Below are positions 1-64,000 of a stretch of DNA of 64,000 nt, piece by piece (position 1 is the first letter of the stretch; the number at the start of each line of letters is the position of its first letter). The position numbers and the translations under genes were made by a program. The notes beneath the pieces are model-generated. The model made no database searches. It saw nothing but the letters and a program-made list of their open reading frames with translations, and was not told where the DNA came from. Origin of the DNA: Polyangium mundeleinium (lineage in GTDB: Bacteria > Myxococcota_A > Polyangia > Polyangiales > Polyangiaceae); NCBI RefSeq assembly GCF_028369105.1, contig NZ_JAQNDO010000001.1:11688501-11752500 (forward strand), read 5' to 3'.

Positions 1-1
1 G

Positions 2-358
2 GTCGCCGCGATTCACGCGTGGCTACGGGACGATCCCGCGCTCGGTTTGGCGCTCCTCGGCCTCCTCGTCGACCGCCAGCGTGCCGCGGAGGATCGCATC
101 GAGTCGTTGCTCTTCCGCAACGTGGAAGGCCGCCTCGTCGAGTTCCTCCTCGCCGCTGTCGATCGCTGGGGTGTACCCGACACACGCGGCACGTTGATCT
201 CTGCGCCGATCACCCACCTGGAGATCGCGCAGTCGATCGGCTCCACGCGTGAGACCGTCACCATCACCCTCGGCGCGCTCCGCAAGGACGGCTTGCTCGC
301 CGTGGCGGGTCGACGGCTCATCGTGGTCGACCGCGACGCGCTCGCGAAGCGCCGCTGA
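2..358 (+). CDS. Crp/Fnr-family transcriptional regulator, C-terminal part (5' truncated by window)
   Basis: The reading frame is open from the first bases of the window, so only the last 118 residues are present. They hold the end of the dimerisation helix (LLFRNVEGRLVEFLL) and a winged helix-turn-helix with the typical Crp/Fnr recognition-helix pattern EIAQSIGSTRETVTITL, followed by KDGLLAV and a short wing. The cyclic-nucleotide-type sensor domain would lie upstream, so the effector cannot be named. It is on the same strand as the folB-like gene 120 bases downstream, but nothing shows that it controls it. Confidence 0.85.
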   Translation, partial: VAAIHAWLRDDPALGLALLGLLVDRQRAAEDRIESLLFRNVEGRLVEFLLAAVDRWGVPDTRGTLISAPITHLEIAQSIGSTRETVTITLGALRKDGLLAVAGRRLIVVDRDALAKRR

Positions 359-478
359 CCCGTCCGGTGGTTCGGGGGCGTCGCTCGGCTTGTCCGAGCG
401 AAGCCCCGCGCGTCGACCACGCTCGTGCGTCCTTTTCGCGTGCTCGGCTGCGCGCGGGCGTGCTATCGCCCGACCGCG

Positions 479-856
479 ATGTCGATCGCTCAGAGCTACC
501 GGATTCGACTCGAAGGGATCCGGTTCCGCGCGCGCCATGGTGTCTCGCGGGCCGAACGCGGCTTGCCGCAGGACTTCGTCGTCCATGTCGAGGTCACGTT
601 GCCCGTCACGAGTCTGCCTCGGACGGACACTCTCGCGAAGGTCTTCAACTACGACAAGCTCGCGACCCTCGTCGTCGACGAGGGCACGCGCGCCTCGTAC
701 AAGCTGCTCGAAATTCTCGCCGAGCGGCTCATCACGCGCATCCTCGCGGACACGCCCGCGATCGCCGTGACCGTACAGGTCAAGAAGTTCGGCCCCCCCA
801 CGTCGGTCTCGGTCGACGCGGTCTCCGTCGAGCTCTCGGCGAACCGGCCTGCGTAG
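479..856 (+). CDS. folB: dihydroneopterin aldolase (FolB-like)
   Basis: A 125-residue protein of normal FolB length. The ATG at 479 is preferred over the upstream in-frame ATG at 425 because the family similarity begins at YRIRLEGIRFRARHGV. FolB cleaves 7,8-dihydroneopterin to 6-hydroxymethyl-dihydropterin and glycolaldehyde in cytosolic folate synthesis. The HGVSRAERGLPQDF segment carries the conserved Glu, and VQVKKFGPP near the C-terminus carries the catalytic Lys seen in aldolases of this T-fold family. Other T-fold enzymes (QueD/FolX-like) are a less likely alternative. It stands alone; folE is at 48.4 kb, so the folate genes are scattered. Confidence 0.85.
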   Translation: MSIAQSYRIRLEGIRFRARHGVSRAERGLPQDFVVHVEVTLPVTSLPRTDTLAKVFNYDKLATLVVDEGTRASYKLLEILAERLITRILADTPAIAVTVQVKKFGPPTSVSVDAVSVELSANRPA

Positions 857-892
857 CCATCCCTCCGGCGAGCGAGCGGCCTATCATGGGCC

Positions 893-2290
893 ATGCCTCG
901 CCTCTCGCTCCTCGCGGCACCGTTCGTCCTCCTCGCCCTCGCTTGCTCCGGTGAGGACGTAACCCCCGCCGTCAAACCCACGCCCCGCGCCTGGGACAAA
1001 CTCGCCACGCCGAGTGACGTCGCGCTTGGCCCCGTGCGTGGCTTCACGCAGGCCCGCGGCATCATCCACAGCCACTCGCCCTACTCGCACGACGCTTGCG
1101 ACGGCAAAGGCCTCGACGACAGCGGCGTGCCGCGGACCGACTGCGTTGCGAACCTCCGCCGCGGCATGTGCGACGCTGCCGAGGACTTCGTCTTCCTCAC
1201 CGACCACGCCGCCCACATGGCGGACGCCGAGTTCCCCTCGCTGCTCTTCATCCAGCCCGGCGACGAACCCGTCCTCGGCGCGGACGGCGCGCCCATCGGC
1301 AACTACGTCGCATGCGGCGACGGCCGCCGCGTTCTCGTCACCGCGGGCAACGAAAACACCTTCATGTCCGTTGGCCTCGAACGCCACCTGCCCGGCGACC
1401 CGGCCACGCGCCGCGCGACCTACGAAGGCGAAGACGCCTCCACCGTCGACGCGATGCACGACGCAGGCGCCCTCGTCTTCGTCGCACACACCGAATCCCG
1501 CACGCCCGAGTGGCTCGCTTCGATGCCCTTCGACGGCGTCGAGGTCTACAACGTCCACGCCGCCATCGACCCGGACATCCGCAAGGACTACCTCGGCCTC
1601 GAAGCCTACGGCGGCGGCGCCTCCATCCTCCCGTTCACCCGCCAGGACGACGAAGGCCCGCAGCCCGACCTCGCGTTCCTCGGCTTCTTCGAGGAGCTAC
1701 CCATCTACGGCCAGCGCTGGGACGCCTTGCTCGCCACGCGCAACGTCACGGGCATCGCGGGCACGGACGTCCACGAGAACAGCTTCCCCGGAGTCCTGCG
1801 CGACGGCGAGCGTGGCGACAGCTACCGCCGCCTCATGCGGTGGTTCTCGAACATTGCGCTCGTCGACGGCCCGATCACCCCGACCTCCGTCAAGGCTGCC
1901 CTCGCCGCTGGCCGGAGCTACGTCGCGTTCGAGATCCTCGGCGCGCCAGCCGGCTTCGACTTCCATGCCGAGACAAACGGCGCCGTCGTTGAAATGGGTG
2001 GGCAGGCTCCCGCCGGATCGACAATCGTAGCCCGTGCTCCCAAGGTCCATAACATCGATCCTGGCGTCACCGCGCCGACGATCTCCATGCGATTGCTCCA
2101 CATCGACGCGTCCGGGACCACGATCGCGGCCGAGGGCGACACGATTCGCCTCGAAAATGCGCCGGCCGGCGCGTACCGCGTCGAGGTCCGCATCCTGCCG
2201 ACGCACCTCCGCCCGCACGTGGGCGACACCGGCGAGGGGTACATCCGCGAGCGCTTGTGGCTCCTTGCCAATCCGATTCGAATTTCCTGA
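893..2290 (+). CDS. PHP-domain (phosphoesterase-like) lipoprotein
   Basis: A 465-residue precursor with a hydrophobic N-terminus ending in the lipobox LALAC, so it is probably a lipid-anchored envelope protein. The mature part opens with a PHP-type metal cluster: IIHSHSPYSH near residue 62, FLTDHAAHM near 100, and a later GTDVHENSF motif near 290. PHP proteins use these His/Asp residues to bind two or three metals and hydrolyse phosphoesters. Secreted versions of this kind are mostly uncharacterised. A beta-rich C-terminal domain follows (VARAPKVHN onward). It starts 36 bases after folB and may share a transcript, but no functional link is evident. Confidence 0.75.
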   Translation: MPRLSLLAAPFVLLALACSGEDVTPAVKPTPRAWDKLATPSDVALGPVRGFTQARGIIHSHSPYSHDACDGKGLDDSGVPRTDCVANLRRGMCDAAEDFVFLTDHAAHMADAEFPSLLFIQPGDEPVLGADGAPIGNYVACGDGRRVLVTAGNENTFMSVGLERHLPGDPATRRATYEGEDASTVDAMHDAGALVFVAHTESRTPEWLASMPFDGVEVYNVHAAIDPDIRKDYLGLEAYGGGASILPFTRQDDEGPQPDLAFLGFFEELPIYGQRWDALLATRNVTGIAGTDVHENSFPGVLRDGERGDSYRRLMRWFSNIALVDGPITPTSVKAALAAGRSYVAFEILGAPAGFDFHAETNGAVVEMGGQAPAGSTIVARAPKVHNIDPGVTAPTISMRLLHIDASGTTIAAEGDTIRLENAPAGAYRVEVRILPTHLRPHVGDTGEGYIRERLWLLANPIRIS

Positions 2291-2372
2291 AGCCGAAGCG
2301 AGGTCAGTTGCCCGAAAAACCGATGGATCGAGCGAGAGACATCGGGAAAGACGATGGTATGCTTGCGCTACT

Positions 2373-3272
2373 GTGGAGTGGCTCAACTATCATCACCTTC
2401 TTTATTTCTGGGTCGTCGCGCGAGAAGGGAGCATCGCGCGGGCGAGCCACGAGCTACGGCTCGCGCAGCCCACGATCAGCGGGCAGATTCGTGCCCTCGA
2501 AGAGGCCCTCGGGGAGAAGCTTTTCGTCCGCAGCGGCCGCCACCTCGTCCTCACCGAGGTCGGGCGCGTCGTTTTTCGTTATGCCGATGACATCTTCTCC
2601 CTCGGCCGCGAGCTACTCGACACCGTCAAAGGCCGCCCGACGGGCAGGCCGCTCCGGTTCGTGGTGGGAATCGCCGACGTCCTGCCCAAACTCATCGCAC
2701 ACCGCCTGCTCGAACCGGCGCTCGGCCTCGAAGAGCCCGTGCGGATGGTTTGTCGCGAGGACAAGGCGGAGCGGCTGCTCGCCGAGCTCGCGCTCCACAA
2801 CCTCGACATGGTGATCACCGACGCGCCGCTCGGCTCGGGCATGAAGATCAAGGCCTACAGCCATTTGCTCGGCGAATGCGGGATCAGCTTCTTCGCCGCG
2901 CCCTCGGTCGTGCTCGACACGCGGCGGCCTTTCCCGGGCCTGCTCGACGGCGCGCCATTCCTCTTGCCGGCCGAGGGCACCACGCTCCGCCGCTCGCTCG
3001 AACAATGGTTCGAGTCCGAAAGGGTCCGGCCTCGTGTCGTGGGCGAGTTCGACGACAGCGCGCTCCTCAAGGTCTTTGGCCAGGCCGGCGCGGGCGTGCT
3101 CGTCGCGCCTTCGGTGATCGAAGCGGAAATCCAGAATCAGTACGACCTGCGCGTCGTCGGCCACACCGACGCCGTGAAGGAGCGCTTTTACGCGATCACC
3201 GGCGAGCGAAAAATCAAAAATCCCGCCACGAGCGCGGTCGCCAATGCCGCGCGCAAGCACATCTTCGGCTGA
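2373..3272 (+). CDS. nhaR: LysR-family regulator NhaR (Na+/H+ antiporter activator type)
   Basis: The GTG at 2373 gives an N-terminus reading VEWLNYHHLLYFWVVAREG, the diagnostic start of NhaR proteins. The frame continues open upstream only as a shadow of the preceding gene. The 299 residues comprise a LysR winged HTH (LAQPTISGQIRALEEALGEK) and a periplasmic-binding-like effector domain. In E. coli NhaR activates nhaA in response to sodium. Here no antiporter gene is adjacent: the next gene is convergent with its stop 9 bases away. The target may therefore lie elsewhere, or the protein may have another role. The family call is firm; the ligand is inferred. Confidence 0.88.
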   Translation: MEWLNYHHLLYFWVVAREGSIARASHELRLAQPTISGQIRALEEALGEKLFVRSGRHLVLTEVGRVVFRYADDIFSLGRELLDTVKGRPTGRPLRFVVGIADVLPKLIAHRLLEPALGLEEPVRMVCREDKAERLLAELALHNLDMVITDAPLGSGMKIKAYSHLLGECGISFFAAPSVVLDTRRPFPGLLDGAPFLLPAEGTTLRRSLEQWFESERVRPRVVGEFDDSALLKVFGQAGAGVLVAPSVIEAEIQNQYDLRVVGHTDAVKERFYAITGERKIKNPATSAVANAARKHIFG

Positions 3273-3281
3273 ACCCGCCCG

Positions 3282-4892
3282 TCATTTTCGCGTAAAATAC
3301 CTCTCCACCGCCTCCACGAGCCCCTCCATCGTGCTCGTCTCCGCCGTCACGGCGACCTCGATTCCCCGGGCCCGCGCGCTCTCCGTCGTGATCTCTCCAA
3401 TGCTCGCGACCGTCACGCCCGAAAGCAACGCGCCTGCCTGCGCCCCGAGCGCCGATACGAGCCCCTCCACCGTGCTCGTCGCCGAAAGCAGCACCACGTC
3501 GATCGATTTCGTCGAAAACTGCTGCACGAGCTCCGCCGCCCGCTCGGGTCCTGCCTTTCGCGTCTCGTAGACCGGCACGACCCGCACCTCGCAGCCCGCC
3601 GCCCGCAGCATCTCGGGCAACGCCTCCCGCGCCACGAGCGCGCGCGGGATCACCACGCGTACAATATTCTGTTCCGACAAACGTTTCCGTATTTCCTCAT
3701 CCGCCAGAATCGCGGCCGCCAATCCCTCGCCGCGAAAATCCGCGGGCACGATGTCGGCGCGAATCCCCCGGGCGAGCAGCGCCGCCGCCGTCCCCGTCCC
3801 GATCGCCGCCACCTTCGCGCGCCCGAAGGCCCGCGCGTCGAGGCCCGCCTCCGCGATCGCCGCAAACAGCCGCTCCACGCCATTCTCGCTGGTGAACGCC
3901 ACCACGTCCCACGCGCCGAGCTCGTGCACGAGCCCCGAAACCGAAGGCGGATCCGGCGGCGGCCCAATCTCGATCGCCGGCCACACGTAGGGCTCGGCTC
4001 CTCGCTGCCGCAGCCGCTTCGCCGCAGATTGCGCTTGACCTCGCGGCCGGAGCAAAGCCACGCGTTTCCCGAACAGCGGACGTGTATCGAACCAGCGCAG
4101 CGCCTCCCGCCGCGCGGCCACCGCCCCCACGAGCACGATCCCCGGGCTCCCGAGCCCTGCGGCGCGCGCCTTTTCCGCGATCTCCGCGAGCGTCCCCGTC
4201 ACGACCCGCTGCTCGGCCCGCGTCCCCCACTGGATCACCGCCGCCGACGTCCCGGGATCCCGCCGCGAAGGCCCCAGGAGCCCCGCGACGACCTCCTCCA
4301 GGTTGTGCATCCCCATCAGCACACAAATCGTGCCTTTCACGCTCGCGAGCTCGGACCAGTCGTATCCCGCGCCCGATCGCATCGTCCCGCTCACGAGCGT
4401 CACGCTCGACGCGAGGTCCCGGTGCGTCAGGGAAAACCCTGCATACGCCGTCGCGGCGAGCGGCGAGCACACGCCGGGCACCACCTCGAACGGCACGCCC
4501 GCCCGCGCCAGCGCCTCCGCCTCCTCCGAGCCTCGCCCGAACAGGTACGGATCACCGCCTTTCAGCCGCACCACGCTCTTCCCTGCGCGCCCGAGCCGCA
4601 CGAGCTCCGCCTCGATCGCGTCCTGCTTCGCCTGCTTCGAGGCGCGATCCGCACCACGCTTCCCCACGGCCATCACGACGGCGTCGGGCCGCACACGCGA
4701 AAGCAGGGCCGGATGAATCAGCTCATCGTGCAGCACCACCTCGGCGCTCGAAAGAAGCTCGGCCCCACGTTCGGTCAAAAGTCCCGGATCTCCGGGCCCC
4801 CCGCCCACCAGGTACACCGTCCCCGGCGCGGCAGCCTGTGCCGCGGAGCGCGTCAAATCCCCGCCTTCTTCGCCTTCTGCCCGATTTTTCAT
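3282..4892 (-). CDS. cobA-hemD: uroporphyrinogen-III C-methyltransferase / uroporphyrinogen-III synthase fusion (CobA-HemD)
   Basis: A 536-residue bifunctional tetrapyrrole enzyme. Residues about 20-265 form a SUMT domain with VGGGPGDPGLLT, VRLKGGDPYLFGRG and VPGVCSPLAATAYAG, which methylates uroporphyrinogen III at C2 and C7 using SAM toward sirohaem or B12. Residues about 275-530 form the HemD fold (VALLRPRG, VVAFTSENGVERLF, LLSATSTVEGL), which cyclises hydroxymethylbilane. I use the ATG at 4892; a longer in-frame start at 4943 is possible but overlaps the divergent promoter region. Such fusions are known in several phyla. No other tetrapyrrole gene is nearby. Confidence 0.92.
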   Translation of the reverse strand: MKNRAEGEEGGDLTRSAAQAAAPGTVYLVGGGPGDPGLLTERGAELLSSAEVVLHDELIHPALLSRVRPDAVVMAVGKRGADRASKQAKQDAIEAELVRLGRAGKSVVRLKGGDPYLFGRGSEEAEALARAGVPFEVVPGVCSPLAATAYAGFSLTHRDLASSVTLVSGTMRSGAGYDWSELASVKGTICVLMGMHNLEEVVAGLLGPSRRDPGTSAAVIQWGTRAEQRVVTGTLAEIAEKARAAGLGSPGIVLVGAVAARREALRWFDTRPLFGKRVALLRPRGQAQSAAKRLRQRGAEPYVWPAIEIGPPPDPPSVSGLVHELGAWDVVAFTSENGVERLFAAIAEAGLDARAFGRAKVAAIGTGTAAALLARGIRADIVPADFRGEGLAAAILADEEIRKRLSEQNIVRVVIPRALVAREALPEMLRAAGCEVRVVPVYETRKAGPERAAELVQQFSTKSIDVVLLSATSTVEGLVSALGAQAGALLSGVTVASIGEITTESARARGIEVAVTAETSTMEGLVEAVERYFTRK

Positions 4893-4934
4893 GATCCCCG
4901 CGCGTACTTTCGTCTTCACCCGATTGCCATATCC

Positions 4935-4962
4935 TTGACACAATGCGCAATTGGCCTAGATT
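4935..4962 (+). promoter_or_regulatory. candidate sigma-70 promoter of the GYF_2/GAF gene
   Basis: TTGACA at 4935-4940 and TAGATT at 4957-4962 are separated by 16 bases, close to the housekeeping consensus. The predicted start near 4969 lies about 33 bases before the ATG at 5002. It sits in the 109-base gap between divergent genes. It is read by eye only. Confidence 0.5.
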
Positions 4963-5001
4963 CCGCCCATCACATCCCTTCCTCGTAGGGGATTTTGACG
5001 T

Positions 5002-5775
5002 ATGCGATCCATCAAGCTGCTCACCGAACCCAGCGCGGGCGTCGTCGATCGATGGTACGTGTCCGATGGGGCGACGGCGGTTGGTCCTGTCGGCATCGAG
5101 CTCATCGCGCGTGGCCTCGAGGCGGGCAAGGTGCCGCTGGGGAGCTACGTTCGTCACGAGGCGTGGAAGGTGTGGCGACCTCTGTCGGAGCTCGCGGTGA
5201 TCTCGGTCGACTCCGCGGCGCCCACGCCGCCCTACCATCCTCGCCCCGCGGAGACCATCCCGGGCGGCGGGTGTGACGACATCACGCAGCCGGGTCGGCC
5301 GGTTTTTCCGGACGAGGTGATGCCGCAGGACGTCCTCGCGGGCGCTTCGGACCTCGACGACGCGCTGCTCCTCCTGTTCAACGCGGCCGTCGTGCGCACG
5401 GGGGCCGATGCCGGCCTCGTGCACGTGGTGCGTCCCGACGGTGCGGTCGTCCTGTACGCCCACGGACCCTTTTCGCGGGACATGGTGGGCGAGCGGACGA
5501 GCCTCGTGGATCCGGCGCTCGCGGCGGCAGCGGAGGGCAACACGGTCGTGGCCGAGCCTGCGCCGGGCCCTGCGGGACAGGCGGTCCGGGATCGGCTCCT
5601 GAGCCTCGGCGTCGCGTGTGACGCGGCGTGGATGGTCCCGGTGCTCGCGAGCGGCCGGCTCGCCGCGGCCATCGAGCTCGGCCGCAAGGCGCCGCGCCTC
5701 CGGGCGAGTGAGCTCGCGGTCGTCGAGGCTCTCGTCGACGCCCTGTCGTACCGCGCCGATCACGACGCCTGGTGA
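5002..5775 (+). CDS. GYF_2-like plus GAF-like domain protein
   Basis: A 257-residue cytosolic protein with AGGGG-type sequence about 10 bases before the ATG. Residues 18-65 (WYVSDGATAVGPVGIELIAR ... VWRPLSEL) match the pattern of GYF_2/DUF4339 modules, which are thought to bind peptides or act as sensory adaptors. Residues about 115-250 look like a GAF-type ligand-binding domain: a hydrophobic helix, then AGLVHVVRPDGAVVLYAHG, and WMVPVLASGRLAAAIELG. No output domain (kinase, HTH or cyclase) is present, so it is probably an adaptor or sensor subunit. The partner is unknown. The tRNA-Cys lies just downstream on the other strand. Confidence 0.6.
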   Translation: MRSIKLLTEPSAGVVDRWYVSDGATAVGPVGIELIARGLEAGKVPLGSYVRHEAWKVWRPLSELAVISVDSAAPTPPYHPRPAETIPGGGCDDITQPGRPVFPDEVMPQDVLAGASDLDDALLLLFNAAVVRTGADAGLVHVVRPDGAVVLYAHGPFSRDMVGERTSLVDPALAAAAEGNTVVAEPAPGPAGQAVRDRLLSLGVACDAAWMVPVLASGRLAAAIELGRKAPRLRASELAVVEALVDALSYRADHDAW

Positions 5776-5811
5776 TCAGGCCGAAGAATCCCGGCCGAAC
5801 AAAGCGATTTC

Positions 5812-5886
5812 TGGAGGTGAGGACGGGATTCGAACCCGCGTATGACGGTTTTGCAAACCGTTGCCTAACCGCTTGGCTACCTCACC
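5812..5886 (-). tRNA. tRNA-Cys (anticodon GCA), CCA encoded
   Basis: On the minus strand the segment folds as a cloverleaf. The acceptor is GGTGAGG/CCTCACC. The anticodon stem ACGGT/ACCGT encloses the loop TTGCAAA with anticodon GCA. The T arm reads GCGGGTTCGAATCCCGT. The discriminator base is U, the known cysteine identity element, followed by a genomically encoded CCA. Confidence 0.97.
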
Positions 5887-6042
5887 GCGGTCAGCGAGGC
5901 GCGTTTTTGCCCCATCCCGCGCCCTCTGTCAAGCGTCCGTGCACGGCGCCTTTCACGTGACCCTCAGCACATCCCCCTAAACATTTTCGGCGCCGCGCTG
6001 CGATCCGGTACGATGGCCGTGGAGGGCGAGCGGAGAACGGGC

Positions 6043-7272
6043 ATGCGTGCGATCGTCGGATGGGTTTGGGCCGCTTGCCTCCTCGCGGCGCCATCGTTTG
6101 CCCTGGGGCAGGGCATCACGTCCACGCCTCCACGCCGTGTCCAGAGGGAAGCGGACGCAGCGCAGAAGCCGGAGTCCGGGTCCAAGCCCTCGGACGCCGC
6201 CCCGGCCAAGGACCCGGCGAAGGACGCCTCGAAACCGCCGAAGGAGCCGCCGCCTTCAAAACCCTTGTTCAAGATCGAGCTCCACGGCGGCGCCTGGCTC
6301 TTCTACTACCAGCCCTTCCAGCCTCCCGAGGAGAAGCCGTTCCTCCGGATGCACGTCGCGCACCTGAATTTCGACGGCTCGATCGGCGATTTTGGCCTCT
6401 TCTTCAACGCCAGCGCACGCGACACCCGCATGCGTGAGTTTTACGAAGGCCCGGCCTGGCTGGAAGAGGGCTATTTTTATTACAAGCACCCGAAGGTCAT
6501 GGTGAAGGTCGGCAAATCGTACAGCCGCTTCGGCCTCTTCTGGGACAACTCGTTTTTCGGACCCATCCATTTCTACGACGGCATCAAGCTCGACCCGAAC
6601 TACGGCATCTCGATCGAGGGCACCGCGGGCAAGGAGAAGGGCCCGCGCCTCGGCTATTTCGCGCAATACTTCCTCGTCGACGGCCGGACGAACGGATCGT
6701 ACGTCGGGCGCGACACGATCAGCATCCCCGGCGCCAGGCGCCGGAACATCGCCGTCCTCCGCCTCGAACCGGCGTACCATTGGAACAAGGACACGTCGAT
6801 CCTCCTGGGTGTGTCGGGGCAATACTTCCAGGCTGACATCCCGGCGCTCGCCGGGACAAACCGGGATGTGCTCCGGTTCGCTCTCGATTACACGGTCAAC
6901 CTGGGCCCGGTGAGCGCGTGGGGCGAGGCCTCACGCCAACTCGGCCAGAGCGTCACGGAATGGCCGATCCCGCCCGTCCCGGCGACCGCCACGACGCCCG
7001 CCGTCCCTGGCCGCGCCTCGGCAAAAAACGACTACCTCCTCGTCGGCGGCGAGGCGCGCATCTGGAAATTCGTGGCCCGCTACAACCTGAGCGCCGCGCG
7101 GTTCCACGACGTCGGCGTCACCGAGTACATGCACCAGCCGGGCCTCGGCTACAACATGAACGACTACCTGCAGTTCCTCGTGGAATACGCGCACTGGACG
7201 CAGCACGACGCCCTGGGCTACGGAAAGTTCCTCGACCAGAGCGTCGCGACCACGATTCACGGATACTTTTAG
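6043..7272 (+). CDS. outer-membrane beta-barrel (porin-like) protein
   Basis: A 409-residue precursor starting MRAIVGWVWAACLLAAPSFA, a clear Sec signal peptide. An ATG 30 bases upstream at 6013 would add ten residues before it. After a Pro/Lys/Ala-rich linker (residues about 28-75) the protein is an alternating aromatic/polar beta sequence (GGAWLFYYQPF, MVKVGKSYSRFGLFWDNSFF) and ends in Phe, as outer-membrane barrels do. It resembles phosphate-selective or OprO/P-type and unspecific porins in general style, but I cannot assign a substrate. It converges with the next gene, whose stop lies 5 bases away. Confidence 0.7.
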   Translation: MRAIVGWVWAACLLAAPSFALGQGITSTPPRRVQREADAAQKPESGSKPSDAAPAKDPAKDASKPPKEPPPSKPLFKIELHGGAWLFYYQPFQPPEEKPFLRMHVAHLNFDGSIGDFGLFFNASARDTRMREFYEGPAWLEEGYFYYKHPKVMVKVGKSYSRFGLFWDNSFFGPIHFYDGIKLDPNYGISIEGTAGKEKGPRLGYFAQYFLVDGRTNGSYVGRDTISIPGARRRNIAVLRLEPAYHWNKDTSILLGVSGQYFQADIPALAGTNRDVLRFALDYTVNLGPVSAWGEASRQLGQSVTEWPIPPVPATATTPAVPGRASAKNDYLLVGGEARIWKFVARYNLSAARFHDVGVTEYMHQPGLGYNMNDYLQFLVEYAHWTQHDALGYGKFLDQSVATTIHGYF

Positions 7273-7276
7273 CGAA

Positions 7277-8479
7277 TCACTTCACGCACGCGCCGCTGTT
7301 GGCGCACGCGAAATCGTCACAATCGACGAACGGGTTGCCGTCGTTGCTGATGCCGTCGCTGCACTCGGCGAACGTGAGCTCGTGCTGGCAGACCGTGATG
7401 CTCGACTTGCGGCTGCAGGAGTTGTCAGCGCAATCGACGAACGTGTTGTTGTTGTTGTCGACGTTGTCCGAGCACTCGGCGTCGTTCGCCTCGGGGCAAA
7501 TCGTGACGTCGGGGTTCAGCGAGCAACCGAAATCCGCGCAATCGATGAAGTTGTTGTCGTCGTCGGTCGCGCCGTTCGAGCACTCCGCGTTCGCCAGCGC
7601 CGTCCACTGGTTCGCCGGCGGCATCGGGCTCGCGGGCACGTTCGCGTTGCACACGATGATGCCCTCGCGCTGACAGCCGGGGTCCTCGCAATCGGAGAAC
7701 CCGTCCTTGTCGTCGTCGAGCCCGTTCGAACAGAAGATGTTCGAATCCTCCCGGACGAGGTTCTTGCACGCCGTCACGTCCGGGTTCACGAGGCAGGCAT
7801 TGTCGGCGCAATCGATGAAGTTGTTGCCGTCCTCGTTTTGCCCGTTCGTGCACTCGTCGTTCGCGAGCGTCTGCCACTCGGCCTGCGCCGGCATCGGGCT
7901 CGCCGGCTGGTCGCCCGTGCAGACGACGATGCCCTCGGCCTGGCAATCGGTGTCCATGCAGTCGCTCTTGCCGTCGCCGTCGTTGTCGATCCCGTCGGAA
8001 CAGCGGCCGTTCGACCATTCACGCTTGCAGAACGCGAGCGCCTGACACGCCGTCTCCTGGCAGTCGGTTTTGCCGTCCATGTCATTGTCGATCCCGTCGG
8101 AGCAGAGCGGGTTCGACGCTTCCTGGATCTTCGTGCACGGCGCGACGCTGTCGCAGTTGAAGTCGTTGCAATCCTTGAAGCCGTCGCAATCGTTGTCGAC
8201 GCCGTCGCTGCACGCCGCCGTGGTGTTCTCGTCGCCCGTCGGCATGCACATCGTGCCGCTCGACGACGAACCGCCCGCCGCGCCCGTGCTCGTCGTGGTC
8301 ATTCCGCCCGTGCCCATGCCGCCCGATGCGCCCGCGCCGCCGCCGCCCGACGCGCCCGCGCCGCCCTCACCACCTTCGCCGCCAATTCCGGTCGTATTGT
8401 TGCCCGTCGCGCGACACGCCCCGAGCCCGAGGCCCAAAGCACCCGAAAGAACCAAAGCAACGTACGTCTTCGACTTCAT
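7277..8479 (-). CDS. lipoprotein with eight Cys/Asp-rich (metal-binding-like) repeats
   Basis: A 400-residue precursor with signal peptide and lipobox (LGLGAC near residue 22), then a Gly/Ser/Ala-rich linker. Eight repeats follow the pattern CSDGxDNDxDGxxDCxDxxC, for example CSDGIDNDGDGKSDCMDTDC. The Asp/Asn ladder resembles calcium-binding repeats (MopE-like or thrombospondin type-3-like), and the paired Cys suggest a disulfide per unit. Later copies lose the acidic ladder (CSDNVDNNNNTFVDCADNSC). The likely place is the cell surface, as an extended calcium-stiffened stalk. The start at 8479 gives a clean signal peptide; an in-frame start at 8518 is also open. Confidence 0.75.
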   Translation of the reverse strand: MKSKTYVALVLSGALGLGLGACRATGNNTTGIGGEGGEGGAGASGGGGAGASGGMGTGGMTTTSTGAAGGSSSSGTMCMPTGDENTTAACSDGVDNDCDGFKDCNDFNCDSVAPCTKIQEASNPLCSDGIDNDMDGKTDCQETACQALAFCKREWSNGRCSDGIDNDGDGKSDCMDTDCQAEGIVVCTGDQPASPMPAQAEWQTLANDECTNGQNEDGNNFIDCADNACLVNPDVTACKNLVREDSNIFCSNGLDDDKDGFSDCEDPGCQREGIIVCNANVPASPMPPANQWTALANAECSNGATDDDNNFIDCADFGCSLNPDVTICPEANDAECSDNVDNNNNTFVDCADNSCSRKSSITVCQHELTFAECSDGISNDGNPFVDCDDFACANSGACVK

Positions 8480-8635
8480 GATTATGCTCCTCGCCGCGGC
8501 CTCGTGCGCCACGACCAAGTTTGTCCCGAGGTGGACGCCTCGCGTCCCCCTCTCGCCCGGGCAAAGCCCGGTCGATTCACCCCCCGAGGGAAGATCGCGC
8601 TTCGCGATCTTCCGAGCATCGAATCCTTCGATGCT

Positions 8636-10021
8636 CTACCCTTCGTCCTCGGCCTCCGCCTTGTCGCCGCGCAGCCCGAGCGCCTTGCATTTCTTGTAAA
8701 GGTGGCTCCGCTCGAGGCCGAGGCCGCGCGCCGTCGACGCCATCGCCCCGCCGTGGTGCGCGAGCGCCTCCTCCAGGATCCGCCGCTCCGCCTCCTCGGC
8801 GAGCACCCGGAACGGCGTGCCGGGGCGAAACAGGCCCGTCGGCGTCCCGGCCGAGGCGCCGCCCAGACAAACCCGCACGTCCTCCGCGTCGATCTTCGCG
8901 TCGGGCGTCAGGATCACGAGCCGCTCGATCAGGTTCCGAAGCTCGCGCACGTTGCCGGGGAAGCCGTAGCCCGTGAGCAGCTCGACCGCGCCTTCGGTCA
9001 GGACCATGCCCGGCCGATCGTTCGCGGCCATCGCGAGGCCCAGGAAATGCCGCGCGAGCAGGGGCACGTCCTCGCGGCGCGCGCGAAGCGGCGGGAGCGC
9101 GAGCGGCACCACGTTGAGCCGATCGTAGAGGTCGGCGCGGAACTCGCCCTTCTGGCAAGCGGCTTCGAGATCACGGTTCGTCGCGGCCACCACGCGCACG
9201 TCGACCTTGATCGTCTCGTGCCCGCCGACGCGCTCGATTTCGCGCTCTTGCAGCACGCGGAGCAGCTTCGCCTGCATCGGCATCGGCATGTCGCCGACCT
9301 CGTCGAGGAAAAGCGTGCCGCCGCTCGCGCGCTCGAACTTCCCGCGCCGTTGTTTCGTCGCGCCGGTGAACGCGCCGGCCTCGTGCCCGAACATCTCGCT
9401 CTCGATGAGCTCGCTCGGGACGGCGGCGCAGTTCATCTTTTCGAGCGGCCCCTTCGCGCGTTTCCCGGCGATGTGGATCGCGCGGGCCACGAGCTCCTTG
9501 CCCGTCCCGCGCTCGCCCGTCACGAGCACCGTCGCGCTCGCCTTCGCGGCCCGCGCGATCTGCTCACGCAGCGCGATCATCGATCGGCTCTCGCCGATGA
9601 GCTCCCCGAGCTGCCCGACCTGGGCGCGCAGCGTGCGCGCTTCGGCCTCGGCCCGCACGAGGCGGAGCGTGTTGTCGAGCACGAGCAGCAGCCGATCGGT
9701 CGAGAGCGGCTTCTCCAGGAAGTCGAGCGCGCCGAGCCGCGTGGCGCGGACGGCGGCGTCGATCGAGGCGTGGCCGCTCATCATCACGATGGGCAGGTCC
9801 GAGCCGGAGACGCGGACCTTCTCGAGGAGCGAGACGCCGTCGCCGTCGGGGAGCGCGACGTCGAAGAGCGCGATGTCGTAGCTCTTCTTGGCGAGCTTCT
9901 CCTCGGCGATGCGCACGCCGCCGGCGACGTCCACCGTATAGCCTTCGAGGGAGAGGGCCTTCTGGAGCGTGGTGAGGATGGAGGGCTCGTCGTCGACGAC
10001 GAGCACATGGCCGCGCGGCAT
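8636..10021 (-). CDS. sigma-54-dependent NtrC-family response regulator (NtrX-like)
   Basis: A 461-residue regulator in three parts. The receiver spans residues 5-120 with acid pocket DDE (10-12), phospho-acceptor Asp54 and Lys104. The AAA+ sigma-54 activator domain has Walker A GERGTGKE (169-176), the sigma-54 contact loop GAFTGA (216-221) and Walker B GGTLFLDE (234-241). A Fis-type HTH closes the protein with LGLERSHLYKKCKALGL, a wording typical of NtrX-like regulators. All residues needed for ATP-driven promoter opening look intact. No histidine kinase is next to it, so it is an orphan here. Myxobacteria carry many such regulators in development and motility control. Confidence 0.92.
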   Translation of the reverse strand: MPRGHVLVVDDEPSILTTLQKALSLEGYTVDVAGGVRIAEEKLAKKSYDIALFDVALPDGDGVSLLEKVRVSGSDLPIVMMSGHASIDAAVRATRLGALDFLEKPLSTDRLLLVLDNTLRLVRAEAEARTLRAQVGQLGELIGESRSMIALREQIARAAKASATVLVTGERGTGKELVARAIHIAGKRAKGPLEKMNCAAVPSELIESEMFGHEAGAFTGATKQRRGKFERASGGTLFLDEVGDMPMPMQAKLLRVLQEREIERVGGHETIKVDVRVVAATNRDLEAACQKGEFRADLYDRLNVVPLALPPLRARREDVPLLARHFLGLAMAANDRPGMVLTEGAVELLTGYGFPGNVRELRNLIERLVILTPDAKIDAEDVRVCLGGASAGTPTGLFRPGTPFRVLAEEAERRILEEALAHHGGAMASTARGLGLERSHLYKKCKALGLRGDKAEAEDEG

Positions 10022-10318
10022 TCGCAGACCCTAGCACCCGTCCGGCCGGGGGGGACAACCCCCGACCCGAGGCCCCCGTCACGGCACCCGTTCGAGCGGA
10101 AACCGTAACGAAATGCAACGAAGTGAGTCCAAGCACCACGTCCGCGCGCGGCCCCCGCGTCGCCCTGCCCGCCGCCGTTCGGTGGGCCTGTACGTCGGCC
10201 AAGCCGCGCTTGCGCGCCTGTCCCCCGCCGGCGGCTTCCCAGCGGAAAGTTCCGTGGCACCCACACCCGGGCAAACGGTGTACGAACGCTCGTCGCTTCG
10301 TGGTACCTTCGAGCCCCC

Positions 10319-11839
10319 ATGCCTTCCGAGATCCTTCCGACAGCAGAAGGCGATCTCGGGCGAACGCCCTTTGCGCACCTGCTCGTCTACGTGCTGGACA
10401 AGCAGCTCACGGGCGCGCTTCTCCTGCGCGAGGCCTCGGGCGTCGAGCATGCGATCCGCCTCGAAGCGGGCGCGCCCGTGAAGGTCCGCCCCGGTGATGG
10501 GCATGCGCTCCTCGGGCAGATGCTCGTCGAGGCAGGCGCGCTCGACGAGGCCACGCTGAAAGGCGCGCTCTCGATGCACGGGCTGCTTGGGGACGCGCTC
10601 TTGCTCGCCGGCTGCGTCGAGCGCGAGCTGCTCGAGCAGACGGCGGCGCGTCAGTTCACGACGCGGATGACACGCCTTTTCAGCCTCGGCGCGGACACGA
10701 CGTACAGCTACTTCGACGGCTGCACCGACCTCGTCGACGACGCGGCCCCGGCCTCGACGATGCACCCGCTCGCGATCCTCTGGGCCGGCGTGCGCGCGCA
10801 TGCGGCGGCCTCGTCGATGATGGCCGAGACGATCGAGCGCCTGCACGACGTCACGATCCGCATCCATCCCGCGGCCGCGATCGAGCGGTTCGCGCTTTCG
10901 CCCGACGAGCGCGAGATCCTCGATCGGATCCGGGAAAACCCGCTCCCGCTCGCGCAGCTCTTCGCCGCTGGCTTCGCGCCGGAAGAGACGCTCGCCTGGA
11001 TGGTCTACGCACTCGTCATCACACGTTCGCTCGACCTCGGCCTCGACACGACGCCGCTCTGCGCGGAGATCCAGCCCGCGCCGCCGCCGGCCGCGACGCG
11101 CCCCGTGACGCTCGCGCGGATCCGCCTGCGCGCAGCGTCGCACCGCATGGGCTCCGCGGCGCCGGATCTCGCGGGCGACGGCGAACGCACGCGCGTGCAG
11201 CCGCGTCCACGCAAGCGAGGTCGTCCGAGCGCGTTCACGCTCGCCGCGCGCCGCGTCGAGACGCCTCCGCCGAGGGAGGCCGTGAGCGAGCCGCCGCCGT
11301 CCGCGGTCGTCGAGACGGACCCCACGCCACCGGCTGTCCCCAAACCCGCGGCGGCAGAGCCGCAGATCAACGACACGCCCTCCTCGGAAAGCGACAAGGC
11401 GCCCAGTGTGCCCATGCCGCCCGAGGGCCAGCCGGACGCCGCGCGCCCGGCGCACGCGCTCTACTGCCTCGCTACATCGCGCATCGCGGAGCGTGATCTC
11501 ACGGGCGCGCTCGCGGCTTGCCAGCTCGCGCGTGAGGTCGATCCTACGCAGCCCGACTATGCCGCGCTCGCTGTGTGGATCCGCTCGCTCCTCGGCGGCG
11601 CGGATCTCCGTGCCCGCGTGGCCGAGCTCGACGCGCTGCTCGAAGCGCGCGACGACCACGCGCAGGCCTTGTTCTACCGGGGTTATCTGCGCCGTCGGAT
11701 CGGCGACGAGCCGGGCGCGGTGCAGGACCTCCGTCGCGTGCTCGACCTGGATCCGAGCCACCAGGACGCCGCGCGGGAGCTCCACCGGATCGCGATGGGC
11801 AAGCCGGCGAAGCGGCCGAGCGGCTTGTACCGGTCGTAG
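10319..11839 (+). CDS. DUF4388 (PATAN) domain protein with C-terminal TPR-like repeats
   Basis: A 506-residue protein. Residues about 10-110 match the PATAN/DUF4388 pattern (PFAHLLVYVLDKQLTGALLL ... LGQMLVEAGALDEATL), found in many myxobacterial signalling and gliding proteins. A helical middle is followed by a Pro/Glu-rich linker (residues about 300-375). The end has two or three TPR-like helix pairs (ALAACQLAREVDPTQPDYA, AVQDLRRVLDLDPSHQDA). No catalytic motif is seen. It probably acts as a protein-protein scaffold in cytosolic signalling. The 297 bases upstream hold no gene I can support. Confidence 0.7.
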   Translation: MPSEILPTAEGDLGRTPFAHLLVYVLDKQLTGALLLREASGVEHAIRLEAGAPVKVRPGDGHALLGQMLVEAGALDEATLKGALSMHGLLGDALLLAGCVERELLEQTAARQFTTRMTRLFSLGADTTYSYFDGCTDLVDDAAPASTMHPLAILWAGVRAHAAASSMMAETIERLHDVTIRIHPAAAIERFALSPDEREILDRIRENPLPLAQLFAAGFAPEETLAWMVYALVITRSLDLGLDTTPLCAEIQPAPPPAATRPVTLARIRLRAASHRMGSAAPDLAGDGERTRVQPRPRKRGRPSAFTLAARRVETPPPREAVSEPPPSAVVETDPTPPAVPKPAAAEPQINDTPSSESDKAPSVPMPPEGQPDAARPAHALYCLATSRIAERDLTGALAACQLAREVDPTQPDYAALAVWIRSLLGGADLRARVAELDALLEARDDHAQALFYRGYLRRRIGDEPGAVQDLRRVLDLDPSHQDAARELHRIAMGKPAKRPSGLYRS

Positions 11840-11896
11840 CGGAGGGCGCGGCGATCGTTGGTGCTCCAAGGGAGCCAACGACCGCCGCGGGGTTCG

Positions 11897-13822
11897 TCAG
11901 GGCGAGAGCCGGACGCCGAAGAGGTCCGCGCCGCCGCTGCTCGGGATGGTTCCGAGCGGGGCGCCGAACACGATCTGTTGCTCGAAGCTGCCGCCCACGA
12001 TCACGTCGCCTTTGCCATCGACGGCGACGGCCCAGGCCGTCTGCGTGCTGTTCCCGCCAAACGTCTTCGTCCAGAGCGGCGCCCAATTCGATGCGGCGAG
12101 TTTCACGACGAAGACATCGCTTGCGTTGCTGGTATTGATCGTCCCGGCGCCGAAATCGATCGCATTGTCGAAATGCCCGGTCACGAGGACGTTCCCCGCA
12201 GCGTCCGCGGCGATCCCAGCGCCACGCGAGTTTCCGGTGATCCCGAATCGCTTGCTGCGCACGTGATTGCCGTTCGCGGCGGCGAGCTCGGCCACGTAGA
12301 CGTCGGTCGCGCCCACGGCGTTCAACGCGCCACCACCGAATTCGAGCGCGCCGGTAAAACGTCCCGTGACGAGAATATTTCCGCTCGGCGCGGAGCCAAT
12401 GTTCCCGTGGAATTGATCCCCAGACGAACCGAACAGCTTGCTCCAGATGTGATTGCCGTTCGACCCGTTGTACATCGCGACCACGAAGTCACGATCGCCG
12501 CCGCCGTTTAGCTGCCCGCCGCCGAGATTCACGCCGGTGCCATACGTTTCACCCGAAATCGCGACGTTGCCGTCCTTTGTGACCGTGAGGCGCCGTCCTC
12601 GCTCGTTATTATTGCTGGCGAAGATCTTGCTCCAACGGTGATTGCCTGTGGAATCATAGCTCGCCAAGAAAATGTCTTCGGCGTCGGGGTCAAGATTGTT
12701 GCCCCCGAGGTTCACCCATTCATCCGTGACCCACCCCGTGACGAAAAGATTCCCCGCGGCGTCGACGTCCACGTCCTGCGCGGATTGTGTATTCGCCGCG
12801 CCGTACTTCTTGCTCCAGACATGCGCGCCCGCACCGTCGAGCTGGAACATGAAGAGATCGATGCCATTGCTTTGCAGATCAGACCCGCCGAAATTGATCG
12901 TGCCGGTGAATTCTCCGACCACGGTGATACGACCCGCGCTGTCCACGGCGACGCCACGGGCGAGGCCGACCTCCGTCGCGGGAAACGTCTTCGTCCACGA
13001 GATGTTTCCGTCAGCACCGATCTTCGCGACGTAGACGCTACCCTGGTTCCCATCGAAGGCAAACAGGTCCCCGCTGAGCGTCGCGTCGACCGTGCCCGCA
13101 ATCACATACCCACCGTCGGGCGTGAGCGCCACGTCGTAAATCGCGTCGTCCATCGGATCGGCGTTCTTGCCGGCCGGCGTGACGCCCGTCTCCAGCGCGC
13201 CCGTGCACATAGCAATGGCTATCCCGTCGCAATCGTCGTCCGCCGCCGTCGCGCAATCATCGAACGCAGGAAAGGTCACCTGCATGCAGCCCTCGATGGT
13301 CTTCCCATCGCCGCTGCACGTGCCCTGCCCAACGGCGCAGGCACCGTCGAGATCCGGCAAGTCGCACTCGACGTCCGCTCCGGGCGCACAAATACATACC
13401 TTATCCATCGCGTCGGCTTCGCCATTGCAGTCCTCGTCCCCGGCCACGTTGCAATCTTCGGCTGCCGCAGGAACGACCTGAGCCTCGCACGGGCCAAACT
13501 CCGAACCATCGTCATCGCAGAACTGCGTGCCTGCTTTGCAGTTGCCGATGCCCTCCGTGCCGGCGGGCCCCGAATAACACGTCCTCGTCTCGCCCGGCGT
13601 ACACGGCTCGCCGCCCGTGCCGCCCGTGCCGCCCGTTCCCCCCGAAGCCCCCGCGCCGCCCATCCCGCCTGCGCCCGCCGTCCCCCCCGAGCCGGCTGCG
13701 CCGCCCGTCTCCACGGGGAGCGATCCATTCGTGTCGAACCCGCACGCGAGCGGCGCCGCGGAGAGGCCGAGTACGGCGAGCAAACCTAGAGAGCGACGAA
13801 TCCGACGATCCGCGTGAGGCAT
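11897..13822 (-). CDS. surface lipoprotein with Cys-rich region and beta-propeller-like repeats
   Basis: A precursor of about 641 residues. The signal peptide ends in APLAC, a lipobox. A Gly/Ala-rich linker and a Cys-rich segment follow (CKAGTQFCDDDGSEFGPCEA, then EDCNVAGDEDCNG), of a kind common in myxobacterial surface proteins. The rest is a chain of about 50-55-residue repeats with the core VAVDSAGRITVVGEFTGTI and variants, each with a WSKxF/WTKTF strand. This is the SBBP/NHL-like propeller pattern. It suits an extracellular binding or adhesion module. An alternative start lies two codons upstream at 13828. Confidence 0.72.
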   Translation of the reverse strand: MPHADRRIRRSLGLLAVLGLSAAPLACGFDTNGSLPVETGGAAGSGGTAGAGGMGGAGASGGTGGTGGTGGEPCTPGETRTCYSGPAGTEGIGNCKAGTQFCDDDGSEFGPCEAQVVPAAAEDCNVAGDEDCNGEADAMDKVCICAPGADVECDLPDLDGACAVGQGTCSGDGKTIEGCMQVTFPAFDDCATAADDDCDGIAIAMCTGALETGVTPAGKNADPMDDAIYDVALTPDGGYVIAGTVDATLSGDLFAFDGNQGSVYVAKIGADGNISWTKTFPATEVGLARGVAVDSAGRITVVGEFTGTINFGGSDLQSNGIDLFMFQLDGAGAHVWSKKYGAANTQSAQDVDVDAAGNLFVTGWVTDEWVNLGGNNLDPDAEDIFLASYDSTGNHRWSKIFASNNNERGRRLTVTKDGNVAISGETYGTGVNLGGGQLNGGGDRDFVVAMYNGSNGNHIWSKLFGSSGDQFHGNIGSAPSGNILVTGRFTGALEFGGGALNAVGATDVYVAELAAANGNHVRSKRFGITGNSRGAGIAADAAGNVLVTGHFDNAIDFGAGTINTSNASDVFVVKLAASNWAPLWTKTFGGNSTQTAWAVAVDGKGDVIVGGSFEQQIVFGAPLGTIPSSGGADLFGVRLSP

Positions 13823-13969
13823 GACCATTCTCCTGTGCGAAAAGCAATACGCGCCGAAGACGCGCTGGGGGAGGAATCGACTTTACGGGAGCACGGCGGC
13901 CGAATCAATCGGCCCGCACCCACGATCCGACGGGTTGACGCTGGCGCGCTCCGGCATCATCGCCTCGAC

Positions 13970-15244
13970 GTGCCCCGCCTCTCCGCCCGCGTGCACCTGC
14001 CCTCTGGCCGCGTGGCGCGCCTCTCCGACGAGGCCGCCCGGCGTGCTGCCGCACGCGCACGCACGCCCGATGTGCGCCCCGGCGGGTGCATGGAGGCGCT
14101 CGAGATCCTCGAAGCCGAGGACGTCGCGCGGACCGACGCAGGCGCGCCGATCGACGTGCGCGGTTTGTCCTTGCGCGACTTCCACGTGCTCCGCGCGCTC
14201 CTGGTCCACGCCGGCGTGCAAGCCGAGGCGCCCGCGGAGCTGCCCTGCGAGAACTGCGGCGAAGCTTTCCGTGTTGCGCCTTCGAACCTGCTCGAGATCG
14301 CGCCGTTCGTCGACGCAGAGCTCGACGACCCCGAGCTCGACGCGCCCTTCGATCACGAAGCGGTCCACGGGATCCCGGCGATCCGCGTGGGCACCGAGCT
14401 CGCCCGATCGATCCGGATCGCCGCGCGTACGGTCGAGGAGGCCCTGCCGCTCTTCCGCGCCGAATCCGCGCCGACCCGGATCACGCCCGCGCTCGTCGTC
14501 GCCATGGGCATCACCGCGCTCGGCCGCGAGCGCCGCGCCTCCGCGATCGCCAAGGCGCTCGCCGCGGCCCCGGACGAGGCCTACCAGGCCGTCGCCGATT
14601 GCCTCTACGAAGCACATTATTCGGCGCGCCTCGTCGCCGTGCACCGCTGCGCCGTGTGCGGCGCGCGAAACGATCTCGACGTCCCCTGGCAGCGCGAAAT
14701 CCCCTACGAGGTCGGCGAACCCCGCAAGGCACGCCGCGCCTTCCCGGACCTCGACGCGTTCGAGGCGATGGTGACGAGCGCCGCCGATCGCATCTACCGC
14801 GCGCGCGGCGTGCGCAACATCGACCTCGTCGTCGATGACGGCGTGCCCGCCTGCGACGACGGCGGCGAGCCGCTGCTCGGCTGCTACACGCCCGGCGGCA
14901 CGGACGCGACGCTCGGCATCCTACGGGCACCCGAGATCCGCTTGTTTTACCGGACATTCCAGGCCGAGCACCGCCACGATCGTTCCTTCGACGTGGCCGC
15001 CGAGATCGACGAGACGATCGACCACGAGATCACCCACCACCTGCACCACCTCGCCGGCGATGACCCACTCGACGAGGAAGAACACGCGGTGATTGAGAAG
15101 GAAGCGATCCGCAGGATCGGCAAGCGTGAAGCCGCGCGCCGCGCGGGCCGTGGCCTCGCGTCGGAGCTCGCGGGGTTCATGCGGACGACGTGGCCGCTCT
15201 TCGTGATCGCGTTCGTCGCCACGTATTTCACGTTTTGCCGCTGA
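13970..15244 (+). CDS. putative zinc-ribbon metalloprotease-like protein with C-terminal membrane segment
   Basis: About 424 residues from a proposed GTG at 13970. The frame is open further upstream to 13814, but that overlaps the divergent lipoprotein start and reads unlike protein. Two CxxC knuckles (ELPCENCGEAF and HRCAVCGARND) suggest zinc ribbons like those of phage-baseplate-type proteins. Near the C-terminus DHEITHHLHHLAGD contains an HEITH (HExxH) zincin motif with acidic residues downstream (DPLDEEEHAVIEKE). The last 20 residues (PLFVIAFVATYFTF) form a single membrane segment, so the protein may be tail-anchored. The substrate is unknown. Confidence 0.6.
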   Translation: MPRLSARVHLPSGRVARLSDEAARRAAARARTPDVRPGGCMEALEILEAEDVARTDAGAPIDVRGLSLRDFHVLRALLVHAGVQAEAPAELPCENCGEAFRVAPSNLLEIAPFVDAELDDPELDAPFDHEAVHGIPAIRVGTELARSIRIAARTVEEALPLFRAESAPTRITPALVVAMGITALGRERRASAIAKALAAAPDEAYQAVADCLYEAHYSARLVAVHRCAVCGARNDLDVPWQREIPYEVGEPRKARRAFPDLDAFEAMVTSAADRIYRARGVRNIDLVVDDGVPACDDGGEPLLGCYTPGGTDATLGILRAPEIRLFYRTFQAEHRHDRSFDVAAEIDETIDHEITHHLHHLAGDDPLDEEEHAVIEKEAIRRIGKREAARRAGRGLASELAGFMRTTWPLFVIAFVATYFTFCR

Positions 15245-15297
15245 AAGAAGCGAGCCGGCTTGACCTCGGCCCCCGCCCGGCAAGAATGGCCCTCGTC

Positions 15298-16329
15298 ATG
15301 CGCTCTGCCTCGATCCTGCGCGCGATCCTCGCCTCCTCGATCGCGCTCGTCGCCGCCACGGCCACGAGCTCGTACGTGCTCGCCCAGGCGGCCGCGCCGA
15401 GCGACGGCGACGCGATCGTCGCGAAGGTGGGAGTCCGAACGATCACGGTGCGCGAGGTCGAGCGAAAGCTCGCCGCGATCCCGCCGTTCCAGCTCCGCTA
15501 CTTCGGCAAGACGCACGACGAGATCCGCCGCAAGTTCGTCGAAGAGACCGTGCTCAAGGAGACGCTCTACGCCGAGGGCGCCGAGGCCGCGAAGATGCGC
15601 GATCTGCCCGAGGTCGGCGAGCGCATCCGCAGCGTGCTGCGCAACGCAATCGTCTCGCAGATCCGCGCCGAGGTCGCCGCGCAGGGCGCTGTGACCGACG
15701 AGGAGGTACGCGCCTACTACGACGCGAACCGCGACAAGTACCATGCGCCGTCGCGCGTCGCGATCTGGCGCATCCTCGTGGCGACGCGCGAGCAGGCGCT
15801 CGACGTGATCCAGAAGGCGAAGGCCGACCTCTCGCCGAAGCGCTGGAACGAGCTCGCGCGGGATCTGTCGCTCGACAAGACGACGAGCATGCGCGGCGGC
15901 AACCTCGGGCTCGTGGCGCCCGATGGAACGACGACAGACCCGAACGTGAAGGTCGACGTCGCGCTCGTGAAAGCCGCCGAAGCCGTGAAGGACAGCGAGC
16001 TCGTGCAAGAGCCCGTCGCCGAAGGTTCCTCATGGGCCGTCATCTGGCGGCGCCAGAGCATCAAAGCGGTCGACCGCCCGCTCGAGCTCGAAGCGCCTTC
16101 GATCAAGCAGATCCTGATGCACGAGCGCACGCAGAAGAAGATCCAGGATCTCGTGGCCGCGCTGCGCAAAAAGCACCTCGGCGAGACGAACGCCGATCTC
16201 CTGGAGATGCTCGGCGTGAGCGCGATGGGCGAAGTCGCGCCCGCCAAACGCCCCGGCACCTTGCCCTCGTCGCGGCGCCCCGCCGCAGGCCCGCCCGCGC
16301 CCTCGCAGACGCCCGCGGGCCCGCGCTGA
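15298..16329 (+). CDS. secreted parvulin-type peptidyl-prolyl isomerase (SurA/PrsA-like)
   Basis: A 343-residue precursor starting MRSASILRAILASSIALVAA, a Sec signal peptide; an ATG at 15286 would add four residues. The chaperone-like N-terminal region (VGVRTITVREVERKLAAIPP) is followed by a parvulin region with AIWRILVATREQALDVIQKA, the WNELARDLS segment and RGGNLGLVAPDG, the usual layout of PpiC domains. It probably folds envelope or outer-membrane proteins, which suits the many barrel and surface proteins in this window. The tail is Pro/Ala-rich. It converges with the next gene (6 bases). Confidence 0.83.
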   Translation: MRSASILRAILASSIALVAATATSSYVLAQAAAPSDGDAIVAKVGVRTITVREVERKLAAIPPFQLRYFGKTHDEIRRKFVEETVLKETLYAEGAEAAKMRDLPEVGERIRSVLRNAIVSQIRAEVAAQGAVTDEEVRAYYDANRDKYHAPSRVAIWRILVATREQALDVIQKAKADLSPKRWNELARDLSLDKTTSMRGGNLGLVAPDGTTTDPNVKVDVALVKAAEAVKDSELVQEPVAEGSSWAVIWRRQSIKAVDRPLELEAPSIKQILMHERTQKKIQDLVAALRKKHLGETNADLLEMLGVSAMGEVAPAKRPGTLPSSRRPAAGPPAPSQTPAGPR

Positions 16330-16335
16330 CGCGGC

Positions 16336-17151
16336 TCAAGCGAGCGCGAGCGCCAAGAGCAACCCGAGCGCCGACACGATCGCCGAGATCACCGCGACGA
16401 CCGTGCCCGTACGCCGCGCGCGCGCCGCCGCATCCTCGGGCAAACCGTACACGCCCTTGAGCAGCGCATCCGAAGCGCGACCGGGCACGCGCATCGAGAG
16501 CGCGAGCACCTCGGCCGCTGCCTTCGCGCCGCGCGATCCGAGCATCCAGATCGCGCCGAGCGGACCCGTCATCAGGTCCCAGCCGCAGGAGTACAAACCA
16601 AACCGGAGCGCGCGCCTTCGTTGCGGCCGCGCCCCCTGCTTTCGCGCGCCCGCGTCGAGCGCCGCGCCGTGACTCGCGTGCGCCAGGACCATCCAAAGCG
16701 CGAGCGCAGGCACGCCGATCACGAACCACTCGAGCGCCCGCACGCGCATCTCCGGATCCCCGATCACCTGCAGCGCGAGGTGCGGCAACGCGAGCGCGGC
16801 GATCGGCAGGAGCATCGCCACCATCGAGCCGACCGCGAGCATCTCGGCGACGATCGCGAACCGCACGGCCGGCGGCAGCGCGCCGTCCGGCAGCGCCGAG
16901 AAAAACGCGTCCGCGCCCTGCGTCGTCGCGAGCGCCGTCCCCCAGAGCCGCGACCACGACGTGCCTCCAGGGCGCTCCCAAGGCACGATGGCCATCACGC
17001 CCGAGGCCGTCTCATCCGCGGGCGTGCACCCGGAGCAATCCGACTGGCCGCAGATCGTGCAGAGCACGGCCGCGGGCACCTCGAATGCATCGGTGTCGGA
17101 CGAGTCCGCTCTCGGCCGGACGCGTTGCGCGCTCATCGGTGTCTTGGCCAT
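16336..17151 (-). CDS. polytopic membrane protein with N-terminal Cys cluster, unknown function
   Basis: A 271-residue protein; the ATG at 17151 is used because the 18 codons upstream are Arg-rich and not protein-like. Near residue 30 there is a compact Cys cluster, CTICGQSDCSGC, a likely zinc knuckle. Then come several hydrophobic stretches (VRFAIVAEMLAVGSMVAMLL, WFVIGVPALALWMVLAHA and a C-terminal helix), consistent with a Yip1-like membrane domain. I do not recognise a named family. It lies just before, and on the same strand as, another zinc-ribbon membrane protein, so the two probably belong together. Confidence 0.6.
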   Translation of the reverse strand: MAKTPMSAQRVRPRADSSDTDAFEVPAAVLCTICGQSDCSGCTPADETASGVMAIVPWERPGGTSWSRLWGTALATTQGADAFFSALPDGALPPAVRFAIVAEMLAVGSMVAMLLPIAALALPHLALQVIGDPEMRVRALEWFVIGVPALALWMVLAHASHGAALDAGARKQGARPQRRRALRFGLYSCGWDLMTGPLGAIWMLGSRGAKAAAEVLALSMRVPGRASDALLKGVYGLPEDAAARARRTGTVVAVISAIVSALGLLLALALA

Positions 17152-17256
17152 GGCGCACCTCCGACGGACCCGCCCCGCGCCGCGCGAAGAAAACCCGCCG
17201 CCCACACAATACGCGAATCCTCGGCCTGTGTCGACCCGGGGCGGCCGCCAAAGCGG

Positions 17257-17880
17257 CTAGTGCAACATCTCGTCGCCCTTGCGTGACTCGTTCGATGGCA
17301 GGTCGTCGACACGCCCGCCAAAGCGCGTCGCGACGCCGAGCGCGAGCAAGCCGAGCACGAACGTCACGTGCAGGCCGTACGCCCACTCGAAGCGACGGGG
17401 CAGATAGCGCGTGCTCTCGGGGACCACCGCGACGCGCATGATCACGGTCATGATCACGATCGCCGCCAGAAATCCCACCGCGAGCCGCGCCCCGCGCATC
17501 GCGTGGATCGAGCGGCGCGAGAGCACGAGCGGGAGCATCACGACCCACGACACGAAAGGCGCCCACATCCACTGCAAGCGCTCTGCGAACCCGAACCCCG
17601 TGAACACCTGGAGTTCCGGCGCCTGCTCACGCATCCAGGGCAGAAAAAAAGCGCCGAGCCCGAGGAGCGCGATCCCAGCGAGCGCGCCGCGTCCGCGCGC
17701 GACGTACAGGAACGGCACCGTCTCCATCTCGGGCGGCACCGCCTCCTCGTCTTCGAGCGCCTCGCGCGAGGGCGGCAGCTTGCGGATGTCCTCGAGCGGC
17801 AAGCCGCACTCGGGGCAGACACGCGCCTCCGAGGGCTCGAACATCTCACGGCAGAAGGGACACGCGACGAGGGCAGGCAT
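17257..17880 (-). CDS. zinc-ribbon membrane protein, unknown function
   Basis: A 207-residue protein from the ATG at 17880. The N-terminus has a zinc-ribbon pair, CPFC (residues 7-10) and CPECG (about 22-26), then an acidic linker and four or five hydrophobic segments (LAGIALLGLGAFFLPWM, WVVMLPLVL, LAVGFLAAIVIMTVIM, VTFVLGLLALGVA). It is separated by 105 bases from the related-looking gene downstream on the same strand, so an operon is likely. Membrane proteins with a cytosolic zinc ribbon often serve as assembly or sensor subunits, but nothing here fixes a role. Confidence 0.6.
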   Translation of the reverse strand: MPALVACPFCREMFEPSEARVCPECGLPLEDIRKLPPSREALEDEEAVPPEMETVPFLYVARGRGALAGIALLGLGAFFLPWMREQAPELQVFTGFGFAERLQWMWAPFVSWVVMLPLVLSRRSIHAMRGARLAVGFLAAIVIMTVIMRVAVVPESTRYLPRRFEWAYGLHVTFVLGLLALGVATRFGGRVDDLPSNESRKGDEMLH

Positions 17881-17948
17881 CGACGACGAGGAGTTTAGCG
17901 CGCGCCGGGTTCCCAGCGCGCGTCCCACCGTTTACAAATGCCCCCACC

Positions 17949-18245
17949 ATGTCGAAGCGACAGAAGCTCGAAGACGACGCCGTCGCCGCGTTCCTGGCCG
18001 CGCACGCAGGCTGGTCGCGTGCAGACGAGGCCATCCAGAAGACGTACAAGTTCCCCGACTTCTCCACGTCGCTTGCCTTCGTCGTGCGCGTGGGCCTCGC
18101 CGCGGAGAAGCGTGATCATCACCCCGACGTCCACCTCGGCTGGGGCCGCGTCACAGTCGTCTGGTCGACGCACGACGCGGGCGGGATCACGGGCGTCGAC
18201 ACGGAGATGGCCGAAGCGACCGATCGGCTCTACGGAGGCCCGTGA
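17949..18245 (+). CDS. phhB: 4a-hydroxytetrahydrobiopterin (pterin-4-alpha-carbinolamine) dehydratase
   Basis: A 98-residue protein of normal family length. The signature EKRDHHPDVHLGWGRVTVVW holds the catalytic His pair, and STHDAGGIT follows as in PCD/DCoH proteins. The enzyme dehydrates 4a-hydroxy-tetrahydropterin so that the pterin cofactor of aromatic amino-acid hydroxylases can be recycled; standalone bacterial copies have also been linked to molybdopterin or folate metabolism. No hydroxylase gene is nearby. It precedes rnc by 19 bases on the same strand and is probably co-transcribed with it. Confidence 0.9.
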   Translation: MSKRQKLEDDAVAAFLAAHAGWSRADEAIQKTYKFPDFSTSLAFVVRVGLAAEKRDHHPDVHLGWGRVTVVWSTHDAGGITGVDTEMAEATDRLYGGP

Positions 18246-18264
18246 GCGAGGATCCGACGCAGTG

Positions 18265-19050
18265 ATGGATTCCCCTCGAGAAGCGCTCCTTTCGCGGCTC
18301 GGCCTGAGCGGCGAGTTGCCTCATCTGGAGGAGGCGCTCACGCACCCGAGCTTCTCGAACGAGCAACGCAAGGGCGCATGCGCCGACAACCAGCGGCTCG
18401 AGTTCCTCGGCGACGCGGTGCTCGGGCTCTGCGTGGCCGAGCTCCTCATGCAGCGCTTTCCAGGCGCGGACGAAGGCGAGCTCTCGCGGATGCGCGCGGT
18501 CCTGGTGAACCCGAACCCGCTCGCCGCATGGGCGAGGAGCGTCGAGCTCGGCGCGGCGCTCCGGCTCGGTCGAGGCGCGCAAGCCGCAGGCGAGCGCGAC
18601 CGCACGAACGTGCTCGCGGACGCGGTCGAGGCGATGATGGGCGCGATCTACCTCGATCGCGGGCTCGACGCGGCGCGGCTCTTCGTGCACGCGGTGATCG
18701 CCGAGCCGCTCGCGCGCCTCACGGAGGGCCTGCAGCGCACGCGAGATCCGAAGAGCGAGCTGCAGGAGCGTGTGCAGGCCACGGGCGGCCCCTCGCCCCG
18801 CTACCGCGTCGTACGCATCGAAGGACCGCCGCATCACCGGGACTTCACGGTCGTCGTGGAGATCGACGAGCGAGTCGTGGGCGAAGGCCAGGGCCGTTCG
18901 AAAAAGCTCGCGGAGCAGGAGGCCGCGCGGGCCGCGATCTTGAGCTTGTGGTCAGGTGACGCGAACGTCGAGGAGGCGGTATCTTCGGGATCGAACGAGT
19001 CCGAGGTTCGTCCGTCCAATGGAGCCCTCCCGCGGACGGAGGACGCCTGA
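18265..19050 (+). CDS. rnc: ribonuclease III
   Basis: A 261-residue RNase III. The signature NQRLEFLGDAVLGL gives Glu46 and Asp50, and LADAVEAMMGAIYLDRG gives Asp119 and Glu122, the four residues that hold the catalytic magnesium ions. A double-stranded RNA-binding domain follows from about residue 160 (DPKSELQERVQATGG ... GRSKKLAEQEAARAAI). The last 35 residues are an acidic/Ser-rich tail beyond the usual end. It processes rRNA precursors and structured mRNAs. A GTG one codon upstream (18262) is an equally open start. Confidence 0.95.
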   Translation: MDSPREALLSRLGLSGELPHLEEALTHPSFSNEQRKGACADNQRLEFLGDAVLGLCVAELLMQRFPGADEGELSRMRAVLVNPNPLAAWARSVELGAALRLGRGAQAAGERDRTNVLADAVEAMMGAIYLDRGLDAARLFVHAVIAEPLARLTEGLQRTRDPKSELQERVQATGGPSPRYRVVRIEGPPHHRDFTVVVEIDERVVGEGQGRSKKLAEQEAARAAILSLWSGDANVEEAVSSGSNESEVRPSNGALPRTEDA

Positions 19051-19073
19051 GACTTTCGAGGAGGTTTTCGAAG

Positions 19074-19490
19074 ATGCGCCGGATCGCGCTCGCTGTGCTC
19101 GTGACGCTCGCGCTGGTCTTCACCGTGCTGCCCGCGTGGGCCGGCAGTTACCTCGACCGCGCCGCGCTTCTGCTCGACGAGGCGCGCAAGGAAGGGGACA
19201 TGCTCCAGCCCCGTACGTTCGACAAGGAGCTCGTCCTCGTGGTGAAGGCGCTCGCGGAGGCGCGCGCGCGTGTCGGCAGCAAGATGGAGGTGCCCGCGGC
19301 CGTGACGAAGGCGCACCCGCACCTCTTGCTCGTGCTCGCGAACTACGAGCGCGCGGCGTCCGCGGCCGAGGACGGGAACTTCAAGAAGTTCATGGAGCAC
19401 CTCAACGCCGCGCGTGACGAGGACCGGAACTTCCGCGCGATCCTGAAAGAGCTCGGCTACGCGCTGCCGGACGTGAACGCGAAAAAATGA
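19074..19490 (+). CDS. small secreted helical protein, unknown function
   Basis: A 138-residue precursor with a clear signal peptide (MRRIALAVLVTLALVFTVLP then AWA, cleavage expected before GSYLDRA). An AGGAGG-like sequence lies just before the ATG. The mature part is helical and charged (LLLDEARKEGD, KALAEARARVGSK, NFKKFMEHLNAARDEDRN) without Cys or catalytic motifs. I recognise no family. It starts 23 bases after rnc and ends at a strong terminator, so it could be the last gene of the phhB-rnc unit. Confidence 0.65.
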   Translation: MRRIALAVLVTLALVFTVLPAWAGSYLDRAALLLDEARKEGDMLQPRTFDKELVLVVKALAEARARVGSKMEVPAAVTKAHPHLLLVLANYERAASAAEDGNFKKFMEHLNAARDEDRNFRAILKELGYALPDVNAKK

Positions 19491-19513
19491 ACGCCGCGCA
19501 GGCCTGAAAACGA

Positions 19514-19543
19514 AACGGGCCGCCTCGATCGAGGTGGCCCGTT
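19514..19543. terminator. bidirectional intrinsic terminator between convergent genes
   Basis: A 14-base-pair stem (one G-U pair) AACGGGCCGCCTCG / CGAGGTGGCCCGTT with a 2-base loop, flanked by T-rich bases on the plus strand and, read in reverse, on the minus strand. It sits between the convergent stops at 19490 and 19568. Confidence 0.8.
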
Positions 19544-19567
19544 TTCGTTCGTGGTCGTCGCTCGTGC

Positions 19568-20728
19568 CTAGAGGACGAGGCCGATGTCGAAGGCGAGCGT
19601 GTATTGCCGGGGCATGCCGTCGAACTTGTTCACCTTGGTATCCGCGGCGTCGTTCGGATCCGGCGTGAAGACCTGCGAATCCTCGTCCTGGTTCGCCTCC
19701 TGCGGATCGATGACGTCGGTGACGAAGTGCGCACCGATGCGGATCATCTGGAAGCGGAGCTGCAAGCCCGCGTCGATGCGGTGGCGCGTCATGCGCACCG
19801 GATCGAACACGGCCGTGTTGTTGAAGTCCGCGCTCGTACCCGCGCCGCAGACGGGCTGGCCATCGCGGTAGGGCTTGCTGGGATCGGGCGTGGCCGGCGA
19901 GTTGCCGCCCTGGTAGCCGCAGTAGTTCAGCGCGTCGGTGTTCGGCGTAAGATCGATGAGGCCCGAGTCGCCGAAGATGCGGAGGAACGAGTAACCGACG
20001 TACGGCGTGAGCACGACGCTGCCCGCGATCGGGATCGGCTTCGAGAGCTGCGCATCCGCGGCCGCGACCGTGAGCTGAAACTCGGGGTTGCCCGTGAGGG
20101 TCGTGACCGAGCCGCCGACCGCGATGTCCGGGAAGATCGCGGGGATGCCCGTGCGGAAACCTTCGAGCAGCGCGATACGCACGTCGGCGCCGAGGATGCC
20201 GATGTTCGAGTTCGCCATGAACCCGATCTTCGTGCCGAGCTCCATGCCGAGGATGCCGAGCGGCAACGAGAGCGGCGCGAAGCCGTACCGGGTCTTCATC
20301 GAGAAGACCTGGAGGAAGTCGTCGGGGCCGGTGTTGCGCGTGGAGAAGAGCTTGTTGTTCGGGTCCTGCTTGCCTTGCGTCCCGAGCGCCCAGTACTGCG
20401 AGTCCGACGAGATGTTCGTGAACGCGCCCTCGAACGCGAGATCGAACCCGCCGTAGCCGGTCGTCCGCGCCGGATGCATCGCCGTCGGCGCGAGCGCGAA
20501 GCCCCACTCGCCGATGAGCTTCGCGAACGCGAGATCGTCTGTGCCGCAACGGGAGTAGCCCGACTGCGGGTTGTAGTAGAGGCCGCCGTTTCCGCCCGGC
20601 GCGCGGCAACTCTCGTCCGTCACGAGGCGCGCGAGGGCCGGGTCCATCGTGTCCGCCTGTGCCTGGCGAGGCACTGCCACAGCCGCGACGAGCGCGGCAG
20701 CCGCCGCGATCCACCCGAATCGACGCAT
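19568..20728 (-). CDS. outer-membrane beta-barrel-like protein
   Basis: A 386-residue precursor with a signal peptide (MRRFGWIAAAAALVAAVAVP ... AQA). The mature part is rich in Gly, aromatic and alternating beta residues (YGGFDLAFEGAFTNIS, VLTPYVGYSFLRIF, IDAGLQLRFQMIRIGAHFVT) and ends FDIGLVL, consistent with an outer-membrane barrel. Four Cys and a Pro/Asp-rich loop (NSPATPDPSKPYRDGQPVC) suggest long surface loops. No transport class can be named. It ends at the shared terminator and starts about 100 bases from the divergent trmL. Confidence 0.68.
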   Translation of the reverse strand: MRRFGWIAAAAALVAAVAVPRQAQADTMDPALARLVTDESCRAPGGNGGLYYNPQSGYSRCGTDDLAFAKLIGEWGFALAPTAMHPARTTGYGGFDLAFEGAFTNISSDSQYWALGTQGKQDPNNKLFSTRNTGPDDFLQVFSMKTRYGFAPLSLPLGILGMELGTKIGFMANSNIGILGADVRIALLEGFRTGIPAIFPDIAVGGSVTTLTGNPEFQLTVAAADAQLSKPIPIAGSVVLTPYVGYSFLRIFGDSGLIDLTPNTDALNYCGYQGGNSPATPDPSKPYRDGQPVCGAGTSADFNNTAVFDPVRMTRHRIDAGLQLRFQMIRIGAHFVTDVIDPQEANQDEDSQVFTPDPNDAADTKVNKFDGMPRQYTLAFDIGLVL

Positions 20729-20832
20729 ACCAGGATCTCCGAGGCGCGAGGCTACGGTGGGGGCCGCTTTCCCGTCAAGGTCTCTGAGGGCGGAAGCTTG
20801 TGCCTGGGGCGCATGGGGCTAGAAAGACGCCC

Positions 20833-21351
20833 GTGGCCAAGGACCAGCGCCCTCGCCTCCGCGCAAAACCGCTCGACCAGCCCCTCCACGTCGTGCTGAT
20901 CGACCCCGAAATCCCGCAGAACACCGGCAGCATCGCCCGGCTCACGGCCGCCACGAAGAGCAAGCTGCACCTCGTCGGCAAGCTCGGCTTCCGCATCGAC
21001 GAGCACTCCGTCCGCCGCGCCGGCGTCGACTACTGGCACCTCGTCGAGCTCGAACAACACGTTGACTTCGAGCAGTTCCGCGCGCGCTTGCCGGCCCCGC
21101 GGCTCTGCCTCTTCAGCGCCGTGGCCACGAAGAGTTACCTCGACGCGGGCTACAAGCCCGGCGACGCGCTCGTGTTCGGCAAGGAGAGCAAGGGCCTCGA
21201 CGACGCGCTGCTCGAGCGCTTCCCCGATGACGTCTACGGCATCCCGACCCTCGGGCCCGTGCGCTCGCTGAACCTGGCGAACGCGGTGGGCATCGTGCTC
21301 TACGAGGCGCTGCGGCAGATCGGCGCGCTCTCGCAGACGACGCTCGGATGA
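20833..21351 (+). CDS. trmL: tRNA (cytidine/uridine-34 2'-O)-methyltransferase
   Basis: 172 residues from a GTG at 20833; an in-frame start at 20800 adds eleven residues unlike the family. SPOUT-fold motifs run through it: VLIDPEIPQNTGSIARL, RRAGVDYW, LVFGKESKGLDDALL and GPVRSLNLANAVGIVLYEA, which make the knotted SAM site. TrmL methylates the wobble ribose of leucine tRNAs in the cytosol. Length and motif order match the family closely. It is followed at once by a lipoprotein gene that overlaps its stop by an upstream ATG, so the two may be co-transcribed. Confidence 0.92.
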   Translation: MAKDQRPRLRAKPLDQPLHVVLIDPEIPQNTGSIARLTAATKSKLHLVGKLGFRIDEHSVRRAGVDYWHLVELEQHVDFEQFRARLPAPRLCLFSAVATKSYLDAGYKPGDALVFGKESKGLDDALLERFPDDVYGIPTLGPVRSLNLANAVGIVLYEALRQIGALSQTTLG

Positions 21352-21407
21352 GGCCAGGCCGCGCCTTTACGCGCCCCGACGCACGCGCTACGCCCGGAGC
21401 CCGCTCG

Positions 21408-21881
21408 ATGCCGAAGCCTCTCTCCGCACGCCTCGCCGCGACCCTGCTCGCCGCGACCCTGCTCGTCACGGCCGCGGGCTGCAACCGGCGCCCCGCGAAC
21501 GCATCGCCCGACGGCGCCGTGCGCGAGCTCGTCGAGCGGCTGCGGCTCGTGAACGGCGACCCGGCCGCGGCGAAGTCTGCGTTCGAGCTGCTCTCGAAGC
21601 GCGCGCGCACGAACCTCGCCGAGCGAGCCCAGCGCTACAGCGCGGCGAGCGGCAAGACGATCGCGCCCGAGGCGATGATCGTGCCCTCGCGCTTCGTCGT
21701 GCGTTTCGAGCCGCAGCGGTATGCGGCGCAGATCTCCGGCAACCACGCGCTCGTCGAGATCATCGGCCTCGGGCCGGGGGATCACGCGCAGGTCGCGTGC
21801 GTGTTCGAGGACGAAGCATGGCGCGTGGATCTCCCGTTTCCCCCGCTGCCGCCCGTGCAGGTTCGTCCGGGAAATAATTAA
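21408..21881 (+). CDS. small lipoprotein, unknown function
   Basis: 157 residues from the ATG at 21408, where a signal peptide with lipobox (LLVTAAGC) begins; the longer ORF from 21348 has no protein-like sequence. The mature domain (VRELVERLRLVNGDPAAAK ... VFEDEAWRVDLPFPPLPPV) has an alpha then beta layout reminiscent of NTF2/DUF4878-like lipoproteins, but I claim no family. It follows trmL on the same strand. A minus-strand terminator stands immediately after it. Confidence 0.65.
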   Translation: MPKPLSARLAATLLAATLLVTAAGCNRRPANASPDGAVRELVERLRLVNGDPAAAKSAFELLSKRARTNLAERAQRYSAASGKTIAPEAMIVPSRFVVRFEPQRYAAQISGNHALVEIIGLGPGDHAQVACVFEDEAWRVDLPFPPLPPVQVRPGNN

Positions 21882-21886
21882 AAAAG

Positions 21887-21924
21887 CCGAAGGGCCGATT
21901 CCTGCTGGAATCGGCCCTCTTCGG
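21887..21924 (-). terminator. intrinsic terminator of cdnL
   Basis: A 16-base-pair stem CCGAAGGGCCGATTCC with loop TGCT and a 2-base bulge. Read on the minus strand it is followed by GGCTTTTTTAATTATTT. It lies 48 bases after the cdnL stop. Confidence 0.85.
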
Positions 21925-21972
21925 GGAACCGGGCGGGGACCCCAAACCCCCTTGCCCGCGCGGTTCTACGGT

Positions 21973-22479
21973 TCAGTTGGCGAGAAAGATCGCCTCGATC
22001 TCGGTCTTCACCTGCTCCTCGGTTTGACCGCGCGCGATCGCGATCTCCTTCACGATCAGCGAGCGCGCCGTGTCGAGCATGCGGCGCTCGCCGAAGGAGA
22101 GCTGCTTGTCCGTCTTCAGACGGTAGAGATCACGCAGAACCTCGGCGACGTCGTAAATCGAGCCCGTCTTGATCTTGTCCATGAAACCGCGGTAACGGCG
22201 GTTCCAGGTCTGGTTGTCGAACGCGATCGTGCGCTCGCGCAGGATATCGAAGATCTCGCGGATCTCCTGCTCCGAGATCACCTGACGGAGCCCGACGGCG
22301 CTGGCGTTGGAAACCGGCACCATGATCTTGCGGTCGGTGTCGAGGATACGGAGAACGTAGAAGCGCTGGCGGTTCCCGGCGATGTCTTTCTCTTCGATGT
22401 TGACGACCTCGGCCACGCCCTGGGCCGGATAAACCGCCTTGTCGCCTACCTTGAACTGGATCTCCGAACGAGCCTGCAT
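21973..22479 (-). CDS. cdnL: CdnL/CarD-family RNA polymerase-binding transcription factor
   Basis: 168 residues, the size of CdnL. It has the N-terminal Tudor-like RNA polymerase beta-binding domain (FKVGDKAVYPAQGVAEV ... YVLRILDTDRKIMVPV) and a C-terminal helical DNA-interacting domain with the conserved Trp (NQTWNRRYRGFMDKIKTG, Trp92). It lacks the HMGA-like tail of myxococcal CarD, so CdnL is the better name. In Myxococcus CdnL is essential and stabilises open complexes at rRNA and other sigma-A promoters. AAAGGAG precedes the ATG. The gene is monocistronic here, with its own promoter, long leader and terminator. Confidence 0.94.
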   Translation of the reverse strand: MQARSEIQFKVGDKAVYPAQGVAEVVNIEEKDIAGNRQRFYVLRILDTDRKIMVPVSNASAVGLRQVISEQEIREIFDILRERTIAFDNQTWNRRYRGFMDKIKTGSIYDVAEVLRDLYRLKTDKQLSFGERRMLDTARSLIVKEIAIARGQTEEQVKTEIEAIFLAN

Positions 22480-22790
22480 ACTGTCTCCTTTGCCTACCGC
22501 CCCGCCGCTACGATCCCGTGTCCCCGCTGGGCCGAGCGATCTGATCGCTCGAGGTCGGCCAGGAACCGTTGGATCTGGGGTCTCATTCCGAAGAGCCGAG
22601 CGCCGCCGCGAAGACCACGATAAGGGCCTGGGGGATGCGGGAGATCGCAGAGCGCTGCGGGTTCGGTCACCATCGAAGACACCGCGGGGGAGCTGACGGT
22701 GGAAGGGGTTTCGGGGTTGTTGAGAGAAGTCCCCTCACGTCTCGAGGTCTCGACGCCTCGGTGAGGGGTTAGTTTGCGCCAGGCGCGCGC
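22480..22790 (-). other. long 5' leader of cdnL
   Basis: About 300 bases lie between the predicted start point near 22784 and the cdnL ATG, with no gene I can support on either strand. CCCCTCAC at 22731-22738 pairs with GTGAGGGG at 22761-22768, with a further imperfect CTCGAGG/CCTCG-type pairing inside, giving a hairpin close to the 5' end of the transcript. No known riboswitch fold is evident. Confidence 0.4.
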
Positions 22791-22819
22791 ACTCTAGTTA
22801 GAACGCCGGGATCTGTCAA
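22791..22819 (-). promoter_or_regulatory. sigma-70 (sigma-A) promoter of cdnL
   Basis: On the minus strand, TTGACA (22819-22814) and TAGAGT (22796-22791) are spaced by exactly 17 bases. The -35 is perfect and the -10 is good. This is the only strong promoter pattern I see upstream of cdnL. Confidence 0.65.
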
Positions 22820-22922
22820 CCGAATTGGCGCGACCCGGCATGCTTCCATACAGTTATGGCAACGGTCCGGTGAAACGGCAACGGACACGCGCATGGTCGG
22901 GCGGGAGAGCGAGCGATCGCCG

Positions 22923-23873
22923 TTACGAAAGGCGCCCTTCTGCCAGCCTCCGCGCGAGCCCCCAACGCACGCCCCGATCCGACACCACGAGCTCGACAGT
23001 GGATTCCACGGCGGGCGTGTGCAGCGCACGCGCCTCCGAGGCCCACGCGAGCACCTCCGCGACGAGAACCCCACCCGCGACGATCACGTCCGCACGCTCC
23101 GGCTTGATCGTCTGCAAGGTCCGCCGCTCCACGAGCGGCATGGTCGCGAGCGAACCCACGGCGCGGACGACCTCGTCCTGCGAGAGACGCGCGCCATGCA
23201 CGCGGGAAGCGTCGTACGGGAAGACGTCCCGTGCATAGGACGCGAGCGTCGTCACCGTGCCGGCCACGCCGACGAGCGCGCCGCTCGGCGAGAAGCCCGT
23301 GCGCTCGAGTGATGCGCGCACGTCCGCCCGCACCGCTTCGAGCTCCGCCGCCGTCGGCGGGTCGCTCTTCACGTGCCGCTCCGTGAGCCGCACGCTGCCG
23401 ATGTCGAGGCTCGTCGCGCGCGCGAGCCCTCCGGCCGCGTCCCCCGTCACGATCTCCGTGCTGCCGCCTCCGACGTCGAAGACCGTGACGGGCCCCGAGA
23501 GGCCAAGCCCCGAGAGCGCGCCCTCGAAGGTGAGCTCTGCCTCCTCGCGCCCCGACACGACACGCGGCTCCACGCCGAGCCGCGCCTTCGCCTCCGCGCG
23601 GAATGCGTCGCCGCCGCTCGCGTCGCGCATCGCGCTCGTGCCCACGGCGGCGATCTTCGAGGCGCCGGCTGCGCGAAGCTCCTCGCCGTACTTCGCGAGG
23701 CAGTCGAGCGTACGCGTCACGGCCTCGGGCGCGAGCTTCCGCGTCGCGTCGACGCCCTGCCCGAGGCGCGTGATCGTGGCGCGCTCGACGATCGGCACGA
23801 GATCGTCGCCCCGCTGCTCGACGACCAGCAAAAGGACGGAGTTCGTGCCGATGTCGATCGCGGCGAATCGCAT
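22923..23873 (-). CDS. Ppx/GppA-family exopolyphosphatase / pppGpp phosphatase
   Basis: 316 residues from the ATG at 23873, directly before AAIDIGTNSVLLLVVE, the first phosphate-binding loop. The second signature FDVGGGSTEIVTGD, SAMRDASGG and GVAGTVTTLASYA complete the ASKHA-fold active site. Such enzymes release phosphate from polyphosphate or from pppGpp. The short form lacks the C-terminal HD-like domain of long Ppx proteins, so it is the GppA/short-Ppx type. The substrate cannot be fixed from sequence. It is preceded 41 bases upstream by the OmpA-type gene on the same strand. Confidence 0.9.
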   Translation of the reverse strand: MRFAAIDIGTNSVLLLVVEQRGDDLVPIVERATITRLGQGVDATRKLAPEAVTRTLDCLAKYGEELRAAGASKIAAVGTSAMRDASGGDAFRAEAKARLGVEPRVVSGREEAELTFEGALSGLGLSGPVTVFDVGGGSTEIVTGDAAGGLARATSLDIGSVRLTERHVKSDPPTAAELEAVRADVRASLERTGFSPSGALVGVAGTVTTLASYARDVFPYDASRVHGARLSQDEVVRAVGSLATMPLVERRTLQTIKPERADVIVAGGVLVAEVLAWASEARALHTPAVESTVELVVSDRGVRWGLARRLAEGRLS

Positions 23874-23914
23874 GGAGCTCAAATGGTTGGGGGTCGAAGG
23901 AACGGACGCTCGGC

Positions 23915-24739
23915 TCAGTTCGCGAGCGTCTTCAGGTCGAGCATCTCCTCGACGTTCGGCAGGACCACGAGCTCGCAACGGCGGTTCGCGAGCTTGTTCT
24001 CGGGCGTGTCGTTCGGCTTCACCGGGTCGGTGTCGCCGTAGCCCGCGGCGCTCCAGCGCGCGGGGCTCAGACCGCCGCCGTTCTTCTCGGGCGTCTCGAT
24101 GAGGAACGCGAGCACCTCACGCGCGCGCATCACGCTGAGGCCCCAGTTGTCCTTGAAGCGACCGCCCGCGAGTTTGTCGCTGTCGGTGTGACCGGCGACC
24201 TGGAACGAGCGCTGCGACAGGGCCGAGTCATTGCGCACGACCTCGGCGACCTTGAGCAGGATGTCCTGCCCGTCCTTCTTCAGCGTCTCCTTGCCCGGAT
24301 CGAAGAGCACGTCGCCCGGGAGCTGGATGACCATGCGGTTGTTGCGCACGGTCACGTTGAGCCCGAGCTTCGTGAGGGCCTGGAGCTTCTCGCGCAGCGT
24401 CTCGAAGCGCTTCTTGATCGCCTCGAGCTGCTCGGCGCGGCGGCGGTACTCCTCGAGGGCCTTCGATTGCTCCTCGAGGTTCGCGTTGAGCTTCGAGATA
24501 TCGACGCCGGCGTTCTTGAGCTGCTGCTTGAGCTGCTCGATCTGCGCCTTCGCGTCGTCGAGCTCGCTGCGGGCCTTCTTGTTTTGCCTCTCCTGATCGG
24601 AGAGCTGGCCCTTCAGGGCCTCGATTTCACGGACTTTGGCTTGCATCTCCTCCTCGGAGTAGCCGCACCCGGTAGCGCCCGTGAAGGCGAAGAGCGCGGA
24701 TCCGAGCAGGAGCCATGAGGTCGTGCGACGCATCGACAT
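23915..24739 (-). CDS. OmpA-family peptidoglycan-binding lipoprotein with coiled coil
   Basis: 274 residues from the ATG at 24739. The lipobox is at GATGC near residue 25. Residues about 28-120 are a long coiled coil (EIEALKGQLSDQERQNKKAR, LKQQLKNAGVDISKLNANLE). Residues about 130-270 are an OmpA C-terminal domain: VLFDPGKETLKKDGQ, the peptidoglycan-contact segment FQVAGHTDSDKL and DNWGLSVMRAREVLAFLI. It should tether an envelope to the cell wall by the DAP-binding Asp and Arg in these motifs. The layout is like the MotB/Pal class without a membrane helix. Confidence 0.88.
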   Translation of the reverse strand: MSMRRTTSWLLLGSALFAFTGATGCGYSEEEMQAKVREIEALKGQLSDQERQNKKARSELDDAKAQIEQLKQQLKNAGVDISKLNANLEEQSKALEEYRRRAEQLEAIKKRFETLREKLQALTKLGLNVTVRNNRMVIQLPGDVLFDPGKETLKKDGQDILLKVAEVVRNDSALSQRSFQVAGHTDSDKLAGGRFKDNWGLSVMRAREVLAFLIETPEKNGGGLSPARWSAAGYGDTDPVKPNDTPENKLANRRCELVVLPNVEEMLDLKTLAN

Positions 24740-25010
24740 CCTGTCCTCCTGGACGCTTGACGAACGTCCGGACCGTAGCCGAGGTCCTACGCGTCGCACA
24801 AGGGGAGACATGCCCCGCGGGGGTCGATGCATGAATCGTAGATCATGTCAATAGACGACGTTTGGCGACGAAAGGGGAGGTTGTAGGCGCTTGGGATCGC
24901 GAGGGACACCACACCCCATCTGTTCCTGCGTTCCGCCCCCTCGCAATGCTTGCAGAGCGATCTCCCTTCAACCGAAGGGGTACATCAGAGCAGGCCTTGC
25001 AAGAATTTCC

Positions 25011-25039
25011 TTGACCGTCACCATGCGTGGCAATATACG
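25011..25039 (+). promoter_or_regulatory. sigma-70 promoter of the histone H1-like gene
   Basis: TTGACC (25011-25016) and TATACG (25034-25039) are 17 bases apart. The start point would be near 25046, giving a leader of about 70 bases with an AGGAGGG ribosome site at 25104-25110. The other roughly 270 bases between this promoter and the divergent gene at 24739 show nothing else. Confidence 0.55.
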
Positions 25040-25117
25040 TCGTGCAACATCTGTTGTCTCGGGGCTCGCGACTCAGGTAAGAGCGAGAGCGAGGCGGCCA
25101 ATCAGGAGGGTCTACAG

Positions 25118-25459
25118 ATGGCTGCGAAGAAGACTGCGAAGAAGCCCGCGAAGAAGGCGACCAAGAAGGCCACCAAGCCGGCCGCCACGAAGGCAACGAA
25201 GGCCGCCAAGAAGCCGGCGAAGAAGGCTGCCGCGAAGAAGACGGCCGCCAAGCGCGCCCCCGCGAAGAAGACGGCCGCCAAGCGCGCCCCCGCGAAGAAG
25301 CGCGCCGCCGCCACGACGAAGCGCACGGCGAAGAAGGCCACGAAGCGCGCGCCGGCCAAGAAGTCGGCCGCTCCACGGGGCCGCGCCGCCGCCAAGCCCG
25401 CTGCTCCGAAGTCCGCGCCCGCTCCCGCGCCCGCCGCGTCGAGCGACGACGAGGAATAG
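25118..25459 (+). CDS. histone H1-like Lys/Ala-rich DNA-binding protein
   Basis: 113 residues from the ATG at 25118, placed 7 bases after a near-perfect Shine-Dalgarno AGGAGGG. The sequence is almost wholly Lys, Ala, Thr, Pro and Arg in AAKK/KKPAKKA/KRAPAKK units, the composition of eukaryotic H1 tails and of bacterial H1-like proteins (HctA/AlgP type). It ends in an acidic SSDDEE. A 30-base unit is exactly duplicated at 25231-25260 and 25261-25290. It should bind DNA without sequence preference and compact the nucleoid; in myxobacteria such proteins could serve in sporulation, which is inference. Confidence 0.85.
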   Translation: MAAKKTAKKPAKKATKKATKPAATKATKAAKKPAKKAAAKKTAAKRAPAKKTAAKRAPAKKRAAATTKRTAKKATKRAPAKKSAAPRGRAAAKPAAPKSAPAPAPAASSDDEE

Positions 25460-25498
25460 GCCCAGCAGCTAGCCCGCAAGCTCTTCGCAGCCGTCCCG

Positions 25499-25521
25499 GA
25501 GGCGGACTTCGAGTCCGCCTC
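25499..25521. terminator. perfect hairpin after the H1-like gene
   Basis: GAGGCGGACT (25499-25508), loop TCG, AGTCCGCCTC (25512-25521). It lies 40 bases after the stop codon. There is no T-run, so it may be an RNA 3'-end stabiliser or a weak terminator. Confidence 0.45.
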
Positions 25522-25611
25522 GCGGGCGTCGGGGCCTCGACGAAGATCGAGGGATGATGTGCCCCGAACCAGCTTGGATCCGCGGCGTTAGGGACATCGA
25601 AGAGCCTCGAC

Positions 25612-25651
25612 CGAATGGACGTCGGAAGACCGCACGTCCATTCGTGTTTTT
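25612..25651 (+). terminator. intrinsic terminator upstream of the MFS gene
   Basis: CGAATGGACGT (25612-25622) pairs perfectly with ACGTCCATTCG (25634-25644), followed by TGTTTTTG. The 11-base-pair stem and T-run read on the plus strand. It would end the H1-like transcript and insulate the transporter gene, which begins 28 bases later. Confidence 0.8.
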
Positions 25652-25678
25652 GTGCGCCTCTTTCCGTAGTCTCGTCCC

Positions 25679-26935
25679 GTGATCAAGAGCCCGCGCGCGA
25701 TCCTCGCGCTGCTCACGGCCCTGAACCTCCTGAACTACGTCGACCGCTTCGTCGTCACGGCCGTAGGACCGCGCATCCAGGAACATCTCGGGCTCTCCGA
25801 CAAGGAGCTCGGCCTCGTCACGAGCGCCTTCATGCTCGGCTACTTCGTCACGAGCCCCGTCTTCGGATGGCTTGGCGACAGGTTCCCCCGCAAAGCCCTC
25901 ATCGCCGCCGGCGTCCTCGTCTGGTCCGCTGCGACCGCAGCGTCGGGCCTCGCTAGCGCGCTCGCATCGCTGCTCGCCGCGCGTGTCGTCGTCGGCGTGG
26001 GCGAGGCGAGCTACGCGACCTTGAGCCCCACGCTCATCGACGACGTCGCGCCCGCCGAAAAAAAGAACCGCTGGCTCGGCATCTTCTACGTCGCGATCCC
26101 CGCAGGCTCCGCGCTCGGCTTCATCCTCGGCGGCCAGCTCGAGCATCGCTACGGATGGCGCAACGCCTTCTACATCGCAGGCGGGCCCGGCGTGCTGCTC
26201 GCGCTCGTCGCGCTGCTGCTCCGCGAGCCGGAGCGATCGCTCGCGCAGAAGAAGGACGAGCGCGGCATCGTCGCGAGCTTCCTCGACGACACGCGCGCGC
26301 TCGCACAGAACCGCTCGTACGTGCTCACCGTCGCCGGCTACATCGCGCAGACGTTCGCGCTCGGCGGCTTCGTGCAGTGGGCCGTGCCGTTCCTCTACCG
26401 AAGGCTCTGCCTCGATCTGCACGTCGCCGACGGCGCGTTCGGCAAGCTCACGGTGCTCACGGGGCTCGTCGGCACCGCGATCGGCAGCCTCGTCGCGGAG
26501 CGCGTGCCCGGCGAGGATCGCGTGCGTGCGGCGCTCTGGGTCTGCGCGGTCTCCTCGGCCGTGGCCACGCCGGTCGCCGTCTTCGCGATCTTCGCGCCGT
26601 CGTCCACGAGCTTCCTCGCGCTGCTCGGCGTGTGTGAACTCGCGGTCTTCGCCAGCATGGCCCCGACGAACCTCGCCATCTTGAAGTCGGTGCCCGAGGA
26701 TCGACGCGCGAGCGCGATGGCGCTGTCGATCTTCTTGATCCACCTGCTCGGTGATCTGATCTCGCCGCCGATCGTCGGCGCGGTGAGCGACGCGTTCGGC
26801 GACGCGAAGGCGCAGTGCACGTCGGGCACGGGCCTCTTCTGGGGCATGCTCCTCCTGCCCGTCGCGCTCGCGCTGTCCGCCGCGTTCTGGTTCGTCGGCG
26901 CGCGCCGGACGAACCCTGCTTCTTCTTCGAGCTAG
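25679..26935 (+). CDS. major facilitator superfamily transporter, Spinster-like
   Basis: 418 residues from a GTG at 25679, with twelve expected membrane helices. The N-terminal half shows NLLNYVDRFVVTAVGPRIQ, the loop 2-3 motif GWLGDRFPRKALI and VGVGEASYATLSPTLIDDV, wording typical of Spinster-type MFS proteins (Spns), which move lipids or organic anions by proton symport. The substrate cannot be read from sequence. Its stop overlaps that of the convergent gene by 3 bases (TAG against CTA), so the two transcripts overlap tail to tail. Confidence 0.85.
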   Translation: MIKSPRAILALLTALNLLNYVDRFVVTAVGPRIQEHLGLSDKELGLVTSAFMLGYFVTSPVFGWLGDRFPRKALIAAGVLVWSAATAASGLASALASLLAARVVVGVGEASYATLSPTLIDDVAPAEKKNRWLGIFYVAIPAGSALGFILGGQLEHRYGWRNAFYIAGGPGVLLALVALLLREPERSLAQKKDERGIVASFLDDTRALAQNRSYVLTVAGYIAQTFALGGFVQWAVPFLYRRLCLDLHVADGAFGKLTVLTGLVGTAIGSLVAERVPGEDRVRAALWVCAVSSAVATPVAVFAIFAPSSTSFLALLGVCELAVFASMAPTNLAILKSVPEDRRASAMALSIFLIHLLGDLISPPIVGAVSDAFGDAKAQCTSGTGLFWGMLLLPVALALSAAFWFVGARRTNPASSSS

Positions 26936-28536
26936 TCGCCGAGGTAGAGCTTGAGCGATCGCGCCGCTGCGGGACGATCGAACGGCACGCCCGCGAGCTC
27001 GCGTTGCGACATGCGCTCGAAGAGCTGGATCGAAAAGTCGTAGAACGCCTCGCACTCGCCCGCGGCCAGATCGAGGCGCGTGGGGTCGAGCAGATCTGCG
27101 TCGCGGAGCGCTGCGAGCGAGGCGACGAGCTCCCGCGCGCGCGGGTAGTCGCCGAGCACCACGAGCGGATATCCCATCGCGCGGAAGTAGCCGAGGAAGT
27201 CACGTACGAAGCCGAAGCTCTCGGGCACGGCCCACCGGTCGCTCGCGGGATCGGCGTGCCGGAGCTTGCTCGCGAACGCGCGCGTGATCTGCGCGAACAT
27301 CCACACGTTCTGCCGCACGCGCGCGATCGTCCCACGCCGCACGCCGACGTCCTCGAAGACGCGCCCCTCCTCCAGCGTCGCTCCGAGCGCGCGCCCGAGG
27401 AAGAGCACGCAGAGCTCGATCGCCGGCCGCAAGAGCGCCGTCGCTCCCTGGATCCGCGCGCGCAGATCCTGCTCCGTGAGCTTCGCGTCGGCCGGAGGTA
27501 GTTCGTGCTCAAAGATTCGGCGGAGCTCCACGCGCAGACTCGCCGACACCGTGAGCAGCGCGTCCTTGATCGCCGAGAGCCTTTGCCCCTCGGCCACGAG
27601 CGTGTCGTGCCGCGCCGCGATGTCCGACGCGCCGACGCGCCCGATCTCCCGGCCGAAGCCCTCCGCGAGCAGCTCGCCCGCGCGCCTGCGCAGGTAGTTC
27701 GAGAGCGCGCGCCCGTCGCTACGCAGCACTGCGAGCACGAGGTACGCGCGCCCTGCAACGCGACGGTCGGTGTGGTCGAGCGCGATCGCGTCGAGCAGGC
27801 GCAGGTACCGCAGCATGCGGTAGAGCGACAGGAACGTGAGCGCTACGAGTCGATGCGGGTGCTCGCCCGTCACGTTCTGCATGAGCTCGAGCACCGCCGA
27901 CGAACCGATGCGATCGAACTCGGGCCGGAACTCGAGCGCCGAGAGCGGATTGAAGAACGCGCTCTGCGTGATCTCGCGCATCGTGATCGAGAGGTGCGCG
28001 TAGAAGACGCGGTAGCTCACGCGCGGCAGCCGCAGCATCGCCGTGCCCGTCTCGATCAGGTTCGTGAACGCTTGCCGCAGCAGGAAGAGCGCCGCCTCGG
28101 GCGACTCCTGCGCCATCGTCGCGTAGACGAGCCGCGTGCGCGAGTTGTCCTCGGGCAGCACGGTCTCCAGGTAGCGCTGGAACACGAACGCTCGATCGCG
28201 CTCGCCGAGCATCATGCGCGCGAGCTGCACGACGCGCAGCATGCCGTCCTTCGCGTGCGCGAGCTGCTCGCGGAAATCGTGGCTGACGATCGTTTGTCTG
28301 CGGCCCGAGCCCGGGTGGTTGCGCGGGTTCGCGAAGCAGGCGAGACCCTTCAGGAGAATCTCGAGCTCGAAGAGGATCTCGTCCTTCTGCTTCTCGGCGA
28401 GCTTCGAGAACCAGGCGTCGCGCGCCTCGCGTTGCTCGCGGCGCAGGCCTCGCGAGTCGCGCAGGAGCTCGACGTACGCGTTGTGCGCGCCGCCCAGGCC
28501 CTGTCCGCGTGTGGGAGGGTTCGAGTCGCTCGTCAA
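26932..28536 (-). CDS. conserved cytosolic helical protein, unknown function
   Basis: 534 residues with no signal peptide or membrane segment. The sequence is strongly helical and Arg/Leu-rich (LVYATMAQESPEAALFLLRQ, LSLYRMLRYLRLLDAIA, LRRIFEHELPPADAKL). I recognise no domain or catalytic motif. The even, well-formed codon use over 1.6 kb and the tight spacing (15 bases) behind the lipoprotein gene upstream argue for a real gene co-transcribed with it. It could be a scaffold or repeat-helix protein specific to myxobacteria. Confidence 0.6.
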   Translation of the reverse strand: MTSDSNPPTRGQGLGGAHNAYVELLRDSRGLRREQREARDAWFSKLAEKQKDEILFELEILLKGLACFANPRNHPGSGRRQTIVSHDFREQLAHAKDGMLRVVQLARMMLGERDRAFVFQRYLETVLPEDNSRTRLVYATMAQESPEAALFLLRQAFTNLIETGTAMLRLPRVSYRVFYAHLSITMREITQSAFFNPLSALEFRPEFDRIGSSAVLELMQNVTGEHPHRLVALTFLSLYRMLRYLRLLDAIALDHTDRRVAGRAYLVLAVLRSDGRALSNYLRRRAGELLAEGFGREIGRVGASDIAARHDTLVAEGQRLSAIKDALLTVSASLRVELRRIFEHELPPADAKLTEQDLRARIQGATALLRPAIELCVLFLGRALGATLEEGRVFEDVGVRRGTIARVRQNVWMFAQITRAFASKLRHADPASDRWAVPESFGFVRDFLGYFRAMGYPLVVLGDYPRARELVASLAALRDADLLDPTRLDLAAGECEAFYDFSIQLFERMSQRELAGVPFDRPAAARSLKLYLGD

Positions 28537-28551
28537 GGGCTCGTCCGGCGC

Positions 28552-29199
28552 CTAACGGCGCGCCTTGAACTCGAAGGGGTACGTGAAGATCGTGTCCTTG
28601 CCGCTCGGCGACTTCGGGTACGAGAGCCCCTTCGCGACGTCCTGCATGCAGCTCTCGATCTCGGGCGCCTTGATGTCGCTCTCTTCCTGCTTGATCTTCG
28701 ACTCCTTCAGCCGCCCGTCCGGCGCGAGCTCGAACGTGAAGGCGACCTTCCCCTTCTGCCCCGGGTTGTTCTTCGCCCACAGATCGAAGCAGCAGCGGAA
28801 CGCGTCGCGCTTCGACTTGATGAGCTCGCTCATCGGCTGGAAGCGATCACTCGCGCCCGCGTCGCTCGCGGTCTGCGCGTTGTTCATCACGACGCCGTTC
28901 GCCGGCGGCTCGTTCGTCAGCTCGGCGAGCATGTCCTTGCAGTCGGACGCCTTCTCCGGCGCCTTGCGCGGCGCAGGCGGAGGTGTCGCGGCCGCGCCTG
29001 CGCCTTGATCGCCCGCCGCGGCGCCTGGGGAAGGCTGCGCCTCGTCCTTTGGTGCTGCCGACTCGCCGTTCGTTCCCTTGTCCGGCGAGGCTTCGGGCGA
29101 GCTCGCCTCGGAAGGCGATCCGCTCGCGCACGCCGAGAACAGCGCCGCGAAGGTGAGGCTCAACGTCGCGAAGAAGGAGGCTGTCGCGCAGGCTCGCAT
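28552..29199 (-). CDS. AgmX/PglI C-terminal-like (TonB-like) lipoprotein
   Basis: 215 residues from the ATG at 29199; a second ATG nine bases upstream is also open. The signal peptide ends in LFSAC, a lipobox. A Ser/Pro/Ala-rich linker runs to about residue 95. The C-terminal domain (CCFDLWAKNNPGQKGKVAFT, PDGRLKESKIKQEESD, IESCMQDVAKGLSYPKSPSG) is the pattern known from AgmX/PglI C-termini in gliding-related proteins, with its Cys pair and a GKV.F.f beta strand. It probably binds a partner in the envelope. It is the first gene of a two-gene unit with the 534-residue protein. Confidence 0.72.
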   Translation of the reverse strand: MRACATASFFATLSLTFAALFSACASGSPSEASSPEASPDKGTNGESAAPKDEAQPSPGAAAGDQGAGAAATPPPAPRKAPEKASDCKDMLAELTNEPPANGVVMNNAQTASDAGASDRFQPMSELIKSKRDAFRCCFDLWAKNNPGQKGKVAFTFELAPDGRLKESKIKQEESDIKAPEIESCMQDVAKGLSYPKSPSGKDTIFTYPFEFKARR

Positions 29200-29277
29200 G
29201 GCGGCCATCCTACCCGATCCTGCCTCCATCCCGTGCGTCACCTCGCCCGAACGCGCGCGCCGAGGCATCCTTCCGTC

Positions 29278-29739
29278 ATGCGTAGGCTCCCCGCCAAGCT
29301 CGCGCTCCTCGTGATCCCCCTCGCATTTGCTCTCCCGGCCGCGTGTGGCGACGGCTACGAGGTTCGTCCCTGCGGTCAGATCCCCGAAAAAGGCTGCCCC
29401 GTGGGTCGTGGCGGAACGTGCGACGACGCGACGTGCGCGGCCCTTTACGATTGCGTGGACGGCGCGTGGCGCCAAGCCGAGACCTGCCCCGGCGGCGGAC
29501 AGGACCCGGACGCCGGCGTCTCCCCCGATGGTTGCGCCAAACCTGTGATTGACCACACGGGCGAGACCACGGGGTGCATGCCGGATCTCCAAAACCCAGA
29601 CTGCCCTGCGGTCGCGGCCGAGCAGTGCTTCGAAACCGTTTGCCTCACCGATTGCATCGATTTTTTTCTTTGCACCGGGGAAGGCTGGAACCTCGTGGCA
29701 TACTGCAATGAAGAAGGGACGCTTGAACTGACCCAGTGA
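29278..29739 (+). CDS. Cys-rich lipoprotein, unknown function
   Basis: 153 residues from the ATG at 29278. The signal peptide ends in LPAAC. The mature protein carries about 13 Cys in short spacings (CGQIPEKGCPVGRGGTCDDA, CAALYDCVDG, CFETVCLTDCIDFFLC), so it is likely disulfide-bonded and extracellular. No family is recognised. Its stop codon overlaps the GTG start of the next lipoprotein gene by four bases (GTGA), so the two are translationally coupled. Confidence 0.65.
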   Translation: MRRLPAKLALLVIPLAFALPAACGDGYEVRPCGQIPEKGCPVGRGGTCDDATCAALYDCVDGAWRQAETCPGGGQDPDAGVSPDGCAKPVIDHTGETTGCMPDLQNPDCPAVAAEQCFETVCLTDCIDFFLCTGEGWNLVAYCNEEGTLELTQ

Positions 29740-30215
29740 GGCAACGAGGTCTGCATCGAAGTCCGGGAGCCGCGGCGATCCTTGCGATGGCGATGGCGCT
29801 CGCGGGCTGTCCGGACGAACGAGGATCGGTCGAGGTCGTGGAACCCCCGGCCGAGACCACGGCGAAAAGCGCGCGCGCTCCGATCTCGGGCATGGCCGTG
29901 GAGGTCGCCTCGGTGCGCTCCGACGCGGCGATCGACGTGGAGGCGGTCCGCGCCGTGCTGCGCGACGCGGAGTCCGCGTTCCTCACGTGCCTCGACGCCG
30001 ACGGCTCGACGGGCGTGATCGCGCTGAAGCTCGGCGTCGAAGAGGACGGCGCGACGCTGGAGGTCGCCTCGCAACAAGCGAGTACCTTCGGCACGGACGA
30101 CGCGCGCGCGTGCTTCGAACGAATCGTGGCGGCGCTGCGGTTCCCGACGACGCAGTCACGCGAGCGCTTCGATCTCTCGATCGCACTCGAAGTACGGCCA
30201 CGACACGAGCTTTAG
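29736..30215 (+). CDS. lipoprotein with AgmX-like C-terminal domain
   Basis: 159 residues from a GTG at 29736, overlapping the preceding stop. The signal peptide ends in LAGC (lipobox). The mature part (VRAVLRDAESAFLTCLDADG, VIALKLGVEEDGATLEVASQ, ARACFERIVAALRFPTT) follows the same scheme as the C-terminal domain of the lipoprotein encoded at 28552-29199: two Cys flanking a beta hairpin, ending before an RFP motif. Two such domains within 1.5 kb suggest related partners. Its stop overlaps the stop of the convergent HNH gene. Confidence 0.62.
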   Translation: MRQRGLHRSPGAAAILAMAMALAGCPDERGSVEVVEPPAETTAKSARAPISGMAVEVASVRSDAAIDVEAVRAVLRDAESAFLTCLDADGSTGVIALKLGVEEDGATLEVASQQASTFGTDDARACFERIVAALRFPTTQSRERFDLSIALEVRPRHEL

Positions 30216-30958
30216 GCCGATTTCAAGAACGGCTCCCACTCCTTGAACGGCTCGGGCCGACCGAGCAAAAGGAGCATGGAGGCCGACCACCGTGGCGCCG
30301 TCGGCGTGCGAAGGAGCCGCATGCTGGCCTCCTCGGGCGTGCGGCGGCCTTTGCGTAGATTGCAGGGGCGGCACGCGGTGACGAGGTTCTCCCACGAGTC
30401 GACGCCGCCGCGGGATCGCGGCACGACGTGATCGATGTTGAGGTCGCGCACGGGCGGCCGCTTCAAGCAGTACTGGCACTGGTGCGCGTCGCGCAGCATC
30501 ACGTTGCGGCGCGAGAGGCGCACCGTCGGGCGGCGGACGCGCTCGTAGCGGCGCAGGTGCAGGACACGCGGCACGCGGAGCGAGCCGCCGACGATGGACA
30601 GGCCGTCGTCGCTGTCGCGAACGGGCAAGCCGCGCCAGGACGAGAAATCGTGGACCTCGCCGGCCTCGTCGATGGCGTGCGCGGCGCCGCCGAAGAGGAG
30701 CAGGAATGCGCGGCGCGCGGTCGTCACCTGGACAGGATGAAAATGCCGGTTCAACGCGAGGACCGGCAACGTCAGCGGATCACGGCTCCGCCTCTCGGGA
30801 GAGAGGATTGTCGGATGCGCGAACGCGAGATCGCCGTCGATTTCGAACGAGCCATCGAGCTCGTCGAGCCCGCCCACCACGTCGGCGTCACCAACATCCG
30901 AGGGGCTCGTCTGAAGGAGCGAGGCCCCCAATCGCTCGGAGAGCTCAGGCCTTGGCAC
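30212..30958 (-). CDS. HNH endonuclease family protein
   Basis: 248 residues from a GTG at 30958; later in-frame starts cannot be excluded. The C-terminal half has a complete HNH/zinc-finger nuclease core: [20 protein letters not shown], then [19 protein letters not shown] and [11 protein letters not shown]. The two CxxC pairs bind structural zinc and the central His-Asp-His holds the catalytic metal. The N-terminal part ([20 protein letters not shown]) is the wording of the widespread standalone HNH proteins of unknown target found next to housekeeping genes. It is not near a restriction methylase here. Confidence 0.87.
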
Positions 30959-31069
30959 AGCCTGAATGTAGCAACAAATGGCCCGGCCTGGCGGCCCCCC
31001 GCATGAAAAAAAAGAGAGCCACCGGCCGCGGCTCTTTGCCCCGCGCTCTCCATCGCTTACAGGCTCCGC

Positions 31070-31990
31070 ATGTTCAAAGAGCGATGCTTGCAAGGCAGGA
31101 CCGCGATCGTGACCGGCGGCGGCACGGGCCTCGGCCTCTCCATGGCGCTGCGCCTCGCCGATCTCGGCGCGAACCTCGTGCTGACGAGCCGCGACCCCGG
31201 GCACATCGAGCCCGCCTGCGAAAAGGTCCGCGAGCGCGGCGCAAAAGCCCTCGCGGTGCGCTGCGACGTCCGGCACTTCCCCGAGGTCGAGGCCATGGTC
31301 GCCGAAGCCGAGCGCACGTTCGGATCGATCGACATCCTCGTGAACAACGCGGCTGGAAACTTCCTCTGCCCCACGGAAGATTTGAGTCCCAACGGCTTCA
31401 ACGCCGTCGTCTCCATCGTGCTGAACGGCACGTTCCACGCGACGCTCGCTGCGGGCCGGCGGATGATCGCGGCTGGCAAGGGCGGCGTGATCCTGAACAT
31501 GCTCGCCACGTACGCCTGGACGGGCTCGGGCTTCGTGATCCCGAGCGCGTCGGCGAAGGCGGGCGTGATGGCGATGACGCGCTCGCTCGCCGTCGAGTGG
31601 GCGAAATACAAGATCCGCGTGAACGGCATCGCGCCCGGTCCCTTCCCCACGGAGGGCGCGTGGAAGGCGCTCGTGCCGGAAGGCATGGACAGCGTCGGCA
31701 AGAGCAAGATCCCGCTCGGCCGGTACGGCGAACACGAGGAGCTCGCGAACCTCGCGGCATTTCTGGTGAGTGACTATTCCGCGTACATCACGGGCGACGT
31801 GATCACGATCGACGGCGGCGCGTGGCTTACCGAAGGCGGCACGTTCAACCAGATCGCCATGATGGAGCCCGACACGATCAAGCCCGTCATCGCGATGATG
31901 CGCGGCGCCAGCACCAAGATCAGTTCGCCGGCTGGGGCTTCGGGTCGCCCTTCGGCGCCCTCCGCCCCAGACCCCGAGTCGAACGGCTGA
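31070..31990 (+). CDS. SDR-family oxidoreductase, 2,4-dienoyl-CoA reductase type
   Basis: 306 residues. The Rossmann dinucleotide loop is TGGGTGLG (15-22) and the family motif NNAAGNF (92-98) is that of dienoyl-CoA and peroxisomal enoyl reductases. The usual YxxxK is absent: position 159 is Ser (SASAK, Lys163), while Tyr149 lies ten residues earlier, the arrangement known from mitochondrial-type DECR. It likely uses NADPH to reduce unsaturated acyl-CoA in beta-oxidation of polyunsaturated fatty acids. The C-terminal 30 residues are a Ser/Pro-rich extension. The stop overlaps the ATG of the next gene (TGATG). Confidence 0.85.
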   Translation: MFKERCLQGRTAIVTGGGTGLGLSMALRLADLGANLVLTSRDPGHIEPACEKVRERGAKALAVRCDVRHFPEVEAMVAEAERTFGSIDILVNNAAGNFLCPTEDLSPNGFNAVVSIVLNGTFHATLAAGRRMIAAGKGGVILNMLATYAWTGSGFVIPSASAKAGVMAMTRSLAVEWAKYKIRVNGIAPGPFPTEGAWKALVPEGMDSVGKSKIPLGRYGEHEELANLAAFLVSDYSAYITGDVITIDGGAWLTEGGTFNQIAMMEPDTIKPVIAMMRGASTKISSPAGASGRPSAPSAPDPESNG

Positions 31991-32832
31991 TGACAACCCC
32001 GGAGGCAGCCGGGCCGCCACGTGGTTCGCCGTGGGACGATCCCATCGACGAAGCGCCGCTCGTCTTCCTGGACCTGGAAATGACGGGGCTCCGGCCCGCG
32101 TCCGACCGCGTGATCGAGCTCTGCGCCGAGCGCACGCGCGGCGACCGCGTCGAGGCGTCGCTCACGACGCTCGTGCGTCCCGACGACGGCGCCTTCGGCA
32201 ATGCCCACGTGCACGGCATCCAGCGCGAGGACCTCGCGCACGCGCCGACGTTTGCCGAGATCACCGACAAGCTCCTCGCCGTGTGCGCGGGCGGGATCCT
32301 CGTCGCGCACGCGGCCTCGTGGGACGTGACGTTCCTCGAAGCGGAGCTCGCGCGGGCGAAGCGGCCCGAACGTTTTCCGTTTTTCCTCGATACCCTCGTC
32401 CTCTCGCGCCGCGCCTTCGCGCTGCCGACACACGCGCTCGGATCGCTCTGCGCCTCGCTCGGGGTGGCGCAAACACGCGCGCACCGGGCCGAGGACGACG
32501 TGCACGTGCTCCGCGAGATCTGGAAGAAGATCCGGGACGTCCTCGCGCCTGCGACGCCGCGGGACCTCTGGCACGTTCGGATCGGCCAACGCTACGCGCG
32601 CCCGGCCATCGTGGCGGCGGCCGTCGCGGCGGCCGAGATCGGGAGACCTGTGCGCCTGCGCTACCGCCCCGCCCATCGTGGCCCCGAGGACCTCGAGTTC
32701 TGCGTGACGAGCGTGCGAACGGACCTCGACCCTCCGCGGGTTCTCGGCTATCTGCTTCCCTCGCGCAGCCGCAGGGAGCTACGAGCCGATCGGATCCTGC
32801 TGATCGAAGCTCCCGGCGAAGCGGGAAAGTAG
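31990..32832 (+). CDS. DEDDh 3'-5' exonuclease with C-terminal WYL-like extension
   Basis: 280 residues; the ATG overlaps the SDR stop. The exonuclease domain (about 22-180) has all five catalytic residues: Asp28 and Glu30 in FLDLEMTG, Asp112 in ASWDVTFL, and His165/Asp170 in HRAEDD. This is the DnaQ/epsilon-type proofreading or RNase T-type fold. Residues about 205-275 (RPVRLRYRPAHRGPEDLEF, then GYLLPSRSRRELRADRI) resemble the strand order of a WYL ligand-binding domain. That second assignment is tentative. Translational coupling to a fatty-acid reductase is probably only compact genome layout. Confidence 0.8.
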   Translation: MTTPEAAGPPRGSPWDDPIDEAPLVFLDLEMTGLRPASDRVIELCAERTRGDRVEASLTTLVRPDDGAFGNAHVHGIQREDLAHAPTFAEITDKLLAVCAGGILVAHAASWDVTFLEAELARAKRPERFPFFLDTLVLSRRAFALPTHALGSLCASLGVAQTRAHRAEDDVHVLREIWKKIRDVLAPATPRDLWHVRIGQRYARPAIVAAAVAAAEIGRPVRLRYRPAHRGPEDLEFCVTSVRTDLDPPRVLGYLLPSRSRRELRADRILLIEAPGEAGK

Positions 32833-32858
32833 AAAGCGAAACGTCCGTGGGAAGCAGT

Positions 32859-34328
32859 ATGTCTCGACGAGATTCCGATCGGCCGCTGGGCCGCGTTTCC
32901 CTCCTCGGCGCGGCCGCCTTGGCGCTGCTCCTCTCCGGGTGTCCCACGGCGGGCACGCTGCAGAATGCGCGGCCTGCCACGGCCGACAAATGGTTCCAGC
33001 GCGCGCAGCAGGACTTCAAGGTCGCCGACATCGAGGACGCGCGTGACGCCGTGAAGCGGGCGCTCGCGATCGTCCCCGACGACCCCGAGGTCCGCAAGCT
33101 CGCGGCCCGCATCGCGCTCGCGCAGCTCGACTACGCCGAGACGATCCGCTTGCTCAAGGGCATCAAGGGCTCGGAGGCCTCGGGCCTGCGCGGCCGCGCG
33201 CTCTGGTACAAGGGCGACCTCGAAGCTGCCGCCGATCAGCTCGACGCGATGCTCAACGATCCCGACGTGGTCGACGACTGGGCCAAGGGGATCACGAAGC
33301 TCGCGCGGCGCGGCGCGGGGCGCACGCCGTTCGCGCTCTCGGGCGCGCTGCTCGCGGCGGTGGAGCTCCCGCACGTGAGCCCTCTCGCGCCCTTCTTCGT
33401 GGTGCCTGTCGAGATCGACGGCGAGAGCGCGCTCGCGATGATCTCCACGGGCAACGCGGAGGTCGTGCTCGACAGCGCGACGCGGCCCGAGCCGAGCTGG
33501 ATCTCGCTCCGCTTCGGCAAGAAGCTCGAGGTGCACGACGTGCCTGCGCTGACGCAGGATCTCTCGGGCGTCTCGAAGCAGATGGGCGCGCCGATCAAGG
33601 CGCTGCTCGGCGTGAACCTGCTCCGGCACCTGCACGCGACGATCGACTACGACGGCCACCAGTTCGTCGCGCGGAGCTTCTCGCCGCCCCCGCCGCCCGA
33701 CGCGACGCGCGTGGACCTCTCGTACATCCGCGGCGGCGGCATGATCCTGCGCGGCAAGTTCGGCGGCGAGCGCGGCGAGCCGGTGAGCCTCTTGCTCGAC
33801 ACGTCGATGACCTTCCCGCTCGCGCTCGACGAGGGCGGCTGGAAGAAGGCCGGCTCCGTGGCGAAGAACCTCAAGATCGTGGCGGAGGATCCGGAGCAGA
33901 AGCTGCGCGAGGGCGTGGTCCCGATGGTGCGCCTCGGCGCCTTCGACGTGCCCAAGGTGCCCGGCGTGTTCGGCACGCCCGTCGACCAGATCGAGCGGCA
34001 GATCTCACTCGACATCGACGGCGTGCTCGGCACGGGCCTGCTCGCGCCCTTCCGCGTGACGTTCGGCGATCAGGGCCGCCTGATGTGGCTCGAGGACACG
34101 ACGCTGCTCATCCAGCGCATCCTCGCCGAGAGCGGCAGTGGGCAGCCGCTCTCCGACGACCCGATGCCGGGGATGCCCGATCCGCTCTCGCCCTTCGGGC
34201 CGCAGCCGGGCCTCGGTGATCCAGGCGGGCTGCTCCCGCCGGGCGGCGGCCTCGCACCTGCACCTGCGCCCGGCGGAAACGCGTCGCCTGGCGGGGCGAA
34301 GCCCCCGAAGAAGGCCCCGGAGCGCTGA
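32859..34328 (+). CDS. lipoprotein with TPR-like start and duplicated aspartic-protease-like domain
   Basis: 489 residues from the ATG at 32859. A lipobox (LLLSGC) follows a signal peptide. Residues about 45-125 are TPR-like (WFQRAQQDFKVADIEDARDA). Two lobes resemble single-domain retropepsin-like aspartic proteases: FVVPVEIDGESALAMISTGN near 180 and GEPVSLLLDTSMTFPLALDE near 310. The second lobe has D-T-S, but in the first the expected D-T-G is S-T-G, so catalysis is doubtful or uses one Asp. A Pro/Gly-rich tail follows. It ends three bases before coaD. Confidence 0.62.
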   Translation: MSRRDSDRPLGRVSLLGAAALALLLSGCPTAGTLQNARPATADKWFQRAQQDFKVADIEDARDAVKRALAIVPDDPEVRKLAARIALAQLDYAETIRLLKGIKGSEASGLRGRALWYKGDLEAAADQLDAMLNDPDVVDDWAKGITKLARRGAGRTPFALSGALLAAVELPHVSPLAPFFVVPVEIDGESALAMISTGNAEVVLDSATRPEPSWISLRFGKKLEVHDVPALTQDLSGVSKQMGAPIKALLGVNLLRHLHATIDYDGHQFVARSFSPPPPPDATRVDLSYIRGGGMILRGKFGGERGEPVSLLLDTSMTFPLALDEGGWKKAGSVAKNLKIVAEDPEQKLREGVVPMVRLGAFDVPKVPGVFGTPVDQIERQISLDIDGVLGTGLLAPFRVTFGDQGRLMWLEDTTLLIQRILAESGSGQPLSDDPMPGMPDPLSPFGPQPGLGDPGGLLPPGGGLAPAPAPGGNASPGGAKPPKKAPER

Positions 34329-34331
34329 GCC

Positions 34332-34820
34332 ATGCAGCACCCGATCGCCGTCTACGCGGGTAGCTTCGATCCGCCGACGCTCGGCCACCTCGACCTGATG
34401 GAGCGCGCGGCGAAGCTCTTCGATCGCGTGATCATCGCGATCGGCCGCCACCCGACGCGCAACCCGCTCTTCAGCTTCGACGAGCGCCTCGCGCTGCTCG
34501 CCGAGGTGACGAAGGACATCCCGAACCTCACGGTCGACTCGTTCGACGGCCTGCTCTTCCAGTATTGCGAGAAGGTCGGCGCGCGCGTGATCGTGAGGGG
34601 CCTGCGCGCCGCCACGGACTTCGAGTACGAGCTGCAGATCGCGCACGCGAACGCCGACATGGCGCCGCACATCGACACGATCTTCCTGCCGACGCGCACG
34701 AATTACGGATTCGTCTCGGCCTCGCTCGTGCGTGAAATCGCGAGCCACGGCGGCGACGTGAGCCATTACGCGCCGCCCGCGGTGAGCGAGGCGCTGCGGA
34801 AAAAGTTCGGCCGCGGCTAG
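34332..34820 (+). CDS. coaD: phosphopantetheine adenylyltransferase
   Basis: 162 residues, the normal CoaD length. YAGSFDPPTLGHLDLMERA holds the nucleotidyltransferase TxGH motif. RGLRAATDFEYELQIA and YGFVSASLVREIASHGGDVS are the pantetheine- and ATP-binding signatures. The enzyme makes dephospho-CoA from 4'-phosphopantetheine and ATP in the cytosol, the penultimate step of CoA synthesis. It follows the TPR/protease-like lipoprotein by three bases, probably one transcript. Its stop overlaps the stop of the small convergent gene by three bases. Confidence 0.97.
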   Translation: MQHPIAVYAGSFDPPTLGHLDLMERAAKLFDRVIIAIGRHPTRNPLFSFDERLALLAEVTKDIPNLTVDSFDGLLFQYCEKVGARVIVRGLRAATDFEYELQIAHANADMAPHIDTIFLPTRTNYGFVSASLVREIASHGGDVSHYAPPAVSEALRKKFGRG

Positions 34821-35170
34821 CGATAAGGGTCCGTACGCTCCAGCGCGAGCAGCGTCCGCACCACGTACGGCACCGACGCGACCCCGACGAGCTCGGCGAG
34901 CGCATACGCAATGTGCTCGCGGCTCGCGTGCGGCGGGATGCCCACGCTCGCGATGCGGTAGCCCTCGCGGGACAGGTCTTCGACGGTCTCGATCTGGACG
35001 GCGCTGACGGTCTTGTAGACGGCGATGCGCAGCCGCTTCGGCCGGAGGCGGTCGAGGGCGCGCATGGCGAAGTCGATGCGATCGAACTCTTCGGGGTCGT
35101 GGTACTCGACCAGGCGCCGCGGAGCGGTCTCCTCGAAGCGGGCATCCTGGAGCGTGGCGCGCGAGCGCAT
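34817..35170 (-). CDS. small conserved-looking protein, unknown function
   Basis: 117 residues from the ATG at 35170; the frame continues open upstream but overlaps the opposite gene. It is soluble and mixed alpha/beta (RLVEYHDPEEFDRIDFAMRA, PKRLRIAVYKTVSAVQIETV, SREGYRIASVGIPPHA). No motif is recognised. The tail-to-tail stop overlap with coaD and ordinary codon use support a real gene. It might bind nucleotides or metal, but nothing in the sequence proves it. Confidence 0.5.
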   Translation of the reverse strand: MRSRATLQDARFEETAPRRLVEYHDPEEFDRIDFAMRALDRLRPKRLRIAVYKTVSAVQIETVEDLSREGYRIASVGIPPHASREHIAYALAELVGVASVPYVVRTLLALERTDPYR

Positions 35171-35269
35171 GGCGGAAGCGTAGCCCCATCCCGTTGGCCT
35201 GGACAGCCCCCGGGCACGGTGCCCACGGAACCTGTTGCTCCGGCCCCACGTCGCGCCGAAACTCCCTGC

Positions 35270-35863
35270 GTGCGTGGCTCGTCCCTCCTCCTCGCGCTCG
35301 TTTGCGTCGGCTGCGCGGCTCCGTCCGAGCGCTCGGCCACGCCCATCGTCGATGTTGCCGCGCCCGTCGCGAAGACGGATGCAATCCCATCGGAGGACAC
35401 GGACGGGCGTGACGCCGACCGCGATGGGATCCCCGACGACACGGACCGCTGCCCGAACGAACCCGAGGATCGTGACAGCTTTGCGGATGACGACGGCTGC
35501 CCCGACCCCGACAACGACAACGACGGCGTGGCGGACGCGAACGACAAGTGTCCGGACGAACCCGAGAACAGGGATGGCCACGAGGACGAGGACGGCTGTC
35601 CGGAGACGCCACAGGTCCTCGCGAAGCGGGCCTACAAGGAGGCGGTCCTCGCCTCCCAGCGAGGGGACCTCGCCGTGGCGCGGCGGCAATTCGAGGAGGC
35701 GTACCGCATTTTGCCGGGGGACCGGGTCCTCTTCCAGCTCGCGACGACCGCGCTCGGCCAGGGGGACCACGACGCGGCGTGCCGGTATTACAAGCAATGG
35801 CAAGCGTCGCCCACGGCGCAGGCGAAGCCCCAGGGAATCAGCGCCCTCGACGCCTGCCCCTGA
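35270..35863 (+). CDS. lipoprotein with thrombospondin type-3 (calcium) repeats and TPR-like tail
   Basis: 197 residues from a GTG at 35270. A short signal sequence ends LVCVGC. Residues about 45-110 are thrombospondin type-3-like repeats (DADRDGIPDDTDRCPNEPED, DNDNDGVADANDKCPDEPEN), whose Asp/Asn ladders bind calcium; in proteobacteria they usually link OmpA domains. Here the OmpA domain is missing. A TPR-like helical tail (VARRQFEEAYRILPGDRVLF) takes its place. Its stop abuts the stop of the convergent glycosyltransferase gene with no gap. Confidence 0.72.
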   Translation: MRGSSLLLALVCVGCAAPSERSATPIVDVAAPVAKTDAIPSEDTDGRDADRDGIPDDTDRCPNEPEDRDSFADDDGCPDPDNDNDGVADANDKCPDEPENRDGHEDEDGCPETPQVLAKRAYKEAVLASQRGDLAVARRQFEEAYRILPGDRVLFQLATTALGQGDHDAACRYYKQWQASPTAQAKPQGISALDACP

Positions 35864-38698
35864 TCACTCGAACGTCGCGCGCACCAGCCCGAACTTGTTG
35901 TTGAGCTCCGGCGTCGTGAGCTTGTCGAAGATGCGCGGGCCGCCGAGCTCGTTCGCGAGCGAGCCCATGCGGCCGTGCTCGGTCATGAAGTAGAACGTCT
36001 TCACGCCCTTCTTCTTCTGCTCCAGGACGTAATCCTGGAACTTCTTGCCGCTGGAGACGAAGGCCGGGACGGCATTGCCGTTGTAGAAGTTCTCGCCCTT
36101 CCAGTTCATCTGGAAGGCGATGATCGGCCCGGGGATCTCCTGTTTGGCGTGGTAATACGCGAGCACCGTCTCGCGTTGCCCCCAGTGGGGCGAGGTCTTC
36201 ACGAAATACACGTCCAGGCCCCAGGCAGCGAAGAGCACGGACACGGCGCAGAGGCCCGTGACGACGTGGCGGCGCGCGCGGGCCCATACGAGGGCGAGCG
36301 TGAAGAGGGCGGCGGCGCTCGTGAAGACGAGCAGCGTGGTCCTGAAATCGAGCGTCGAGGGGAACGCGCGCTTGTAGTTGTACGTGAAGAGGTGGAGCAG
36401 CCGCACCTGCCCGAGCATGCCTTCGCGCGGGCCCACGAGGTCGCGGCCCACGAAAAAGACGAGCACGCCGCCCGCGATCGCGGCGGCGCCCCACATCACG
36501 CGCTCGTATTGCTCGGCGAAGGCATCCGTGATCTTTCGCGCGCCCGAACGTTGCACCATCTCGTCGAGCAGAATGCCCGTGAGCATCGCGGCCGGCGGGA
36601 GGGCCGGCATGATGTAATGGTGGAACTTCGTGAGCATGAGCGTGAAGAGCACGAACGCGAAGAGGAACCACATCGCGAGGAAGATCGACGCGTCGCTCCT
36701 GCGATCGCCCTCCTCGCGGCGCCTGAGCCACGCGACGAGCGCCGCGGGCACGAGGCCGGTCCACGGGAACATCGCGTAGCCGAGCTGCCAGAGGTAGAAA
36801 CGGAAGCCGACGTCGTCGCCCTCGTTCGTGTCGTGCACGTGCGTGAAGGCGCGCTTGAACATGTCGTGGAAGAGCAGCCGATCGGTGAAAGGCTGCCCGT
36901 GCCGCGCATACATCGCGACGAACCACGGCAGGGCGACGGTGAGCAAAATCAAGAGGCCGGCGACGATTTCGAGGCGGAGCAGGTCGCGATACCGGCGCGA
37001 AACGACGATGTACGCGAGGGCGCAGAGCACGGGCAAACCGAACCCGGCCGGCCCCTTGGCCATCGTGGAGAGGGCGGCGAAGAACCAGGCCGCCAGGAAA
37101 TAAAGCCGCTGCGCGCGCCGCTCGCCCCAGCACATGTACAGCAAGAGGCCGAGCGCCTGGATCCAGAGGACCGCCTGGAGCGCGGGCTGGAGGCCCTTCA
37201 GCACGGGGGACGCGTCGCCGCAGACCTGGTTGCCCGGCAGGCCGCAATTCATGGGCGAGCCGGAGCGGAAGGCGTCGGCGTGGAACCGAAGGGAGAACGG
37301 CGACGGGAGGATCTCGACGTTGCGCGAGATCAGGTAGAGGATCTGCGGCAATGCGCAGGCGATGATGATGCCGAGGACGAGGTGGTATCCGGAGAAGCGG
37401 TATTTCGCTTCGCCCACGGACACCTCGTACACCCGCACCTCGCGCTCCGCGTCCTCGTGAATGCCGAGCAGGAAGAGGGCCATCGCCGCGGACATCGTCG
37501 CGACGAAGGGCATGTCGGTCACGGTCTGGTGCGAGACCAGAAACCATTGCGGCATCGTGGTGAGCACGAGGCCACCGAAAAAGCCGGCGCGACGGCCGAA
37601 GACCCGCGCGACGGCCTTGTACAGGAGGTACGTCGCGACGAGCGTGACGAGGAAAAAGGGCAAACGGACGGCCCACTCGGGCCAGGGCACGCGCCCCTCG
37701 GCGACGGCGGAGAGCATCGCGCCGGGTTGATAACGGACGCCGAACGTCGCCATCGCGATCGACTGCATCCAGAAATCGAGGATGGGCTTCGACCAGAACC
37801 AGCCGTCCTGCGCCCACCAGAGCGAGATCCAATCATTCCGCGCGAGGATTTCCCGCGCGACCTCGCCATAGTGGGTCTCCCACGGATCGCTGAGCGAATG
37901 GCTCCCGAGCGCCGGCAAATAAAGGAGCGTCACGAGGGTGACGAGCCAGAATCCGTGGCGACGAAGGAGCGGGATGGGTTTGCCGGCGGGATTTTTCTCC
38001 CACGCGCCGAGTTTGTCGCCGACGCGGTAGGTGGAGACGACGGCGCCGAGAAAACAGGCAGGAACGGCGAGGCCTGCGCCGATCGGGCCGAGATACCCGG
38101 AGACGGCGAAGGAAACCGCGGCAAAGAGGCCAAGGACGGAGCCGCCGAGCAAGCCGAGGGGCTGGGCGAGGTCGGCAAGCGCGATCCGCTTGGCGACGCG
38201 CTCGTCGGGGTCGTCGAAGGTGCCGCAGAGGTCGAGGAGGCCAAAGGTGGCGACGAGGATGGCAAGGATGCCGATGGGAACGCCGACGCGGTACTGCGGG
38301 CGCAACGCCATGAGGAGGAAGGCGACGAGCGCGCCGGTGGCGAGCGTGGAGGCGCCGCGGACGAGCTGGAGCGGGTTGCCAGGGCGGAGGAGAGGATCGG
38401 GGGCGGGAGGGGATTCGGCGGCGTCGGGTTCGTCGCCGGTGTCGTCGTCGGTGTCGTCCGCTTCGTCGGTTTCCGCGTCCGAACCCGCTGTCGCTTCCGC
38501 GTCCGAGCCCGCGTCCGCTTCCGCGTCCGGACCCGCTTCCGCTTCCGCGTCCGAACCCGCTTCCGCTTCCGCGTCCGAACCCGCTTCCGCTTCCGCTTCC
38601 GGGCCCGCTTCCGTCTCCGTGTCCGTGGCAGACTCTGCGTCCGGCCGGTCGGCTTCATCGTCGGCTGCGTCGGTCGGATCTTGCTTGATCTCGCTCAT
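35864..38698 (-). CDS. ArnT/PMT-like (GT39/GT83) polytopic membrane glycosyltransferase with acidic N-terminal repeat
   Basis: About 944 residues, with an alternative start at 38722. The N-terminal 110 residues are an Ala/Glu/Asp/Ser repeat ([10 protein letters not shown] units). The remainder has over ten membrane helices. The first extracytoplasmic loop holds [15 protein letters not shown], the GT-C catalytic acid pattern of ArnT and related enzymes, and [13 protein letters not shown] follows as in that family. A C-terminal soluble domain begins near residue 800. Such enzymes move a sugar from a polyprenyl-phosphate carrier to lipid A or protein outside the membrane. The acceptor is unknown. 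Confidence 0.83.
38472..38616. repeat. short-unit tandem repeat coding the acidic N-terminus of the glycosyltransferase
   Basis: Imperfect tandem units of roughly 18-24 bases built from CCGCTTCCG and CCGCGTCCG blocks, all multiples of three. Copy-number change would lengthen or shorten the Ala/Glu/Asp arm without shifting the frame. Confidence 0.75.
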
Positions 38699-38798
38699 GG
38701 CTCGCGGGCTCGGGGAGGCCATGCACTAGCAAGCCTTCGGGCCGGGGCAAAGGGGGAGGTTTCTCCGGGCCCAGGGCCTTCCGTGGTAAGCTTCACGC

Positions 38799-39443
38799 AT
38801 GGCCCTCGCTCGCCCCCTCGATCGCCCGGCGACCCTGGCGGACCTGGAGTCCCTGCCGGAGCACCTCCGCGGCGAGATCATCGACGGCATGCTGTACGTC
38901 TTCCCGCGCCCGCGAGCTCCCCACGCGGACGTCGAGGCCGACGTGGTGGATGCGTTGCGAGGCCCGTTTCAAAAAGGCCGAGGTGGTCCCGGCGGCTGGT
39001 GGATCCTGCCGGAGCCCGGCATTCAGCTCCCGCGCGCGCCGGAGTTCGTGCCGGATGTGGCTGGATGGCGGCGAGAGCGGCTCGCCCGGCCTCCGGCGGA
39101 TGGACCGATCACGCTCGTACCGGACTGGATTTGCGAGATTCTATCGCCCACGACGCGAGGATACGATCTGATCGTGAAGCGCCGCTTTTATGCCGACATC
39201 GGCGTCGGGCATTTGTGGTACGTCGACCTGGAAGCACGCGCCTTGATGGTGAGCCGGCTCGAGAATGGGCATTGGGTCGAATTGGGGGTGCATGGGGTCG
39301 GGGAGAAGGTGCGCGCCGAGCCATTCGATGCCGTGGAGATCGATCTGGCGACGTGGTGGGAGGTGCTGGAAGCGAGAGGGGTTTCGCCTAGCAGCCCGTG
39401 GATCTACGCGCCCCCGATCGCGACCCCAACATCTTGCATTTGA
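38799..39443 (+). CDS. Uma2-family (PD-(D/E)XK nuclease-like) protein, 3' end replaced by IS sequence
   Basis: 214 residues as it now reads. The core has EIIDGMLYVFPRPRAPHADV, the metal-binding Asp in PEFVPDVAGW and the paired acidic motif in ICEILSPTT, the pattern of Uma2/DUF820 putative endonucleases. The native reading ends at Ser196 (position 39386). The last 18 residues, from PSSPWIY on, are encoded inside the IS left end. Joining the flanks without the element gives ...RGVSEP-stop, only two more codons, so the gene was hit at its very end and may still work. Uma2 proteins are often numerous and of unknown target. Confidence 0.85.
   Translation: MALARPLDRPATLADLESLPEHLRGEIIDGMLYVFPRPRAPHADVEADVVDALRGPFQKGRGGPGGWWILPEPGIQLPRAPEFVPDVAGWRRERLARPPADGPITLVPDWICEILSPTTRGYDLIVKRRFYADIGVGHLWYVDLEARALMVSRLENGHWVELGVHGVGEKVRAEPFDAVEIDLATWWEVLEARGVSPSSPWIYAPPIATPTSCI
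39387..39405 (+). repeat. IS left terminal inverted repeat
   Basis: CCTAGCAGCCCGTGGATCT matches the reverse complement of the right end, CCTAGCAGCCTGTGGACTT, at 16 of 19 positions. Confidence 0.85.
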
Positions 39444-40855
39444 TGCGGGTACATCCCGCGCCACGTGGCCCGGGAAAATCGTGCCAACCGCCTCGGCGTG
39501 CCCCGTACCAGGGCCACCATGGCTGCCCATATCACCAAAACTGCAAGGGCGGAGCCCTTCCGGGCCGCGGCCAGGGCCCGCGGGGTCCCTGCGCCGAGTA
39601 TTTGACGTAGCACGAGCCCCAAATTGAGCGCGGCGATATGCGCCAGGTAGCGTTTTCTCACGTTCTCCCGGCCTCTCACTCGCACCCTCCTCATTCCGCC
39701 CGTCTCGCATGCGTGGGCGAATGTTCGTTCGATGAGCTCTCCACGTTTGCGTTGAAGAGCGCGCCCCTTCGGACGACGCACGCGGTTTCGGTTCCCGTAA
39801 AACGTTTGCTGCATATCCCAGCCCTTGTCCACCCATCTGCGGACGGACTGGATCCTCTCCGGGACGTACGTGCGATAGCCGGACACCTTCAACGATAGAA
39901 GCAGCTCGGCCTTGTGATACCCCTTGTCCGCCACGACCTCGATCACGGTGCGCTCGGGCTCCGCGTCGCTGCTGCCGCCCTCCGGAGGCGGATCGTCGTC
40001 CGAATCGCGCTCCTCGCTGCTCTTGGCCTGCTCGACATTCGTGCGCGCCTGCTCGAGGCTTTGCGCCATCGTCGCTGGGTCGGCCTCGTTCGCTGAATAG
40101 ACCTCCGCGGCGACCACGACGCCCGTGCTCATGTCGACGACATGCTCGGTCTTGTAGGCCAATCGCGTGCGGCCATCCTTGAGCTTTGCGATGCGGGCAT
40201 CTTCGTCGGTGGGGCTTTTCCAGTCGGTATTCGACGTCTTCTTTCCCTTGCGCTTGCGGTCGAGTCGCCGAGCATCCTCCATGGTCGGATTCTCGATGCC
40301 TTCCTCCTTCGCCAGCCGCTTGATGTAGTCCGCGTACACCTCGCCCGTCTCGCGCCGCACGATCGCCTTCATCGAGGCGTCCGCGCGGAGATACGTCGAG
40401 TCCACGCCCATGACTTTGCCATGGAGGAGCCCGGAGCGATTCACGACCCCGAGCACGAAGGCGAACATCCCCTCGAAAACCTCACTGCCGAGGCGCTTGC
40501 GCATCTTGGAAAGCGTCGAATGGTCGGGCACCGTTTCGCCGGGCAACAGCCCGAGGTATTCCCGCAGCGACAGCGAGTCCGAGCAGCGCCACTCGAGCCC
40601 ACGCTCGGACTCGATCCCCTCGAAGTAGCCGACCAGCAGCATCCGGAAGTAAAGCCCAGGCGGGATCGATGGCCTCCCCGCCGTCCCGTCGGCCTCGAAA
40701 TACTTCGCGCACGCCGCCTCCATGGCCCGGTCAAACCCGTTCTCGCGAAGAAGCTCGTTCAGCTTCTCGTAGAACCGGTGCCCCGGCGACCGCGGCAGCG
40801 AAGGCGCCGCCACCCAGAGCGACGCCTGCTTCTCACGTGTTCGCCCCATCGACAT
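39404..40855 (-). CDS. IS1182-family (DDE) transposase
   Basis: 483 residues. The N-terminal DUF772-like domain (PGHRFYEKLNELLRENGFDR, PGLYFRMLLVGYFEGIESER, LLPGETVPDHSTLSKMRKRL) is typical. DDE motifs are VMGVDSTYLRADAS (first Asp), EVVADKGYHKAELL (second Asp) and RGELIERTFAHACETGGMRR (Glu region). An acidic/Ser insertion (SSEERDSDDDPPPEGG) lies between the first and second Asp blocks. The stop codon overlaps the left terminal repeat. No frameshift or internal stop is seen. Confidence 0.95.
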   Translation of the reverse strand: MSMGRTREKQASLWVAAPSLPRSPGHRFYEKLNELLRENGFDRAMEAACAKYFEADGTAGRPSIPPGLYFRMLLVGYFEGIESERGLEWRCSDSLSLREYLGLLPGETVPDHSTLSKMRKRLGSEVFEGMFAFVLGVVNRSGLLHGKVMGVDSTYLRADASMKAIVRRETGEVYADYIKRLAKEEGIENPTMEDARRLDRKRKGKKTSNTDWKSPTDEDARIAKLKDGRTRLAYKTEHVVDMSTGVVVAAEVYSANEADPATMAQSLEQARTNVEQAKSSEERDSDDDPPPEGGSSDAEPERTVIEVVADKGYHKAELLLSLKVSGYRTYVPERIQSVRRWVDKGWDMQQTFYGNRNRVRRPKGRALQRKRGELIERTFAHACETGGMRRVRVRGRENVRKRYLAHIAALNLGLVLRQILGAGTPRALAAARKGSALAVLVIWAAMVALVRGTPRRLARFSRATWRGMYPHQMQDVGVAIGGA

Positions 40856-40907
40856 GACGCGGACAAACTACCATCGACGCCAGTTCCTGTCGAGCCTCCT
40901 TCGGGAT

Positions 40908-40926
40908 AAGTCCACAGGCTGCTAGG
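40908..40926 (-). repeat. IS right terminal inverted repeat
   Basis: AAGTCCACAGGCTGCTAGG, the complement of the left repeat with three mismatches. Its CTA at 40922-40924 is the TAG stop of the TIR-domain gene. Confidence 0.85.
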
Positions 40927-41383
40927 GAGCCGTGAGCCTCTCCACGACCTGACGGATCCCCCGGGCGACGTCGGTCCACGCCTCGTCGGGATCGGCCCAG
41001 GTCTTGATCGGCTTTCCGTCCCGCGGCAGGGCCTGGAGCGCTCCGAAGGGTGTATTCTTCTGCCAGCCCTCGCAGTGCCGTAGGATGATCGGAATGACGA
41101 CCGCCTCTCCGGACGCGCGGCGCTCCATGGCCCTCTGCATCTCGATATCATAGCAGTATTTGGAGTCGACGAAATCGGAACTCACGAGCAGCAGGATGAT
41201 CGCGGCTCGGTTGAGGTTCTCGTCGATGGCAGGCTTCCACTCGTCACCAGCACCGATTCGTCGGTCATGCCAGCTTCGGATCGCGCCGCTGCGCCTCAAG
41301 AGGGAAAGGTGCTTCTCCAGCTCGACCCGATATGCCTCATCTATGTGCGAATACGAAATAAAGATGTCGAGCGGCGCATTCAT
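40922..41383 (-). CDS. TIR-domain protein, 3' end defined by the IS
   Basis: 153 residues with a strong ribosome site (GAGGAGG). It is a single TIR domain: LDIFISYSHIDEAYRVELEK (beta-A/box 1), SWHDRRIGAGDEW (BB-loop), IILLLVSSDFVDSKYCYDIE with Glu81 where TIR NADases have their catalytic Glu, and a C-terminal helix. Its TAG stop lies inside the IS terminal repeat, so the original C-terminus is lost and a further effector or sensor domain may have been cut off. It follows a second TIR gene by 28 bases on the same strand, an apparent operon. Confidence 0.85.
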   Translation of the reverse strand: MNAPLDIFISYSHIDEAYRVELEKHLSLLRRSGAIRSWHDRRIGAGDEWKPAIDENLNRAAIILLLVSSDFVDSKYCYDIEMQRAMERRASGEAVVIPIILRHCEGWQKNTPFGALQALPRDGKPIKTWADPDEAWTDVARGIRQVVERLTAP

Positions 41384-41411
41384 GGGGACCTCCTCGATGA
41401 CGTGACAACAT

Positions 41412-42779
41412 TCACGGTTCGTCCAGAAGCACGACGACTTTCGTCGTCCTGTCGGCGTTGGGCGGCGGTGCGTCGAGGGTCGGGTTGAGCGGCATATTCA
41501 GTCCAATACAAAGTGCAGTCCTCTTGATGTCGTCGTGTGCGACGACCCCCGTTGCCCACGTTGTCTGCCCGACCAATACCTCGACATGGAGACCTTTGCC
41601 CGCGAGCATGTCTCCGATGGTCACCGGAACCCGCCGTGGAGAGCGCACATTTCCTTTCGTATGGGCATCCGAGATCGGGATGCAGCCAATCCATTCGCGT
41701 GCGTCGACGCGCCGAAAACATACCTGGCCGTCGTCGGGGACATCGTTGCCGTTCACGCGGACACTGTACAGCCGGATCAATTCATCCTGCTTCGGCGGAA
41801 GAGCGTCGGCGCAAGCGCCTGGGACAGATGCACGATCCGAGGCACACTTACCGCAGTACTGGGCGGATTCCTTGCAAACCTGTTTCAGCCTGCTCGTATT
41901 GGACGGGTCCGTTCGGCACTCGATACCCCCGCAGCAAGAGGAACCACTTGGCGTCTGTGCAACCGGAACCGTCGTTTTGACAGAGGACTCATAGCCCTGC
42001 TCGTTGACGGACGGAGGCGAAACGCCCTGGTTCGGAGAGGCGCTCCCGTAAATACCCTTGAAAATACCCACACAGAACAGGACGACAAAGACACCCGCGA
42101 GCATCATCCATGACGTGCGAGACCACGAACGAGCTTCCGGAGTTCGAGAAAGCGGCCCGGTGCCGGCTCCAGGAGACGGCAGACTCAAATGAGGCTGGCT
42201 CCAACGAAGGTCCGGCGAAGATGGATGCGCCCCCCCGAAATCCGGGGAGGACGCGTGCATCGGTCTCGGATCGGACGGAAAGGAGGGTGCGCTCGACCTG
42301 TACGACGGAATTGAGCCTTGGTTCTGCGCCTCGATCGTCTTCACGATAGAGCGGATCGACTCCGCGACCAGGCTCCAAGCGTCATCCGGCTGTGGCCACC
42401 TCTCCACGGGCACGAGATTGGAGGGGAGCACGTGGAGCCCGGCTGGCCTCACGCCCGTGGCTTTTATATCGAGCGACCTCACCAGAACGGGCACGACCCA
42501 CGCCGTACGCTCCTCATGCCGCGCATAAGCCCGGTGTTCCTCGGCGTTGCACTCGCGGGACGCAGCGTAATCCGAGGTGAGCAAACATAAAATGATCTGT
42601 GCACGTTCGAGATCGGGATGGACATCAAGCCGTGTCTTGCCAGCCAAGACATTGTCGGTGTGGGAAATTCGTATCCGTCCGCGGGTGAGGAGCCCGGCGA
42701 GATGCTTCTCGAGCGCTCGGTAGGCTTCGACATCCTTGGGTGCCTTCGCGGCGAAGGAGATGAAGACGTCAACAGGCAT
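41412..42779 (-). CDS. membrane-anchored TIR-domain protein with Cys-rich C-terminal domain
   Basis: 455 residues from the ATG at 42779; the frame upstream runs through repeat DNA and is ignored. Residues 1-150 are a TIR domain (VDVFISFAAKAPKDVEAYRA, IILCLLTSDYAASRECNAEE with Glu80/81 at the NADase position). The BB-loop reads SHTDNVLAG and lacks the Trp of its neighbour. A Ser/Pro-rich linker (152-222) leads to one membrane helix (224-245, WMMLAGVFVVLFCVGIF). Residues 250-455 hold seven Cys within 45 residues and a beta-rich end. The TIR should be cytosolic and the Cys-rich part outside. Confidence 0.8.
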   Translation of the reverse strand: MPVDVFISFAAKAPKDVEAYRALEKHLAGLLTRGRIRISHTDNVLAGKTRLDVHPDLERAQIILCLLTSDYAASRECNAEEHRAYARHEERTAWVVPVLVRSLDIKATGVRPAGLHVLPSNLVPVERWPQPDDAWSLVAESIRSIVKTIEAQNQGSIPSYRSSAPSFPSDPRPMHASSPDFGGAHPSSPDLRWSQPHLSLPSPGAGTGPLSRTPEARSWSRTSWMMLAGVFVVLFCVGIFKGIYGSASPNQGVSPPSVNEQGYESSVKTTVPVAQTPSGSSCCGGIECRTDPSNTSRLKQVCKESAQYCGKCASDRASVPGACADALPPKQDELIRLYSVRVNGNDVPDDGQVCFRRVDAREWIGCIPISDAHTKGNVRSPRRVPVTIGDMLAGKGLHVEVLVGQTTWATGVVAHDDIKRTALCIGLNMPLNPTLDAPPPNADRTTKVVVLLDEP

Positions 42780-43005
42780 CCGCGACTCTCCGATGGCCCA
42801 GCGGGTGATCCGTGCTCCGTCTCCGGAAGCCGGAAGAGTGTGCGACGCTACCGCAGTTTGTCGGCCGCTGGCAAGTGCCGAGCAGATCCTGACCTGGGCC
42901 GCCCCCTGCGACAGGTTGCACGCGTCAAACCACCACCTCCTGCCTCCTTCCCTTATCCCCTGCCCCACCCACTCCGGACGCTCCGCTCTCCGCCTCGCAC
43001 CATGG

Positions 43006-43306
43006 CAGACGCCGTTTTCCCCCCTCGACACGCGTCCACCCCCGCAGTCCATCGTGACCGGCGCCCCCTGACGCCCTTCTACCCCGGCAGTCCATCCTGA
43101 CCTGACCCCGTCGACGCGTGTCGACCCCGGCCGTCCATCGTCACCCGCCCCCCTCGACACGCGGCGACCCCCGCAGACCATCGTGACCAGCGCCCCCTGA
43201 CGCCCTTCTACCCCGGCCGTCCATCGTCACCCGCCCCCCTCGACACGCGTCGACCCCCGCGGACCATCGTCACCCGCACCCCCTGACGCGTATCCACCCC
43301 TCTCGT
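43006..43306. repeat. tandem array, seven units of exactly 43 bp
   Basis: The core CCATCGTSACC recurs at 43049, 43092, 43135, 43178, 43221 and 43264, always 43 bases apart. A seventh, 5'-degenerate unit starts at 43006. Two unit types occur: one contains CTGACGCCCTTCTACCCC, the other CTCGACACGCGTCGACCCC. Since 43 is not a multiple of three the array is not coding. It fills half of the 596-base gap between the divergent TIR and lipoprotein genes; the remaining gap shows no gene. Confidence 0.9.
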
Positions 43307-43375
43307 CAGCTTCTCCAGCGTCTTTTCAGCGCAGCCCGCCCCCCTGGCACACCCGCTGCCCATTCCCCCCGCACC

Positions 43376-44017
43376 ATGCCCGCGCCCCCCTCCCCTGCGA
43401 AGCCCCTGCTCACATTTGCGGCGTGTATCGCCCTCGCCGCCTGCGAACCCCCTTCCCCGCAGTCCGAGCTTTTCACCCAGGATCCCGACGCGCCGACGCC
43501 GACGACCGAATTCCAGATCACCTACACGATCGACGCGGCCACGCCGCTCCTCCTCGATCTACGCGGCAGCTCGACCGGCGATCCTTACGCATTGACGTGT
43601 GCGCAAAACGAGCTCGTCGTCGGCCTTCGGGGACGGAGCGACACGACCGTCGGCGCGCTGGGGCTGATTTGTGCGCGAATGCAGGAGAATGGCACGTTCA
43701 CGCAACACGACGAAAGGCCGATGATCGGGGGGACGACGGGGGAAGCGTTTTCCTCGGAATGCCCGCAGAGCGAGGCCGTCATCGCCGTGCGCGGCCGCGC
43801 CGGGACCACGCTCGATCGCATCGGCGTGCGCTGCGCGCGCGTGCGTCCGTGGGTGCAAATGGGCGCGCCCGGGAGCATCGAGCCCTCGTTCGGCGGCACC
43901 AGCGGCGTGCCGTTCACGGAGACCTGTCCGCCCGGGTATTTCCTGCAAGGGCTGCTCGGCTACGCGGCCGGGGCCGTCCACAGCACGCAGGGCTTGTGCG
44001 TGCCGATCGTCACCTGA
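43376..44017 (+). CDS. lipoprotein with three beta-repeat units, unknown function
   Basis: 213 residues with a signal peptide ending IALAAC. Three similar units of about 50 residues follow: CAQNELVVGLRGRSDTTVGA ... ICARM, CPQSEAVIAVRGRAGTTLDR ... RCARV, and CPPGYFLQGLLGYAAGAVHS ... LCVPI. Each begins and ends with Cys, suggesting one disulfide per unit, and the G-rich beta pattern resembles jacalin/vitelline-membrane-type lectin folds seen in bacterial adhesins. That fold is an inference. The stop is adjacent to the stop of the convergent gene. Confidence 0.68.
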   Translation: MPAPPSPAKPLLTFAACIALAACEPPSPQSELFTQDPDAPTPTTEFQITYTIDAATPLLLDLRGSSTGDPYALTCAQNELVVGLRGRSDTTVGALGLICARMQENGTFTQHDERPMIGGTTGEAFSSECPQSEAVIAVRGRAGTTLDRIGVRCARVRPWVQMGAPGSIEPSFGGTSGVPFTETCPPGYFLQGLLGYAAGAVHSTQGLCVPIVT

Positions 44018-44018
44018 A

Positions 44019-45434
44019 TCATTTGTAAAGCGTGACCGTGTACGCGCGCGGCAATTCGGGGCCCTCGTCCGGGTCGAACGGGTGGCTCCGGTCGATGCTG
44101 CCCACGTTGACGCCGACGACCATGAGCCCGGCGAGGCCTCGCAGGTCGCGAATCGTGCGATCGGCGTGGGTCGCGCCATTGATGCCGGCGATCGTCGCGC
44201 GGCCGACCTCGGCGCCCGCGCGGTCGATCTTCACGAGCGTCCAGTGGAAAAACACGCCGAGCTCCCAGTCCGCAGCGAAGGTGATTTCGGCGTCCTCGGG
44301 CGCGCCTTGCAAATCGAGCCAGAGGTAGGTCATGCCGGTCGCCTCGATCGGCCGGAACGGCGCGAGCCTGCGCGGCAAGGTGTCGTAGGCAATGGCCCAT
44401 TCGAAACGGACGCGGCCGAAATCGCCGAACCGCTCGACGTCCACGAGGTGGCCGCCGTCGCTCCGCGAGCCCACGAACGCGCGGTCGACCGCAAAATCGA
44501 GGAGGAGGTCCTCGAAAGGTTTTTCGCGCGCGCGGGCATTGCTGCGCAAGGCGTCGAAGAGGTCGGGCTCGTTGGCGAAATGAAGCGCGGAAGCCTCGGT
44601 GCGCTGGCCGGCGACGGCGAGCAAGCCCCAAAGGACGCCGGGAGCCACGCCCGTGCCGTAGGTCTCGTCGAGGAAACGCGCGAAGAGGAAGGCGCCCGTG
44701 GGTTCGTCGGGGCTCGCGAGCGTGGTGAGCGAACGCTCGGGCGCGCGCTGGAAATCGTCGACGGCGGCGGCGTCGACGAGGCCACAATCGACGATCGTGG
44801 CGGCGAGTTCGGTCGAGGCCATGCCGATGGCGGAGGGCTCGGCGCCCGCGTCGAGGCGGAGCACGGAGGCATGGGCGAGGGCGCGGGTGACGGCGGCGTC
44901 GAATTCGCAGCCAGCCGCAGGATCGGGCGGCGGGAGGACGGTAAACGCAGACGTGTGGTCCCAAGCGCCGCCCGTGGCAATGCCGTCGGGGACGGTGAAG
45001 GGCGGAAGGGCGCCTTCGACGAGGTAAAGGTCGTACCGCGCGTCGCCGCCGCGATCGTCGTCGGGCAAGGGGAGCGGCAAGCCAAGCGCGGTCATGGCGC
45101 GGAGCGAACGTTCGGCAGAGGCGAGCGCGCGGAGGATCGAGCCCTCGGCCACGGAGGCGCCCGCGTGGACGCAGACGGGCGCGAGGAAGGAACAAGCGGC
45201 CCTCGGGACGGAGGCGACAAGCGGGCGTTCGCGGGCCGGGAGAACGGAGGGCCCAGCGCGGTGGACGGCAGGAGGGGCGGCGACGGGAGCGGACGCGGAC
45301 GCAGAAGCGGAAGCGGAAGCGGAAGCGGAAGCGGACGCGGACGCGGACGCGGACGCGGAGGCGGCAGCGGCAGCGACCAGGATTCCTGCCCACCCGAGGG
45401 CCCAGCGACGGCGCGACGAGCGCGATGCCGCCAT
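44019..45434 (-). CDS. secreted protein with (Ser-Ala)n leader repeat, unknown function
   Basis: 471 residues from the ATG at 45434. A signal-like N-terminus (RRRWALGWAGILVAAAAA) runs into about ten Ser-Ala dipeptides, encoded by a hexanucleotide repeat. The mature part has an alpha-helical middle (RALASAERSLRAMTALGLPL, GDARYDLYLVEGALPPFTVP) that resembles secreted peptidase-like or haemolysin-like proteins of myxobacteria, but no HExxH is present. The C-terminal beta domain (MTYLWLDLQGAPEDAEITFA) is likely extracellular. I cannot assign a family. Confidence 0.62.
   Translation of the reverse strand: MAASRSSRRRWALGWAGILVAAAAASASASASASASASASASASASASAPVAAPPAVHRAGPSVLPARERPLVASVPRAACSFLAPVCVHAGASVAEGSILRALASAERSLRAMTALGLPLPLPDDDRGGDARYDLYLVEGALPPFTVPDGIATGGAWDHTSAFTVLPPPDPAAGCEFDAAVTRALAHASVLRLDAGAEPSAIGMASTELAATIVDCGLVDAAAVDDFQRAPERSLTTLASPDEPTGAFLFARFLDETYGTGVAPGVLWGLLAVAGQRTEASALHFANEPDLFDALRSNARAREKPFEDLLLDFAVDRAFVGSRSDGGHLVDVERFGDFGRVRFEWAIAYDTLPRRLAPFRPIEATGMTYLWLDLQGAPEDAEITFAADWELGVFFHWTLVKIDRAGAEVGRATIAGINGATHADRTIRDLRGLAGLMVVGVNVGSIDRSHPFDPDEGPELPRAYTVTLYK
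45289..45374. repeat. hexanucleotide microsatellite (GCGGAC/GCGGAA)n
   Basis: About thirteen hexamer copies in a row, in frame, coding the Ser-Ala run right after the signal peptide. Slippage in units of six would change linker length but keep the frame. Confidence 0.85.
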
Positions 45435-45515
45435 TTGACACCCCTCGGCGCGACGCCCTACAACCATGAGGTCCGAGCTCGTCGGGCTCCGAAGGCCGCT
45501 CGACACGGGTAGGGT

Positions 45516-46091
45516 ATGTACACGAATGCGGGGACTTTGTCGTTCGACCTCGCCGAAGGGCTCGTGCGGCTCGGCGGAGAAGCGCGCCTCGTCGTGCCCG
45601 CCTCTGCGCTCATGGCGCTCTGGGGCGGCGCGAGCCCAGCCGCGCGGCGCGTCTTTGGTCGAGCTCTCGGCGAGTCGATCGGACGCGCCGCCGCCAAACG
45701 TCTCGCCACCGAAGGCGCAGACCCAACACACGCGATGCTCGACGCGAGCCCCGAAGCCGCGCTCTCCGAGCTCGCCGCCGCGTGGGCGCTCGCCGGGCTC
45801 GGCGCGCTCGATCTCGAGCGGTGGGGCCGCGCGCTCGTGTTCGTCGTGGCGAGCTCACCCCTCGGCACGGACGGCGACGAGCTCTGCGAGATCACGCTCG
45901 AAGGCGCGCTGTCCGTGGCGAGCGGCAAGAGCGCGCGGGTCGTGCGGATCGAGCGCGTCGAGGCGCGCGCGCGGTTCTTCGTGAGCAACGCAGGTGCGAC
46001 GGCGAGGATGCGCGCGGAGCTCGCGCGAGGCACGGTATGGGCCGAGGTGCTCGCCGAGCTCGACGAGCCCGCCTCCCGAGGTGACGCTTGA
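45516..46091 (+). CDS. cytosolic protein, unknown function
   Basis: 191 residues, divergent from the secreted protein with 81 bases between. The sequence (LSFDLAEGLVRLGGEARLVV, ALGESIGRAAAKRLATEG, DLERWGRALVFVVASSP) reads as an alpha/beta domain followed by a beta part with a long charged strand (RVVRIERVEARARFFVSNAG). It resembles the V4R/4VR-type or Bet v1-like small-ligand folds only in general layout. Its stop overlaps the TTG start of the next gene (TTGA), so the two are probably co-expressed and may form a complex. Confidence 0.58.
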   Translation: MYTNAGTLSFDLAEGLVRLGGEARLVVPASALMALWGGASPAARRVFGRALGESIGRAAAKRLATEGADPTHAMLDASPEAALSELAAAWALAGLGALDLERWGRALVFVVASSPLGTDGDELCEITLEGALSVASGKSARVVRIERVEARARFFVSNAGATARMRAELARGTVWAEVLAELDEPASRGDA

Positions 46092-46609
46092 GCGACGACG
46101 ACGACCAGGACTGGCCCGGCTCGCCGGAGACGAAGGTTTCGAAATCCACGCCGGACCTCGTGCCGCCCGCATCGTCGCGACAACCGCGGTCGCTCAAAGA
46201 CGAGCTGCCGCTCGACGACGCCTTGCCCGGCATCCTCGATCCCGACGCCGAGCCGCTCCCCGAATCCGAAGAGCGTCCCCCAGCCTCGCGCAAGGTCGCG
46301 AGCGTGCGCGTTCCGGACGCGCGCGGCGACGAGCGCGTCGACGACTACTCGACCTGGGAGATCGACGGCCTCACGGCCGAGCCTCCGCCCACGCGCAAGG
46401 CCGGCTGGCTCGGCGTGGAACGAAAGGCGCCGGGCGAGGACGCGCGCGTGCGCATCGAGCCCAACGCCGCCCAGGGGCCCGCGCTCGTGCGGCGCGTGCT
46501 GCCGGAGGACGAGCTCGTCGCGCTCGGCTCGCCTGCACGCGCCCACCGCCCTGCCACGTTCGGCGAGCTGCTCGACGCTTCGCTTTTGCTCGGTGAGGAG
46601 GGGGAGTGA
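46088..46609 (+). CDS. acidic low-complexity protein, unknown function
   Basis: 173 residues from a TTG at 46088 that overlaps the previous stop. It is Asp/Glu/Pro-rich and mostly disordered (DDDDQDWPGSPE, LPLDDALPGILDPDAEPLPE), with two short conserved-looking cores (YSTWEIDGLTAEPP and HRPATFGELLDASLLLGEEG). The arrangement suggests an adaptor that binds through short motifs. Translational coupling ties it to the preceding gene. No signal peptide or catalytic motif is present. Confidence 0.52.
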   Translation: MSDDDDQDWPGSPETKVSKSTPDLVPPASSRQPRSLKDELPLDDALPGILDPDAEPLPESEERPPASRKVASVRVPDARGDERVDDYSTWEIDGLTAEPPPTRKAGWLGVERKAPGEDARVRIEPNAAQGPALVRRVLPEDELVALGSPARAHRPATFGELLDASLLLGEEGE

Positions 46610-46651
46610 GGCCCTCACCCTGGCGAGGGGCGAGGGACGCTCAGAGGCGAA

Positions 46652-47632
46652 TCAAGCTCCCTTTTTGGGAGGCTGCTGGGGCGACATCGTCCGCGCCATG
46701 AACGAGTAGACGTCCATCTTGTCGCGCGGCGGCTGCCCCTTCTCGGTGAGCTTCTGCGCGATGTCGTCGACGAGCGCGCGCATGCGCTCGTACGTGGCCG
46801 CGCTCGGCGCACGCTCGTACTTGAGCGGGAAGCTCATCATCGCCGCCTGCTTCTCGTAGAACGACGGCTTCACGAAGACGTGCTCCTCCGGCGTCATGAG
46901 CGCCGAGAGCACCGTCGCGAGCGGCCACGTCGCGAGCTTCGCCTTCCCGAGGACCGCGACGAGACGATCAAAGCGCGCGTCGTACGCATCGGAACCATGG
47001 AGCAAATCGCGCACCGCCTCGGCGACGGCACGGTCATGCTCGGCCGCCATCTTGCTGAACGGGATGATGTCGCCGAGCGGGTGCAAGAGGCCCGTCGCGG
47101 CCTTGTGGATCGTGCGCACGTTCGCCACGATCTCCGCGAACGCGCCGGCCTGGATCTGCTTGTCGAGCACGTCGCGCGCGAGGAGATCCCGCGCCGTGGC
47201 CATCGCGATCGCGCGCGTCGCCTTCGCCTTCTTGGCCGTCGGGTTCGGATCCTCGACCCCGCGCTCCTCCTTGGCGAACCGCGCGCTCGTGAAGCCGCCC
47301 GGGAAGATCTCCAGGAACAACGCGAACTGCGCGTCGAAGTTCGGCAGGACGGGCGCCACCGCCTTCTGCTTGGGCTTGCCCGACGGCGACCTCTGATCCT
47401 TGAGCCCGCGGACCTTCTTCTCGAGGGCTCGCGCCTCCGCGGCGCCGAGCGTGACCGGCTCGAGCTTCGACCAGAAGGCCTTGGCGATCGAGTGGCTCAT
47501 GCCATCCTCGAAGTCGTAAAAGCGCTTGTCGTCGCGTTCTTCGGAGAGATAGCCGAGGCCCCACTCGGGACAGCCCGGGTGCTTGACGATCATCGGCGCG
47601 ACGGCGGAGGCAGGGGGGACGTTCACGGTCAT
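46652..47632 (-). CDS. DUF3553-like protein, unknown function
   Basis: 326 residues from the ATG at 47632. The N-terminus (VKHPGCPEWGLGYLSEERDD then KRFYDFEDG) matches the small DUF3553 beta fold, related to the Tudor/SH3-like parts of CarD and UvrD-type proteins. The rest is helical (FSKMAAEHDRAVAEAVRDLL, ERMRALVDDIAQKLTEKGQP) without catalytic residues I can name. It is the last gene of the minus-strand group that begins with merR at 50.0 kb; the gap to the Lon-N gene is 49 bases. Confidence 0.58.
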   Translation of the reverse strand: MTVNVPPASAVAPMIVKHPGCPEWGLGYLSEERDDKRFYDFEDGMSHSIAKAFWSKLEPVTLGAAEARALEKKVRGLKDQRSPSGKPKQKAVAPVLPNFDAQFALFLEIFPGGFTSARFAKEERGVEDPNPTAKKAKATRAIAMATARDLLARDVLDKQIQAGAFAEIVANVRTIHKAATGLLHPLGDIIPFSKMAAEHDRAVAEAVRDLLHGSDAYDARFDRLVAVLGKAKLATWPLATVLSALMTPEEHVFVKPSFYEKQAAMMSFPLKYERAPSAATYERMRALVDDIAQKLTEKGQPPRDKMDVYSFMARTMSPQQPPKKGA

Positions 47633-47681
47633 GGGCGGCCAGAGTAGCCCATGAGGAGCGCGGCGCACGCGATGTCCTCGC

Positions 47682-48335
47682 TCAATTCAGCTCGCGCCCG
47701 CCCGGCATGAGCGTGTGCCTCTGCATCGCGAGGACCTCGGCGACGCGGCGAACACGCGCGCGCGGCGAGAGCGTCTCGAGGATCGCTTGACGTTCGCGTG
47801 CGTCGAGCACGAGGTGGTTCGCGCAGAGGTCAGCGAGCAAAGCCGGCTTCGCGTCGCGCGGCAAGCGAAACTCGAAGCCGCGATCCCGCTCCCGAACGAA
47901 CTGCGCGAATGCCGTCGCGGTCGAGACCAACGCCGACAACTCGCTCTGCGTGATTTCCTCGTCCGGAGGCACGAGCACCTCCGCGGCCGCACGCCGGTAC
48001 GGCGGATCGAACGGGAGTTCCGACAGACGAACCCGCACGCGTCCACGCAGGAGGATGTTGAACCGACCGCCCGGCAGCTCCGTGTGGTCGAGGATCGTGC
48101 CGAGCCCGGCGACCTGCGCAATCTCTGGATGCCCGTGCACGTCCACCGGGCGCTCGTTCGTGATCATCACGACCGCCATCGAGCGGTGTGTCTTCAGCAC
48201 GTCGGCCACCATCGCGCGGTACCGCGGCTCGAAGACGTGCAGGGGCAAGAGCGCGCCTGGAAAGAGCACCGCGTTCGGCAGCGGGAAGAGGGGCAACGCA
48301 GGGAGCGCCTCCAGCAGATCCGAAAGGGTGTTCAT
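47682..48335 (-). CDS. Lon N-terminal (LON substrate-binding) domain protein
   Basis: 217 residues. The PALPLFPLPNAVLFPGALLP opening, LHVFEPRYRAMV and GLGTILDHTELPGGRFNILL are the marks of the LON substrate-binding (PUA-like) domain that starts the Lon protease. The ATPase and protease domains are absent, as in many standalone bacterial copies of unknown function. It may bind unfolded segments or act in protein quality control, which is inference. It lies 61 bases after folE on the same strand. Confidence 0.88.
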   Translation of the reverse strand: MNTLSDLLEALPALPLFPLPNAVLFPGALLPLHVFEPRYRAMVADVLKTHRSMAVVMITNERPVDVHGHPEIAQVAGLGTILDHTELPGGRFNILLRGRVRVRLSELPFDPPYRRAAAEVLVPPDEEITQSELSALVSTATAFAQFVRERDRGFEFRLPRDAKPALLADLCANHLVLDARERQAILETLSPRARVRRVAEVLAMQRHTLMPGGRELN

Positions 48336-48396
48336 CGAACGAACGTAGCACGCACCACAGGCAGGGCGTACGCCGAGGGCCTCGAACGGACGCGGC

Positions 48397-48960
48397 TCAG
48401 CGGCCGAGCGCGGCGAGCGCGAGCGCGCGTCCTTCGCTCGTGGCGAACGTTCCGCTGAACGCGAAGGTCTCCACGATCGCCCCGGTTTTCCGCTCGCCCC
48501 GCGACACGAGGCAGGTGTGCGTGAGCGAGAGCTTGCAGAGCGCGCCCTTCGCTTCGAGCTCGCGGCTGATGAGGTCGACCACCGTGGCGCCGATCTGCTC
48601 CTGGAGCGTCAACCTGCGCGCCACGACGTCGACGACGCGGGCGAGCGTGCCGATGCCCGCGACGCGCGCGCCCGGCTGGTACGCGACGATCGCCGAGCCG
48701 AACGCGGGCAAGAGGTGATGCGGGCAGATGGTCGTGACCGCGAGGTCACGCACGACGACGATGCCCGTGCCCGTGTCGGTCACGCCGAGCGAGCCCTCGC
48801 GCAGCACGGCGGCCGCGTCGATCGACTCGCCTTCGAGCAGGTCGTCGGCCCACGCGTCGGCCACGCGCTCGCCCGTGCCCTCGAGCTCGCCCACGGGCTC
48901 GTGGCCGAGGGCGCGCAGAAAGTCCTCCACGGCCCGCGCGGCAGCTCTGCGATCGATCAT
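48397..48960 (-). CDS. folE: GTP cyclohydrolase I
   Basis: 187 residues. The zinc ligands of E. coli FolE (Cys110, His113, Cys181) match Cys79 and His82 in TICPHHLLP and Cys150 in THTCLVSRG with the usual spacing. GARVAGIGTLARVVDVVARR and LTLQEQIGATVVDLI are the folate-pathway signature. The enzyme turns GTP into dihydroneopterin triphosphate, the first step of folate and biopterin synthesis, whose later step is served by the folB-like gene at 0.5 kb. It follows the DUF2203 gene by 5 bases. Confidence 0.96.
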   Translation of the reverse strand: MIDRRAAARAVEDFLRALGHEPVGELEGTGERVADAWADDLLEGESIDAAAVLREGSLGVTDTGTGIVVVRDLAVTTICPHHLLPAFGSAIVAYQPGARVAGIGTLARVVDVVARRLTLQEQIGATVVDLISRELEAKGALCKLSLTHTCLVSRGERKTGAIVETFAFSGTFATSEGRALALAALGR

Positions 48961-48965
48961 GATGG

Positions 48966-49394
48966 TCAGTTATACAGCGGCTTCGAGGGGATCCCGATGG
49001 GCTTGCGCCCGGAAAAACCCTGATCGACTTCGTGCCAGTGCTCGACCGCCCGCTCGCCGTACCGCCAGCAGAGCCAGACGTCGCGGCCCTCGATCTGCCC
49101 GAGGAAATCGCAGAGGCCGATGCGCGGATCCTTCACGGCGACGCCGAGCTCCTCGATGGCGCGCCAGCCCTGTTCGTAGACCAGGAGCTCGGCCCGGAGC
49201 GCGCGCTCGTCGGGGTCGAGCGCCTCTTCGCCTTCGATCATCACGAGCAATCGCTCGCCGTGGCCACGCGCCCGCATCGCGCGCAGGCGCTGGTCGATGT
49301 CGAACGCGCGGCGCATCTGCTCCCCGACGAGGAGCGAGAGGCGTGGCACGAGCGCGTTCGCTTCCGAAACCGTCCAGATGCGCCGGCCGCTCAA
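48966..49394 (-). CDS. DUF2203-family protein
   Basis: 142 residues from a TTG at 49394 that overlaps the merR stop by four bases (TTGA). A longer frame up to 49463 lies inside merR and is unlikely. The motifs RRIWTVSEANALVPRLSLLV and DFLGQIEGRDVWLCWRYGER with HEVDQGFSGRKPI are the two conserved blocks of DUF2203. The biochemical role of this family is not established. Its place between a MerR regulator and folE suggests joint control of the three genes. Confidence 0.85.
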   Translation of the reverse strand: MSGRRIWTVSEANALVPRLSLLVGEQMRRAFDIDQRLRAMRARGHGERLLVMIEGEEALDPDERALRAELLVYEQGWRAIEELGVAVKDPRIGLCDFLGQIEGRDVWLCWRYGERAVEHWHEVDQGFSGRKPIGIPSKPLYN

Positions 49395-50017
49395 GGGGAC
49401 TCTTTCTCGCCCTCGGCCCCGCCCGGCGGCGCCGCGACCTTGCGAGCCGGATCGTGGTTGCACGGGTTGATCGACCAGAGCACGCGCACGCTCCGCGGCA
49501 GGACCGGGTGCGACGTCATCACGGTGCAGGTCTCGCAGGCCGTCGGGAACCCCCGATCGTCCTCGCAGCGCATGCAGGGCTCGACGATCTTCGTGGTCTC
49601 TTCGAGGTCGTCGCGCAGGCGGTTCAGGACCGCGAGCTTCTCCTTCAGCTCGTCGATCCGCGCGGCGAGGACCTTCGTGGCCTGCTGCGCGGCCGCGGAC
49701 CCCGACGACGCCGTCTTCTTCACGTCGAGGATGGCCTTGATGTCGTCGAGCGACAGGCCCGCCATGCGCATGTCCGTCACGAGCATCAGCCGGTCGAGCT
49801 CGGTGCGTTCGAACAGCCGATGCCCGCCGTCGGTGCGCCGGGCGGGCCGCAAGATGCCCTCTTCCTCGTAAAAACGCACGGTGCGGAGCGTGCTGTTCGA
49901 CAGCCGCGCCATTTCACCGGTGGTCAAGAGCTGCGTTTCGCGCGGGCGGTCCGCCTCCGCGTGCGCACCCCCCTCGGCAGGCGCGTCGGTGGGCGGTGCA
50001 GGTGCATGAGGATCCAC
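49391..50017 (-). CDS. MerR-family regulator with Cys-rich C-terminus
   Basis: 208 residues. The winged HTH is LLTTGEMARLSNSTLRTVRF then YEEEGILRPARRTDGGHRLF, the MerR hallmark; a long dimer helix (about 120-150) follows. The effector region has CMRCEDDRGFPTACETC, four Cys in two CxxC-type pairs, plus one later Cys, which suggests a metal or redox sensor. The gene heads a tight run (DUF2203, folE, Lon-N, DUF3553) that it may regulate together with itself. FolE needs zinc, so a zinc-related signal is an attractive but unproven guess. Confidence 0.85.
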   Translation of the reverse strand: MDPHAPAPPTDAPAEGGAHAEADRPRETQLLTTGEMARLSNSTLRTVRFYEEEGILRPARRTDGGHRLFERTELDRLMLVTDMRMAGLSLDDIKAILDVKKTASSGSAAAQQATKVLAARIDELKEKLAVLNRLRDDLEETTKIVEPCMRCEDDRGFPTACETCTVMTSHPVLPRSVRVLWSINPCNHDPARKVAAPPGGAEGEKESP

Positions 50018-50228
50018 GGGTTTCGAGGGTACATGAGGTTACGTAACCGGCAAGAGGGCTTCCCGTCCGCGCTCGTCTGTTTACGTCCCCACATGCTTAC
50101 TTTTCATATCCCCTCCAGGTTTGCGCAGGCCGCTATGAACGACGGTTCTCACCCCGCGAGGCGAAGCACGAAACTCCGCTTCGCCGCTTGAATTCGATGG
50201 AGGCACATCACTTGCTCACAGGCCCGGC

Positions 50229-52271
50229 ATGCACTTGCGCTTGCTCCCTCTCACGGGCCTCGCCGCGATCACGACCCTCGCCATGACCCAGCACGCCGAC
50301 GCGGCCGGCGCCTGGCTCCCGGGCGGAGAGACGACGCCGATCGAGCAGCGCGTGGCCGTCGCCGTCGGTCCCACGCGCTCCACGATGTGGACGAGCCTTC
50401 GCGCCTCGGCCGATACCGGCCCGTTCGGGATCATCGTCCCCGTCGCCCCGGGCGCCGCGCTCGATCACAGCTCCGACGCGTGGCTCGAAGCCCTCAACAC
50501 GGCGACCGCGCCGCGCATCTTCCCGCCGACCGGCGTGACCCCGACGTGCCCCGGCGAGGAGATCCCCGACGGCTCGGATCCGTTCCACGTGACCGACGAC
50601 CTCGGCACGCTCGAGAGCCTCGCGCCCCTCGAATCCACCCTCTTGCCGGACATGGCCGCGGTCGTCGCGTGGGCGAACCAGCACGGCTTCGGGATCGCGC
50701 CCGATGTCTACGCCACGCTCGACAAGATGGTCGGCAAGCGCTTCTTCGCCGAGCGCTTCGACGCGCCGAACGCGCCGTTCGTCACCTCCACCTTGCGTGT
50801 CGTGTCCCCGACGCAGGACCCGGTGCTTCCACTCGCCGTGACGCGCGCCGGCACCGCGGATCTGCGCGTCACGGCATGGCTGCTCGGCAAGGGCAGGGCC
50901 GCGCTCGCGGGCAGCAAGCCGATCACGCTCTCGACGAACGATCTGCACTGGAGCGCAGGCGACGGCGATTCGAACTACGTCACGCTGCGCGCGGACAGGC
51001 TCCTCGCCGGCGGGCCGAGCGCGGTGTTGATCGAGGCGGCGAGCCACGAAGCGCTCGTGAGCAACGAGCCGATCGCGAACGGGACGAGCTCGGTCACGGG
51101 CGTGGTGACGAGCTTCTTCCAGCGCGCCGCGATCTACGGCGACGGGAACCCGAGCGCGTCGGCCTGCATCACGGTGGCCGCGGTCGCGCTCGACGAACCT
51201 TATGCGGTGGCCGAGAGCTGTCCGCGCGCCGGGCTCGGGATCGTGGGCGGCGGGCCTGCGTGCGTGGAGTCGCCCGCCGGCGCGGAGATCCATCCGGCGA
51301 AGCTACGCTGCGGCGGCATCACCGACGACCTCGCCGTCGCGCTCTCCGGCATGGTCCCGCAGGACGCGGTGCTCACGCGCGCGACGATGTTCATCGCGAA
51401 AAACGCGGTCGGCAGCACGTGGCCCGTGACGTTCGAGCCCGCGGCGTCGGACGTGAAGCCCTTGCTCACGGCGACGAGCCTCGATCTCGGCTCCTGTGGC
51501 GGGAACAGCAGCACGACGGGAAGCAGCACCAGCTCGAGCTCGGGCGGCAGCTCGAGCTCGGGCGGGCAAGGCGGTTCGAACGGCGTCGGCGTGGGCGTCG
51601 GCGGATCGGCAGGTTCGTACTACGACGACGACTACGACAGCGACGTCAACTGCGCCTGCGTGGGTACCGCGGATCCGGTGATCACCGACGACACGGGCAG
51701 CGGGGGCGACGACTATTATTACGACGACTCGTCGAGCGAGGACTGCAGCGGCGACACCACGGAGGATGACTATTACGACGACTCGTCGAGCGAAGACTGC
51801 AGCGGCGACACCACGGAGGACGACTCCTACGACGATTCCTACGACGACTCGTCGAGCGAAGACTGCAGCGGCGACACCTCCGACGACGACACTTACGACG
51901 ACTCTTACGACGACTCGTCGAGCGAGGACTGCGGCGGCGACACGGACGACGACAGCGAGAGCAGCGACTCGGACTGCAGCGGCGACACGGACGACGGCAG
52001 CGACAGCGACGACTGGGGCGACTGGGAAGAGGCGCGCAAGTCGAGCAGCGCGGCTCGGCGCGTCGCGACGATCGACGTGTCCCATCACGACGACGCATCG
52101 TCGGCCGCGCATCACGCACCGGCGAAGAAGCATCGCAAGCGCGGGCCCAAGGCGTCCGTGATCACGCTGGGCTTGCTCGCGATCCTCGCGCCGCTGCGTC
52201 GCCTCGCGCGGCCGGACCGTTCGCGGCGTGGCTCCAAGGACAAACCCCGACGCGAGCGCGTTTCATCGTGA
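50229..52271 (+). CDS. DUF2330-like secreted protein with acidic Cys repeats and C-terminal membrane anchor
   Basis: 680 residues. Signal peptide MHLRLLPLTGLAAITTLAMT ... ADA. The first 400 residues follow the DUF2330 pattern (WLPGGETTPIEQRVAVAVGP, FGIIVPVAPGAALDHSSDAW). A Ser/Gly linker leads to about five copies of YDDSSSEDCSGDT-type repeats (residues about 495-590) that are very acidic with one Cys each. Near the end a hydrophobic helix (VITLGLLAILAPL) with a basic tail looks like a surface-sorting signal. The acidic repeats could bind calcium or other metals. Confidence 0.72.
   Translation: MHLRLLPLTGLAAITTLAMTQHADAAGAWLPGGETTPIEQRVAVAVGPTRSTMWTSLRASADTGPFGIIVPVAPGAALDHSSDAWLEALNTATAPRIFPPTGVTPTCPGEEIPDGSDPFHVTDDLGTLESLAPLESTLLPDMAAVVAWANQHGFGIAPDVYATLDKMVGKRFFAERFDAPNAPFVTSTLRVVSPTQDPVLPLAVTRAGTADLRVTAWLLGKGRAALAGSKPITLSTNDLHWSAGDGDSNYVTLRADRLLAGGPSAVLIEAASHEALVSNEPIANGTSSVTGVVTSFFQRAAIYGDGNPSASACITVAAVALDEPYAVAESCPRAGLGIVGGGPACVESPAGAEIHPAKLRCGGITDDLAVALSGMVPQDAVLTRATMFIAKNAVGSTWPVTFEPAASDVKPLLTATSLDLGSCGGNSSTTGSSTSSSSGGSSSSGGQGGSNGVGVGVGGSAGSYYDDDYDSDVNCACVGTADPVITDDTGSGGDDYYYDDSSSEDCSGDTTEDDYYDDSSSEDCSGDTTEDDSYDDSYDDSSSEDCSGDTSDDDTYDDSYDDSSSEDCGGDTDDDSESSDSDCSGDTDDGSDSDDWGDWEEARKSSSAARRVATIDVSHHDDASSAAHHAPAKKHRKRGPKASVITLGLLAILAPLRRLARPDRSRRGSKDKPRRERVSS
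51717..51995. repeat. in-frame tandem repeats coding the Asp/Ser/Cys arm
   Basis: Units of about 51-69 bases containing TACGACGACTCGTCGAGCGA and GACTGCAGCGGCGACAC, at least four good copies plus a degraded one. All spacings keep the frame. Confidence 0.8.
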
Positions 52272-52487
52272 GGGCCCCGCATGCCCGCTTCGGGGCTGTC
52301 CCGGGCGAGCGGGCACGCGGCCCGAGCCCTTCGACGCGGCAGGAAAACGTCGGGGGATCCCCCCCGGGCCGTGTTGCCGTCCGGGCCGGCGTGATAGGAT
52401 ACTCGAATCATGAATCGCGCCGGGCGCCAGACTCGCGAGGGGGTACAGCGTCATCGCGGCATGGGCAGCGATCGCCCAGGCGCCACA

Positions 52488-52521
52488 CGAGCATGCAGAT
52501 CCGTTATGATCTGCATGCTCG
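52488..52521. promoter_or_regulatory. perfect 14-bp dyad (candidate operator) upstream of the molybdenum-cofactor group
   Basis: CGAGCATGCAGATC (52488-52501), spacer CGTTAT, GATCTGCATGCTCG (52508-52521), with no mismatch. No T-run follows on either strand, so it is not an intrinsic terminator. It lies 37 bases before the first gene of the operon. The rest of the 287-base gap holds no gene. It could bind a dimeric regulator, or form an RNA hairpin in the leader. Confidence 0.6.
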
Positions 52522-52558
52522 GGATGCATGACCTCGCTCAACGAAGGATGGCGCGCGC

Positions 52559-52783
52559 GTGGACTCCCTGTTCGATCAAGTAGTCCAGCGTAGCGGCCTT
52601 TCGCCGGTGTTCGCGAAGGGCACGATCCAGCGGGCCTTCGCGCGGATCGGCGTCGATGCGGCAAAGATGAAGCGGGACGATCTCGAGCGCGCGCTCCCCA
52701 CGCTCCAGGCCGCGCTGGGCGTGTTCCTGCCGCCGCAGGAGCTCAAGGAGCGAATCACGGACATCGGCAGACTCTGCCGCTGA
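52559..52783 (+). CDS. small helical protein at the head of the NuoEF/Moco group
   Basis: 74 residues from a GTG at 52559. It is all helical (LFDQVVQRSGLSPVFAKGTI, QRAFARIGVDAAKMKRDDLE, LQAALGVFLPPQELKERITD) without Cys or membrane segments. It occupies the place that the small delta subunit often has in soluble formate dehydrogenase operons, but the sequence does not resemble FdsD and I leave it unnamed. The gap to the NuoE-NuoF fusion is 21 bases. Confidence 0.6.
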   Translation: MDSLFDQVVQRSGLSPVFAKGTIQRAFARIGVDAAKMKRDDLERALPTLQAALGVFLPPQELKERITDIGRLCR

Positions 52784-52804
52784 TCGCGGAGCAGGGGGGC
52801 GCAC

Positions 52805-54433
52805 GTGGGCGCCATCATCGACGCGCTGACCGACCTACAGCACGAGCACGGCTGGCTTGACGACGCGCGCCTCGCCGCGCTCGCGCAGAAGCTCGGCATT
52901 CCGCTCTACCGGATCGAAGGGCTCGTCTCGTTTTACCCGCACTTCCGGCGAAAACCCCCGCCGCGCGTGGACGTGGCGCTCTGCCGCGACGTGACGTGCA
53001 GGCTCGCCGGCGGCCGCGATTTCCTGGCGCGGGCGCGGCAGGCGGTCGGGAGGGATCCGTCGGTGGAAGTGCGCGAGGTGAGCTGCCTCGGCCGATGTGA
53101 TCACGCGCCGGCCGCCGCGCTCAACGAGCGACCGATGCACGCGGGAGACCTCGACAACCTCGCCCACGCCGTCCGCTGGGCCGACGAGCCAAGGCCCGAA
53201 GCAGCGCCCTCCCCGGCGCGACGCTGGGCGAGTGATCCGTACGAAGACCAAGGATCCCGCTACGGCGTGCTCGCGTCGCTGCGCGGGGACACGCTCGCGG
53301 GCGACCGCATCGTGGCGACGCTCGAAACGAGCGGGCTGCGCGGCATGGGCGGCGCGGGCTTCCCCACGGGGCTCAAGTGGAAGCTCGTCCGCAAGGAGAC
53401 GGCGCACCCGAAGTACGTGGTGTGCAACGCGGACGAGAGCGAGCCGGGCACGTTCAAGGACCGCGTGATCCTCGACGAGCTGCCGCACCTCGTGATCGAG
53501 GGCATGGCCATCGCCGCGCTCGTCGTCGGGGCCTCCGAGGGCATCGTGTTCATCCGCCACGAGTACGGTCCCGAGCGGGAGAAGCTCGCTCGCGCGATCG
53601 ACGAAGCGCGGCAGCGCGGCGCGCTCGGGACCGACGCCCTCGGCCCGGGGTTGCCCTTCGACGTGCGGATCGCGGTCTCGCCGGGCGGATACATCCTCGG
53701 CGAGGAGACGGCGCTGCTCGAGTGCCTCGAAGACAAGCGCGGCGAGCCACGGAACAAGCCGCCGTTCCCCGGTCAGAAAGGGCTCTTCGGTCGCCCCACG
53801 TTGATCAACAACGTCGAGACGTTCTCGTACGTGCCGCTCCTCGTGAAAGAAGGCGCCGAGGCGTGGAAGGCGCGCGGCGTGCGTGGCGCGGGCGGGCTCA
53901 AGTTCATCGCGCTCTCGGGCGACGTCGAGCGGCCCGGTGTCTATCAGGTGCCCATGGGCACGACGATCGGCGAGCTCATCGAGCAGGCCGGCGGCACGAA
54001 GGACAAGCGGCCCATCCTCGCGATCGCGCCCGGCGGCGCCTCATCGAACTTCCTGCGCGCGGACGCGACCTCTGCGCCGCTCGACTTCGACGCGCTGCAG
54101 AAGCGTGGCTCGATGCTCGGCTCGGGCGCGGTGCTCGTGGTGTGCGAAGGCGCGGACATCGTGGATCTCGTGACGAACGTCGTGGCCTTCTTCCGCAACG
54201 AGTCGTGCGGCAAGTGCGTGCCGTGCCGCGTGGGCACGGAGAAGGCCGTCACGATCCTGGAGGATGCGGTGCTCGGGCGCGGGAAGAAGCGGCACCTCGT
54301 GGTGCTCTCCGAGCTCGCCGAGACGCTCGCCGACACCTCGATCTGCGGCCTCGGTCAGGTCGCGATCGCGCCGTTCCTCTCCGTCCTGCGCGCGTTCGAG
54401 GACGACGTGCGCGCGCGCTTCCCGGAGGATTGA
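52805..54433 (+). CDS. NuoE-NuoF fusion, NADH-oxidising subunit (formate dehydrogenase/NADH dehydrogenase type)
   Basis: 542 residues from a GTG. Residues 1-130 are NuoE-like with the [2Fe-2S] ligands Cys60, Cys65, Cys94 and Cys98 (CRDVTC, CLGRC). Residues about 150-540 are NuoF-like: NADH/FMN site GMGGAGFPTGLKW, CNADESEPGTFKDR, GGYILGEETALLE, and the [4Fe-4S] motif ESCGKCVPC (Cys468, 471, 474) with Cys514. It passes electrons between NAD(H) and a partner iron-sulfur or molybdenum subunit. The partner is not in the window; the moeA and mobA genes just behind make a molybdenum formate dehydrogenase the likely one. Confidence 0.9.
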   Translation: MGAIIDALTDLQHEHGWLDDARLAALAQKLGIPLYRIEGLVSFYPHFRRKPPPRVDVALCRDVTCRLAGGRDFLARARQAVGRDPSVEVREVSCLGRCDHAPAAALNERPMHAGDLDNLAHAVRWADEPRPEAAPSPARRWASDPYEDQGSRYGVLASLRGDTLAGDRIVATLETSGLRGMGGAGFPTGLKWKLVRKETAHPKYVVCNADESEPGTFKDRVILDELPHLVIEGMAIAALVVGASEGIVFIRHEYGPEREKLARAIDEARQRGALGTDALGPGLPFDVRIAVSPGGYILGEETALLECLEDKRGEPRNKPPFPGQKGLFGRPTLINNVETFSYVPLLVKEGAEAWKARGVRGAGGLKFIALSGDVERPGVYQVPMGTTIGELIEQAGGTKDKRPILAIAPGGASSNFLRADATSAPLDFDALQKRGSMLGSGAVLVVCEGADIVDLVTNVVAFFRNESCGKCVPCRVGTEKAVTILEDAVLGRGKKRHLVVLSELAETLADTSICGLGQVAIAPFLSVLRAFEDDVRARFPED

Positions 54434-54439
54434 TCGAAC

Positions 54440-55693
54440 ATGGGCGTGCGAGACGTGCGCATGCGTGGCTTCCGGAAGCGCGCGAGCGTCGAGGAGGCGC
54501 TGGCCACGCTCGTGTCGCGCACGGGCGAGCTCGAAGCCGAGCGCGTACCCGTCACGCAGGCGAGCGGGCGTGTGCTCGCCGAAGACGTGACCGCCGTCGC
54601 GAGCGTGCCGCACTTCCGCCGTGCCGCGATGGATGGATGGGCCGTCGTCGGAGAGTCGACGTTCGGGGCGAGCACGTACGCGCCCGCCTCGCTCATGCTG
54701 ATCGGCGAGGCGAGGCCGGGAAGGCCGTTCGCGGGCGCGCTCCGGCGTGGCGAGGCCGTGCGCATCACAACGGGCGCGCCGGTGCCCGAAGGCGCGGACG
54801 CGGTCCTCATGGCCGAACGCGCCGAGGAGATTTCGCGCGGCGATCAGACGATCGTTTCCGTCGCGGAGCCGGTCTCGCCGGGGAAACACGTCGGCGCGAT
54901 CGGCGAGGACGTGCCGGCCGGGACGATCGTGGCGCGGCGAGGCCGCAAGCTCCGGCCGCAGGACGTGGGGCTTTTGGCGAGCGTCGGCGCGGGCCTCGTG
55001 CCCGTCGTGCGCAGGCCCCGCGTGCGGGTCGTGATCACGGGGGACGAGCTGCTCGCGCCGGGCAACATGCCCGAGGGATCGTGCATCGTGGACTCGAACA
55101 GCGTGGTGCTCGCGGCGCTCGTCGCGCGGGACGGCGGCGCGCTCTCGCCCACGGTGCGCGCGGCCGATCGGTACGAGCTCGTGCGCGAGGCGATCGGCGG
55201 CGGCGACGAGGACGTCGTGCTCGTCTCCGGCGGCTCGTCCGTGGGCCCCGAGGATCACGCGCCGCTCGCGCTCGCCGAGATCGGCGAGGTCACGGTGCAC
55301 GGCGTGGCGATGCGCCCATCGAGCCCGGCCGGCTTTGGCTTCGTCCCCGGAAACGGCCGCCCGCGCCCCGTCTTCCTCCTGCCGGGCAACCCGGTCTCCT
55401 GCTTGTGCGCGTACGAGTTTTTTGCAGGACCAACGATCCGCGCGCTCGGCGGCCTCCCGCGCGCGTGGCCCCATCCGCGCGGAAAGGGCCGGCTCGTCGC
55501 GAAGATCGTCTCCGAGCTCGGCCGCGTGGATTACGTCCGCGTGCAGTACGACGGCGCGCGGGTCACGCCGATCATGACGAGCGGCGCGTCGATCCTCTCC
55601 TCCACGACCCGCGCGGACGGCGTCGTGCTCGTCCCTGCCGGCAGCGAGGGCCATGGGGAGGGCGAGGAGGTCGAGGTTTTCCTCTACGATTGA
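54440..55693 (+). CDS. moeA: molybdopterin molybdenumtransferase (MoeA), copy 1
   Basis: 417 residues, of normal MoeA length. It shows ASVPHFRRAAMDGWAVV, ITTGAPVPEGADAVLM, VVITGDELLAPGNM, VSGGSSVGPED and VFLLPGNPVSCLCAYEF, the conserved blocks of MoeA domains I-III. MoeA inserts molybdate into adenylylated molybdopterin to make Moco. It starts 6 bases after the NuoE-NuoF stop and is followed by a second moeA, so the operon carries two copies. Confidence 0.92.
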   Translation: MGVRDVRMRGFRKRASVEEALATLVSRTGELEAERVPVTQASGRVLAEDVTAVASVPHFRRAAMDGWAVVGESTFGASTYAPASLMLIGEARPGRPFAGALRRGEAVRITTGAPVPEGADAVLMAERAEEISRGDQTIVSVAEPVSPGKHVGAIGEDVPAGTIVARRGRKLRPQDVGLLASVGAGLVPVVRRPRVRVVITGDELLAPGNMPEGSCIVDSNSVVLAALVARDGGALSPTVRAADRYELVREAIGGGDEDVVLVSGGSSVGPEDHAPLALAEIGEVTVHGVAMRPSSPAGFGFVPGNGRPRPVFLLPGNPVSCLCAYEFFAGPTIRALGGLPRAWPHPRGKGRLVAKIVSELGRVDYVRVQYDGARVTPIMTSGASILSSTTRADGVVLVPAGSEGHGEGEEVEVFLYD

Positions 55694-55708
55694 TCTCGGG
55701 GGGGCGTC

Positions 55709-57628
55709 GTGAAGCAAGCGCAGTTCCTGAACGTCGTGGACCGGGACGAGGCCGAGCGGCGCTTCCGCGCAGCGATCGGCGAGCTCGGCGCGATCGGCGT
55801 CGAGATCGTCCCGCTCGACGCGGCGCTCGGTCGCTTGCTCGCCGAGGACGTCGCGAGCCCCGTCGACGTGCCCGGCTTCGATCGTTCGAACGTCGATGGC
55901 TACGCCGTGCGCGCGTCCGACACGTTCGGCGCCACCGAGGCCGAGCCGCAGCGGCTCCGGCGCTTGCCGGGCAGCGTCGCGATGGGCCGCCTCCCCGACG
56001 TCACCGTCGAGCCGGGCACGGCCCTCGCGATCCCCACGGGCGGCGCCGTGCCGCGCGGCGCCGACGCGATCGTCATGGTCGAGCACACGCTCCTCGACGG
56101 CGACGACGTGCAGATCACGAAGGCCTCGATCCCCGGCCGATGGATCACCTACGCGGGCACCGACGTCGCGCAGGGTGAGGTCGTGCTCCGCGCGAAGGAG
56201 CGCCTCACCTCGCGGGAAACGGGCGTCCTCGCGGCGATCGGCCTCGATCGTGTCGCCGTGCTCGCGCGTCCGCGTGTGGCGATCCTCTCGACGGGCGACG
56301 AGATCGTCCCGCCTGGTCAGCCGCTCCTGCCGGGCGCGGTCTACGATTCGAACGCGCGCATCCTGTCCGACGCCGTCCGCGAGGCCGGCGGCGAGCCGTT
56401 CCTCGCCGGCATCGTGCCCGACGACGAGACCTCCGTCCGCGACGCGCTCCGCCGCTGCCTCGCCGACGCGCACGTCGTGCTCCTCTCGGGCGGCACCTCG
56501 AAGGGCCCCGGCGACCTCAACGCGCGTGTCCTCGCCGAGGCCCTCGATCCGCCCGGCATCGTCGTGCACGGCGTCGCGCTCAAGCCGGGCAAGCCCCTCT
56601 GCCTCGCGGTCTCCCGCGGCAAGCCCGTCGTCGTCCTGCCGGGCTTTCCGACCTCGGCGATCTTCACGTTCCACGAGTTCGTCGCGCCCGTCATCCGCGC
56701 GCTCGCGGGCCTCTCCGAGCGCGCGGACGACACGGTCACGGCGCGCCTTCCGTTCCGCGTCACGAGCGAGCACGGCCGCACGGAGTACGTGCTCGTGCGC
56801 CTCGTCGACGACGAACACGGCGCGCGCGTCGCGTACCCGATCGGCAAGGGCTCGGGCTCCGTCACCACCTTCTCGCAGGCCGACGGCTTTTTCATCGTCG
56901 ACGAGCGTGTCGAGATGCTCGACGCCGGCGACACCGTCGTGATCCACCCCGTCGCCGGATCCCGCCCACGGCAGGTCGATCTCGTCGTCATCGGCAGCCA
57001 TTGCGTCGGCCTCGACGTCCTGCTCGGCCGCCTCGCCGCGCGTGGCACCACGAGCAAGCTCATCGCCGTCGGCAGCGAGGCCGGCCTCGCCGCCGTCCGC
57101 CGCGGCGAATGCGACGTCGCCGGCGTCCACCTCTACGACCCGAACACCGGCACCTACAACGAGCCTTTCCTCGACCCTGGGCTCGAGCTCGCCCGCGGCT
57201 ACGGCCGCATGCAAGGCGTGGTCTTCCGCCCCGGCGATCCGCGCTTCGAGGGCAAGCGCGCCGAGGACGCCGTCCGCGAGGCCGCCCGCACCGAGGGCAT
57301 CGTGATGATCAACCGCAACCGCGGCAGCGGCACCCGCGCGCTCTACGATCGCCTCCTCGGCGACGCGCGCCCCGCCGGCCACTCCGTCGAGGCCTCCTCC
57401 CACCGCGCCGTCGCCGCCGCCGTCGCACAAGGCCGCGCCGATTTCGGCATCGCGATCGACATCGTCGCGCGCGATCGGCGCCTCGGCTTCCTCCCGCTCG
57501 GCGAGGAGCGCTTCGACTTCGTCGTCCCCTCGAACCGCCTCGGCCGGCCCGCCGTGCGCACCTTCCTCGCCGAGCTCGCGTCCGCACCGACACGCGCGGC
57601 CCTGCGCGACCGAGGGCTCCTCGCGTGA
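55709..57628 (+). CDS. MoeA fused to a periplasmic-binding-like (molybdate-type) domain, copy 2
   Basis: 639 residues from a GTG. Residues 1-405 are MoeA-like (FDRSNVDGYAVRASD, ILSTGDEIVPPGQP, LSGGTSKGPGDLN, VVLPGFPTSAIF). Residues about 410-639 are a type-2 binding-protein-like domain without signal peptide (VDLVVIGSHCVGLDVLLGRL, CDVAGVHLYDPNTG, MINRNRGSGTRALYDRLLG, VAQGRADFGIAIDIVA), like that of molybdate-sensing regulators. The fusion is known from other bacteria and archaea and probably couples ligand sensing to Mo insertion. Its stop overlaps the GTG of mobA. Confidence 0.9.
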   Translation: MKQAQFLNVVDRDEAERRFRAAIGELGAIGVEIVPLDAALGRLLAEDVASPVDVPGFDRSNVDGYAVRASDTFGATEAEPQRLRRLPGSVAMGRLPDVTVEPGTALAIPTGGAVPRGADAIVMVEHTLLDGDDVQITKASIPGRWITYAGTDVAQGEVVLRAKERLTSRETGVLAAIGLDRVAVLARPRVAILSTGDEIVPPGQPLLPGAVYDSNARILSDAVREAGGEPFLAGIVPDDETSVRDALRRCLADAHVVLLSGGTSKGPGDLNARVLAEALDPPGIVVHGVALKPGKPLCLAVSRGKPVVVLPGFPTSAIFTFHEFVAPVIRALAGLSERADDTVTARLPFRVTSEHGRTEYVLVRLVDDEHGARVAYPIGKGSGSVTTFSQADGFFIVDERVEMLDAGDTVVIHPVAGSRPRQVDLVVIGSHCVGLDVLLGRLAARGTTSKLIAVGSEAGLAAVRRGECDVAGVHLYDPNTGTYNEPFLDPGLELARGYGRMQGVVFRPGDPRFEGKRAEDAVREAARTEGIVMINRNRGSGTRALYDRLLGDARPAGHSVEASSHRAVAAAVAQGRADFGIAIDIVARDRRLGFLPLGEERFDFVVPSNRLGRPAVRTFLAELASAPTRAALRDRGLLA

Positions 57629-58284
57629 GCGCCGGCCTCGTCCCCGGCCTCGGCGCCGTCGTCCTCGCGGGCGGCCGCAGCAGCCGCATGGGCCGCCCCA
57701 AGGCCTGGCTCCCCTTCGGCGACGAGGTCCTCCTCCAGCGCGTCGTACGTCGCCTCGCCACGGTCGCCGCGCCCCTCGTCGTCGTCCGCGCCCCCGGGCA
57801 AGCGCTCCCGCCGCTCCCGGCCGACGTCGCCCTCGCCGACGACCCCGTCGAAGGCCGCGGGCCTCTCCAGGGCATCGCGGTGGGCCTCGCGGCGCTCGCT
57901 GGCAAGGCCGAAGCCGCGTTCGTCTCCTCCACCGACGCGCCTTTCGTGGATCCCGCGCTCGTGCGTTTTCTCGCGGATCTCCGCGGCTCCACGCACGACG
58001 TCGTCGTCCCTCGCGCTGGCGGGCATTACCACCCGCTCGCGGCGGTGTACGGCGTCTCGGTCGTGTCCGAGATCAACGCCCTCCTCGCCGAGGACCGCCT
58101 CCGCCCGTTTTTCCTGTTCGAGCGCGTCCGCACCCTCGTCGTCCCCGAAGATCGGCTCCGCGAGGCGCCCGGCGTTTCCCTCTCCGGCGACGAGATCCTC
58201 GCCTTGCGAAACCTCAACACGCCCGAGGACTGGCGCGCGGCGCTCGACGTCGCGGGCCTGCCGATGCCGCGCGATCCGGCTTGA
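57625..58284 (+). CDS. mobA: molybdenum cofactor guanylyltransferase (MobA)
   Basis: 219 residues from a GTG overlapping the preceding stop (GTGA). LAGGRSSRMGRPKAWLPFGD is the nucleotide-binding loop, followed by SSTDAPFVDPALV, where the Asp binds the metal. GHYHPLAAVYG and LRPFFLFERVRTLVV complete the fold. The enzyme attaches GMP to Moco to give the guanine dinucleotide form used by formate dehydrogenases and related enzymes. This matches the NuoE-NuoF gene at the head of the operon. Confidence 0.93.
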   Translation: MSAGLVPGLGAVVLAGGRSSRMGRPKAWLPFGDEVLLQRVVRRLATVAAPLVVVRAPGQALPPLPADVALADDPVEGRGPLQGIAVGLAALAGKAEAAFVSSTDAPFVDPALVRFLADLRGSTHDVVVPRAGGHYHPLAAVYGVSVVSEINALLAEDRLRPFFLFERVRTLVVPEDRLREAPGVSLSGDEILALRNLNTPEDWRAALDVAGLPMPRDPA

Positions 58285-58316
58285 GCGAAAGCCGCCTACC
58301 GGCCACGCTAGGCCCG

Positions 58317-59342
58317 ATGCAAAGGGACCAAGCCGAGACGACCGACGTTTCCCCCGCGGCCGAGCCGCAGGCCGCCGAGGCGCCTCTGCCCGATCCCCAT
58401 GCCGAAGACGCCGCGCCCGCTGCGGGCCCGCTCCGTTGGCAGAAAAACCTGCTCCTCCTCGTCCTCACCATCGCCTCGACGCTCGTCACCTTTGCCTTCT
58501 CGAACGGCCTCGTCCCCGAAGGCGCGCCGTTCGCCGAGCAGCTCCGCGGCGTTCTGCGCGCGTGGACGTACACCGTTCCGCTCATGGCCATCCTGCTGAC
58601 GCACGAGCTCGGCCATTACTTCGCGGCGCGCCTCCACAAGGTCCCGGCTTCGCTCCCCTTTTTCATTCCCCTGCCCCTCCTGAGCCCGTTCGGCACCATG
58701 GGCGCGGTCATCGGCATGAGCGGCCGCATCAAGAGCCGCAATGCCTTGCTCGACATCGGCGCGGCCGGCCCGCTCGCCGGCCTCCTCGTCGCCATTCCCG
58801 TGATCCTCTACGGCCTGCGCACCTCGCCCGTCCTGCCCATCCCCGAGGAGGGCATCCAGGAGGGGCAATGCCTGCTTTATTTCGCGCTGAAGCGCCTCGC
58901 CCTCGGCACGATCCCCGCGGGGCACGACGTCTTCCTCAATGGCCCCGCGTTCGCCGGCTGGGTCGGGCTCTTCGTCACGATGCTGAACCTCGTCCCCGTC
59001 GGCCAGCTCGACGGCGGTCACATCGCGTATGCCCTCTTCGGCGAAAAGCAGAATCGATATGCCCGGATCGTCCACGTGACGATGCTCGGCATGTTCCTCT
59101 TGAACCTCGCCCGCTTCCTGCCCCCGGCGCTCCGGGCCGGCGAGGGCGTCGGCGATGCCGTCGGCAATTCGATCTCGTGGCTCGTGTGGTTCGTCCTGGT
59201 CCACCTGCTCGGCCGCCTCGGCGGCAAGGATCATCCCCCGACCGAGCCGGGCGAGCTCTCGCCCGTGCGCCGCGGAATCGCCGTCCTCTCGCTCGTCGTC
59301 TTCGTCCTGCTCTTCATGCCGACGCCCTGGTCGAAGTATTGA
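58317..59342 (+). CDS. site-2-protease-like M50 metallopeptidase, membrane
   Basis: 341 residues from the ATG at 58317. A TTG at 58281 overlapping the mobA stop would add twelve residues and cannot be excluded. An acidic/Pro-rich cytosolic lead (1-40) precedes about seven hydrophobic segments. The zinc site is HELGH (96-100) in LLTHELGHYFAARL, with the third ligand Asp232 in NLVPVGQLDGGHIAYAL. Family members cut regulators inside the membrane or act as poorly known site-2 proteases. No PDZ domain is present. The target is unknown. Confidence 0.85.
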   Translation: MQRDQAETTDVSPAAEPQAAEAPLPDPHAEDAAPAAGPLRWQKNLLLLVLTIASTLVTFAFSNGLVPEGAPFAEQLRGVLRAWTYTVPLMAILLTHELGHYFAARLHKVPASLPFFIPLPLLSPFGTMGAVIGMSGRIKSRNALLDIGAAGPLAGLLVAIPVILYGLRTSPVLPIPEEGIQEGQCLLYFALKRLALGTIPAGHDVFLNGPAFAGWVGLFVTMLNLVPVGQLDGGHIAYALFGEKQNRYARIVHVTMLGMFLLNLARFLPPALRAGEGVGDAVGNSISWLVWFVLVHLLGRLGGKDHPPTEPGELSPVRRGIAVLSLVVFVLLFMPTPWSKY

Positions 59343-59353
59343 GCGAACGCCCG

Positions 59354-59551
59354 CTACACGAGCGTCTCGAAGAACATATCGAGGAGCCGATCCGTGGCCC
59401 GGGTGCTGCCCTCCGGCCCTCGATCGACGCGCGCGAAGGGATGTGAATCGCGCTGGTACGACCGGTGGAGATCGAGGATCTCGAGATCGAGATCGAGGCC
59501 GCCGGGGCCCGTTTCGCGCGCCCCGAGCGGCTCTTTCTCGTTCTCCTCCAT
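59354..59551 (-). CDS. small acidic protein (tentative)
   Basis: A possible 65-residue protein (MEENEKEPLGARE, LDLDLEILDLHRSYQRDSHP, TRATDRLLDMFFETLV) from the ATG at 59551; the start at 59623 is less likely. The composition is protein-like with an Asp/Leu strand and a hydrophobic C-terminus, but the region is short and GC-rich, so it may be chance. It would follow the small gene upstream by 8 bases. Confidence 0.35.
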   Translation of the reverse strand: MEENEKEPLGARETGPGGLDLDLEILDLHRSYQRDSHPFARVDRGPEGSTRATDRLLDMFFETLV

Positions 59552-59558
59552 GGAATCG

Positions 59559-59729
59559 TCACCCCGCGGCGCGCCGCCGCATCCCAGCGCGCGGCCGCCC
59601 GATTCGCCGCGTCCGGGCCACACGCGCCCCTGTCGCGTCCGCGTCCGCGGCGGAATCGGCGCCGCGGCGCTCCTCCTCGTCTTCCTCGAACTCGGCCAGG
59701 ACGAATTCGACGAAGGTCACGCTCTCCAT
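59559..59729 (-). CDS. small protein (tentative)
   Basis: A possible 56-residue protein (MESVTFVEFVLAEFEEDEEE, then an Arg/Ala-rich tail) from the ATG at 59729. The first 20 residues look like real protein; the tail looks like GC-bias translation. It would form a pair with the next small frame. Without a homologue it stays doubtful. Confidence 0.3.
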   Translation of the reverse strand: MESVTFVEFVLAEFEEDEEERRGADSAADADATGARVARTRRIGRPRAGMRRRAAG

Positions 59730-59890
59730 GTATTCGTTCGTCGTGAAAGACCAGGGATCGACGGGGACGGGCCTCCGATCATGGCGTGCAATGGACGGAC
59801 GGCGGCGAATGCGAGGCGAAAGAAAGCGCATGTTGTTGCTCTCGAAGGTAAGACGTCGACAGCTCTAAGTACGTAGGAAGAGATGCTGCT

Positions 59891-59931
59891 CGCGCCCTTT
59901 TCGCTCGCGGCCGCGTCGCGAAAAGGGCGCG
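59891..59931. terminator. perfect 14-bp hairpin between genes
   Basis: CGCGCCCTTTTCGC (59891-59904) and GCGAAAAGGGCGCG (59918-59931) around a 13-base GC-rich loop. It lies 7 bases after the stop of the zinc-ribbon membrane gene on the minus strand. There is no long T-run, so it may act as a terminator or an RNA end-stabilising stem. Confidence 0.55.
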
Positions 59932-59937
59932 CAAAAT

Positions 59938-60801
59938 TCACGGCTTCGCTTTGACGGCCGCCGCCATGGCCTCCACGAGCGACATCGTCGGCGGCGGCAC
60001 CGAAGGCGTCGGCTCCTCTTCGGCCTCCGCGGCGGGTGCAACCTGCTCCGCCTTGGACGCAGGCGCGGGCGCCTTCGCGACGGACGCCGCATTCCGGTTC
60101 GCCCCGGGCACGTGGCTCTGCCAGCTCGGCGCGGGTATCGCCGCAAGGGCGGGCTTCGCCTCGGGGAGCGCCTTCACCGGCTCCTCCACGCGCGGCGCCG
60201 CCGGCTCCAGCCGGAAGCTCGTGGCGATGCGGTGCGCCCGCTCCGTCGCGCCCCGCATCACCTTGCCCGCGAGCTCCGGCGCCGTCAGCGACGAACGTCC
60301 GGCCCGCGCCGCCCGCTCCTCACCGACCTTGTAGCCCATCACCAGCGACCCCCCGACGGCCACCGCCAAGAGCACTCGGTCGAACGTAATCGGCCGCGGC
60401 CGCGACGAGATCGGCTCACGCTCGCGCGCGGCGTCGCTCCCGGCCTGCACCGGCGGCGCCGCCGCTGTGGACGCCGGGAAAAGGTCGACGCCGCGGATCG
60501 CCGCGCGGACGCTCATCGACACCTCGCCAAGGTCCGCGCCGGGCGGAGGCGGCGACAGCATCGACGAACGCGATCGATCCGCGAGCTCGTGCAGCTCCTC
60601 CAGCCGCTCCAGCTTGCTGCGTGGCCCCTCGCGTCCGCTCCCGGGCGCCGATAGGCACGTCGGATCGTCGTCGGCGAGGTTCGTTTGCCGCCGGAAACGT
60701 AAAGCAAAGGCCTCCGATACGCACCGGGGACAGATCGTCGCCTCCATCCCCGGGCGCTCGCTCACCTGGGTCCCCCCACAGACGCCACAACTCGTACTCA
60801 T
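59938..60801 (-). CDS. zinc-ribbon single-pass membrane protein, unknown function
   Basis: 287 residues. The N-terminus has a zinc-knuckle pair (CGVCGG, residues 5-10, and CPRC, about 24-27). A Ser/Pro/Glu-rich segment runs to about 135, followed by a single hydrophobic helix (FDRVLLAVAVGGSLVMGYKV) and an Ala/Pro/Glu-rich extracytoplasmic tail (about 130 residues). It resembles in layout the other zinc-ribbon membrane proteins at 16-18 kb, but without their multiple helices. The role is unknown; it may be a scaffold spanning the envelope. Confidence 0.55.
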   Translation of the reverse strand: MSTSCGVCGGTQVSERPGMEATICPRCVSEAFALRFRRQTNLADDDPTCLSAPGSGREGPRSKLERLEELHELADRSRSSMLSPPPPGADLGEVSMSVRAAIRGVDLFPASTAAAPPVQAGSDAAREREPISSRPRPITFDRVLLAVAVGGSLVMGYKVGEERAARAGRSSLTAPELAGKVMRGATERAHRIATSFRLEPAAPRVEEPVKALPEAKPALAAIPAPSWQSHVPGANRNAASVAKAPAPASKAEQVAPAAEAEEEPTPSVPPPTMSLVEAMAAAVKAKP

Positions 60802-61013
60802 TGGATTCCCCCCGAATCCAAGCAGTATGCTCAGCTAGTGCCTCATATTACCAAGTTAAAGCGAGCGTGCATGTCCATTCGACGCGGCTTGGTGGGGGGC
60901 GGGTTGCGTCGAAAAGCGGTTGCTCGGGGCGGACGAGGTGCTTCGAGCGGGGGCGTGAAACTCGCGCGTGGCGCGGCTCGTGTGCTAGGAAGGCCGCGCT
61001 TGGAGGAAAAAGA

Positions 61014-61442
61014 ATGGGACTTTCCGATGCGCTCGCGGACAAGGACAAGAAGGGCCGGATCATCTCCGACTGCGCCACGTTGATCGACGAAGAGGTCGCG
61101 TCGAAGGGGCTCGCCGCGCTGCCGCTCAAGGCGGGTTACAAGGCGATCAAGGGCATCAAGCCCGGCTTCATTCCGCACGTCCTCGAGTCGCTCCTGCCCG
61201 AGATGGCCACGAAGGTGGACCCGCTCTGGGCCGAGGGCGTCTCCGCGGGCAATCCCGTCAAATTCTTCCAGGACAACCGCGGGCGTGTCGCGGACGCCCT
61301 GCTCTCCGTGACCGACGCGAAATCGAAAAACGCGAAAAACGCGCTCGTCCGTTCGACCTACGAATCGCTGCGCGGCACGGCCAAAAAGCACGTCGAGGAG
61401 GCCATCCCGCGCCTCTCGAAGGTCATCGAAAAGTACGCCTGA
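61014..61442 (+). CDS. DUF6918-like helical protein
   Basis: 142 residues from the ATG at 61014, with GGAGG 7 bases upstream. The frame is open to 60621 but the upstream part is not protein-like. The sequence (DCATLIDEEVASKGLAALPL, KAGYKAIKGIKPGFIPHVLE, SLLPEMATKVDPLWAEGVSA) recalls a family of small uncharacterised proteins in actinobacteria and myxobacteria (DUF6918). It is cytosolic and helical. It converges with the CDF transporter gene; 13 bases separate the stops. Confidence 0.65.
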   Translation: MGLSDALADKDKKGRIISDCATLIDEEVASKGLAALPLKAGYKAIKGIKPGFIPHVLESLLPEMATKVDPLWAEGVSAGNPVKFFQDNRGRVADALLSVTDAKSKNAKNALVRSTYESLRGTAKKHVEEAIPRLSKVIEKYA

Positions 61443-61455
61443 TTCGAAGCGCCTC

Positions 61456-62385
61456 TCAGGCGACCTGGGCGGTGCGCGGGATGTCCGGCTCGACGAAGCA
61501 CCAGCGCACGTCGGACCTCCTGTGGCGCAGCGACGCCTCGAACTCGTTGATCGCCGTGCAGACCTCGTTCGTGGTCACGCCCTCGTAAAAGCTCACCTTC
61601 ACGGCCACGAGCACCTCGCCCGGGCCTTGCTGCATCGTGATCACGTGCAGCACCCGATCGATCTTCGGGTGCGCCGCGACCGCCTGGCGCACGGCCACCT
61701 CGACCTCCGGATCCGCGGACTCGCCGATCAGGAGCGACATGATCTCCACCGCGAGGAAGACCGCCACCGCCACGAGCACGAGCCCGATCGCGATGCTGCC
61801 GATCGCGTCCCACTTCGGATCTCCGGTCACGTACGCCGCCGCGAGCGCGATCGACGCGAGGATGAGGCCGAGCGAGGCCGCCGCGTTCTCGCCGAAGACG
61901 ACGACGAGGTCCGAGTCCTTCGTGTCCTTGAGGTACTGGAAGAACGGCTTCTGCCCGCGACGCTTGTTCATCTCGCGGATGTTCGACAGCGTCGCGCCGC
62001 CCTCGAGCAGCAGGGAAAACCCGAGGATCCCGAGGCCGAGGTGCACCTTCTCCACGGGCTCGGGGTGGCCGAGCTTGTGGATCCCCTCGTAGATCGAGAA
62101 GACGCCGCCGCCCGAGAAGAGCAGCAGCGCGACCAGGAACGACCAGAAGTAGAGCGAGCGCCCGTAGCCGAGTGGGTGCGACGCGTCCGGCTTCTTCCGC
62201 GCCCGGTTCACGCCGAGCAGGAGCAGGAGCTGGTTGCCGCAATCCGCCGCCGAGTGCAGCGTCTCGGCGAGCAGCGCGCCCGAGCCCGTCAGGAACGCGA
62301 CCACGCCCTTGCCCGCCGCGATGGCGAGGTTGGTGAGCAGCGACTGGACGATATGGGAGGTCGAATGGTCTTCCGACGACGACAC
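61456..62385 (-). CDS. cation diffusion facilitator transporter (ZnT9-like)
   Basis: 309 residues, six membrane helices then a cytosolic ferredoxin-like domain. The second helix keeps the metal site in AETLHSAADCGNQLLLL (His-x3-Asp), and DASHPLGYGRSLYFWSFLVA follows. The fifth helix reads VFGENAAASLGLILASIALA, without the usual second HxxxD pair, as in the ZnT9-type subgroup. The tail (HPKIDRVLHVITMQQGPGEV) is standard. It likely exports a divalent metal (Zn, Mn, Fe or Co) in exchange for protons; the specificity is open. Confidence 0.88.
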   Translation of the reverse strand: MSSSEDHSTSHIVQSLLTNLAIAAGKGVVAFLTGSGALLAETLHSAADCGNQLLLLLGVNRARKKPDASHPLGYGRSLYFWSFLVALLLFSGGGVFSIYEGIHKLGHPEPVEKVHLGLGILGFSLLLEGGATLSNIREMNKRRGQKPFFQYLKDTKDSDLVVVFGENAAASLGLILASIALAAAYVTGDPKWDAIGSIAIGLVLVAVAVFLAVEIMSLLIGESADPEVEVAVRQAVAAHPKIDRVLHVITMQQGPGEVLVAVKVSFYEGVTTNEVCTAINEFEASLRHRRSDVRWCFVEPDIPRTAQVA

Positions 62386-62420
62386 GGGAGCCCTTGTATC
62401 ACGAGCGCGCCCCGAAAAAG

Positions 62421-62456
62421 AAAACCCCCAGCAGGCCGAAGCATGCTGGGGGTTTT
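62421..62456 (-). terminator. intrinsic terminator of the ATPase-SLOG gene
   Basis: AAAACCCCCAGCA (62421-62433) pairs with TGCTGGGGGTTTT (62444-62456) across a 10-base loop. On the minus strand the stem is followed by TTTTCTTTTT. It lies 20 bases after the ATPase stop and ends the fusA-containing transcript. Confidence 0.9.
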
Positions 62457-62475
62457 GCTTACCGCGAACCTTCGA

Positions 62476-63792
62476 TCAGGAAGGATCGCCGAACGACCGC
62501 TGGAAGAGCTCCTCGATCGCCTGCTTTCCGTCCTCGGTCAGGTTCTGCGTGCCGATGCCGGCGAAGGCCTCGCTCTTGATCATCGGCAGGGTCGCCATCT
62601 CCCACGCCGTCCCGCTCCAGCGGAACCAGGTCCGCTTCTGCTGGTCGAAGACGTAGAGCGGCTTCTTCCAGAGCCGCGCGAGCTCCGCGCCCCAGCCCGT
62701 GCCGCCGCGGACCGTGCCGTCGTCCTGGATCTGGCCGACGACGAAGACCTCGCGCGCCGCGTTGATCTGGTACCAGATCGTCTGCAGCACGTTGCGCACC
62801 AGCGGGATCTCGCTGAGCACGCGGCCGAGGCGCTTCGACACGTAGACCAGGCTGAAGTCGCCGCGGCGCAGGTCCGCCTCGCTCAGCACCTGCACCCCGC
62901 GCGTACGCTCGCGCAGCGTGTGGCCCTCGAAGCTGAAGTTCGTCTCCGTCAGGCCCCAGCGCTCCGCACACGCGCCGAACGCCGCCTCCGCGCCCTTCGC
63001 GCCGCCCGAGTAGAGGCGGTAGCGCTTGGCATCGCGCGGACGCTCGGAGGCCGGCGGGATGTCCGCGTCGATAATCCGCATCGTGTGCGGCTCGAGGCGA
63101 AGCGAGAGATCGGCGATCTCCTTGCTGTCGTGATCCTTGAGCAGGCGCAGGCGCACGACGTCCTTCTCGGGGTCGAGGAAGACCACGACGCCGAGTTTGT
63201 CGAAGAACCGATCGACCGGCGCGGGCGCCGAGCCCGGCTTCGCCTCGCTGGCCTTCGTCGTCGTCGAGAGCCAGAGCTCGGCCGAGTGATCCCGCGCGAG
63301 CGTGATCAGCGTGTCGATCATGGCCTCGGTCGCGTGCGCGCAATCGAAGCCGTCGATGATGATCACGTCCGGCGAGAAGTGCGCGATCTCGCGGGCGAAC
63401 GCCACGGTCTCGACGAGCTTCTTCATCGACGACGACGCGCCCTCGGTCGTGTTCCCGTGACCGAGGAGCGAGAAGATCAGCCGGTGACGCTCCAGGTCCA
63501 GGCGCACGGACTCGGGCTCGGCGAGCTTCGTGTACGTCGCGATGTCGTGGAAGAGCTCGTCGTAGTAAGCGCGCACGTGATCGACGGCGTGCTCCGTCGA
63601 GATGTGCAGCACGCGCCGATCACGCAGCAGATCGTCCAGCGCGATCTGCACGAGGAGCGCCGTCTTGCCGACGCCCGCGCGCGAGAGAACGACGCCCACG
63701 TTGCCGCGGCCCAGGCCGCCGTGCATCGACTTCTCGAAGACCCGCATGGGGCTCCGCTCGTTGACCTCTTTGCGGTACATCGGTGCCCTCAC
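62476..63792 (-). CDS. RecA/KaiC-like ATPase fused to a SLOG-like nucleotide-binding domain
   Basis: 438 residues from a GTG overlapping the fusA stop (GTGA); an ATG at 63780 is an alternative start. Residues about 25-245 are a RecA/Rad55-type ATPase with Walker A SRAGVGKT and Walker [13 protein letters not shown]. Residues about 262-415 have [33 protein letters not shown] and [20 protein letters not shown], the pattern of SLOG/YAcAr-type nucleotide-binding domains. A short tail follows ([12 protein letters not shown]-like region). The pair suggests ATP-dependent sensing of a nucleotide signal, co-expressed with EF-G. Confidence 0.75.
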
Positions 63793-64000
63793 TTCCCCTT
63801 CTTCGCCAGCTCTTCTTTGTGCTTCTTGATGAGCTCCTCGGAGATCGCTCCGGGGACCGGGGCGTACCGGGAGAACTCCATGGTAAACTCAGCTTTGCCC
63901 TGCGTCGCGGAGCGAAGAACGGTCGAGAACCCGAACATCTCGGCGAGGGGGACCTCTGCCTCGACGCGGCAGAACCCTTCGGACTCCGTCGTGCCGATGA
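63789..64000 (-). CDS. fusA: elongation factor G, C-terminal part (5' beyond the window)
   Basis: The last 70 codons of an [23 protein letters not shown] then [20 protein letters not shown] are the conserved domain V of EF-G, ending in a Lys/Glu tail ([17 protein letters not shown]). It drives ribosome translocation with GTP. No start codon for it lies in this window. Its stop overlaps the GTG of the ATPase-SLOG gene, so the two are translationally coupled. EF-G2-type paralogues are possible; the first domains would decide. Confidence 0.9.

Follow-up and report, generated by a model that had tools for sequence, protein, structure and literature searches.

The end of the window (the whole stretch of 64,000 nucleotides of Polyangium mundeleinium DNA that was analysed) raises the question of what a gene for a two-domain ATPase is doing directly behind a gene for elongation factor G (EF-G), and whether the two proteins work together. 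The ORF list of the window has a single reading frame here (62476-63792, minus strand; 438 aa counted from a GTG), which encodes an ATPase fused to a SLOG-type domain. It is a single-copy gene in a genome of 13.25 Mb, and its nearest named relatives are from Polyangium. The first-pass annotation, made from the letters of the DNA, had described a Walker A/B ATPase and a GGTGWG...PLYVF domain within one protein, and we find both motifs and both folds; the AlphaFold model of the whole protein, built from 46 sequences, has two domains and a pLDDT of 86.4.

The same annotation had proposed a GTGA overlap between the two genes. The stop codon TGA of the EF-G gene (63789-63791) does overlap the GTG of the reading frame, but as a start codon this GTG does not hold up: an ATG at 63780, 8 nt past the EF-G stop, opens a sequence, MYRKEVNE, that is common to the orthologues, and four out of five Sorangium orthologues (L021-L024) have no in-frame start codon where the GTG would lie (L025 does have one). 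The GTG is therefore probably not the real start, and we place the gene at 62476-63780 (minus strand), still in close spacing to EF-G. The terminator that had also been proposed is borne out by a hairpin with a U-rich tail, of the intrinsic-terminator type, 3' of the ATPase gene (62415-62456, minus strand; 13-bp outer stem). The RNA of 62405-62480 (76 nt) folds with -34.8 kcal/mol (z -2.7), which 4 of 200 shuffled sequences equalled. An automatic terminator scan, with its loop limit of 8 nt, picked up the hairpin only in a shortened form, and its 3 matches against 1.8 expected are not above chance.

The window ends inside the EF-G gene (3' end at 63789-64000, minus strand), which continues upstream within flanking DNA (L064:3790-5919), and the evidence on this EF-G is drawn from there. 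The genome has three EF-G genes. The one linked to the ATPase has human mitochondrial EF-G1 (6ydp) as its nearest solved structure, with 775 bits against 637 for the EF-G of T. thermophilus, and it carries a KDG insertion in switch I (HDVKGKDGVGAKMD), an insertion described as specific to spdEFG1 in the available text of Margus et al. (PMC3150367). With both of these features, we assign it to the spdEFG1 type, in likeness to spdEFG1 and to mitochondrial EF-G1. The other two EF-Gs of the genome score higher to bacterial EF-G than to mitochondrial EF-G1. One of them lies between rpsG and tuf (L145; G000:C1, at ~3.46 Mb, genes read by eye), is nearest to E. coli EF-G (936 bits) and lacks KDG; the third is diverged, gave no switch-I match and would by likeness be an EFG II. 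The adjacency to an EF-G that had been noted thus stands, while the identification of this EF-G as the canonical fusA is rejected, because the rpsL-rpsG-fusA-tuf context belongs to the other gene and the linked EF-G has KDG and the likeness to mitochondrial EF-G1.

What differs from spdEFG1 as described is that the same genome here also encodes an EFG I and a third EF-G; a look-up for spdEFG2 in this genome returned one EF-G in an EFG I context and one diverged EF-G. Candidates for spdEFG2 were found elsewhere (L257-L261), one of which (L258) scores 789 to bacterial EF-G and 498 to mitochondrial EF-G2. In four draft genomes (G072, G183, G138 and G259; loci L236, L241, L242, L244, L248, L249, L251 and L252) we found just two EF-Gs, one of the spdEFG1 type and one resembling EFG II by small score margins, and neither an EFG I nor a clear spdEFG2, with the proviso that drafts can miss genes. 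If the drafts are complete in this respect, these four genomes would run against the reported pairing of spdEFG1 with spdEFG2, and spdEFG1 may be the main translocase in them. The two accounts of spdEFG (PMC3150367, PMC4342817), in the portions available, make no mention of an ATPase partner.

Is the position behind EF-G peculiar to this strain? An EF-G gene lies directly upstream of the ATPase gene, and in the same orientation, in 105 of the 108 genome handles, which come from three phylum groups (48 + 15 + 31 + 7 + 7 after removing repeats, with duplicate loci left out), so that the linkage is conserved, as had been suggested for checking, and is not unique to one strain. Set by set, the linked loci number 16/16, 45/48, 10/10, 29/29, 1/1 (L195) and 5/5. 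Among close relatives, the protein occurs in 16 of 59 genomes searched, each time with EF-G directly upstream. A profile search (E 1e-15) of a Myxococcota sample found the ATPase domain (N-domain) in 48 of 140 genomes, linked in 45, and of 17 further genomes reached via other loci 10 have it, all adjoining EF-G. Outside the Myxococcota, the phylum of G190 (a record titled Deltaproteobacteria bacterium) has the N-domain in 31 of 118 genomes, with 29/29 returned loci linked; the ATPase is EF-G-linked in G190 itself (L137) and in G306 (L195), and in the phylum of G199 (a record titled Candidatus Eisenbacteria) it occurs in 7 of 7 genomes searched and is linked in every one. The KDG insertion is present in 53/53 linked EF-Gs whose switch I could be read; two further linked EF-Gs have KDG and KEG, respectively.

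The three unlinked cases in the Myxococcota sample belong to one genus and have their EF-G on another contig. These genomes (G177, G134 and G143; L103, L106, L109, L233 and L234) keep both the fused ATPase-SLOG protein and the EF-G, unlinked. In one linked locus (L069 on G165:C36, probably the same contig as L028, JAPYTK010000036.1) the EF-G is split by an apparent frameshift near residue ~520, which may be an assembly error.

The presence of the ATPase also depends on the type of EF-G. In the Myxococcota sample 85 genomes have an EF-G with 60% or more identity to that of the window; the ATPase was found in 48 of these, and in none of the 55 others (Fisher p 2.6e-14, a value that ignores shared ancestry; up to 19 candidates per genome were scored for N, 24 for the C-terminal domain and 8 for EF-G, and single misses are possible). 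In the remaining 37 of the 85 genomes the ATPase is missing, and a broader profile run on the fetched flanks of their EF-Gs found no N-domain at E 1, although in six of them (L197, L198, L203, L216, L219 and L227) less than 600 nt lie downstream, so that absence next to EF-G is unproven there. Many of these 37 EF-Gs lack KDG, so that the set defined by 60% identity extends beyond spdEFG1 proper. Such an EF-G can evidently function without the ATPase, since 37 of the 85 genomes lack it.

In a tree of 92 EF-Gs made by a quick method, all 52 linked ones fall inside one branch of 68 rows (SH-aLRT 99), and the linked state changes 6 times, compared with a mean of 30.2 after shuffling. Two loci from the G190 phylum (L186 and L187), which have the fused form, group with the Myxococcota loci L030 and L031 in both the EF-G tree and the N-domain tree, which points to some transfers; taken together, the trees are compatible with a pairing that is old and has since been lost in places and at times transferred. 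Four EF-G columns differ between linked and unlinked proteins, a comparison that is confounded by ancestry. Two of these are positions 218 and 224 (L064 numbering), which by their place fall in the G' region; linked EF-Gs have D218 (0.98) and S224 (0.92) there, and E and D predominate in the 36 unlinked ones. They could possibly mark a contact surface, or ancestry.

With near-constant linkage, a presence limited (in the Myxococcota sample) to genomes with such an EF-G, and an intact Walker A motif, we consider it very probable that the ATPase and spdEFG1 are functional partners, and the position of the ATPase beside EF-G in such distant groups hints at an as yet undescribed factor that helps or controls protein synthesis. 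Co-expression alone could account for the conserved adjacency, and an operon position that is kept without any functional tie to EF-G is compatible with the sequence data taken by themselves. We nevertheless regard such a bystander role as quite unlikely, given that the ATPase is found in none of the 55 genomes without this type of EF-G and that the co-occurrence holds in the three unlinked genomes too. In addition, the linkage is kept while the N-domain diverges more than the EF-G does (at L030, 43% identity for N against 70% for EF-G).

A partnership can also be one of assistance rather than control: the ATPase might fold, assemble or repair spdEFG1, or release it (from stalled ribosomes, say), and the SLOG domain would be an enzyme that acts on a nucleotide which is damaged or modified. 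The same linkage and dependence data speak for such a helper, the spacing of 8 nt suits delivery of a subunit, and N occurs without the C-terminal domain at 21 of 48 loci, so that no sensor would be needed. The 37 of 85 genomes in which an EF-G of this type does without N argue against an obligatory chaperone, however, and RecA-fold ATPases are, to our knowledge, not usual chaperones. We consider a helper of this kind improbable on balance, if worth keeping in mind.

How the ATPase might act depends on its fold. The N-domain (residues 5-245; 63058-63780, minus strand) is a P-loop ATPase of the RecA/KaiC/DnaB fold, as judged by the AlphaFold model and by fold matches: residues 11-246 align to domains of T7 gp4, DnaB, Rad51-type proteins and KaiC with VIA-align Z of 19.0-20.5 among the matches listed, and KaiC ranks first in a Foldseek search with the whole protein. 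By sequence, its closest ATPases are DnaB and RadA. The Walker A motif (SRAGVGKT, residues 37-44; 63661-63684, minus strand) and the Walker B motif (residues 142-150; 63343-63369, minus strand) are conserved in the family: across 111 distinct N sequences G40, G42, K43, H63, Y77 and W174 are invariant, T/S44 is found in 107, R104 in 109, and position 147 of Walker B is D in 97 and E in 13. A lysine that we equate with K224 of KaiC is kept in 81 of the 111 sequences and replaced by R in 11. The positions that we take to correspond to the catalytic glutamates of KaiC and RadA after strand 2 are variable, with E67 in 27/111 and D or E at position 68 in 49/111. With Walker A intact and the catalytic glutamate sites variable, ATP binding by the N-domain is likely, while its turnover is uncertain and may be slow or absent.

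The description of this domain as a KaiC-like ATPase thus holds for the RecA/KaiC fold and for Walker A/B, and fails for the conservation of KaiC-type catalytic glutamates. Two tandem domains of the KaiC type can be ruled out, as the model has one RecA-fold domain and the N-only proteins are ~230 aa long. The fold, Walker A and the putative K224 equivalent are shared with KaiC, DnaB and RadA; the window ATPase differs from them in having a single ATPase domain, in its EF-G linkage, in its variable catalytic glutamates and in the invariant H63, Y77 and W174. It also stays below family cut-offs. The Pfam matches to KaiC and AAA_25 are sub-threshold for the window protein (20.6 of the 26.6 bits needed for PF06745), TIGR03881 gives 26.4 of 247.8 bits, and the protein as a whole reaches no Pfam or NCBIfam cut-off; one N-only relative does reach the cut-off of DnaB_C (28.1 vs 27 bits).

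As the whole-protein fold search was filled by the ATPase domain, the C-terminal domain (C-domain; residues 256-438; 62479-63027, minus strand) was folded and searched alone. Its model (23 sequences) has a pLDDT of 93.2, and its best match in the PDB is 3imk, annotated as a 'putative molybdenum carrier' (Z 14.2, 140 aligned residues, 2.9 A); in Foldseek 3imk, at E 9.1e-4, is the sole PDB row below 0.001. Among the matches listed, DprA of H. pylori follows at Z 6.4-6.5 and the remaining rows lie at or below 5.7, a listing in which the absence of other SLOG entries is no evidence against them. The structure 3imk belongs, we presume, to the circularly permuted YpsA family (cpYpsA, PF12694). The domain has the Rossmannoid fold of the SLOG superfamily, and also its GxD/E signature, GAE at residues 267-269, within the glycine-rich loop SGGAKGAE (residues 262-269; 62986-63009, minus strand); in the alignment of 44 C-domain sequences (A1, with two N-only tails set aside) G267 and E269 are present in 44/44. 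A second glycine-rich loop, GGTGWGAE (residues 363-370; 62683-62706, minus strand), is near invariant in the same alignment (G363, G364, T365, G366 and W367 44/44, G368 42/44, E370 43/44) and in our assumption resembles the LOG motif GGxGTxxE. The GxD/E signature was defined for the YpsA clade of SLOG proteins, as far as the text of PMC6459960 is available. A profile search with the C-terminal part, the check that had been proposed for it, gave phrog_768 (DprA-like) at E 4.2e-7, and together with the match to 3imk this confirms the SLOG-like domain that had been read from the sequence.

In fold and GxE motif the C-domain thus resembles the YpsA-clade and cpYpsA proteins; unlike them it stays below the curated cut-offs and is fused to an ATPase in one branch. 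For the window C-domain no curated Pfam or NCBIfam cut-off was reached, and PF12694 and PF10686 are not among its matches, while across the family members cpYpsA (PF12694) is matched in 2/46 (best E 0.016) and YAcAr (PF10686) in 7/46 (best E 0.018). MoeA-like and MobA-like genes (names read from the sequence) lie 4-7 kb away, at 55709-58284 of the window; their vicinity to a domain resembling a 'putative molybdenum carrier' is probably a coincidence.

The likeness to DprA brings up a role on DNA, in which the RecA-like ATPase would serve recombination together with a DprA-like partner and lie beside EF-G by chance. DprA is a SLOG protein that conveys single-stranded DNA to RecA (in the available text of PMC7824862), phrog_768 is named DprA-like, and DnaB and RadA are, as mentioned, the ATPases closest in sequence. 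We hold this to be very improbable, as the ATPase gene comes directly after EF-G in all but three of the 108 genome handles, DprA lies far below 3imk in the structural comparison, and no neighbour recurs in more than 4 of 24 standalone C loci.

Those standalone loci are part of a wider pattern, in which it is the ATPase that remains with EF-G, and the SLOG domain is, as judged from the genomes searched, absent or unlinked in many of them. Among the 140 Myxococcota genomes N and C are fused in one ORF in 27 and encoded apart in 12, so that 39 have both; 9 have N only, 4 have C only and 88 have neither. The association of N with C remains when the fused cases are left out (Fisher p 7.6e-8, uncorrected for ancestry). 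Standalone C genes of ~183 aa, about 47-57% identical to the window C-domain (L032, L033 and L035-L062), are present in several phyla; the titles of their records name Deltaproteobacteria, Ignavibacteria, Bacteroidota and a Clostridiales MAG. Of 15 genomes with a standalone C outside the Myxococcota sample, 8 have an EF-G-linked N and 7 have no N at E 1e-10; since C is found without N in these 7, it has some role of its own. By these counts C is tied to N, yet not bound to it. The standalone C genes matched no curated family in those tested, and a conserved neighbourhood was rejected for them on the limit of 4 given above, which comes from 24 of the 30 C-only loci.

Relatives of the C-domain also occur in phages. 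The phage SLOGs of phrog_768, from crAss-like and jumbo phages, are homologues of the C-domain with 24-33% identity in 20 records, and a protein of Agrobacterium phage Atu_ph07 matches its fold in BFVD (E 3.4e-14, TM 0.85). Some of these phage SLOGs, in contrast to the window C-domain, lie within very large proteins (targets of 1021-1451 aa). In Klebsiella phage Pylas a relative of the C-domain (42425-42832) lies beneath a gene annotated as RNA polymerase / virion RNA polymerase. Viral SLOGs belong mainly to the YpsA-like clade, which is tied to NAD and ADP-ribose signals (PMC9503650, as far as available).

This raises the question whether the pair is a shut-off for defence or stress, in which an NAD-derived signal, made upon phage infection or starvation, is sensed by the SLOG domain and translation is halted at spdEFG1 through the ATPase. 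The phage relatives of the C-domain fit this, as does the place of YpsA-clade SLOGs in conflict systems that use NAD/ADP-ribose signals (the available parts of PMC9503650 and PMC6459960). The searches turned out otherwise: PADLOC gave no strong match, the best being mad8 at E 1.1e-4, found in 15 of 46 members, and in the window protein the mad8 match (E 0.019) covers the P-loop; nothing matched in 72,556 plasmid records; and the SLOG domain was not found in 9 of the 48 N-bearing genomes. On the PADLOC and plasmid results we rejected a defence system as first choice, and think it unlikely.

A last alternative is that spdEFG1 and the ATPase form a resistance unit which, much as FusB does, confers protection from inhibitors of EF-G. 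Myxobacteria make argyrins, which target EF-G, but argyrin B also inhibits mitochondrial EF-G1, which is the type closest to the linked EF-G (PMC3438169, available text). Moreover, the pair is widespread in two other phylum groups. We know of no argyrin producer in these groups, and a resistance unit seems to us highly improbable.

We thus favour, at about even odds (roughly 0.5), the view that spdEFG1 has in the ATPase an ATP-binding partner of its own, to which the SLOG domain adds, where present, an input that responds to nucleotides. Taken on its own, an input role for the SLOG domain appears somewhat more probable than the contrary, and a role in regulating translation, as opposed to assembly or repair, we rate slightly below an even chance. 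The ATPase would bind ATP, probably in an oligomeric state as is found among its relatives of the RecA/KaiC/DnaB fold, and act on spdEFG1 or on the spdEFG1-bound ribosome, whereby translocation would come to depend on energy state or stress. In the fused forms the SLOG pocket would bind or cleave an adenine-nucleotide or NAD-type ligand and pass its state on to the ATPase. In its most specific form, which we put forward tentatively, this would be a module for translation control in which the ATPase throttles or licenses translocation by spdEFG1 and the SLOG domain ties it to an NAD or adenine-nucleotide signal; the gating, the ligand and the direction of the effect are what we infer.

Two known systems might work alike. 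FusB is an EF-G-binding partner (PMC3352095), and in Bacteroides a second EF-G, EF-G2, is induced under carbon limitation (PMC6989115), so that EF-G paralogues can be condition-specific; in neither case does the available text involve a RecA-fold ATPase or a SLOG domain. For EF-G in combination with KaiC, a RecA-like ATPase, SLOG or spdEFG, we found no account of the pair in the openly licensed literature, as far as its text was available. Both folds and the EF-G subfamily are known, and their combination appears to be the new part, which we have not seen described.

Few translation factors have been studied as much as EF-G, and still a gene that trails a mitochondrial-type EF-G across three phylum groups stays, in the window species, below every curated family cut-off. 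If the ATPase does regulate spdEFG1, the pair would provide a direct route from nucleotide state to translocation. Since spdEFG1 looks like the main elongation factor in the four drafts, such control would then bear on core translation, not on an accessory function. It would also help to explain why a second or split EF-G has been retained in bacteria.
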